Below, one piece after another: positions 1 through 33,501 of a stretch of 33,501 nt of DNA. The translations under genes and the position numbers were made by a program. Source of the DNA: Bacillota bacterium (GTDB lineage Bacteria > Bacillota > DTU030); contig JAAYSG010000038.1 of the NCBI GenBank assembly GCA_012518435.1, forward strand, positions 1-33,501, in the 5' to 3' direction. Below the pieces are notes generated by a model. That model was not told where the DNA came from and searched no databases. It saw only the letters and a program-made list of their open reading frames with translations. Position 1 is the stretch's first letter. Each line of letters opens with the position of its first letter.

Positions 1-1
1 C

Positions 2-367
2 CAGCTTTCCTTTCTTTCCTATGCCCCCCTGCTTTTTATTTCCGCCCGCACTGGGCGGGGGGTCCAAAGACTATTTCCCCTCATAGACACTGTTGCCAAC
101 AACCGGAAAATTTCCATACCCACTGCCCATTTAAATAGTATCCTAACGGAGGCCGTTAACCTAAGACCACCATCGGCCCGGAGGGGTCGGGTGGGTAAAA
201 TTTTCTATGCCACCCAGACCTCTTATAGTCCCCCTGTCTTCCTCCTTTTTGTCAATGATCCCCACCTCTTTCATTTTTCTTACCTGCGCTACTTGGAAAA
301 CAAGCTGCGGGAAGGCTATGATTTCACCGGGACCCCCCTACGTTTACGTCTGCGGAAACGCCCTTAA
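2..367 (+). CDS. der: GTPase Der (EngA), C-terminal fragment
   Basis: This is an open frame entering from the left edge and ending at TAA 365-367. The 121 visible residues are the end of the second GTPase domain (LLFISARTGRGV, the SAK-type G5 region, here SAR) followed by the complete KH-like C-terminal domain. Its diagnostic block FVND-type reads LLFVNDPHLFHFSYLRYLEN, and a GTP-rich tail (FTGTPLRLRLRKRP) follows. Der is a tandem-domain GTPase that binds the 50S ribosomal subunit and assists its maturation in the cytoplasm. The N-terminal roughly 320 residues lie outside the window. A hairpin terminator follows 33 bases after the stop, so der is probably the last gene of its transcript. Identification rests on strong recognition of the C-terminal domain. 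Confidence 0.9.
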   Translation, partial: QLSFLSYAPLLFISARTGRGVQRLFPLIDTVANNRKISIPTAHLNSILTEAVNLRPPSARRGRVGKIFYATQTSYSPPVFLLFVNDPHLFHFSYLRYLENKLREGYDFTGTPLRLRLRKRP

Positions 368-400
368 TGCCGCAAAGAAATTATCGGGGGAATATTTGCC

Positions 401-428
401 AAAGTGGCCCAGGGCCACTTTTTGTTTT
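401..428 (+). terminator. Intrinsic terminator after der
   Basis: A perfect 9-bp stem (AAAGTGGCC / GGCCACTTT) closes on a 3-base loop and runs into TTTTTGTTTT. This is a canonical rho-independent terminator that separates der from spoIVA. Confidence 0.85.
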
Positions 429-464
429 GGGGGCCTATCTTTGGGACCAGATCTGTTTTAATTG

Positions 465-494
465 TCATATTTTAGTCCTTACCTAATATACATA
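465..494 (+). promoter_or_regulatory. Candidate sigma-E promoter for spoIVA
   Basis: TCATATT (465-471) matches the -35 of mother-cell sigma-E promoters. After 15 bases TATACATA (487-494) carries the ATACA core of the sigma-E -10 (consensus CATACAAT, here 5 of 8). The spacing is at the upper end of what is usual. The following gene is a known sigma-E regulon member in Bacillus, which supports the reading. The resulting leader would be about 165 bases. From 501 to 654 I see no other element or gene in this intergenic stretch. Confidence 0.4.
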
Positions 495-669
495 TAGTGG
501 TTTCCAGCACACTCTGCCTTTTTGTCTGAGCCTATCTCGCGGGGTTTGTCCCAGGGTAGGGAAAACTGCAATGGGGGATGGGAAAATAGTTATTTAGCTT
601 CTTACCATTTTGTTCTAAAACCGGGCAGGGGGAGTAGTAATATGATAAAGGGAGAGGAGGGAAGACATT

Positions 670-2148
670 ATGGAAAAGAATGATCTTTTCCAAGATATAG
701 CGGCAAGGACTGGGGGAGATATATATATCGGAGTGGTGGGTCCTGCAAGGGCGGGGAAGTCAACCTTTATTAGGCGTTTTATGGAATTGTTGATACTACC
801 CGGCATAGAAGATGGACCAGAGAGGGAAGATTTTTTGCATGAACTACCCCAAAGCGGGGCGGGCAATGAGATTATGACCAGGGAATTTAAATTCGTTCCC
901 CAAGAAGCCGTTGAGTTGTCCCTAAAGGATGGTGAAGTTTTGCGGCTACAAATGGTGGATTGTCTTGGCTATTGTGTGGACGAAACCCAGGGCCAAGGGG
1001 TGGATGGGACTCCAATACTGGTTCGAACCCCTTGGCATGAAGAGGAAATTTCCTTCCAGGATGCTGCTGAAGAAGGGCTAGAGAGGGTAATTACAGAACA
1101 TGTGACAATGGGCCTGGCTATTACCACCGATGGTACTGTGGGTGAAATAGGCAGGGAAAATTATGTGGAGGCTGAAGAGAAGATCATTGTCAAGATGCAG
1201 GAAATTGACAAACCGTATGTTCTGATATTAAATTCTGTATTACCAGATGCACCGGAAACCATGGCCCTGGCAGCTGAACTAGAGGGACGTTATCTTGTTC
1301 CCGTCCTCCCCATGGATGTCAATGGTCTGACCATGGAAGATGTTCATACAACCCTAAAGGAAATACTTTATGAGTTTCCCGTCGGTGAGGTTAGCATGGA
1401 TCTGCCTACCTGGGTGGAAGGCTTGGAAAATGACCATTGGCTGCGGCAGGGTTTTGCCAGGGCCTTTGAGGAAACCATGTCCCAAGTTAAACGGATGAGG
1501 GATGGGGCTAAAGCGGCCCAAGTCCTTCTGGAATACGAATTTGTCCGCAATGCCATTTTAACCGCCCTAAATCTTGCCAATGGCATGGTCAAAATAAGGG
1601 TTGTTCCCCGGGAGAATCTACTTTATCGGGTTATGGAAGAGATTACCGGTACAAGATTGGCTGATGACGCAGATCTGCTGATGGTGCTGCGGGAATTTAC
1701 CTTTGCCAAGCGGGAATATGACAAGATAGCCGATGCCTTGCAAGATGTGGAACGGACAGGATACGGTATAGTACAGCCCCGATTGGACGAAATGATTCTA
1801 GAAGAACCTGAATTGGTAAGACGCGGCAATAGGTTTGGGGTTCGTTTGCGGGCCAGCGCTCCAAGTTTGCATATGATCAGGGCTGATATAAATGCTGAAG
1901 TGTCTCCCATTGTGGGCACAGAAAAACAATGTGCAGAATTGGTGCAGTATCTTTCTGAGGAGTTTGAAGATAACCCCGCCAAATTGTGGCAGACAAATAT
2001 CTTTGGCAAATCCCTTCATGAGTTGGTAAAGGATGGAATTCGAAATAAATTGTATCGTATGCCGGAAAATGCCCAGGAAAAATTACAGGAGACATTGCAG
2101 CGGATAGTAAATGAGGGTGGTGGTGGACTCATCTGCATTATTCTTTAA
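670..2148 (+). CDS. spoIVA: Stage IV sporulation protein A (SpoIVA)
   Basis: SpoIVA is the ATP-hydrolysing morphogenetic protein that polymerises on the mother-cell face of the forespore membrane. It forms the basement layer of the spore coat and is also needed for cortex formation. The 492-residue product has the length of the Bacillus protein. The N-terminal P-loop reads GPARAGKST at residues 24-32, the Walker-B-like region reads MVDCLGY, and the C-terminus ends GGGGLICIIL. This tail is typical of the family and lies in the region that contacts the SpoVM anchor. The ATG at 670 has an AGGAGGG site nine bases upstream. The gene stands alone between two terminators behind a sigma-E-like promoter. 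Its presence implies that the organism forms endospores. Confidence 0.96.
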   Translation: MEKNDLFQDIAARTGGDIYIGVVGPARAGKSTFIRRFMELLILPGIEDGPEREDFLHELPQSGAGNEIMTREFKFVPQEAVELSLKDGEVLRLQMVDCLGYCVDETQGQGVDGTPILVRTPWHEEEISFQDAAEEGLERVITEHVTMGLAITTDGTVGEIGRENYVEAEEKIIVKMQEIDKPYVLILNSVLPDAPETMALAAELEGRYLVPVLPMDVNGLTMEDVHTTLKEILYEFPVGEVSMDLPTWVEGLENDHWLRQGFARAFEETMSQVKRMRDGAKAAQVLLEYEFVRNAILTALNLANGMVKIRVVPRENLLYRVMEEITGTRLADDADLLMVLREFTFAKREYDKIADALQDVERTGYGIVQPRLDEMILEEPELVRRGNRFGVRLRASAPSLHMIRADINAEVSPIVGTEKQCAELVQYLSEEFEDNPAKLWQTNIFGKSLHELVKDGIRNKLYRMPENAQEKLQETLQRIVNEGGGGLICIIL

Positions 2149-2236
2149 TGGTGATTTGTCCCGGTAGTTCCCCTTTCAAGGGAAGTGTATATACCCCTAG
2201 CCAAGGTTTTGCCAATATACCCGGATGTTTAAGGGA

Positions 2237-2270
2237 GAAAAGCGCGCTAACGGGTTTAGCCGCGCTTTTT
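2237..2270 (+). terminator. Intrinsic terminator after spoIVA
   Basis: AAAGCGCG-CTAA pairs with TTAG-(C bulge)-CGCGCTTT around a CGGGT loop, and a run of five T residues follows. The stem is strong and GC-rich with a U-tract. It ends about 120 bases after the spoIVA stop. Confidence 0.85.
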
Positions 2271-2271
2271 A

Positions 2272-2300
2272 TTGTCAACATTTCATACATATGGTATAAT
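2272..2300 (+). promoter_or_regulatory. Sigma-A promoter of the thr operon
   Basis: TTGTCA (2272-2277), a 17-base spacer and TATAAT (2295-2300). The -10 is preceded by TGG, giving an extended -10. This is close to consensus and is the only strong promoter seen before the ACT-thrC-thrB genes. Confidence 0.85.
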
Positions 2301-2338
2301 GTCTACCGTAAACGGAACTATGTATATAGGGAATAGAC
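2301..2338 (+). promoter_or_regulatory. Inverted repeats in the thr operon leader, possible operator
   Basis: Just after the -10 lies CCGT-AA-ACGG (2306-2315), followed by CTAT-N4-ATAG (2318-2329). Both are flanked by GTCTA (2301-2305) and TAGAC (2334-2338). The nested symmetry across the likely transcription start is what an autoregulatory operator for the downstream DNA-binding ACT protein would look like. It could equally be a weak leader hairpin. Confidence 0.3.
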
Positions 2339-2351
2339 GGGAGGGGAGAGG

Positions 2352-2801
2352 ATGAAGGTCCAGGACAATTCCCTTTTCTTGGTGAAGGAGGAGGCCTTGC
2401 CAAATACCCTACGCAAAACCCTTTTGGTGAAGGAATACCTAAAAAAGGGGATCTGCAAAACGGTAAATGAGGCCGTTGAAAAGGCAGGAGTCAGCCGGGC
2501 GGCCTACTACAAGTATCGGGATTACATTTTCCCCTTTACTGAATTGAGTAGGGAAAAAATTATAACCTTGGCACTTTTACTTGAACATCAGCCAGGGGTT
2601 TTGTCCCAAATACTTGCCGCAATTGCCAAGGCGCGGGGTAATCTTCTAACCATCAATCAAGGGCTGCCCCTTCAGGGTGTGGCCAATGTGTCTGTTTCTA
2701 TCGAAACTAAGGAGATGGAGATGGAAGTTGAGGCTCTTTTAAGCCAGCTCCGCTCCTGTGATGGTGTACGCAAAATTGATGTTATTGGCCAGGGTTGGTG
2801 A
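2352..2801 (+). CDS. ACT-domain regulator of the UPF0735 / PheB (ThrR-like) family
   Basis: The 149-residue protein has two parts. A predicted helix-turn-helix at about residues 36-57 contains [21 protein letters not shown]-terminal ACT domain at about residues 71-149 starts [22 protein letters not shown] domains usually bind a free amino acid. In Bacillus subtilis the orthologous family member (PheB, renamed ThrR) represses threonine-pathway genes. Being first in an operon with thrC and thrB, this protein is best read as a threonine-responsive transcription regulator, though ligand and target are inferred. The ATG at 2352 follows a GGGAGGGGAGAGG purine run. thrC begins 64 bases after its stop. 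Confidence 0.85.
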
Positions 2802-2865
2802 CCGGTGCCAGCATTTCTATCCTACAATTGTTGGAATAGGTTTTTGGGAAAAGGAGGAAAAAAGG

Positions 2866-3915
2866 ATGTGGCCGGGATTAATTGCTCGTTATAGGGAATA
2901 TTTGCCCGTCGATGGAAAAACCCCCGTTATTACCCTTAAGGAGGGCAACACCCCCCTAATTCCCCTTTCGAAGCTAGGGGCTGAATTGGGGGGGATTGAA
3001 CTTTATGGTAAGTTCGAAGGTAGTAATCCCACTGGTTCCTTTAAGGATAGGGGGATGACCATGGCGGTGAGTAAGGCCCTGGAGGAAGGTGCCCAAGCGG
3101 TTATTTGTGCCTCCACCGGTAATACATCGGCGTCTGCTGCTGCCTATGCAGCCCGAGCGGGTATTGACTGTATAGTAATCATCCCCGCCGGGGCTATAGC
3201 CTTGGGTAAATTAGCTCAAGCCCTCATGTACGGTGCAAAGGTTATCGCCATCCAGGGAAACTTTGACCAGGCCCTACATATTGTACGTCAAGTGAGTGAA
3301 AAACACCCCGTTGCCTTGGTGAATTCCCTTAACCCCATGCGCCTGCAGGGGCAAAAGACTGCGGCCTTTGAAATATGTGATGAATTGGGGGGAGCACCCA
3401 CCCATTTGGCCCTCCCCGTGGGAAATGCCGGCAATATTAGTGCCTATTGGCTGGGTTTTCGAGAATATTATGGGCGGGGGAAGATAGTTAACACACCCCG
3501 GATGCTGGGTTTTGAGGCGGAGGGTGCCGCGGCCATTGTTAGAGGAAAAGCCATTGAAGAGCCGAAGACCATTGCCACTGCAATCCGTATTGGCAATCCT
3601 GCCAGTTGGGATAAGGCGGAAAATGCTGCCCGGGAATCTGCGGGTCTTATAGACTCCGTAACTGATGAGGAAATCTTGGCCGCCTACAAGTCCTTGGCCC
3701 GGTTGGAAGGCCTATTTGTGGAACCGGCCTCAGCCGCCGGTGTGGCCGGGGTTAGGAAATTAGCTAGCCAGGGATATTTTAAAAATGGTGACCGGGTTGT
3801 TTGTATTCTCACGGGCAATGGACTTAAGGATCCCGATACTGCCCTTGGTAGTATTGCTTCCCCGGAAGGAGTAGAACCCACATTGACTGCCGTGGAAAAA
3901 ATGATTTGGGGGTGA
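2866..3915 (+). CDS. thrC: Threonine synthase
   Basis: Threonine synthase converts O-phospho-L-homoserine to L-threonine and phosphate in the cytoplasm, using pyridoxal phosphate. The 349-residue product starts [10 protein letters not shown] and carries the PLP-lysine block [10 protein letters not shown] with the lysine at residue 60. The substrate/phosphate loop [17 protein letters not shown] and a glycine-rich cofactor loop follow. It matches the short bacterial/archaeal ThrC form rather than the longer E. coli type. An in-frame upstream extension is open from 2758 but overlaps the ACT gene. The ATG at 2866 has AAGGAGG eight bases upstream and is clearly the start. It is followed immediately by thrB. 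Homoserine dehydrogenase (hom), often found with these genes, is not here. Confidence 0.95.
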
Positions 3916-3923
3916 ACCATATT

Positions 3924-4829
3924 ATGTTCAGGGTCCAAGTCCCGGCAACCACTGCAAATATTGGTTCTGGATTTGACTGCCTGGGTCTAGCATTGGATCT
4001 CTACAATACTTTAGAGGTGGAAGAAATAGGGGAAGGGCTTGAGATACAGGTATTTGGGGAGGGGGCCGGGGAATTACCCCATTCCAAGGAAAACCTGGTA
4101 TATCGCTCTTTACTACGCACATACCAGGAATTGGGCATTACACCACCACCCTTAAGATTAAAAATGACCAATGAAATTCCCTTGGCCCGGGGTTTGGGCA
4201 GTTCTGCCGCCGCAATTGTAGCCGGTATAGTTGCCGCCAATCAACTCACTGGGCAAACTATTCCCCGGGAAAGACTCCTTGATCTGGCTGTGGAGGTGGA
4301 GGGTCATCCCGACAATGTTACCCCGGCCCTGCTGGGTGGTTTGGTTATTTCGGCACCCAAGGGGGACAAGGCCGGTTATCATTGCCTGCGGCTGGAACCA
4401 CCCCAGGAGTTGCAGGCCGTGGTGTGTATCCCAGAATTTCGGGTAGTTACGGAGGATGCCCGGCGGTCCCTACCGGAGCAAATTCCCCATGCAGATGCTG
4501 TCTTTAATATCGGTCGGGTATCCCTACTATTAGGGGCCATTGTGAGCAAGCGCTGGGATCTTCTCTCTGCCGCCATGGAGGATAAGCTGCATCAGCCCTA
4601 TCGCAGGCATCTGGTTCCTGGTCTTGAGGGAGTTTTTGCCCAGGCAATGGAGGCGGGGGCCCTGGGGGTTGCCTTGAGTGGTTCTGGGCCATCGGTTGCG
4701 GCGCTGGTCAACTGCAAAGCCACTACCGTGGGAATGGCAATGGAGGAGGCCTTTGGCAGGGCCAACATAAAATCCCGTAGCCTTGCCCTGGGTCTCAATA
4801 GCCCGGGGGCGAAAATCATAAAGGTATAG
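3924..4829 (+). CDS. thrB: Homoserine kinase
   Basis: Homoserine kinase is the ATP-dependent GHMP kinase that phosphorylates homoserine to O-phosphohomoserine, the substrate of the upstream ThrC. The 301-residue product begins MFRVQVPATTANIGSGFD, typical of the family. It holds the phosphate-binding GHMP motif GLGSSAAA at residues 90-97 and the C-terminal motif LSGSGPSVAAL. TTG 3906 and GTG 3912 are in-frame alternatives overlapping thrC. ATG 3924 is preferred because a GGGGGTG purine run lies about nine bases upstream and because family proteins start at this point. Only eight bases separate it from the thrC stop, so the two genes are co-transcribed and probably translationally coupled. Confidence 0.95.
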   Translation: MFRVQVPATTANIGSGFDCLGLALDLYNTLEVEEIGEGLEIQVFGEGAGELPHSKENLVYRSLLRTYQELGITPPPLRLKMTNEIPLARGLGSSAAAIVAGIVAANQLTGQTIPRERLLDLAVEVEGHPDNVTPALLGGLVISAPKGDKAGYHCLRLEPPQELQAVVCIPEFRVVTEDARRSLPEQIPHADAVFNIGRVSLLLGAIVSKRWDLLSAAMEDKLHQPYRRHLVPGLEGVFAQAMEAGALGVALSGSGPSVAALVNCKATTVGMAMEEAFGRANIKSRSLALGLNSPGAKIIKV

Positions 4830-4849
4830 GCGGCCAGGGGGAATAATGG

Positions 4850-4882
4850 AAAAACAGTGGGTTAGGTACCTGCTGTTTTTTC
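4850..4882 (+). terminator. Possible terminator after thrB
   Basis: AAAAACAG (4850-4857) pairs with CTGTTTTT (4873-4880) across a 15-base loop, and the 3' arm continues the T-run. The stem is AT-rich and the loop long, so it is weaker than the other terminators here. It does sit where the thr operon should end. A second GC stem (GCCGGCC / GGCCGGC, about 4895-4925) lacks a T-tract. Confidence 0.45.
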
Positions 4883-4993
4883 AACCTTCCTCCAGGCCGG
4901 CCTTTTATTAAAATGGGGCCGGCTAACTGCCGTGGGGGTTAATTACAGATGGATGGTGGGACTAATCCTTAGTGGTTTAATGGGTGAATGCAA

Positions 4994-5002
4994 TGGTATA
5001 AT
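4994..5002 (+). promoter_or_regulatory. Extended -10 promoter of the dpaL gene
   Basis: TGGTATAAT is a perfect extended -10 element. No good -35 is present 17 bases upstream, which extended -10 promoters tolerate. A start near 5009 would leave a short leader before the ATG at 5033, and would exclude the in-frame ATG at 4988 as a translation start. Confidence 0.55.
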
Positions 5003-5032
5003 TATGCTTTGCCAAATAGAAGGGGGATGGGC

Positions 5033-6268
5033 ATGAATGCTATGATAAAAAAATGTGGGCTGAGGGCAATTATAAATACAGATGTCAGGAAGAAATTTAG
5101 GGAAAAACAACCACCGACTTTCCTCCACCCCGCCAAGGTAGAACCGGTTAAAGACTTTCATCAGTCTTTGCCAGGTTATAAACCGACCCCCCTGGTAAGT
5201 TTGGCCAATTTATCCCGGGAACTGGGCGTGGGCAACATTTATGTTAAGGATGAATCAGATAGATTTGGCCTCAATGCCTTTAAGGTGTTGGGGAGCTCCT
5301 ATGCCATGGGTAAATTTATTGGCCAAAGGCTAGGACTGGCTGATGGTGAATTAACCTTTGACTACCTTTGCTCCGGGGAGGTACGGAAAAGACTGGGTGG
5401 AATAACCTTTGCCACAGCCACCGATGGCAACCACGGTCGCGGTGTGGCATGGACTGCGCAACAACTAGGACAGGAGGCGGTGGTGTACCTGCCCAAGGGT
5501 GTTGCGCGGCGAAGGGTGGAAGCAATCGAGGAAACGGGGGCCAAGGCGGTTGTTACTGATGTCAACTATGATGATACAGTCCGTTTAGTTGTGAAGGCGG
5601 CGGAAGATAAAGGTTGGCAGCTGATCCAGGATACAGCCTATGAGGGATATGAAAGGATCCCCCGCTGGATTATGCAGGGATATACCACCATGGCGGCGGA
5701 GATCGAAGAGCAGTTGGAAGATAATGCCTTACCCCGACCCAGTCATGTATTTTTACAAGCGGGTGTGGGTTCCTTTGCCAGCACTCTTCTGGGTTATTTT
5801 GTTAATAAGGATAAGGAGGACTATCCCTTCACAGTTATTATGGAGCCGGAAAAGGCGGCGTGTATTTTCGCCTCGGCCCAGGCGGGAGAGGGGGAACCCC
5901 AAAGGGTAACCGGTGATTTGGCCACCATCATGGCCGGCCTTTCCTGCGGTGAACCCAGTCCCATTGCCTGGCCCATCCTGCGCTCTTTTGCAGACGGATA
6001 TGTGGTTTGCCCAGATTATGTTGCTGCCCGGGGCATCCGTATTTTAGCCAACCCCCTTGGGGATGATGGGAAGGTTGTGGCCGGTGAATCGGGTTCGGTG
6101 GGGATTGGCTTGCTCTCCCTCCTCTCTTTGGAGAAGGAATGTGCCGAATTAAAGGGAAAACTGGGTTTAAATGAAGATGCCAATATCCTAATTATTAATA
6201 CTGAGGGGGCTACGGATCCTGTCAATTACCGCCGTATTCTTTGGGATGGCAGGTATCCTCTTCCCTAA
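5033..6268 (+). CDS. dpaL: Diaminopropionate ammonia-lyase
   Basis: This PLP-dependent fold-II lyase converts 2,3-diaminopropionate to pyruvate and two ammonia; the family (E. coli YgeX) also acts on D-serine. The 411-residue product has the Schiff-base lysine block RFGLNAFKVLG with the lysine at residue 84. It also has ATATDGNHGRGVAW, the substrate-binding DTAYEGYERIP and the glycine-rich GESGSVG cofactor loop, all diagnostic of the family. The frame is open from ATG 4988. However, AGGGGG at 5021-5026 lies six bases before ATG 5033, and a promoter -10 overlaps the upstream extension, so 5033 is chosen. It probably feeds an amino acid into pyruvate for fermentation or carbon supply. pdp begins 53 bases later. 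Confidence 0.93.
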   Translation: MNAMIKKCGLRAIINTDVRKKFREKQPPTFLHPAKVEPVKDFHQSLPGYKPTPLVSLANLSRELGVGNIYVKDESDRFGLNAFKVLGSSYAMGKFIGQRLGLADGELTFDYLCSGEVRKRLGGITFATATDGNHGRGVAWTAQQLGQEAVVYLPKGVARRRVEAIEETGAKAVVTDVNYDDTVRLVVKAAEDKGWQLIQDTAYEGYERIPRWIMQGYTTMAAEIEEQLEDNALPRPSHVFLQAGVGSFASTLLGYFVNKDKEDYPFTVIMEPEKAACIFASAQAGEGEPQRVTGDLATIMAGLSCGEPSPIAWPILRSFADGYVVCPDYVAARGIRILANPLGDDGKVVAGESGSVGIGLLSLLSLEKECAELKGKLGLNEDANILIINTEGATDPVNYRRILWDGRYPLP

Positions 6269-6321
6269 CAAACTGTCCTGGGGAGGTGGGGCAACAGGAA
6301 AGGGCCGATGTTGCCGATTGG

Positions 6322-7629
6322 ATGCAGATAATAGATATCATTGCCAAAAAGCGGGATGGTGGTGAAATTTCCCCAGCTGAATTTGAATTTCTTATCGGCA
6401 GATATGTTGCGGGGGAAATTCCCGATTACCAAATGGCTGCCTTTCTCATGGCAACCTATATTCGTGGTATGAGTAAGGGAGAGATGGCCAATCTCACCCG
6501 GGCCATGGCACTTTCTGGGGATATTCTAAATTTATCCCCATTGGTGGGATGTAAGGTTGACAAGCACAGCACCGGTGGTGTCGGTGACAAGGTCACCCTA
6601 ATTGTGGCCCCCCTTGTGGCGGCTGCCGGGGTGCCGGTGGCCAAAATGTCCGGTAGGGGTTTGGGTCACAGTGGGGGAACCATTGATAAGCTGGAGGCAA
6701 TTCCCGGGTTTTTCGCGGAATTGACCGAGGGTCAACTTAAGAAGAATGTGGCAGAGGTGGGTCTGGCCATAGTGGGGCAAACGGCTAACCTGGCCCCGGC
6801 CGACAAAATGATTTATGCCCTCCGTGATGTAACTGCTACGGTGGCCAGTACACCCCTTATTGCCAGTTCTATTATGTGTAAAAAGATTGCCACCGGTGCC
6901 GATGCCATTGTCTTGGATGTTAAGTGTGGCTCCGGTGCTTTTATGCCTGATTTGCCAGAAGCCCAGGCCCTGGCCCAGGCCCTGGTGGATATAGGTGAGG
7001 AAGTGGGGATACGGACAGTGGCAGTAATTAGCAATATGGACCAACCCCTTGGGAAGGCCGTAGGCAATGCCTTGGAGGTAAAGGAGGCCATTATGGTGTT
7101 GCAAAACAAAGGGCCTGCCGATGTCACCAAACTTTCCTTGTTTCTGGGTGGCCAAATGCTTTTCTTAGCCGGGCATGTTGACAGCCCCCAAGGGGGGGAA
7201 GATGTTTTAAAAGAAATTTTGGCCACAGGTGCGGCCTGGCGGAAGTTTCGAGATTTTGTGGCCGCCCAAGGTGGTGATGTGGCGGTATTGGATACGCCGA
7301 CGCTCTTGCCCCAGGCCCCCTTTAAGTTTTCGCTTCGGGCCCATGTTGGCGGTTACATCGCTGGCTTACGGGCTGATATAATTGGTCAAGTTTCCATGGA
7401 CCTGGGGGCTGGGCGGCAAAAGAAGGATGATGTCATTGACCCGGCTGTGGGAATTGTGCTGGCGAGGAAAATAGGTGACCCTGTGGAAGTGGGCCAATTG
7501 TTGGCGGAGATCCATGCCAATGATGAGGGAAGTGGGAAAAGGGCAATGAGACAGGTTCTGCAAGCCTTTACCCTAATTCCCAGACCCGTATCACCCCCAC
7601 CATTAATTTACAAACAGGTCCACAATTAA
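6322..7629 (+). CDS. pdp: Pyrimidine-nucleoside phosphorylase
   Basis: This enzyme phosphorolyses uridine and thymidine (deoxyuridine) to the free base and (deoxy)ribose-1-phosphate, a cytoplasmic salvage step. The 435-residue length equals that of Bacillus-type PyNP. The N-terminal helical domain begins MQIIDIIAKKRDGGE. Phosphate- and substrate-binding blocks follow: KHSTGGVGDK at residues 81-90 and AKMSGRGLGHSGGTIDKLE. The C-terminal barrel-sandwich-like domain completes it. The frame is open upstream to 6241, but family alignment places the start at ATG 6322. Its ribosome site is weak: the best purine run (GGGAGGTGGGG) is about 40 bases upstream. A tiny out-of-frame ATG reading (6308-6331) overlaps the start, which may mean coupled initiation. 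It is probably in an operon with dpaL. Confidence 0.95.
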   Translation: MQIIDIIAKKRDGGEISPAEFEFLIGRYVAGEIPDYQMAAFLMATYIRGMSKGEMANLTRAMALSGDILNLSPLVGCKVDKHSTGGVGDKVTLIVAPLVAAAGVPVAKMSGRGLGHSGGTIDKLEAIPGFFAELTEGQLKKNVAEVGLAIVGQTANLAPADKMIYALRDVTATVASTPLIASSIMCKKIATGADAIVLDVKCGSGAFMPDLPEAQALAQALVDIGEEVGIRTVAVISNMDQPLGKAVGNALEVKEAIMVLQNKGPADVTKLSLFLGGQMLFLAGHVDSPQGGEDVLKEILATGAAWRKFRDFVAAQGGDVAVLDTPTLLPQAPFKFSLRAHVGGYIAGLRADIIGQVSMDLGAGRQKKDDVIDPAVGIVLARKIGDPVEVGQLLAEIHANDEGSGKRAMRQVLQAFTLIPRPVSPPPLIYKQVHN

Positions 7630-7659
7630 GGGGGTGGTGGGGGAATAATTTCCTTGCCC

Positions 7660-7688
7660 TTGATTTCCTCTCCCCAATCGGGTATAAT
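7660..7688 (+). promoter_or_regulatory. Promoter of tRNA-Pro
   Basis: TTGATT (7660-7665), a 17-base spacer and TATAAT (7683-7688), ending 18 bases before the tRNA 5' end. It is near consensus and gives the tRNA its own transcription start. Confidence 0.8.
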
Positions 7689-7706
7689 ATTGTCGTACCA
7701 TGAGGT

Positions 7707-7783
7707 CGGGGTATAGCTCAGTTTGGTAGAGCGCTAGCATGGGGAGCTAGAGGCCAGCGGTTCAAGTCCGCTTACTCCGACCA
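7707..7783 (+). tRNA. tRNA-Pro (anticodon GGG)
   Basis: A complete cloverleaf can be drawn. Acceptor CGGGGTA pairs with TACTCCG (one G-T pair). The D arm is GCTC/GAGC, the anticodon stem CTAGC/GCTAG encloses ATGGGGA (anticodon GGG), and the T arm AGCGG/CCGCT has loop TTCAAGT. The discriminator is A and CCA is encoded at 7781-7783. GGG reads CCC and CCU proline codons. Confidence 0.95.
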
Positions 7784-7786
7784 TTT

Positions 7787-7951
7787 TTATATTTTCGGAT
7801 AAAAGCAGGTGTAGCCTGCTTTTTTGCTTTCATCATACCCATGGAGGTATTTCCCAACTGTTTTTACATCATGACCGGTCACCCTAGATATCTTGGCATA
7901 ACTTAAACCCTTTTCAAAGAACATCTCTCCGATACAATTGCTCTTGGCCAT
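7787..7951 (-). pseudogene. N-terminal fragment of an IS21/IstA-like transposase
   Basis: On the minus strand ATG 7951 has GGGAGG nine bases upstream and opens a 54-codon frame. It includes a helix-turn-helix-like stretch, FEKGLSYAKISRVTGHDVKT then VGKYLHGYD, that resembles the start of IS21-family IstA (growth of the form EKGLSIRAIA...RKTVRKYL). The reading then runs into the tRNA-Pro terminator and stops at 7787-7789. An intact IstA has several hundred residues, so this is a 5' stub broken next to the tRNA. The stretch behind it, 7952-8180, holds no gene I can recognise. It could instead be a small resolvase-like HTH relic. Confidence 0.4.
7801..7825 (+). terminator. Terminator of tRNA-Pro
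   Basis: AAAAGCAGG pairs with CCTGCTTTT around TGTAG, with seven T residues at the 3' side. It lies 17 bases after the tRNA and forms a single-gene transcription unit with the promoter at 7660. The same bases are read through by the minus-strand transposase relic. Confidence 0.85.
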
Positions 7952-8180
7952 TGTTAGCATCCTCCCGGTGCCTTTCCTCGTAGTTTCGGCCTACAAGGGT
8001 TAGGGTTCTTGGGGGCAGCTGCAATGGCCCTTTAGATCACTGCAAAAACAGGGAATTCCTTCTGGCAACTTCGGGGAAATCCATCTTGCAATTCCCCATT
8101 CTTTTCCTTCCTTAATCATTCTCCCTTCTAAACAGCCAATTTAAATTTCAACTGTCGGGGCCACTAGGGCGCAGTTTAAA

Positions 8181-8770
8181 CTAACCCTGTATCCCCACTC
8201 TGGCACGAGCCAAAGTTGAGAGAACACCTTCAGCGAGCTGGTAATAATAAAATTGTATATCCTTTCGTAGAGCTTTGGAATTATAAATAAGGCGGCGGGA
8301 TAATTTGCTATACTACAGTTTGTCGGCCAAAAGGCCCAGCAGGCCTATGGCATATGTGACTAGAGCATTAAGGTTATTAATGGCAACAAGGCTTCTGACG
8401 CGGAAGTTTTCAAAGGCAAAATGCTGTTTTTTGAAAGGGGAATATTCCTCGATGCGCCATCTTGACATATAGGTCCTTACAACACGGACCACATCTTCTT
8501 TCCCGCAAAGTTTCCTGTTGGTTGCCAACATCATGGTGTTTTACCAAGCCCGTAAACAAGAACGGGGATGACGGGGTTTTTGCTGGCGGTAATTTTTATA
8601 TTGAGGCGACTTGGGTAGACTGTTTCTTTCTTTTGCTTTCCATCCTTCCTAAAGGTAAGGAAGGTACGAGCGAGGGTGGATACGTTCCCGTCTACCGCCA
8701 GTGCCAAAAACTCAGGGGATATGTTACCAAGAACGGACATGCTTAAATGACATTCATTCTGTCCTCTCAA
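8181..8770 (-). pseudogene. Decayed IS4-family transposase (C-terminal part)
   Basis: Three collinear minus-strand pieces make up the C-terminal half of a DDE transposase. The first, about 8770-8531, ends LVYGLGKTP and meets a TGA. A frameshift then leads into 8534-8313, beginning MMLATNRKL. This piece carries the perfect IS4 Y-(2)-R-(3)-E-(6)-K signature, YMSRWRIEEYSPFKK, followed by FENFRVRSL. After an in-frame TAG at 8313-8315 the same frame resumes with YSKLSRRLIYNSKALRKDIQ and runs to LSTLARARVGIQG before a stop at 8181. The tail is characteristic of these transposases. The N-terminal half, including the first catalytic aspartates, is missing. It is a non-functional relic with at least one frameshift, one nonsense codon and one truncation. 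Confidence 0.8.
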
Positions 8771-8873
8771 ACAGGCTGTTTTTGTATTTCTAAGGAGGCA
8801 AGAGGGGCATACTTTCTAATGAAATATTGGCAACCAAATGGCCTTCCATTGGCAAAAAAGGTTTGGAGGGATT

Positions 8874-9986
8874 ATGTTGCCCCACAAGGTTATGCATTTA
8901 CTATGTCATGCCCATGGGGGAATGTGCCGCCACGTTTTTGACCTTGCCCAAGGGCTAAACCCTGGGGAATTTTCTCCCCTCATTGTGGCATCGCGGCGAA
9001 ACACCTGGCTTAAGAAATCTTCTAAAGGGCCTGTTCCCCTTATCCCCCTGGATGTTTGTCATTGGGAAAAGCCCTTTTTACCCACGGGGGACTTGGGAAA
9101 ACTGATTAGTTTACTGCGACTACAAAGGGTGGTGATTCTCCATGTGCACGGGTTTCGGGCGGCATTATGGGGGAGGCTGGCCGCCCGGGTGGCTGGCACA
9201 CCGGTTGTAATTTATACTGTACATGGTTTTCCAGCGAAGGGACCTGCCATCTTTGGTATTGAAAGATTGTTGGCTAATTGGACCAGCCGCATTATTACAG
9301 TGTCCCATGCCTTGCGGCGGGAACTTATCCGGGGGGGTATTCCCCCCTATAGAATAACAACAATTCATAATGGTGTAGATGTGGCTGGGAAAATAGGGGG
9401 CAACATTAAAGATAACAGGGGATGGGGTTATAATGTTGGTATCGTTGGTCGTTTGGTAAAATTAAAGGGTGTTGAATATTTCCTGCGGGCAGCAGCCGCC
9501 GTTGCCGTCGTTGAACCCCGGGCCAGGTTCTATGTCATCGGTGATGGCCCCCGGCGCAGCTATTTGGAGGGGCTTGTTGGGGATTTATCCTTGGATGGTG
9601 TGCTATATTTTACTGGGCATGTGGACAATATGGATAAGTGGTGGCAACACCTTGATATTCTTGTATCCTGTTCTTTAGAGGAAGGTCTGGGACTAAGTAT
9701 TTTGGAGGCAATGGCTGCTTCCCTACCAGTTATCGGGACCAGAGTGGGGGGGATACCGGAAATTATTATCCCTGGTTTAAATGGCATTTTGGTGGAGCCG
9801 CGGGATAGTCGTACTTTATCTAGTGAAATTTTAAAACTTCTCCATAATCCAGGCTGGAGAACTAGGCTGGGTGGCAAGGGTAGGGAAATGGTCTTGCGTA
9901 GATTCACTCGGGACAAAATGGTTGCGGCGGTGGAAAAAATCTATCATCAATCTTTGGAAATTACTTTGGGTAAGGCAAATGAATAG
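8874..9986 (+). CDS. GT4-family glycosyltransferase
   Basis: This is a 370-residue retaining glycosyltransferase of the GT-B fold. The N-terminal Rossmann-like half contains the acceptor loop HAHGGMCRHVFDLAQGL and ILHVHGFRAALWGRLAARV. The C-terminal nucleotide-sugar half starts VGIVGRLVKLKGVEYFLRA. It ends with the E-x7-E motif EEGLGLSILEAM, then GTRVGGIPEII. No membrane segment is evident, so it would act at the cytoplasmic face on an envelope glycolipid or polysaccharide; the substrate cannot be read. ATG 8874 is chosen because GGAGGG lies just upstream, although the spacing is short; ATG 8892 is an alternative. Its stop overlaps the start of the next gene (ATGAATAG), indicating coupled translation and a shared pathway. 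Confidence 0.88.
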   Translation: MLPHKVMHLLCHAHGGMCRHVFDLAQGLNPGEFSPLIVASRRNTWLKKSSKGPVPLIPLDVCHWEKPFLPTGDLGKLISLLRLQRVVILHVHGFRAALWGRLAARVAGTPVVIYTVHGFPAKGPAIFGIERLLANWTSRIITVSHALRRELIRGGIPPYRITTIHNGVDVAGKIGGNIKDNRGWGYNVGIVGRLVKLKGVEYFLRAAAAVAVVEPRARFYVIGDGPRRSYLEGLVGDLSLDGVLYFTGHVDNMDKWWQHLDILVSCSLEEGLGLSILEAMAASLPVIGTRVGGIPEIIIPGLNGILVEPRDSRTLSSEILKLLHNPGWRTRLGGKGREMVLRRFTRDKMVAAVEKIYHQSLEITLGKANE

Positions 9987-12165
9987 GGGTCCATTACTTA
10001 TTTTCTTAATAATAATCCTTTTATTCCTCTCCGTTGGCCTTCATCCGGCACTGGTTAAGGCCGCAGATGGGGGCAAAAGGGTGATAGTCCTTGTCCTTGA
10101 TTCAATTAACATGGCAGATTTACGCCATGCCAAAACACCCAATATTGCTAGGCTCATTGCTGTGGGTGCCACCGGTCTTCTGAATACAGCCACCCATTCG
10201 GGTTCTGCTTGTAATGCCGCCCACATAAGCATAGGGGCCGGAGCCCGGGCCAGTGGTGGTGATGGTCTGGAACCGGCATTGGAAATTGGGGAGGAGTGGG
10301 AGGGGGTTGCGGCGGGAAAGGTATACCAACGCCGGATGGGGATGACGCCCCAGGCTAGTATTGTGCATTTGGGTATGGCTGAAATGGTTACTGCCAATGC
10401 TAAACTTGGGGCAACAGTCCGCCCCGGTGCCTTGGGTCAGGCCCTCAGTGATGCTGGCCACACGTGTTGTTTATTGGGCAATAGTGATATTCCCGGTAAG
10501 ATTCGGCGGCCAGGGGCGGGCATAGTAATTGATTACCTGGGTGTTGTGAAGGAAGGTTCTATAGGGTTGGAACTCCAACGAAAAAACCCTCTGGCACCCT
10601 ATGGGCTAGAAACAAATGAGAGGGCCCTGCTCCATGCCTTTAGAAAAACTGCGGATAGCTCCGTGGTTGTTATAGAGTGGGGTGATACCCTTCGTGCTGC
10701 TGGTTACAGCGGGTTTTTGCTACCGGAAATGGCCGTTGCTGCTCGGCGGCACGCCATAGAAAGGGCGGATGCCTTTTTGGGGGAATTATTACAATATGTG
10801 GATCTGGAGGAAACCCTTCTTATATTGATCTCCCCCACACCTTCGCTCGGCGCATACCGGTTGGGGGACAGGTTGACACCAATTATTATGGCTGGTATGA
10901 ATACTACCCCGGGTCTTTTATCTTCTGCCACAACCCGGAGGGCTGGTCTAGTGGCCAACATAGATCTTGCCCCCACCATTTTAGATGTCTTTCAGCTTTC
11001 GGCACCCCCCACCATGCAGGGTAGGCCAATGCGGGTTACTAGAGGGGACAATGGACTTGAGTCCCTGGCTGCCAAGGGAGAACTCTTTCAACGAAATTTT
11101 CTTTTTCGCCCCCTTGTAATCAAAACCTATATTGTGTTTATTGTTGTCGTTCTTGCTGCTAGCGCCGCAGCCATTTACCGGCCGGGCTGGTGGAATTCCC
11201 CCCTATCACACTTCCTGGTTGCGGTTGCCGCCCTTCCTCTGGTATTGTTGATGCTACCCCTTCTCTCCCTCAAAAGGTTGGGTACTAGCCTGGTGGCAAT
11301 TTCAATTGTTACAATTGTGGCGGTAAAATTAGTATTCCAGGGGCAAAAGGATCCCCAACCCTTTATTATTCTTGCTTTGCTAACCGTTGGGGCCTTATGG
11401 TTGGATTTGCTTACGGGTCAGTCCCTCCTACTCACATCCCTTTTGGGCTACTGCCCCATTAGTGGTGCCCGCTACTATGGAATGGGCAATGAATACATGG
11501 GGCTTTATCTGGGGGCGGGATTAATTGGTTGGAGTGGTTTGGCAGAGGGGATTAAGCGCGCTGGAAAAAGGCTATCCCCCCCCTTTCTTATCATACCGGG
11601 CTTTCTCTTGCTGCTCATATTTGTAGCTTGGCCCCACCTGGGGGCCAATTTTGGCGGGGCCATTGCCACCATGTGGGGGGGTGGTGCCACCATTATTTAC
11701 CTGCGGAAGGGCTCGTTATATAAGGGGAAATTCTTACTTTGGGGTCTATTGGGTGTACTCCTTTTGACTAGCCTAAGCCTTGGGGATTACATTTTGGCCG
11801 GTGATGGGGCTTCACATCTGGGTCGAACCGTTGCTTTAACTGTTGGAGCTGGAGTCCGGGAGCTGTCCTTGCTCATTGGGCGCAAACTGGGAATGAATTT
11901 AAAGCTGCTAAAATACTCTTGGTGGAGTTTGATCCTCCTGGCAGTTTTAATCCTTTTTATGATGTTATCCCATCGGCCTCCCCGCACTTTAAGGGATCTG
12001 GCCCTCAGCTTTCCCATCCTTTGGGCAGGCCTTGTCGGCAGTGGGGTGGGTGCCTTCGTTGCTTTCTTAGTAAATGATTCCGGCGTTGTTGCGGGGGCCA
12101 CGGCCCTGATCTTTCCCGTCACTACACTATTGTTTTTATTGGTGCAGGCGGCCGGTGATTCCTAG
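9979..12165 (+). CDS. Polytopic membrane protein with alkaline-phosphatase-like outer domain
   Basis: This is a 728-residue protein. An N-terminal signal/anchor helix spans residues 5-28. An extracytoplasmic domain of about 350 residues has the landmarks of the sulfatase/alkaline-phosphatase superfamily: VIVLVLDSI with D41, KTPNIARLIAVGA at about 52-64, and the terminal block NIDLAPTILDVF before MQGRP at 345-350. About ten hydrophobic segments follow (380-728), with conserved-looking GARYYGMGNEYMG, GANFGGAIATMWGG and VNDSGVVAGATAL. Where active members have an Asp-His metal pair after the last strand, this protein reads LILISPTPSLG, so the metal site seems incomplete. The start ATG 9979 overlaps the glycosyltransferase stop, with GGGTAAGG upstream. 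Placement suggests a role in processing or exporting a cell-envelope glycan or glycolipid. The function is unknown and the domain call is by motif. Confidence 0.72.
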   Translation: MNRGPLLIFLIIILLFLSVGLHPALVKAADGGKRVIVLVLDSINMADLRHAKTPNIARLIAVGATGLLNTATHSGSACNAAHISIGAGARASGGDGLEPALEIGEEWEGVAAGKVYQRRMGMTPQASIVHLGMAEMVTANAKLGATVRPGALGQALSDAGHTCCLLGNSDIPGKIRRPGAGIVIDYLGVVKEGSIGLELQRKNPLAPYGLETNERALLHAFRKTADSSVVVIEWGDTLRAAGYSGFLLPEMAVAARRHAIERADAFLGELLQYVDLEETLLILISPTPSLGAYRLGDRLTPIIMAGMNTTPGLLSSATTRRAGLVANIDLAPTILDVFQLSAPPTMQGRPMRVTRGDNGLESLAAKGELFQRNFLFRPLVIKTYIVFIVVVLAASAAAIYRPGWWNSPLSHFLVAVAALPLVLLMLPLLSLKRLGTSLVAISIVTIVAVKLVFQGQKDPQPFIILALLTVGALWLDLLTGQSLLLTSLLGYCPISGARYYGMGNEYMGLYLGAGLIGWSGLAEGIKRAGKRLSPPFLIIPGFLLLLIFVAWPHLGANFGGAIATMWGGGATIIYLRKGSLYKGKFLLWGLLGVLLLTSLSLGDYILAGDGASHLGRTVALTVGAGVRELSLLIGRKLGMNLKLLKYSWWSLILLAVLILFMMLSHRPPRTLRDLALSFPILWAGLVGSGVGAFVAFLVNDSGVVAGATALIFPVTTLLFLLVQAAGDS

Positions 12166-12290
12166 GGACTGTGTGGTATTATTGGCCCCTTTTCCTAGAC
12201 CTTGGCGTTGGCTTGGTTTGTCGGGGGGCAACTGCTGGATAGTAGTATTCCATCCTTGGGGAGGAAATGTCAGGGGATGGGAAGAATTTA

Positions 12291-12347
12291 GTATGGGAAT
12301 CTGGAGCAGGCTCAGGCTTTGGTATGGGAGGCTGGAGCAGGTTAAGG
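12291..12347 (+). repeat. Imperfect tandem direct repeat, 26 bp
   Basis: Two 26-base copies begin GTATGGGA and share CTGGAGCAGG (12291-12316 and 12322-12347), with a period of 31 bases. They lie in the 229-base spacer before the first M42 gene. No gene, terminator or riboswitch is recognised in that spacer. Confidence 0.6.
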
Positions 12348-12394
12348 ATACTGTTTGCTTAATGAGGGCCAAATACATATGGGGAGGTAAAAAA

Positions 12395-13462
12395 ATGGAT
12401 AAGAGCAAGGAGTTATTGGAGGAATTGACTGGTGCGGCGGGGGTATCGGGGTTTGAAGGTGAAGTAAGAGAAATAATGCGGCGATACCTGGCCCCCCTGG
12501 CCAGCATTAGACAGGATCGGCTGGGCTGTATTATTGCCGAAAAGGCCGGCGCTGGAGAGGGACCTAGGGTTATGCTTACTGCCCACATGGATGAAATAGG
12601 TTTTATGGTAAAGACAGTTACTGAGGATGGTTTTCTGCGTTTTACCCCCTTGGGTGGTTGGCCCGAGCAGGTTCTTTTGGCCCAAAGGGTAACTATAAAG
12701 GGCAGGCGGGGTGATGTACCCGGCGTCATCGGTTCCAAACCGCCCCATCTTATGGATAGGGAAGAGCGGAAAAAAATGGTGCAAATTAAGGATATGTTCA
12801 TTGATGTTGGGGCCAAGGACAAGGAGGAGGTTGAGTCCCTGGGGATCAGACCCGGGGATCCCATTGTTCCGGTGGGAAACATGGAATCAATGAAGAACGG
12901 AAAATACCTTATGGCCAAGGCCATTGACGATCGAGTCGGCTGTGGCCTCCTCATAGAGGTGTGTGAGGAATTAAGTGGCCTTGGTCATCCCAATACCCTC
13001 TATGCGGTGGGTACTGTCCAGGAAGAAGTTGGAACCAGGGGGGCGGCAACCAGTGTGGCGGCAATTGATCCCCATGTTGCTTTAATTCTGGATGTTAGTA
13101 TTGCCACCGATGTACCTGGTCTAAAGGGGGAGGTTGAGGGGAAATTGGGCCAGGGGCCCACCATTGGCTTGTTTGATTCTTCCATGATTCCAAATGTTAA
13201 TTTGCGGGATCTATGCATTGAGACGGCGGAAGAGTTGGCTATTCCCTATCAGTATTCCATCATGGAGGGTGGTGGCACCGATGGGGGAAGAATTCACCTC
13301 CATGGTACCGGGGTACCCAGCCTAGTTATTGGTGTACCGGTCCGCTACATTCATAGTCACGTGGGTATTATGCACCTTGATGATTACCTTTGGGCCCGCC
13401 AGCTTATTGTGGGCTTAATTAGGAAACTGGATACAGAGGCTTGTAAGGCCTTGATTGGATAG
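12395..13462 (+). CDS. M42-family metallo-aminopeptidase (copy 1)
   Basis: This is a 355-residue cytoplasmic di-metal peptidase of the M42 family (YsdC/FrvX/TET type), which forms dodecameric shells that trim peptides from the N-terminus. All expected residues are present. These are the metal ligand and activator H64 and D66 in AHMDEIG, bridging D178 in AIDDR, catalytic/ligand E210-E211 in VQEEVG, D233 in LILDVS and H320 in RYIHS. The PDZ-like insert carries GVIGSKPPHL. GTDGG near residue 296 is also typical. The ATG 12395 has GGGGAGG seven bases upstream; the frame is open further upstream but without family similarity. It is separated from three sister genes by a DUF5317-like gene and ddl. 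Substrate preference cannot be read. Confidence 0.93.
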   Translation: MDKSKELLEELTGAAGVSGFEGEVREIMRRYLAPLASIRQDRLGCIIAEKAGAGEGPRVMLTAHMDEIGFMVKTVTEDGFLRFTPLGGWPEQVLLAQRVTIKGRRGDVPGVIGSKPPHLMDREERKKMVQIKDMFIDVGAKDKEEVESLGIRPGDPIVPVGNMESMKNGKYLMAKAIDDRVGCGLLIEVCEELSGLGHPNTLYAVGTVQEEVGTRGAATSVAAIDPHVALILDVSIATDVPGLKGEVEGKLGQGPTIGLFDSSMIPNVNLRDLCIETAEELAIPYQYSIMEGGGTDGGRIHLHGTGVPSLVIGVPVRYIHSHVGIMHLDDYLWARQLIVGLIRKLDTEACKALIG

Positions 13463-13535
13463 TAATTGGCGGGATAATTGACCACTAATTTGTAGGGAGC
13501 CGATAATAAAATGCAGTAAAGGGGGAGGAAGCCCA

Positions 13536-14108
13536 TTGTTGTTAATGCCGGGGCTTTTGGGTCTGCTTGTGGGAAAAGTTAGGGGAGGTAGGATTGGCTA
13601 TTTAGCCACCCTTTCCTTTCGACGGCTCCCTATGCTTTATCTTGCCCTGGGCCTGCAGTTTCTAGCCAATGGAGGGATGATGGGCAAATGGAATCCTTGT
13701 CTTATGATTGTGTCCTACCTACTGCTCATTATTTTTTTGGCTAGCAACCTTCACCTGCCTGGGATGTATCCTATTTTCCTTGGTGTTTTCCTCAATGCCC
13801 TAACTATAGCAGCAAATGGGGGTCAGATGCCTGTGGCCTTGGAATTTTTGGGGGTACCCTTAGAACCGGAAATGTTGGATGCCCTAAAGGGGAAACACAC
13901 CCTCCTGACTGCCGCTACCAGGTTCCCCCTCCTGGCCGACATTATACCCTTAAAACTAGTACCCATATCCTCTTATAGGCTCTATAGCATTGGTGATATC
14001 TTCCAGATGATGGGAATTTTCCTTCTTTTGATGGGGGGGATGGGATGTTCCCGGGGGGAACCGGGAGAAAAGGAGGCAGGGACACCCCCAAAGGGCACAC
14101 TTCTTTAG
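13536..14108 (+). CDS. DUF5317-like membrane protein
   Basis: This 190-residue protein resembles the DUF5317 group of Firmicutes membrane proteins. The start LLMPGLLGLLVGKVRGGRIG is followed by several hydrophobic segments (about 30-47, 55-72, 76-95 and 155-170) and the polar conserved stretch NALTIAANGGQMPV. A charged hydrophilic tail ends the protein. Function is unknown. The start chosen is TTG 13536, seven bases after GGGGGAGG; the ATG at 13545 would leave an overlong 16-base spacing. It lies between the first M42 peptidase and ddl in the same orientation, 73 bases after the former, so co-transcription is likely. Nothing links it to the peptidases beyond position. Confidence 0.7.
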   Translation: MLLMPGLLGLLVGKVRGGRIGYLATLSFRRLPMLYLALGLQFLANGGMMGKWNPCLMIVSYLLLIIFLASNLHLPGMYPIFLGVFLNALTIAANGGQMPVALEFLGVPLEPEMLDALKGKHTLLTAATRFPLLADIIPLKLVPISSYRLYSIGDIFQMMGIFLLLMGGMGCSRGEPGEKEAGTPPKGTLL

Positions 14109-14427
14109 GGGATGGATAATGGTTTTGCTAAACCTGCCTCTAGATGCGGTGCTGCTGGGGGGCTATTTATTTTTTTACAGGAGGATTCCCTTGCTCCATG
14201 GAGAAAGATTATGTGTTAAGTGTTTTTGTCCCCTTGGAATACAACCCCAGTACGGGGTACACCGCCGGTATTTTCCTCCTCATTCCACATATAAATTATT
14301 AAAGTCAGCTTGCTTAACCCCCGCAGGGGATGGTTGGGGAAAGGGGATCGGTAAGTCTTCGGATCGCCCCATCGGGGGATATAGTTGTGTCATTGGTAGA
14401 TATAGGTCCTAGGAAGGGGGAAGATGT
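14109..14427 (+). other. 319-base stretch before ddl without a recognised gene
   Basis: Two overlapping short readings exist and neither matches a family I know. One is 14119-14412 (97 codons, starting MVLLNLPLDAVLLGGYLFFY), with a hydrophobic first 20 residues and a Cys-containing later part. The other is 14198-14302 (34 codons, starting MEKDYVLSVFVPLEYNP), beginning 13 bases after AGGAGG at 14179-14184. The change of frame near a strong ribosome site could mean a small frameshifted gene or a leader peptide. It may also be non-coding. Confidence 0.3.
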
Positions 14428-15471
14428 ATGGAAAAACTCAAGGTTGGTATTATTTTTGGTGGGCGTTCGGGTGAGCATGATGTATCTTTGCTGTCTGCCA
14501 CCTCGGTGTTGGAGGCAATAGATAGGAAGAAGTACCAGGTAATTCCCATTGGCATTACCAGGGAAGGGCGTTGGATTACGGAAGGTGACCCCCTTTTACA
14601 ATTGAAAGAAAGGGATTTTTCCCGCGGGGATTCTATACCGGTTAAATTGCTGGAAAAAATAGATGTGGCATTTCCCGTCCTCCACGGCCCCTATGGAGAG
14701 GATGGTACTATTCAGGGCTTGTTTGAAATGATTAATATCCCCTATGTGGGAGCCGGAGTTGCTGGCTCTGCCGTTGGGCTGGATAAGAGGATGATGAAAC
14801 AAATTTTCCTTCAGTCGGGCCTGCCGACTCCCGTCTATGTTACCTTTTTGCGCCGGGAATGGGAGGAAGATGAGGGGGAAGTCATTCGCCTTATTGAGGA
14901 AAAAATTGGCTATCCCTGCTTTGTGAAACCGGTTAATATGGGTTCCAGTGTCGGGATTAGCAAAGCCAGGGATAGGGAAGAATTGGTACAAGCGGCGAAG
15001 CTGGCCTGTAAATACGATAGGGAAGTAATTGTGGAGGAATATATCAATTGTCGGGAAATAGAATGTAGTGTTTTGGGTAATGACACCCCCCGGGCCTCTC
15101 TACCCGGTGAAGTGGTGCCTAAACTGGAATTTTACGACTATGAGGCCAAGTATACCGATGGTTTGACTGACTTTTTGCTACCCGCTCCCCTTTCCCCGGA
15201 GGAGACGAAAAGGGTACAGGAGTTGGCCATAACTGCCTTTTTGTCTGTAAATGTTTCCGGGATGGCACGGGTTGATTTATTCCTTGATAAGGATTCGGGC
15301 CAATTTTATGTCAATGAACTCAATACGCTCCCCGGTTTTACACAATTTAGCATGTATCCCAAAATGTGGGAAATCAGTGGCCTTGCTTATTCCGATTTGA
15401 TCAGTGAGTTGATTGATTTGGCTCTGGAACGCTTTGCTGAAAGGCAGCGCATTGAAGTTAGTCGGGAATAA
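14428..15471 (+). CDS. ddl: D-alanine--D-alanine ligase
   Basis: Ddl is the ATP-dependent cytoplasmic enzyme that makes the D-Ala-D-Ala dipeptide for peptidoglycan precursors. The 347-residue product starts LKVGIIFGGRSGEHDVSLLS, the family N-terminus. The ATP-grasp domain includes HGPYGEDGTIQG, YPCFVKPVNMGSSVGISKA and the metal-binding end VNELNTLPGFTQFSMYP. The omega-loop reads YEAKYTDG; this tyrosine is the form associated with D-Ala-D-Ala rather than D-Ala-D-lactate synthesis, so the enzyme is probably the housekeeping, vancomycin-sensitive type. ATG 14428 follows the AGGAAGGGGGAAG purine run. It lies in the same direction as the flanking M42 genes, 39 bases before the next one. Confidence 0.96.
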   Translation: MEKLKVGIIFGGRSGEHDVSLLSATSVLEAIDRKKYQVIPIGITREGRWITEGDPLLQLKERDFSRGDSIPVKLLEKIDVAFPVLHGPYGEDGTIQGLFEMINIPYVGAGVAGSAVGLDKRMMKQIFLQSGLPTPVYVTFLRREWEEDEGEVIRLIEEKIGYPCFVKPVNMGSSVGISKARDREELVQAAKLACKYDREVIVEEYINCREIECSVLGNDTPRASLPGEVVPKLEFYDYEAKYTDGLTDFLLPAPLSPEETKRVQELAITAFLSVNVSGMARVDLFLDKDSGQFYVNELNTLPGFTQFSMYPKMWEISGLAYSDLISELIDLALERFAERQRIEVSRE

Positions 15472-15510
15472 GACCTTTTATATTATTGGGCTGGTGGGAG
15501 GATGGCCGTA

Positions 15511-16569
15511 ATGGTGGATCTGGATCTATTACGCCGCCTTTCCGAGGGAGCGGGAGTTTCCGGTTCGGAGGGGGAGGTGGCGAAGCTGTTAGTAGAGGTA
15601 CTAAGGCCCTATGCCGATAGTGTCGATAGGGATCGGTTGGGTAATGTGATTGCTTTTAAGGAGGGAGAGGGCCCCACCCCCCGCCCCCGGGTGTTGTTAT
15701 CTGCCCATATGGACGAAATTGGTCTTTTGGTTACCGGCTGGGAGGATGGGGGGTTTTTGCGCTTTAGCACCGTGGGGGGTGTAGACATACGGACCCTATT
15801 GGGGCAGGAAGTCATTGTCCATGGGACACGCATTCTGCCGGGGGTAATCGGGGCCAAACCGCCCCATCTGCAGTCACCTGCTGAAAGAAAGGAAGCCATA
15901 GACGGGGAGAAAATGTATATTGATACTGGTCTTAAGGCTAGGGATGAATTGGAGCGGTTGGTTCCCATTGGTTCCGTTGTGACCATAGCCAGAAAGTTGC
16001 AGGTGCTTGCCCAAGGGCGTGTGGCAGGGAAGGCACTGGATAACAGGGCGGGGGTTATGGTGCTGGTGGGGTGCCTTAAGGAATTAATGGCGGTTAAGCA
16101 TAAGGCTGATGTATATGCAGTGGCAACGGTGCAGGAGGAAGTGGGTATAAGGGGTGCCATCACAAGTTCCCATGGCATTAATCCCGATTTGGGTATTGCA
16201 ATAGATGTCTGTCATGGCGATATGTTGGGTATGGCGGAGGATGAAGGATATCCCCTGGACAAAGGTCCGGCCATTGGTTTTGGCCCCCATGTACACCATC
16301 AGCTCTATAGGGCTCTTAGGGATAGCGCAGAAAGGGTGGGCATCACCTATCAGGTGGAACCTTCCCCGACACCGGCGGGAACCGATGCCTGGGGAATTCA
16401 GATTGCCCGCCGGGGAATTCCAACTGCCCTTATTTCGATTCCCCTCCGCTATATGCATACTTCGGTGGAAACATTGTCCATGCGGGATGTGGCCGAAACC
16501 ATTCGTCTTCTCTTGGCCTTCATCCAGGGCTTGGAATCCGCCTTCGTGGAGGGATTATCGTGCTACTAG
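15511..16569 (+). CDS. M42-family metallo-aminopeptidase (copy 2)
   Basis: This 352-residue M42 peptidase has a complete metal centre: H66 and D68 (AHMDEIG), D177 (ALDNR), E209-E210 (VQEEVG), D232 (IAIDVC) and H316 (RYMHT). GVIGAKPPHL marks the PDZ-like insert. It differs from copy 1 in having a longer CHGDMLGMAEDEGYPLDKGP loop after the fourth ligand and PTPAGTDAWG where the others have a GGGTDGG-type motif, suggesting a different S1 pocket. Two in-frame ATGs exist. The one at 15502 directly abuts GGGAGG, so 15511, nine bases after it, is preferred. The gene ends inside the start region of copy 3 (ten-base overlap), so the two are translationally coupled. Confidence 0.92.
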   Translation: MVDLDLLRRLSEGAGVSGSEGEVAKLLVEVLRPYADSVDRDRLGNVIAFKEGEGPTPRPRVLLSAHMDEIGLLVTGWEDGGFLRFSTVGGVDIRTLLGQEVIVHGTRILPGVIGAKPPHLQSPAERKEAIDGEKMYIDTGLKARDELERLVPIGSVVTIARKLQVLAQGRVAGKALDNRAGVMVLVGCLKELMAVKHKADVYAVATVQEEVGIRGAITSSHGINPDLGIAIDVCHGDMLGMAEDEGYPLDKGPAIGFGPHVHHQLYRALRDSAERVGITYQVEPSPTPAGTDAWGIQIARRGIPTALISIPLRYMHTSVETLSMRDVAETIRLLLAFIQGLESAFVEGLSCY

Positions 16570-17591
16570 AGAGATTATCAACAGCCTTTGGTCCACCGGG
16601 GCAAGAGGATGAGGTGCGGGAAATATTAAGGCAAGAAATAACCCCCCATGTGGACAAAATATGGACCGACGCCCTGGGGAATTTGCTGGCGGAAAAAAGG
16701 GGTTCGGTCCAAGGGGCACCCCGGGTTCTTTTGGCCGCCCACATGGATGAGGTGGCTCTTATGGTAACCCATATTGACAAGAATGGTTACCTACGCTTTA
16801 GGACCATGGGTGGGATAGATCAACGGGTATTGGTTTCCAAGTTGGTTCTGGTGGGCCCCCAAAAAGTACCGGGGGTCATAGGTTCGAAGGCCATACACTT
16901 ATTGACTCCAGAGGAAAGGGAAAAGGCCTTCCATCTCCGGGACCTTTATATAGATATTGGCGCCGGGACCAGGGAAGAGGCGGAGGCCCTGGTGTCAATT
17001 GGTGATGGCGTGGTATTTAATTCTTCTTTTTGCCATCTGGGGGATGGTCGGGTTCGGGGTAAGGCCTTGGATGACCGGGTTGGCTGTTCCGCCCTGGTGG
17101 AGATTTTACAAAGGCGGTATCCAGTAACCCTTGTTGCCGCCTTTACGGTGCAGGAGGAAGTGGGTCTCCGGGGTGGCCGGGTGGTGGCCTTTGGGGAGGA
17201 GATTGATTTGGCCCTTGTTTTGGAGGCAACAACTGCCTTTGATGTGCCGGATTCCAAACCCCACGAAACGGTGACCTGCCTTGGACAGGGTCCAGCTCTG
17301 ACAATCATGGATAGTACCCTAATTGCCGATCCTAATTTATTAACTATTCTAAGGGAAACAGCGCTGGAACAGGGGATTCCCTACCAACTGCGCAGGACCG
17401 GTGGTGGGGGGACGGATGGAGGGGCCATTCACCTTACTGAAGGTGGGGTGCCCACCGCTGTCTTGGCTGTACCATGCCGTTATTTGCATTCTCCGGCTTC
17501 AGTGATAGAATTGAATGACTACAGACATTTGGTGGACCTGACAGATGCCTTCCTAGCGAAATTTATGGAAAGGAGGACCAAATTAGGGTGA
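16560..17591 (+). CDS. M42-family metallo-aminopeptidase (copy 3)
   Basis: This is a 343-residue paralogue. Ligands are H61 and D63 (AHMDEVA, where the sisters have DEIG), D171 (ALDDR), E199-E200 (VQEEVG) and H310 (RYLHS). At the fourth position it has E222 (LVLEAT) instead of the aspartate of the other three copies; glutamate can serve as a ligand there, so activity is still likely. The start is GTG 16560, six bases after GGAGGG. It overlaps the stop of copy 2, and its own TGA shares bases with the GTG of copy 4. Loss of the usual glycine after DEI and the Asp-to-Glu change mark it as the most diverged copy at the metal site. Confidence 0.92.
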   Translation: MLLERLSTAFGPPGQEDEVREILRQEITPHVDKIWTDALGNLLAEKRGSVQGAPRVLLAAHMDEVALMVTHIDKNGYLRFRTMGGIDQRVLVSKLVLVGPQKVPGVIGSKAIHLLTPEEREKAFHLRDLYIDIGAGTREEAEALVSIGDGVVFNSSFCHLGDGRVRGKALDDRVGCSALVEILQRRYPVTLVAAFTVQEEVGLRGGRVVAFGEEIDLALVLEATTAFDVPDSKPHETVTCLGQGPALTIMDSTLIADPNLLTILRETALEQGIPYQLRRTGGGGTDGGAIHLTEGGVPTAVLAVPCRYLHSPASVIELNDYRHLVDLTDAFLAKFMERRTKLG

Positions 17592-18586
17592 AAAATATAC
17601 TGCAGCGGCTCATACAGGCCTTCGGCCCCTCGGGGAGGGAAGAGGAGATCCGTTCAGTTTTGCGGGAGGAGCTGGCCGGCTCAGGTCTGGAGCTTAAAAC
17701 CGATGTCCTGGGAAATTTAATTGCCACAAAGGCTGGCCGGGGTGGCCGCCTTATGATCGCCGCCCATATGGATGAGATCGGCCTTTTGGTAACCCATATT
17801 GATGACAAGGGTTTCCTCCGTTTTACCCCCATTGGTGGCCAAGACCCCAAAAACCTCCTGGGCTCCCGAGTGATTTTTGCCAATGGTATTATGGGCACGA
17901 TCGGGGGGGAAAAAATAAAGGATGCCAAGGAGTTTAAATTAGAAAAACTCTATATTGATATCGGTGCTACTGCTGCAGCAGAGGCTAAGGAATTAGTTGC
18001 AATTGGTTCTATGGCAGTATTTGTTCCCCATTTTACCTGTCAGGGAAACCGTATCATTGGCAAGTCCCTGGATAATAGGGCAGGTTGTGCACTATTACTG
18101 GCGGTCATCAGGGATTTACCCCCTGTAGATTATCAGATTGATTTTGTTTTTTCAGTCCAGGAGGAGGTTGGTCTCCGGGGTGCTAGGACGGCGGCCTATC
18201 ACCTTGAACCTCATCTGGCCTTGGCCGTGGATGTAACCCGGACGGGTGATACTCCTGAATCTGGGCCCATGGCCGTGGAATTGGGCGGGGGGCCGGCCAT
18301 CAAGGTCAAGGACACCTCCCTTATTAGTCATCCCCGTGTTAGGGGATTGTTGGAAAAGGCTGCCAAGGAGAGGGATATTCCCTTTCAATTGGAGGTTCTT
18401 CTCCGGGGAGGTACCGATGCCGGATCCATCCACCTCAGCCGGGCGGGGGTCCCCAGTGGTGTTATTTCCATTCCTACACGCTATGTGCATAGCCCGGCGG
18501 AAATGATAGATTATCGGGATTTAACAAGGGCCGCTACCCTTCTAAGCGCTTTTATGCAACAAGACCAATTGTTTATGGCTCCATAG
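17588..18586 (+). CDS. M42-family metallo-aminopeptidase (copy 4)
   Basis: This is the shortest copy at 332 residues, with intact ligands H60 and D62 (AHMDEIG), D162 (SLDNR), E192-E193 (VQEEVG), D215 (LAVDVT) and H301 (RYVHS). The PDZ-like insert is reduced: the GVIGSKPPHL...ER segment of the sisters is replaced by IMGTIGGEKIKDAKEFKL, which accounts for the lower length. In TET peptidases this insert helps dimerisation and channel formation, so the oligomer or hetero-oligomer could differ. Start GTG 17588 overlaps the TGA of copy 3 (GTGA), with AAGGAGG 11 bases upstream. It is the last gene of the M42 run; 135 bases separate it from the EF-G-like gene. Confidence 0.92.
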   Translation: MKNILQRLIQAFGPSGREEEIRSVLREELAGSGLELKTDVLGNLIATKAGRGGRLMIAAHMDEIGLLVTHIDDKGFLRFTPIGGQDPKNLLGSRVIFANGIMGTIGGEKIKDAKEFKLEKLYIDIGATAAAEAKELVAIGSMAVFVPHFTCQGNRIIGKSLDNRAGCALLLAVIRDLPPVDYQIDFVFSVQEEVGLRGARTAAYHLEPHLALAVDVTRTGDTPESGPMAVELGGGPAIKVKDTSLISHPRVRGLLEKAAKERDIPFQLEVLLRGGTDAGSIHLSRAGVPSGVISIPTRYVHSPAEMIDYRDLTRAATLLSAFMQQDQLFMAP

Positions 18587-18721
18587 GCTATGGCTAACTA
18601 TTTTTGTGGCAGTCCCCATTTTCCTCATTGCTTTTTCTCCAAAGAAAGGAAGGACACTGTCCGGAGGCGAATATCAATCCTGGGGGATGCCAAAAATGAA
18701 ATAGAACAAGGGGGAGATTTT

Positions 18722-20809
18722 ATGAAGGAGTATGGGATCAAGCAATTGCGGAATGTGGGCCTGATATCCCACGGTGGTGCTGGAAAAACCACATTAACAG
18801 AGGCCCTGCTTTTTAACTCTGGTGCCACAGAACGCCTGGGTCGCGTGGATGATGGCTCTTCGGTAATTGATTATGATCCAGATGAAATAAAAAGGAAAAT
18901 TACCATTAATGCTAGCCTGGCCCCATGCCAGTGGCAGGGCAATAAAATTAATATCATCGACACACCGGGATATGCGGATTTTGTTGGTGATGTCAAAGGT
19001 TCGCTACGGGTGGTGGATGGGGCGATCGTGGTTGTTTGTGCTGTATCTGGTGTTGAGGTGCAGACGGAAAAGGTATGGCATTATGCGGATAAATATAATC
19101 TGCCCCGCCTTGTCTTTGTAAATAAATTAGACAGGGAGAATGCAAATTTTGCCAAGGCCCTGGGCCAGGTGCAGGAACAGTTATCGGCAAAAGCCGTTGC
19201 TTTGCATATCCCCCTGGGTAGTGAGGATGATTTTCGGGGCCTTATTGATCTGGTGAATATGCAGGCCCTCATTTATACCACTGGGAAGGGCAAGGATTTT
19301 TCAATTGCTGAAATCCCGGCAGAATATAAGGATGAGGCAGAGGAGTACCGGGAGAAGCTAATTGAGGCCATAGCGGAAACCGATGATGAATTGGTTATGA
19401 AGTATTTGGAAGGGGAATCTTTTACCACTGAGGAGATAAAGGCTGGTCTGCGGGCAGGCACCCTGGACCACAGCATTGTTCCTGTCCTCTGTGGCTCTGC
19501 CTTGGCCAACATTGGCATACAACCACTATTGGACACCATTGTGGCCTGTTTGCCTTCCCCCGGGGATGTTGATACAGTTACTGGCCGTGATGTGGGCACG
19601 GAGGATGAAGTGGAAGTTGAATTGAGTAAAGATGGCCCCCTGGCGGCCTTGGTTTTTAAGACCATGGCAGATCCCTTTGTTGGTAAGCTAACTTACTTCC
19701 GGGTTTATTCCGGGGTGTTTAATTCCGATAGCCAGGTTTATAATGTCAGTAAGGAAAGGATGGAGCGGGTGGGACAGTTATTTGTCCCCCGCGGCAAGGA
19801 GCAAGTTGCAGTAAAGCATATATCCGCTGGCGATATAGGGGCGGTGGCCAGGCTCCAGGAAACTGGAACGGGAGACACCCTTGGCCATCGGGATAAGCCG
19901 ATATTGCTAAACCCCATCGAGTTCCCCCAGCCTTCTTACTCAGTAGCCCTATTTGCCAAATCCAAGGGGGATGAGGATAAGCTAAGTACCGGGCTGGGAA
20001 GGCTAATGGAGGAGGACCCGACCCTGCAAACAGCCCAAAATACCGAAACCAGGGAACTCATCCTTTCGGGCATGGGTGATGTCCACCTTGGCGTAACCTT
20101 GGAACGCTTGAAGAGGAAATTTGGTGTAGAGGTGGAAACGAAGGAGCCCAAGATACCATTTAGGGAAACTATCCGCAAGGCCGTAAAGGTTGAGGGGAGG
20201 CATAAGAAGCAAACAGGTGGCCACGGACAATATGGACATGTCTTTATCGAGATGGAACCCTTGGCAGAAGGGGAAGGATTTGTCTTTGAGGAAAGTATTT
20301 TCGGTGGTTCTGTGCCCAGGCAATATATACCCGCGGTGGAAAAGGGTATTAGGGAAGCCATGGAGGAAGGAATTTTAGCTGGGTATCCGGTGGTTGATTT
20401 CAAAGTTAACCTCTATGATGGTTCCTATCACACCGTTGACTCCTCGGAAATGGCCTTTAAAATTGCGGCTATACAGGCTTTCCGCAAGGCCATGGAGGAG
20501 GCCCAACCGGTATTGTTGGAACCCATAATGAATCTGGAAGTACTAGTGCCCGAGGCTTACATGGGAGACGTAATAGGTGATCTAAACTCCAAAAGGGGAA
20601 GGATCTTGGGGATGGAACCTAGGGGTGGAGAACAGTTGGTAAAGGCCCAGGCGCCCCTAACGGAATTGGCTAAATATGCCATTGATTTAAGGTCTCTCAC
20701 CCAGGGTCGGGGAAGTTTCAAGATGTCCTTTGACCATTACGAGGAAGTACCGGCCCGAACCGCCGAGGAGATCATCGCCCAAGCCCAGAAGGAAAAGGAA
20801 GGGGAATAG
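18722..20809 (+). CDS. Elongation factor G-like GTPase (EF-G-2 subfamily)
   Basis: This is a 695-residue, five-domain translational GTPase with the overall length of EF-G. G1 reads SHGGAGKTTL (residues 16-25), G3 reads DTPGY (80-84) and G4 reads NKLD (134-137). Canonical EF-G has DTPGH, with the histidine that activates water for GTP hydrolysis. The tyrosine here is the mark of the EF-G-2-like group (for example Thermus thermophilus EF-G-2). It is therefore probably not the main translocase but a paralogue of less certain role in ribosome function. Domain IV is present (GGHGQYGHVFIEMEP) with C-terminal domain V (GEQLVKAQAPLTELAKYA). ATG 18722 has GGGGGAG upstream; the open extension back to 18590 shows no homology. 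surE follows 25 bases later. Confidence 0.9.
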   Translation: MKEYGIKQLRNVGLISHGGAGKTTLTEALLFNSGATERLGRVDDGSSVIDYDPDEIKRKITINASLAPCQWQGNKINIIDTPGYADFVGDVKGSLRVVDGAIVVVCAVSGVEVQTEKVWHYADKYNLPRLVFVNKLDRENANFAKALGQVQEQLSAKAVALHIPLGSEDDFRGLIDLVNMQALIYTTGKGKDFSIAEIPAEYKDEAEEYREKLIEAIAETDDELVMKYLEGESFTTEEIKAGLRAGTLDHSIVPVLCGSALANIGIQPLLDTIVACLPSPGDVDTVTGRDVGTEDEVEVELSKDGPLAALVFKTMADPFVGKLTYFRVYSGVFNSDSQVYNVSKERMERVGQLFVPRGKEQVAVKHISAGDIGAVARLQETGTGDTLGHRDKPILLNPIEFPQPSYSVALFAKSKGDEDKLSTGLGRLMEEDPTLQTAQNTETRELILSGMGDVHLGVTLERLKRKFGVEVETKEPKIPFRETIRKAVKVEGRHKKQTGGHGQYGHVFIEMEPLAEGEGFVFEESIFGGSVPRQYIPAVEKGIREAMEEGILAGYPVVDFKVNLYDGSYHTVDSSEMAFKIAAIQAFRKAMEEAQPVLLEPIMNLEVLVPEAYMGDVIGDLNSKRGRILGMEPRGGEQLVKAQAPLTELAKYAIDLRSLTQGRGSFKMSFDHYEEVPARTAEEIIAQAQKEKEGE

Positions 20810-20834
20810 GGTCAAAGGGTGGAGGTAATGTATT

Positions 20835-21602
20835 GTGCACATTTTGTTAACCAATGATGACGGTATTGACGCCCCGGGAATAATCAGCCTTGTTAATGTA
20901 CTAACTCCCATTGCTAAGGTAACCGTTGTGGCGCCCGATCGGGAGCGCAGTGCCAGCGGCCATGCCATTACCTTCCACAAACCTCTTCGGGTGGAGGAAG
21001 TTCGGCTAAATGCGGAGGGAGGAGGGAAGGGTTGGGCAGTTAATGGGACGCCCAGTGATTGTGTTAAACTTGCTGTAAAAGCCCTCCTTTCCCACCCCCC
21101 CGATCTGATTGTCTCTGGGATAAATAGGGGGCCCAATTTGGGCACTGATGTTTTATACTCCGGAACGGTGTCGGCGGCTATTGAGGGTATTTTGTTTGGT
21201 ATTACATCCATTGCCGTTTCCCTGGCAACCTTTACCGAAGGCTCCTTTGCAACTGCTGCCCAGGTTACCAAAACCCTGATCGGACAAATATGGGATAGGT
21301 CCCTCCCCCCCCACACCTTACTAAATGTCAACATTCCCCCGCTACCACGACACAAACTTCGGGGTATAAGGGTGGCACGCCTTGGATTTCGGGAGTATAA
21401 AAATATTTTTGAAGAAAGGCGTGATCCCCGGGGAAGGGTTTACTATTGGCTGGGGGGCCAAGTGGTGGATTGTGCCAAGGAATCGGAGGATATTGATATT
21501 GGGGCGGTTAAAAAGGGATATGTTTCTGTAACCCCGGTTCATTTTGATCTAACAAACTATGCACTTCTGAAGGAAGTAAAAACCTGGGGATTGTCTCTTT
21601 AG
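20835..21602 (+). CDS. surE: 5'/3'-nucleotidase SurE
   Basis: SurE is a metal-dependent survival-protein family phosphatase that dephosphorylates nucleoside 5'- and 3'-monophosphates and some short polyphosphates in the cytoplasm. The 255-residue product begins MHILLTNDDGIDAPG, with metal ligands D8 and D9. It carries the conserved VVAPDRERSASGHA and VSGINRGPNLGTDVLYSGTV (metal-binding Ser/Asn region). Start GTG 20835 lies nine bases after GGTGGAGG; an ATG at 20828 is out of frame. It follows the EF-G-like gene closely and precedes mtnA, so it sits in a nucleoside-salvage neighbourhood. Confidence 0.96.
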   Translation: MHILLTNDDGIDAPGIISLVNVLTPIAKVTVVAPDRERSASGHAITFHKPLRVEEVRLNAEGGGKGWAVNGTPSDCVKLAVKALLSHPPDLIVSGINRGPNLGTDVLYSGTVSAAIEGILFGITSIAVSLATFTEGSFATAAQVTKTLIGQIWDRSLPPHTLLNVNIPPLPRHKLRGIRVARLGFREYKNIFEERRDPRGRVYYWLGGQVVDCAKESEDIDIGAVKKGYVSVTPVHFDLTNYALLKEVKTWGLSL

Positions 21603-21693
21603 AGTCACAGCGCAAATATTGCCCATTTCGGGCTGGTATTGCTGTCCATTTCGATGTATAATGGCTAGTATCGTCACAAAGGGGGAGAAGGGT

Positions 21694-22740
21694 GTGCAGC
21701 CCATCTGGTGGGAAGAGGGAAAGGTTGTTCTTATTGATCAAAGTAAACTCCCCCACCGGCAAGAAAACATTACTTGCTCCACCTATCAAGAAGTGGGGGA
21801 TGCAATTAGGGAAATGCGGGTACGGGGAGCCCCGGCCATCGGGGTGGCGGCTGCTTTTGGCTTTGTTTTGGCTGCCAGGGAATATGAAAATTTACCCGCA
21901 GGGTTGTTTTCCCAAAAGCTAAGGAAGGTTGCCACCTTTTTATCTGCCACGCGGCCGACGGCGGTTAACCTTTTCTGGGCCCTAAGAAAAATGCAGATGG
22001 TTGTTGCCGAATATATCGGGGATGACCCGCATATAATTACTAATGAATTGGAAAAAGCTGCCTTGAAGTTGGCAGAGGAAGATAGGGACAACAATCGCCG
22101 AATTGGCGAGTTGGGACTTTCATTGGTCTGTCCCAATGCACGCATTCTTACCCATTGCAATGCTGGGGCCCTGGCTACGGCGGGATATGGGACGGCCTTG
22201 GGGGTTATTAGGGCAGCCCAGGGTGCCGGCAGGCTAGAGCGGGTTTATGTGGATGAAACAAGGCCCCTTTTGCAGGGTGCCCGTCTAACTGCCTATGAAC
22301 TAGTGAAAGAAGGTATTCCCGTTACCCTAATCACGGACAATATGGCGGGCTATGTTTTACAACAGGGTATGGTGGACTTGGTCATGGTAGGGGCAGACCG
22401 GATTGCGGCCAATGGTGATGTGGCCAACAAGATCGGTACCTATAGTTTGGCGGTTTTGGCCTGGGTAAATAATATCCCGTTTTATGTGGTTGCCCCTACA
22501 TCATCCTTTGATTTTCAACTTGCCACCGGTGCCCATATTCCCATTGAGGAAAGGGAGGCCCATGAGGTAACACATTTTTTAGGCCAATCCACTGCCCCCG
22601 CAGGGGTGGATGTCTTTAATCCCTCCTTTGATATTACCCAAGCCGAATATATAACGGCTATTATAACTGAAGTGGGAATATTGGCGCCGCCCCTCAAGGT
22701 GGGGATTGAAAAATTAGGCGAGGTGGTCGCTGGGGAATAA
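21694..22740 (+). CDS. mtnA: S-methyl-5-thioribose-1-phosphate isomerase
   Basis: MtnA isomerises 5-methylthioribose-1-phosphate to methylthioribulose-1-phosphate in the methionine/methylthioadenosine salvage route. It is an eIF2B-fold protein. The 348-residue product contains VRGAPAIGVAAA, C155 in THCNAGALATAGYGTALG and D235 in VGADRIAANGD. These correspond with a constant offset of five to Bacillus C160 and D240, the catalytic residues. The start is GTG 21694, about seven bases after GGGGGAG and matching the family N-terminus. The in-frame ATG at 21661 coincides with a TATAAT (21657-21662) that may be a promoter -10, which also argues against it. Neighbouring mtaD, 33 bases downstream, acts on the same metabolite family. 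Confidence 0.95.
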   Translation: MQPIWWEEGKVVLIDQSKLPHRQENITCSTYQEVGDAIREMRVRGAPAIGVAAAFGFVLAAREYENLPAGLFSQKLRKVATFLSATRPTAVNLFWALRKMQMVVAEYIGDDPHIITNELEKAALKLAEEDRDNNRRIGELGLSLVCPNARILTHCNAGALATAGYGTALGVIRAAQGAGRLERVYVDETRPLLQGARLTAYELVKEGIPVTLITDNMAGYVLQQGMVDLVMVGADRIAANGDVANKIGTYSLAVLAWVNNIPFYVVAPTSSFDFQLATGAHIPIEEREAHEVTHFLGQSTAPAGVDVFNPSFDITQAEYITAIITEVGILAPPLKVGIEKLGEVVAGE

Positions 22741-22773
22741 GGAGGACGGCTGGAAAGTGGAGGAGGGGTTAGG

Positions 22774-24078
22774 ATGTCGAACCTATTGCTTACGGGGGGG
22801 ACTGTGATCCCCGTCACTGGGGATGGACGCATATATGATCCGGGTGAAGTAGCCATTGGGGGTAGCGAAATATTATCTGTGGGACCCCCGGGGGATGCCC
22901 AGGCCCGGGGCTGGCAGCCTGATCGCGTGATTAGGGCGGAGGGGAAATTGGTCTTGCCCGGTTTTATCAATAGTCATACCCATGCTGCCATGAGCCTTTT
23001 CCGGGGGTATGGAGACGACCTGCCCTTGCAGGAATGGCTAGAAGAAAAGATCTGGCCCATGGAGGAAAAACTAACAGCCGATGCTGTCTATTGGGGAACA
23101 ATGCTAGCCATTGCAGAAATGCTCCGCTGTGGTGTTACAACCTTTGCTGATATGTACTTTTTCCCCGAGGCCATCGCCCAGGCGGTAACGGAAACTGGGA
23201 TTAGGGCCTCCATAGCACCGGGTTTGGTGGGGACTCGCTCTGACTCCGCCGCCAACTTGAGGAGTGCCATCCGGTTTTGCAGCGAATGGGATGGTGGCGC
23301 CTCTGGCCGGATTACCACCATGTTGGGTCCCCATGCCCCCTATACCTGTCCACCGGATTTTTTGCAAGCGGTGCTGACGGCGGCCCGGGAGTTGGAAGTT
23401 GGTATTCATATCCATTTGGCGGAGACCAGGGTAGAGGTAAAGAATATAGGGGAAAAGTACGGCCTAAGCCCAATTGCCTACCTATTTGCCCAAAACTGTG
23501 AGGATATACACATACTGGCTGCCCATTGTGTGCATGTGGATGGGCCTGATATAGATATGTTGGCCGCTGGCAAGGTCCATGTGTCCCACAACCCAGGTAG
23601 TAATTTAAAATTGGCCAGTGGGATAGCCCCTCTCCCCCAATTACTGGAGAAGGGGGTACCTGTGGCCCTGGGTACTGATGGGGCCAGCAGTAATAATAAT
23701 TTGGATCTGCTGGAGGAAGCGCGCCTGGCTGCCCTTATTCATAAGGGCTACACAGGGCGGCCCACCGTGGTAGCAGCCCAAAAGGCGCTGGAGATGGCCA
23801 CCATCGAGGGTGCTGCTGCCCTAAAATTAGCGGGGCAGTGTGGATGCTTGCAGCCGGGATTGAAGGCTGATGTGATTTTGCTGAACAGGGAGCAGCCCCA
23901 CATGTATCCAAAGGTTAATCCTCTTTCGGGATTGATATATAGTGCCAGAAGCAGTGATGTGGAACTGGTAATAGTTAATGGAGAAATTGTGCTGGAAAAT
24001 GGGCAGTACTGTACCTTGGACCTGGAGAAGGTTATGTATATGGCGGAAAGAACATCCAAAGAACTATTGGGCTTATGA
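22774..24078 (+). CDS. mtaD: 5-methylthioadenosine/S-adenosylhomocysteine deaminase
   Basis: This is a 434-residue amidohydrolase-superfamily deaminase. Metal ligands are visible as H68 and H70 in NSHTHAAMSLFRG, the histidine of IHLAET, ILAAHCVHV and the aspartate in LGTDGASSNNNLDL; the last motif is typical of MtaD/SsnA-like deaminases. It deaminates S-adenosylhomocysteine, methylthioadenosine or related adenosines to the inosine forms in the cytoplasm. ATG 22774 follows GGAGGAGGGGTTAGG. It shares an operon with mtnA. Together they suggest a methylthioadenosine route in which deamination comes first, followed by phosphorolysis and isomerisation. The phosphorylase is not in the window. Exact substrate choice (adenosine, SAH or MTA) is not readable from sequence. 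Confidence 0.93.
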   Translation: MSNLLLTGGTVIPVTGDGRIYDPGEVAIGGSEILSVGPPGDAQARGWQPDRVIRAEGKLVLPGFINSHTHAAMSLFRGYGDDLPLQEWLEEKIWPMEEKLTADAVYWGTMLAIAEMLRCGVTTFADMYFFPEAIAQAVTETGIRASIAPGLVGTRSDSAANLRSAIRFCSEWDGGASGRITTMLGPHAPYTCPPDFLQAVLTAARELEVGIHIHLAETRVEVKNIGEKYGLSPIAYLFAQNCEDIHILAAHCVHVDGPDIDMLAAGKVHVSHNPGSNLKLASGIAPLPQLLEKGVPVALGTDGASSNNNLDLLEEARLAALIHKGYTGRPTVVAAQKALEMATIEGAAALKLAGQCGCLQPGLKADVILLNREQPHMYPKVNPLSGLIYSARSSDVELVIVNGEIVLENGQYCTLDLEKVMYMAERTSKELLGL

Positions 24079-24164
24079 GGAAAGGGAAGCAAGTATCTGA
24101 TCCATTTCCCCGGGGGACAACTTGCGGTTTAAATTAATGCCAGGCCCGGAATTGTGGACCCTCC

Positions 24165-24207
24165 CTTGTACCTACAAGTACGTACCACCTAATAAATTAT
24201 CGTGGTA
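24165..24207 (+). promoter_or_regulatory. Inverted repeats in the 296-base mtaD / C26-peptidase spacer
   Basis: Two inverted repeats lie side by side: CTTGTA-CC-TACAAG (24165-24178, perfect) and TACCAC-N13-GTGGTA (24183-24188 and 24202-24207). They could be regulator-binding sites upstream of the amidotransferase gene. A weak promoter candidate, TTGCAA (24319-24324) with TTAATA 18 bases later, precedes that gene. No reading frame or RNA gene is seen in 24079-24374, and no convincing terminator after mtaD. Confidence 0.3.
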
Positions 24208-24374
24208 AATTGCTCCAACGATACCCAGGATACTTACTTTGCCTCATTTTGCTGAATTATTTCCCATGGGCGGCAGGATATTGGAATTCTATAACGAATA
24301 GTAGTAATGTAATGAGTTTTGCAAATTAACCCTCTCATAACATTAATAATAATCGAACTACGGAGGTGTCAACA

Positions 24375-25139
24375 ATGCGTCCAATCATAGGTATCTCTTG
24401 CGCTTTGCAAAAACCAGATGGCACGGGACCGGTGCCTACCAGTTCAACACCTAACTATTATGTTAATAGTGACTATTGCTCGGCCGTGGAGGAAATTGGT
24501 GCTATTCCCGTTATTGTGCCCATGATACATGACGAGGCTGTAATTACAGAATTACTAAAGGGTTTGGATGCCATTATATTTACCGGGGGAGGAAGTGCAC
24601 TGCCCAAGGAGGTGCGTGAACAACCTTATCTTCCCAGCCTGGAGGAACAAAATCCCGAAAGATACCGTTTTGACTCTTATCTTATCCAAGAGGTGCTTGC
24701 CCTGGACATGCCTACAATTGGGATTTGCCGCGGTCATCAAATGATTAATGACGTGTTGGGGGGGAAGCTTTACTCTAAGATTCAGACCGAGATTGCCGGG
24801 GCAAAATGCCACCATCAGGGGGACACCCCGGGGAAGGAAGCCTGGCATGCAATAGACCTGGAGAGTGGTTCAAAATTAAGACAAATTATGGGGGAAGATA
24901 CCCTGAAGGTCAATAGTTTCCATAATCAATCTATTCTAAAGGTGGGGGAGGGGCTAAAAATAGTTGCCCATGCCCCCGACGGGGTGGTTGAGGCCATTGA
25001 AAGCCAGGAACATACTTTTGTTTTCGGAGTACAGTTTCACCCCGAAAAAATGAGGGCCGAGACCTTTGCCCAAAGGTTTTTTACCGCCTTTCGCGCTGCA
25101 GCGGAAAATTATCGCCGAGTTAGGAAGGCTAGAGGCTAA
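24375..25139 (+). CDS. Class-I amidotransferase-like gamma-glutamyl hydrolase (peptidase C26)
   Basis: This 254-residue protein has the PuuD/peptidase C26 form of the class-I glutamine amidotransferase fold. The N-terminal strand reads RPIIGISCA, followed by DAIIFTGGGSALP. The nucleophile elbow is GICRGHQ with C118, and the catalytic pair is VQFHPEK with H222 and E224. Members cleave gamma-glutamyl amide bonds, for example gamma-glutamyl-GABA in putrescine catabolism. No puu genes accompany it here, so the substrate is open. Start ATG 24375 is eight bases after CGGAGG; GTG 24366 overlaps that site and is rejected. It lies directly upstream of a peptide ABC transporter with its own promoter, which hints at processing of imported gamma-glutamyl or other peptides. 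Confidence 0.87.
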   Translation: MRPIIGISCALQKPDGTGPVPTSSTPNYYVNSDYCSAVEEIGAIPVIVPMIHDEAVITELLKGLDAIIFTGGGSALPKEVREQPYLPSLEEQNPERYRFDSYLIQEVLALDMPTIGICRGHQMINDVLGGKLYSKIQTEIAGAKCHHQGDTPGKEAWHAIDLESGSKLRQIMGEDTLKVNSFHNQSILKVGEGLKIVAHAPDGVVEAIESQEHTFVFGVQFHPEKMRAETFAQRFFTAFRAAAENYRRVRKARG

Positions 25140-25160
25140 ATGGTGTGGTTCCCCGGTGGG

Positions 25161-25191
25161 TTGGGCCAGTCTTGAACAAATATGATATAAT
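25161..25191 (+). promoter_or_regulatory. Promoter of the peptide ABC transporter
   Basis: The extended -10 TGATATAAT (25183-25191) has TTGGGC (25161-25166) 19 bases upstream of the hexamer as a loose -35. Transcription would begin near 25198, leaving a leader of about 130 bases. This contains a CCCGG/CCGGG hairpin and an AATAATTATT palindrome before the ribosome site. Confidence 0.6.
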
Positions 25192-25326
25192 CCCTGTATG
25201 CATTTGCATTTCAACTGATGGCCCGGTGCTTCCGGGTAGTTACAAATAAATACAAAGGGGGGATATGAGGGGGAACGAAGGTCAGAGTTAGATAATAATT
25301 ATTCTGTCTGAAAAGGAGGTATATAA

Positions 25327-26916
25327 GTGGACAGAAAATGGCAGCTTGCGGTCGCTTTGGTGTTAATTACTGCTCTTTTTGGGGGAGTTTTGGGAGGCTG
25401 CGGGCCGGCGGACGGAGTTGAAGAAGAGGAGGCAAAAACCCTCATTGTGGGTTTAGCCCAGTCCGTTTTAACTCTGGACCCAGCCATGCATAGGGACCGG
25501 ACATCTGAAACAGTTATCAGGAACATGTTCGATGGCCTGGTAACCAGAACGCCATCCATGGACATCGTTCCTGAAATTGCAGAATCATACACTCAGTTGT
25601 CTCCAACGGAGTGGGAATTTAAGATTCGGGAAGGGATAACCTTCCATAATGGTGACCCCTTAACCGCCGATGATGTCGAATTTACCTTTATGCGTATACT
25701 TACTGAGGGTGCCGTTGATGGACAATCCTCACCGCGGAAGGGACTCCTGGGTTCCCTATTAAAGGTGGAAAAGACGGATGACTATACAGTTCTCTTTACC
25801 TTTGAGGAGCCCTGGCCCATATTCTTGCGGATGCTGCCCCACCAGCAAATTGTACCCAAGAACTATATCGAAGAACATGGCTCTGAATACTTTGCAGAAA
25901 ATCCCGTTGGGGCTGGCCCCTTTAAACTTGTTAGCGCAGCCTTGGACGAGGAAATTGTAATGGAACGGTTTGACGATTATTACGGTGGTTCCCCTGAGAT
26001 ACCCCCAGTGGGACCTGCCCACGTGGATACGGCCATCTTCCAGATTATACCGGAAACTTCGACTCGAATTGCCGCCCTCCAGGCCGGCGACGTACACATC
26101 ATATCCAACGTACCAACCCACATGGTGGACCAGCTGGAAGCAGATCCCAATATCGCGGTTAAAACCTGTACAGGGACCAACTTCTTCTCCGTTAGCCTGG
26201 ATATGGAAGTTTATGAACCCTTTAAGGATGTTCGGGTCCGCAAGGCTTTGAACCACGCTGTTGATGTTGATGAAATTATTGCCACTGTTATGGACGGTCT
26301 TGCAATTCGTTGCCCTGGCCCATGTATCCCCGGTTCCTTTGGATACAACGATGCCATTACCGGTTATGACTATGACCTGGAAAAGGCCAAGGAACTCCTG
26401 GCCGAGGCGGGCTATCCAAATGGGGAAGGCTTAAGCTTTGTCCTTGACACCCAGGATGCCCATAAGGATACAGCAGAGGCAATTGCCCAGTACATTGAAG
26501 AAACAGGGATAGATGTTTCGGTTCGGGTCTGGGATTGGGGAGTACTAAAACCACTCCTGGACGAAGGCGGAGAGCGGGCTGCGGTATTTAGCAGTTGGGG
26601 GAACTCTACAATGGAACCCCATGACCTTTTCGAGCCTAAATTCGTTTCGAAATTGGATGATGTCCTTGGCCGTGGAAACTATTCCCGTTACAGCAACCCG
26701 GAATTTGATGAACTCTTCTTTGAAACCACCGTTCTTATTGACGACAATGAGAGGATAGCAAATTACAAGAAGCTGCAAGAAATACTCTTTGAGGATGCTC
26801 CCGTTATCTTTGTCTACACACCCATGGTGGTGGAAGCCTGTTCCACACAGGTGGAAAGATGGGAGCCTAGTCCCGACGGACGTATAAATCTTCATCGTGT
26901 AGGCCTAAAGGAGTAG
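25327..26916 (+). CDS. Peptide ABC transporter substrate-binding lipoprotein (SBP family 5)
   Basis: This is a 529-residue lipoprotein of the DppA/OppA family. A signal peptide with charged start (MDRKW) and hydrophobic core ends in the lipobox VLGGC, with the lipidated cysteine at residue 25. The mature part shows family-5 hallmarks: LTLDPAMHRD near the start, EWEFKIREGITFHNGDPLTA and FKDVRVRKALNHAVDVDEII. It would capture di- or oligopeptides, or possibly nickel chelates or other amines, outside the membrane and deliver them to the permeases downstream. The start is GTG 25327 with AAAAGGAGG seven bases upstream. A large hairpin follows the gene, separating its message level from the membrane subunits. 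Substrate specificity within the family cannot be read. Confidence 0.93.
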   Translation: MDRKWQLAVALVLITALFGGVLGGCGPADGVEEEEAKTLIVGLAQSVLTLDPAMHRDRTSETVIRNMFDGLVTRTPSMDIVPEIAESYTQLSPTEWEFKIREGITFHNGDPLTADDVEFTFMRILTEGAVDGQSSPRKGLLGSLLKVEKTDDYTVLFTFEEPWPIFLRMLPHQQIVPKNYIEEHGSEYFAENPVGAGPFKLVSAALDEEIVMERFDDYYGGSPEIPPVGPAHVDTAIFQIIPETSTRIAALQAGDVHIISNVPTHMVDQLEADPNIAVKTCTGTNFFSVSLDMEVYEPFKDVRVRKALNHAVDVDEIIATVMDGLAIRCPGPCIPGSFGYNDAITGYDYDLEKAKELLAEAGYPNGEGLSFVLDTQDAHKDTAEAIAQYIEETGIDVSVRVWDWGVLKPLLDEGGERAAVFSSWGNSTMEPHDLFEPKFVSKLDDVLGRGNYSRYSNPEFDELFFETTVLIDDNERIANYKKLQEILFEDAPVIFVYTPMVVEACSTQVERWEPSPDGRINLHRVGLKE

Positions 26917-26943
26917 GGCCAGTACCCGAATTGCAACAAAGAA

Positions 26944-26983
26944 GGGGGAGACCCAGATCCTCTGGGCTGCTCCCCCCCTTTTC
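26944..26983 (+). terminator. Intra-operon hairpin after the binding-protein gene
   Basis: GGGGGAG-a-CCCAGA pairs with TCTGGG-ctg-CTCCCCC around TCC, followed by CCTTTT. The stem is very stable with a short T-tract. Its place between a binding-protein gene and its permease genes fits a partial terminator or 3' stabiliser that lets the lipoprotein be made in excess. Confidence 0.65.
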
Positions 26984-27009
26984 CGCAAATTTTACCGACA
27001 ACGGGGGTG

Positions 27010-28026
27010 ATGTTGTTGAGGTTGGCGAGGATTTTGGAACGCATATTAGTTGCTATTCCTGTTATGTTGGGGGTTGCCATTGTAGTTTTCTTCTTCATGC
27101 GCCTTTCCCCCGGTGATCCAGTGGACTTGATGATGGGTGAGGCGGGAAGTGTTTCCCCACGGGAAATGGAAGCCCTGGCAAGGGAATTTCGTTTGGACGA
27201 ACCCCTCCACATGCAATTGTATCACTTTTTAACCGATCTGTTGCGGGGTGATTTGGGCAATTCCTTTGTTAAGAGAAAACCTGTTGCCAGGCTTGTAAGG
27301 GAACACCTACCGGCAACTATAGAGTTGGCTTTTGGTGCCCTTATAATCTCCCTTGTTATTGCTATACCAATAGGAATTATTTCAGCAGTAAAACAGCATT
27401 CAATTTTGGACCGGGTTTCAATGGCGGGGGCTTTTCTGGGTATTTCCATGCCCGCTTTTTGGATGGGCATAGTGCTTATCCTGGTATTTTCAGTATTTTG
27501 GCATGTATTTCCCTCCCATGGTAGGTTACCCTTTGCTGTAGGTTTGAAAACGATTACGGGTTTCTATACAATAGACAGCATCTTGACCGGGAATTGGTCG
27601 GCCTTGGCCAGCACCCTAAAACACCTCTTTTTGCCTTCCCTCACGTTGGGTGCCGGCACAGCGGCCACCGTTGCCCGTATGACTCGCTCTAGTATGTTGG
27701 AGGTTTTGCGCCAAGATTACATTGTGTTGGCTAGGGCTAAGGGTTTGACAGAATATGCCGTTGTGGTAAAGCATGCCCTGCGCAATGCCTTAATACCTAC
27801 TGTTACCATTGTGGCTCTCCAAATTGGGACCTTCTTAGGGGGGAATATGATTGTAGAAACGGTATTCGGTTGGCCCGGCTTGGGACGCTTGGTGGTGGAT
27901 GCTATTCAGCGGAGGGATTTCCCCTTGGTACAGGGAGCCGTTATTGTCTATGCCCTCACGTTTGTTGCGGCTAACCTCCTGGCTGATATAATCTATACCT
28001 TTGTTAATCCCAAGATTGAATTATAG
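27010..28026 (+). CDS. Peptide ABC transporter permease (DppB/OppB type)
   Basis: This integral membrane permease has about 338 residues and six predicted helices. The first helix begins ERILVAIPVMLGVAIVVFFFMRL, followed by SPGDPVD as in DppB/OppB. The cytoplasmic EAA loop, which docks the ATPases, reads LARAKGLTEYAVVVKHALRN. The C-terminus WPGLGRLVVDAIQRRDFPLVQG is also typical. Several starts are possible in the run GTG 27007, ATG 27010, TTG 27013 and TTG 27016. All are close to the GGGGG at 27003-27007, and ATG 27010 is reported as a compromise. The gene is 15 bases upstream of the second permease and forms with it the transmembrane channel. Confidence 0.92.
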   Translation: MLLRLARILERILVAIPVMLGVAIVVFFFMRLSPGDPVDLMMGEAGSVSPREMEALAREFRLDEPLHMQLYHFLTDLLRGDLGNSFVKRKPVARLVREHLPATIELAFGALIISLVIAIPIGIISAVKQHSILDRVSMAGAFLGISMPAFWMGIVLILVFSVFWHVFPSHGRLPFAVGLKTITGFYTIDSILTGNWSALASTLKHLFLPSLTLGAGTAATVARMTRSSMLEVLRQDYIVLARAKGLTEYAVVVKHALRNALIPTVTIVALQIGTFLGGNMIVETVFGWPGLGRLVVDAIQRRDFPLVQGAVIVYALTFVAANLLADIIYTFVNPKIEL

Positions 28027-28041
28027 GGGAGGGGGAAGCTA

Positions 28042-29007
28042 ATGAAAGTAAACGAAACCAGCGTACATTTTGCCCAGGCATCAACGAGTGACCGGAGTCC
28101 GCTGCAGCAACATTTATATCTCTTGGGCATAAAATTACGATTGCAGCGGCAAAATATGGGGAATTTTTTTCAGCAACTAAAACGTCACCCCACAGCCCTG
28201 CTGGGTGCAATAGTTGTTATTCTCTATATTCTGATGGCTATATTCGCCCCCCTCTTAGTTCCCCATGACCCTTTTACCGGTATACTTGGTAATCGAATCC
28301 TCCCTCCCAAATGGTATGAAGGGGGCAAACCAGAATATGTACTTGGTTGTGATGAATTGGGAAGGGATCTATTAAGCAGGATTATCTATGGCGCCCGTGT
28401 TTCCATCAGTGTGGGGCTCATTTCCGTTGCTGTGTCGACCGTAATCGGTGTTACCACTGGTATTGCGGCCGGTTACTACAGGGGCTGGTTTGATGAAATC
28501 TTTTCCCGCTTTGCCGATCTTTTATTGGCCTTTCCTTTTTTAATATTTGCCTTGGGTGTAATGGTGGCCACAGGTCCGGGGTTTTGGAACTTAATTTTCG
28601 CCTTGTGTTTCAAGGGCTGGGTGGAGTTTTTCCGCTTGGCCAGGGGTGAAACCCTTTCTGAGAAGACCAAAGAATATGTTGAGGCAGCCAAGGCCAGTGG
28701 CCAAGGACATTTGACCATCATGCTCTCGGAGATCATGCCCAATATCATTCACTCCGTCATCGTGTTGGGGACGCTTAGGATGGGGTCCTTGATCATTACA
28801 GAGGCTTCCCTAAGCTTTTTAGGCCTTGGTGTAGGTACAAGGATACCGGCTTGGGGGTCTATGATTTCCAGTGGACGGCAATACATGATGAATGCTTGGT
28901 GGATTTCCACACTTCCTGGTATGGCCCTTTTGCTTTTGGTCCTAAGTATTAATCTCCTTGGGGAAGGCCTGCGGGATATTCTTGACCCGCGTTTGAAAAT
29001 AGATTAG
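28042..29007 (+). CDS. Peptide ABC transporter permease (DppC/OppC type)
   Basis: This 321-residue permease has a DppC-like plan. A cytoplasmic N-terminus of about 45 residues precedes the first helix (GAIVVILYILMAIFAPLLV). An extracytoplasmic loop carries GCDELGRDLLSRIIYGARVS, and the EAA loop reads YVEAAKASGQGHLTIMLSEI. LSFLGLGVGTRIPAWGSMI and the end LGEGLRDILDPRLK complete the family signature. The N-terminal extension is a little longer than usual and hydrophilic. ATG 28042 follows GGGGAGGGGGAAG. It pairs with the upstream permease in the membrane. Confidence 0.93.
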   Translation: MKVNETSVHFAQASTSDRSPLQQHLYLLGIKLRLQRQNMGNFFQQLKRHPTALLGAIVVILYILMAIFAPLLVPHDPFTGILGNRILPPKWYEGGKPEYVLGCDELGRDLLSRIIYGARVSISVGLISVAVSTVIGVTTGIAAGYYRGWFDEIFSRFADLLLAFPFLIFALGVMVATGPGFWNLIFALCFKGWVEFFRLARGETLSEKTKEYVEAAKASGQGHLTIMLSEIMPNIIHSVIVLGTLRMGSLIITEASLSFLGLGVGTRIPAWGSMISSGRQYMMNAWWISTLPGMALLLLVLSINLLGEGLRDILDPRLKID

Positions 29008-29038
29008 GAGCTTTCAAGGTAAAGGATGTGATGGAACG

Positions 29039-30040
29039 ATGCTGGAAATTAAGAACTTGAGCACCCATTTTCCCACTGAACGGGGTTTGGTCAAGGCCGT
29101 CAATAATGTCAGCCTTTCACTGGCAAAAGGGGAGATATTAGGTCTTGTGGGTGAATCAGGCTGCGGCAAAAGCATGACCCTCCTTTCAATTTTAAGATTA
29201 GTACCCTTTCCGGGCAAAATAGTGGGTGGGGAAGTTACCTTTAGGGGTTGTAACCTCTTGGAAAAAAAACCGGCGGAAATGCGCACCCTACGCGGTCAGG
29301 ATATTGCCATGGTTTTCCAGGATCCCATGACTACGCTTAATCCTGTCTTTAGGGTGGGGGAACAAATAGGGGAGTCCCTACGTATTCACGGTGCCATGGG
29401 CAAGGAAAGTTTCCGCAGGAAATATGGTGAAAATAGGAAAATTGCAGAGAGGAAACGTGTCTTGGAGCTGATGAGGGAAGTTGGGATACCGTCTGCCGAA
29501 GAGCGCTATCTTGAATATCCCCATCAATTTAGTGGTGGGATGCAGCAGCGGGCCCTTATTGCCATAGCCCTTTCCTGTAATCCAAAACTTTTGTTGGCTG
29601 ATGAACCGACTACCGCATTGGATGTTACCATTCAGGCCCAGATCCTCTCTCTGTTGGAGCAGATCAATAAGGAACATGGCACGGGTATTATTTTGGTAAC
29701 CCACGATTTGGGAGTGGCGGCGGAGTTTTGTCAACGCATTGCCGTTATGTATGCGGGTAGTTTGGTCGAGATAGGCCCCACCGATGTGGTTATAGAGGAT
29801 CCCCAGCATCCATATACCATAGGCTTACTGCGGTCAATACCTAAGATTACCGGGAAAAAAGAAAAGATCAAACCCATATTCGGTAATGTACCGGATCTTG
29901 CAGGGTTAGCTGGCGGCTGTCCCTTTGCTCCCCGGTGTGATTTTGTGGAAGATGCCTGTTATTCCAGGGACATACCAATGCGGCAAATAACTGATAATCA
30001 CCAGGTGCGCTGCTTGAACAGCCAAGGCCAAAATGTCTAA
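29039..30040 (+). CDS. Peptide ABC transporter ATPase (DppD/OppD type)
   Basis: This is a 333-residue ATP-binding subunit. Walker A is GESGCGKS, the Q-loop follows AMVFQDPMTTLNPV, the signature is FSGGMQQR and Walker B is LLLADEPTTALD. The switch histidine is in VTHDLG. The C-terminal extension typical of oligopeptide/dipeptide ATPases is present, with spaced cysteines in GGCPFAPRCDF and VRCLN; some relatives bind an Fe-S cluster there. It energises peptide import as a heterodimer with the next gene product. ATG 29039 has AAAGGATG about ten bases upstream. The gene starts 31 bases after the second permease. Confidence 0.94.
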   Translation: MLEIKNLSTHFPTERGLVKAVNNVSLSLAKGEILGLVGESGCGKSMTLLSILRLVPFPGKIVGGEVTFRGCNLLEKKPAEMRTLRGQDIAMVFQDPMTTLNPVFRVGEQIGESLRIHGAMGKESFRRKYGENRKIAERKRVLELMREVGIPSAEERYLEYPHQFSGGMQQRALIAIALSCNPKLLLADEPTTALDVTIQAQILSLLEQINKEHGTGIILVTHDLGVAAEFCQRIAVMYAGSLVEIGPTDVVIEDPQHPYTIGLLRSIPKITGKKEKIKPIFGNVPDLAGLAGGCPFAPRCDFVEDACYSRDIPMRQITDNHQVRCLNSQGQNV

Positions 30041-30056
30041 GAAAGGGGAGAGGTAT

Positions 30057-31049
30057 ATGGCGGCCGCGGAACCTTTGGTTAGAACGGAGGGTTTGACAAA
30101 ATATTTTACCAGTAGGCGGAGTTTAGTGGCCAAGCTAGTAGCCCGCCAAAAGGATCGTCTTATTAAGGCTGTTGACGATGTTAATTTAGCCATTTACCCC
30201 GGAGAAACGTTGGGGCTTGTGGGGGAGAGTGGCTGTGGAAAAACCACCCTGGGGCGCACCTTGATCAAACTTTATGAGCCCACTTCCGGGGAAATTTATT
30301 ATCGTAACCAACTGGTACACGAAATGAGGGGGAAGGAGTTGACTGCCTTTCGGAAGGAGGCACAAATTATCTTCCAGAATCCCTATGCATCCCTCAACCC
30401 CCGAAAAACCGTGCGGGATATTATTTCCGTTCCCTTGCGTACCAGGGGACTTCGGGAACCCAGGATAATAGAGGAGGAAATCCTTAACCTACTGCATAGG
30501 GTTGGGCTGAGTCCCAGGCATATTGACAGTTATCCCCACCAATTTAGTGGTGGGCAAAGGCAAAGAATCGGTGTAGCAAGGGCTTTGGCCCTACAACCCA
30601 ATTTTATTGTGGCCGATGAACCGGTATCGGCACTGGATGTTTCCGTCCAGGCCCAAATTATAAATCTCCTGGAGGAGCTCCAAGAAGAGTACCAACTCAC
30701 CTACCTTTTTATTACCCATGACCTAAGCGTTGTCCACTATATAAGCGATCGGATTGCTGTCATGTACTTGGGGCACATTGTAGAAACAGCGCCGACCACT
30801 ACACTGTTTAGCCGCCCCCTCCACCCCTATACCCAAGCTTTGCTTTCGGCTATTCCCAGTGTAGATAAGAGTTTTCGCCGCAAGCGGATCATTTTAGAGG
30901 GCACGGTACCTACCCCCTTGGATCCACCACCGGGATGCCGATTCCACACCAGATGCTTTGCCAAACTTGGTGATATCTGTACCAGGGTTACCCCCTCCTT
31001 AGTTGAAGTGGAAAAAAATCATTTCGTTGCCTGTCATCACTTTGAATAG
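30057..31049 (+). CDS. Peptide ABC transporter ATPase (DppF/OppF type)
   Basis: This is the second ATPase of the transporter, with 330 residues. Walker A is GESGCGKTT, the Q-loop region is IIFQNPYASLNPRKTV, the signature is FSGGQRQR, Walker B is FIVADEPVSALD and the switch histidine is in ITHDLS. The C-terminal cysteine-containing region reads PGCRFHTRCFAKLGDICTR, as in DppF. The frame opens at ATG 30033, overlapping dppD. ATG 30057 with AAGGGGAGAGG just upstream fits the family start better. It is the last gene of the operon; a strong terminator follows 28 bases after the stop. Confidence 0.94.
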   Translation: MAAAEPLVRTEGLTKYFTSRRSLVAKLVARQKDRLIKAVDDVNLAIYPGETLGLVGESGCGKTTLGRTLIKLYEPTSGEIYYRNQLVHEMRGKELTAFRKEAQIIFQNPYASLNPRKTVRDIISVPLRTRGLREPRIIEEEILNLLHRVGLSPRHIDSYPHQFSGGQRQRIGVARALALQPNFIVADEPVSALDVSVQAQIINLLEELQEEYQLTYLFITHDLSVVHYISDRIAVMYLGHIVETAPTTTLFSRPLHPYTQALLSAIPSVDKSFRRKRIILEGTVPTPLDPPPGCRFHTRCFAKLGDICTRVTPSLVEVEKNHFVACHHFE

Positions 31050-31077
31050 GGGGGATATCTTCTTTCACCCAGCACTG

Positions 31078-31103
31078 GCACCCTAACCAAAGGGTGCTTT
31101 TTT
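31078..31103 (+). terminator. Terminator of the peptide transporter operon
   Basis: GCACCCT pairs perfectly with AGGGTGC around AACCAA and is followed by six T residues. This marks the end of the ABC operon, so the following fusion gene is a separate unit. From 31104 to 31250 only AT-rich spacer is seen; a weak -10 TATACT lies near 31243. Confidence 0.92.
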
Positions 31104-31262
31104 ATGTTTTTTGCCGAACCCCAGGATGAAACTGTCGAGCAAATCCCCTTTATCGGTATTTCTAGCCTAAAAAAGCGATATTTGCCCAGGAACAAATGGA
31201 AGGATTTAACAGGGAGGGGGAGTAATAGTAAAAATAGGGAATTATACTGGGGGGGATAAGTT

Positions 31263-33203
31263 ATGAATACAAGAACATTCGAGGATGTATTTAACGAGAT
31301 GAATAATAGGGTATTTTATCCCCAGCCCATCCCGGATAAAATTAAGGATGGGCTTTTGGAAGCAGCAGTAAAGGCGGCAACCGCCACTGCAATCCAGGCT
31401 TATAGTATCATTGTCGTGGATGAGCCCCAACAACGCAAACGTCTGCACCAGATCTGTGGGTATTCGGCAAATTTAGAATCCCCTTTACTGGTGGTTTTTT
31501 GTGTTGATTTCTACCGGGTAAAAATTGTACAGGAGAATCCTGAATCTGCCTTTGGCCTAAACTGCCCAAATACCTTTCTTCTGGCCCTCTGTGATGCAAT
31601 GGCGGCGGCCCAGGGTATGGCTACGGCCGCCAAGGGCAAAGGTTTGGCAGCATATTATTCCAGCACTATAATAAACAATGTGGAGTGTATTAGAAAGATA
31701 CTGTCACTCCCCGAATGGGTTTTTCCAGTTGCAATGTTACGTTTGGGTTATCAAGTGTTCCCCGGCCACCAGCAAGAACCCTTGCCGGGGCCTGTCTATA
31801 GTAATCGTTATGTGCCCCTGAAGAAGAAACAGATTTCCGCCCAGAAAAAATATTTTCAAGACCTTTTTGGGGATGATTTTTTCCAATTGCGGGAGGATGA
31901 TAGAGCGGCGGCGGAACGTGCAGCGAACCTTTGGCGCCAGCTGACCTACTCTGGTTTTTTCCGTAATATTGGGAAAAGGGACAAGAAAACAATTCCCCCA
32001 GGGGCGAAAATAAGTCTGGGGGAAACCCGGCAAATCATTCAACTATCACACGGGATTAGCCGGAAGCGCAAACAATACACTATTAAGGTTAATTTTCTTT
32101 ATAGCCTGGCCACCTTCCATTTAATTAAGGGTCAGCCGGAAAGGGCTTTAGATGTTTTTTCCCGGGCCATTCTTCTGATACCGCAAGCAGCTGAACTATA
32201 TTGTTGCCAGGGGGCTATCCACCAGAGTTTGGGTAACACTGAGCGTTCCTTACATTATTTCGGCAAGGCCGTAAGCCTGGAAAAAGGGGAACCGCACTTT
32301 TATCTTTGGCTGGGCAGATGTCAGTTGTTTTGGGGCAAGGAAGAATTGGCATTGATGTCATTGAATAAAGCCCTAGAACTAAAGCCAACATTGACCACAG
32401 CCTGGTTGGCCAAGGCAGAAATTCTGGAGAGAAAAAAGGTATGGGAAGGTTCTCTTTACTGTTACCAAAAAACAATTTCCCTGGGCCATCGAGATCATAA
32501 GCTTTATAACAACATGGCGTTGGTCTACCTTCGCTTGGGAAGATTAAGGGAGGCTCAGAAATATTGTGGGAAGGCTCTGGCCCTACGCCCCCGGGACCCC
32601 ATTGTTTTGGCCAATATAGGGCTAATATATTCCAAGATGGGTGAATTTGAAAAGGCTATAGCCCATTATACCAGGGCTTTAAAGATGCAACCCAATAATG
32701 TCAGTCTGCTTAATAATAAGGGATATTGTTTACTAAAAATGGAATGTTACCAAGAGGCGCTGGCAATTTATGAACTAACCCTGGAGCTAAAACCCGGGCT
32801 CCTCAGCGCTTTGGAAAACAAGGCTTCTTGCTTAACTCTTTTGGGGCGAACAGAGGAAGCCCTTTTGTGCTACAATGAAATCCTGCGGCTAAAACCTTCC
32901 GGGGCGACGGCCCTCAATAACAAGGCCCTTTGTTTAGTAAAGATGGGTAAGTATAAACAAGCATTACATTGCTATTTTCAGGCCTTGGAAAAGGACCCTG
33001 ACAACATATCCTTTCTCAGCAATACCGCGGCTTGCCTTATAAAGATGCAACGCTATGGCGAAGCCTTGGCCCATTATGAGCGGGCTCTAAGCTTGTATCC
33101 GGGGGAGCGAGCCCTATTGAGCGGCAAGGGAGTGTGTTTGGATTATCTAGGACGTTTTGATGAAGCCGTTAATTGCTACAATAGTGCCATGGGGCTGGCC
33201 TAG
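31263..33203 (+). CDS. Nitroreductase-like domain fused to a TPR array
   Basis: This 646-residue protein appears to have two modules. Residues 1-170 resemble the flavin-dependent nitroreductase fold: RVFYPQPIPDKIKDGLLEAA, IQAYSIIVVDEP, a middle block DAMAAAQGMATAAKGKGLAAY and the end LSLPEWVFPVAMLRLGYQ, all in family order. A charged linker (about 180-270) leads into roughly eleven TPR repeats of 34 residues (272-646), for example YNNMALVYLRLGRLREAQKY and NNKGYCLLKMECYQEALAIY. There is no signal peptide, so it is cytoplasmic. ATG 31263 follows GGGGGGGAT. The usual Arg-Ser-x-Arg flavin motif at the N-terminus is only partly kept, so cofactor binding is uncertain. The TPR part would bind protein partners; the function is unknown. 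Confidence 0.78.
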   Translation: MNTRTFEDVFNEMNNRVFYPQPIPDKIKDGLLEAAVKAATATAIQAYSIIVVDEPQQRKRLHQICGYSANLESPLLVVFCVDFYRVKIVQENPESAFGLNCPNTFLLALCDAMAAAQGMATAAKGKGLAAYYSSTIINNVECIRKILSLPEWVFPVAMLRLGYQVFPGHQQEPLPGPVYSNRYVPLKKKQISAQKKYFQDLFGDDFFQLREDDRAAAERAANLWRQLTYSGFFRNIGKRDKKTIPPGAKISLGETRQIIQLSHGISRKRKQYTIKVNFLYSLATFHLIKGQPERALDVFSRAILLIPQAAELYCCQGAIHQSLGNTERSLHYFGKAVSLEKGEPHFYLWLGRCQLFWGKEELALMSLNKALELKPTLTTAWLAKAEILERKKVWEGSLYCYQKTISLGHRDHKLYNNMALVYLRLGRLREAQKYCGKALALRPRDPIVLANIGLIYSKMGEFEKAIAHYTRALKMQPNNVSLLNNKGYCLLKMECYQEALAIYELTLELKPGLLSALENKASCLTLLGRTEEALLCYNEILRLKPSGATALNNKALCLVKMGKYKQALHCYFQALEKDPDNISFLSNTAACLIKMQRYGEALAHYERALSLYPGERALLSGKGVCLDYLGRFDEAVNCYNSAMGLA

Positions 33204-33251
33204 CCCGGGCTGTGTTATAATTGGTGGGGAGGGGTAAAATTATTAAAACCC

Positions 33252-33292
33252 TAAAAAACAATTTAAGCAGTGGTATTTCTACCACTGCTTAA
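33252..33292 (-). terminator. Terminator of the minus-strand tRNA cluster
   Basis: A perfect 13-bp stem (TTAAGCAGTGGTA / TACCACTGCTTAA) with loop TTTC lies at 33263-33292. Read on the minus strand it is followed by TTGTTTTTT. It ends transcription of the tRNA-Tyr/Gln unit and faces the converging fusion gene. Confidence 0.85.
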
Positions 33293-33295
33293 TGT

Positions 33296-33370
33296 TGGTT
33301 GGGGCGGTAGGGGTCGAACCTACGCATACAGGATCCAAAGTCCCGTGCCTTACCGCTTGGCTACGCCCCA
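33296..33370 (-). tRNA. tRNA-Gln (anticodon TTG)
   Basis: Minus-strand cloverleaf: acceptor TGGGGCG/CGCCCCA, anticodon stem CGGGA/TCCTG with loop CTTTGGA (anticodon TTG), T loop TTCGACC and encoded CCA at 33298-33296. The discriminator is A. Four bases separate it from tRNA-Tyr, so both come from one precursor. Confidence 0.93.
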
Positions 33371-33373
33371 TTA

Positions 33374-33460
33374 TGGTGGAGAGGGCTGGATTTGAACCAG
33401 CGAAGGCTTTGCCAGCAGATTTACAGTCTGCCCCCTTTGGCCAAACTTGGGTACCTCTCC
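33374..33460 (-). tRNA. tRNA-Tyr (anticodon GTA)
   Basis: This is an 87-base class II tRNA on the minus strand with the long variable arm of tRNA-Tyr. Acceptor GGAGAGG pairs with CCTCTCC, the anticodon stem CAGA/TCTG encloses CTGTAAA (anticodon GTA), T loop TTCAAAT, and CCA is encoded. Confidence 0.94.
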
Positions 33461-33472
33461 CTTTAATATAAT

Positions 33473-33501
33473 TGGTGGGCCCACCTGGGATCGAACCAGG
33501 G
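33473..33501 (-). tRNA. 3' part of a tRNA cut by the window edge
   Basis: The minus strand reads a T arm (CCTGG/CCAGG with loop TTCGATC), acceptor 3' half TGGGCCC, discriminator A and encoded CCA. The anticodon is outside the window, so the amino acid cannot be stated. Confidence 0.85.

Follow-up and report, generated by a model that had tools for sequence, protein, structure and literature searches.

Nitroreductases are regarded, almost by definition, as flavoenzymes. Their fold also occurs in other uses, in BluB, the C-terminal domain of FbiB and albonoursin synthase, which are all ligand-binding enzymes; in the records examined none of these is fused to TPRs, unlike the protein described here, and their matches to its N-terminal part are weak. 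FMN binding in the superfamily involves an Arg or His at the phosphate, a second and a third Arg or Lys, a generally conserved Ser and a small residue at N5 (PMC6017928). In NfsA, ligand contacts are made by Arg15, Lys167 and Gln67 (PMC8286842, PMC9912195), and helix E constitutes the main dimer interface (PMC8286842).

Enzyme-type domains joined to TPRs are represented by CheR-TPR and other enzyme-TPR fusions (PMC3447774). Another point of comparison is O-GlcNAc transferase (OGT), in which a long superhelix of 34-residue TPRs (1w3b) bears a groove asparagine ladder that forms bidentate hydrogen bonds to the peptide backbone (PMC8586251).

Here we describe a protein encoded in a 33,501-bp stretch of DNA (hereafter referred to as the window; contig JAAYSG010000038.1, assembly GCA_012518435.1, a Bacillota bacterium of the class DTU030), in which a head of the NfsA/Frp/NfrA subgroup (E. 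coli NfsA, V. harveyi Frp, B. subtilis and B. megaterium NfrA1) is followed by 11 TPRs. It shares the long superhelix and the asparagine ladder with OGT, but is bacterial and has this head instead of a glycosyltransferase domain. In contrast to CheR-TPR, the enzyme-type domain is a different one, apparently inactive, and there is no adjoining chemosensory cluster. The earlier note on this DNA could name no described system with a nitroreductase-TPR architecture, and we likewise found none in the open-access papers searched.

Domain organization of the fused protein

The features of the locus are collected in Table 1. The ATG codon is preceded by a G-rich stretch resembling a ribosome-binding site. 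When residues 1-271 were used alone as a query, residues 16-163 matched the Pfam Nitroreductase family (PF00881, E 2e-10, 41.6 bits versus a cut-off of 23.5). The nearest NCBIfam model was the NfsA-type NF008033 (residues 5-199, E 8e-23), although with 81 bits the window protein falls short of the NfsA equivalog cut-off of 223. Among solved structures, Bacillus NfrA1 and NfsA/Frp are closest in sequence (E 1e-20 to 1e-15). The C-terminal part matched PF00515 with an E of 7e-67 and consists of 11 repeats of exactly 34 residues each, the first beginning at residue 276; this consensus and tandem period place it among TPR superhelix proteins.

Table 1. Features of the fused gene and its surroundings (window coordinates)
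Feature	Position	Strand	Basis or remark
Fused protein with apparent pseudo-nitroreductase head and TPRs	31263..33203	+	646 aa, ATG start, stop 33201-33203; architecture repeated in nine further genomes
NfsA/NfrA-type nitroreductase domain, residues 1-235	31263..31967	+	PF00881, NF008033, PDB NfrA1/NfsA by sequence and fold
Residues 12-16, E-M-N-N-R for H-R-S-I-R (NfsA 11-15, flavin-site motif)	31296..31310	+	last Arg alone kept; alignments
Residues 102-125, equivalent of NfsA helix E	31566..31637	+	invariant A116-Q117 kept
Residues 133-135, S-S-T for I-G-G (NfsA 129-131, flavin N5 loop)	31659..31667	+	alignments
Residues 170-175, Q-Q-E-P-L-P for basic loop L-K-P-R-L-P (NfsA 166-171)	31770..31787	+	alignments
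Linker, residues 236-275	31968..32087	+	one predicted helix at 249-268; least conserved part of the protein
Eleven TPRs, residues 276-646	32088..33200	+	gap-free period of 34
Asparagine ladder, TPR position 6, repeats 5-10 (N417, N451, N485, N519, N553, N587)	32511..33023	+	orthologue alignment
Terminator-like hairpin between oppF and the gene	31077..31098	+	sequence
Bidirectional terminator-like hairpin between the gene and the convergent tRNAs	33263..33292	.	sequence
tRNA-Gln(ttg) and tRNA-Tyr(gta), convergent, first of a tRNA cluster	33296..33460	-	cluster at the same place in orthologous loci

Structure predictions point in the same direction. In AlphaFold2 models of ten orthologues the TPR helices reached pLDDT values of about 84-95, and in the head, predicted with low to moderate confidence, helices and strands followed one another much as in nitroreductases. 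Modelled separately with a deeper alignment, residues 1-235 gave a pLDDT of 81.6 and a pTM of 0.79, and a Foldseek search with this model ranked NfrA1, NfsA and Frp first (E 2e-16, TM about 0.8). The best fold match of the whole model was the OGT superhelix 1w3b (E 2e-17). Taken together, the matches of the head and of the whole protein indicate that the nitroreductase part extends to about residue 235 and that the TPRs are predicted to form one continuous superhelix.

The earlier note had proposed a nitroreductase-like domain at residues 1-170, to be checked by profile and structure, and an uninterrupted array of about eleven TPRs. The array was recovered without a gap, and the domain was recognized by profile, sequence and fold comparison; only its extent was underestimated, since the C-terminal elements of NfsA are present as well. 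By both sequence and structure, the head thus has the complete fold of the NfsA/Frp/NfrA subgroup, the core together with the C-terminal extension, and keeps the VFC-D strand, the A-Q of helix E, the L-P and the terminal G-F. It departs from the subgroup in the attached TPRs and in the loss of the H-R-S-x-R, Gln67, I-G-G and K-P-R motifs.

Distribution and origin

The fusion was found in 10 of the 13 genomes of class DTU030 examined (1.2 to 2.88 Mb), with both families represented; one of the orthologues, from a genome that shares its family with that of the window, is located on LFSN01000021.1 of Clostridia bacterium DTU030. The class, also named Candidatus Usiniota, comprises 15 genomes of 1.22-2.88 Mb obtained from anaerobic digestion (PMC11382960). 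In three draft genomes of the class (G007, G009 and G010) the fused gene was not found. Since nine other genomes carry the same fusion, an assembly joint or a frameshift near the linker, which the earlier note had named as a possible flaw, is ruled out.

Stand-alone NfsA-type enzymes were not encountered in the class, whose other nitroreductase matches are short (ORFs of 168-202 aa), and in the genome of the window PF00881 has no match besides the head. Of 399 genomes sampled from the phylum, 386 lie outside the class; among the matches listed for these there was no fused protein, and the NfsA-type matches came from ORFs of at most 340 aa, the sole longer frame (413 aa) being one in which a GNAT-like region follows a nitroreductase. 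The latter arrangement was observed in L090, from another family of the phylum, the GNAT assignment being made by eye, and was set aside as a different thing. In a plasmid search, no match extended over more than 71% of the query, and the matching entries were either unannotated or labelled NfsA or NADPH-dependent oxidoreductase.

We suggest a common origin of the fused heads because of their shared architecture, TPR similarity and synteny (see below). In the gene tree, which has long branches, they are monophyletic in 12% of bootstrap trees.

The flavin and substrate site of the head

The heads were aligned with 22 stand-alone NfsA-type proteins, i.e. 21 from the phylum and E. coli NfsA (residues 3-191). 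Thirty columns conserved at 80% or more in the stand-alone set were divided into 25 structural and 5 ligand-site columns (Ser13, Arg15, Gln67, Gly130 and Arg169), a selection that is partly our own; S13 and R169 are those that we take to belong to the FMN site. In the five close fused orthologues, the structural columns are kept in 115 of 125 cells (92%) versus 4 of 25 cells (16%) for the ligand-site columns. Ser13 and Arg169 are retained in none of the five, Gln67 and Gly130 in one each, and Arg15 in two. The difference is significant by column (Fisher p 9e-4), with the reservation that the sequences are related, so neither cells nor columns are independent.

Consequently to this selective loss of ligand-site residues beside kept structural ones, the head looks like a pseudo-nitroreductase. 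The H-R-S-x-R, I-G-G and Gln67 elements of the FMN site and its K-P-R loop are largely missing from the fused heads, the window protein retaining only Arg16. In the second family, which accounts for half of the orthologues, the N-terminal helix bearing this Arg is also gone and Pfam detects no nitroreductase domain, yet a profile of these heads still aligns with stand-alone NfsA-type enzymes (hhalign probability 99.4%, E 1e-21). Redox chemistry by the head is unlikely, because the flavin and substrate residues were selectively lost and the domain has moved beyond Pfam recognition in half of the orthologues.

An active flavoenzyme, i.e. an NfsA-like reductase brought by its TPRs to a macromolecular substrate or electron donor, might still be imagined from the full-length NfsA-type domain and from Arg16, Tyr132, Asn138 and Thr42 of the window protein, which lie in or near the NfsA pattern. 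We consider this quite improbable: each of the five ligand-site columns is retained in fewer than four of the five close orthologues, the place of Arg15 is taken by Gln in the g2 genomes, and the basic loop is unrecognisable. Of the two readings offered in the earlier note, the scaffolded or sensing redox protein thus loses ground, and the degenerate flavin fold employed as a binding module is the one that the selective loss favours.

Within the window's genus, Arg16 (equivalent to NfsA Arg15) is kept, together with a Ser/Thr-type residue in the next loop, and weak binding of a flavin or nucleotide is possible there. This Arg, the retained fold, the variable linker and the purifying selection on the head (see below), which implies that the head has some function, would be compatible with a ligand-sensing adaptor, whose non-catalytic head has kept the capacity to bind a flavin, nucleotide or quinone and opens or closes the TPR groove through a change in the dimer or the linker. 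Such a role appears doubtful, as every close orthologue lacks the phosphate-side residues H/R11, S13 and R169, and from the second family the N-terminal helix and Arg are gone as well; therefore, no single ligand site is common to the family.

Selection and conservation of the TPR groove

Both parts of the protein are under purifying selection. For five pairs with finite dS (the window's own pair being near dS saturation), the head has a dN/dS of 0.17-0.27 and TPR5-11 one of 0.03-0.09. Although constrained, the head diverges: its pairwise identity is 21-59%, versus 44-94% for TPR4-11. This much faster divergence, along with the failure of Pfam to recognize half of the heads, could be expected if the head were a decaying relic, drifting without function, and the TPRs alone mattered. 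We find this hard to credit, given that its dN/dS is well below 1, that no stop or frameshift occurs in the fused gene in ten genomes, and that the structural columns are so largely retained.

In TPR5-11, the mean entropy of groove positions is 0.86, versus 1.29 for exposed helix-B positions, and TPR position 20 is invariant. The asparagines of repeats 6-10 (N451-N587) are invariant in the ten orthologues and that of repeat 5 (N417) is found in 8 of 10. A conserved position-6 Asn in consecutive repeats is what an OGT-like ladder displays; it is a weak discriminator, as Asn at position 6 belongs to the general TPR consensus, and taken by itself is no proof of an OGT-like mode. As read from the alignment, it would support peptide binding in general more than the OGT-like mode in particular.

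A second ladder is formed by Cys at TPR position 10 of repeats 7-11 (C489, C523, C557, C591 and C625). It is near-invariant in the ten orthologues, C489 and C591 having one Ser exception each, and may serve packing or thiol chemistry. Between window positions 32727 and 33176 (codons C489 to C638), Cys also recurs at TPR position 23 in several repeats, likewise with near invariance among the orthologues.

The most conserved repeat is the last one (CLDYLGR..EA..CYNRALRLA). In the window's genome, 8 of the 9 PF00515 matches fall within this protein, which may thus be the main TPR hub of the cell. This concentration of nearly all detected canonical TPRs in one protein, the OGT-like superhelix and the broad conservation across the class might suggest a chaperone-like or assembly factor, in which numerous unfolded or nascent segments would be bound by the superhelix through their backbone, and the head would do no more than set the oligomer. 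We regard this as unlikely, since a last repeat so very strongly conserved points to one specific partner, and the gene was not found in the three draft genomes mentioned above.

Genomic context

The earlier note described the gene as standing alone as a transcription unit after a strong terminator, and the terminator-like hairpins on either side of it (Table 1) agree with a single-gene unit; a promoter search upstream of the gene gave no match above chance. A search for conserved neighbours, also proposed in that note, revealed flanking genes shared among the orthologous loci. In 8 of the 10 genomes, a convergent tRNA-Tyr gene is located just downstream, after tRNA-Gln in the first family, and is usually clustered with tRNA-Met and tRNA-Pro; in the remaining two the contig stops, after tRNA-Gln in one and before any tRNA in the other. 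Upstream, genes for EF-G2, SurE and an MTA/SAH-type deaminase are present in both families; between these and the fused gene, the first family has opp genes and the second nth-mgsA. The tRNA cluster and the upstream genes common to both families speak for a chromosomal core gene that was inherited vertically.

No functional partner was inferred from the neighbourhood, because the adjacent genes serve housekeeping or salvage (EF-G2, SurE, MtnA, MTA/SAH-type deaminase) or encode the opp transporter, and the immediate upstream genes differ between the families. The elongation factor G encoded at window positions 18590-20809 belongs to the PRK12740.1-5 subfamily (above cut-off) and forms a conserved cluster with SurE, MtnA and the deaminase. 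The SurE/deaminase interval also holds another TPR protein of about 380 aa (L038:12172-13314, minus strand, with relatives in L039, L040 and L061), which in the second family occupies the place of the first-family MtnA.

Two further assignments were considered and rejected. A defence protein is not indicated, as PADLOC gave partial TPR matches only and no match over the whole protein. A phage protein was dismissed as well: in PHROG the head matches an unnamed family and a nitroreductase, and the locus has the synteny of the chromosomal core.

Several other genes of the window deserve a mention. Four genes for M42-family aminopeptidases lie close together (12155-13462, 15502-16569, 16560-17591 and 17588-18586), and an opp-type transporter follows further downstream, an arrangement that would suit a cell living on peptides. 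An intact-looking SpoIVA gene with three Pfam domains (670-2148) suggests sporulation, or remains of it, in the lineage. A 149-aa ORF at 2352-2801, whose end is overlapped by the next listed ORF, has no Pfam match and matched the phage family phrog_37741 (E 2e-23). The 764-aa ORF at 9871-12165, which adjoins a glycosyltransferase gene, has no Pfam match at 1e-5 and a marginal PHROG match.

Proposed role and significance

Based on our observations, we suggest that the fused protein might be a cytosolic, class-specific adaptor or peptide-binding scaffold with a cofactor-free and probably dimerising nitroreductase head, a proposal to which we would give about an even chance. According to it, the head would be an NfsA-type fold that has lost most of its grip on flavin and NAD(P)H and was retained as a structural piece; the absence of FMN is what we infer from the altered site. 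By analogy with NfsA, the head would most likely serve for homodimerisation, given that it retains both the dimer helix of NfsA and the hydrophobic core; in the alignment, the helix-E residues are conserved in the fused orthologues. The groove of the superhelix, with its asparagine ladder, would then bind a client peptide.

A bolder version is a redox- or nucleotide-responsive adaptor, in which the head binds a small ligand, perhaps not FMN, that gates the groove of the asparagine ladder, and the cysteine ladder adds thiol chemistry. We hold this to be very unlikely; if true, a nitroreductase fold would have been turned into a signalling head.

As judged from the sequences, the nitroreductase-TPR fusion is a new domain combination and likely a pseudo-enzyme, conserved across a small lineage. 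The protein proposed here as a scaffold is widely conserved in DTU030, a poorly studied lineage of anaerobic digesters, and its annotation by a pipeline as a nitroreductase or a generic TPR protein would mislead. A fold kept under selection and inherited vertically after its grip on the cofactor was lost would be a natural pseudo-enzyme of the nitroreductase superfamily, and such a family would show the nitroreductase fold serving as a protein module.
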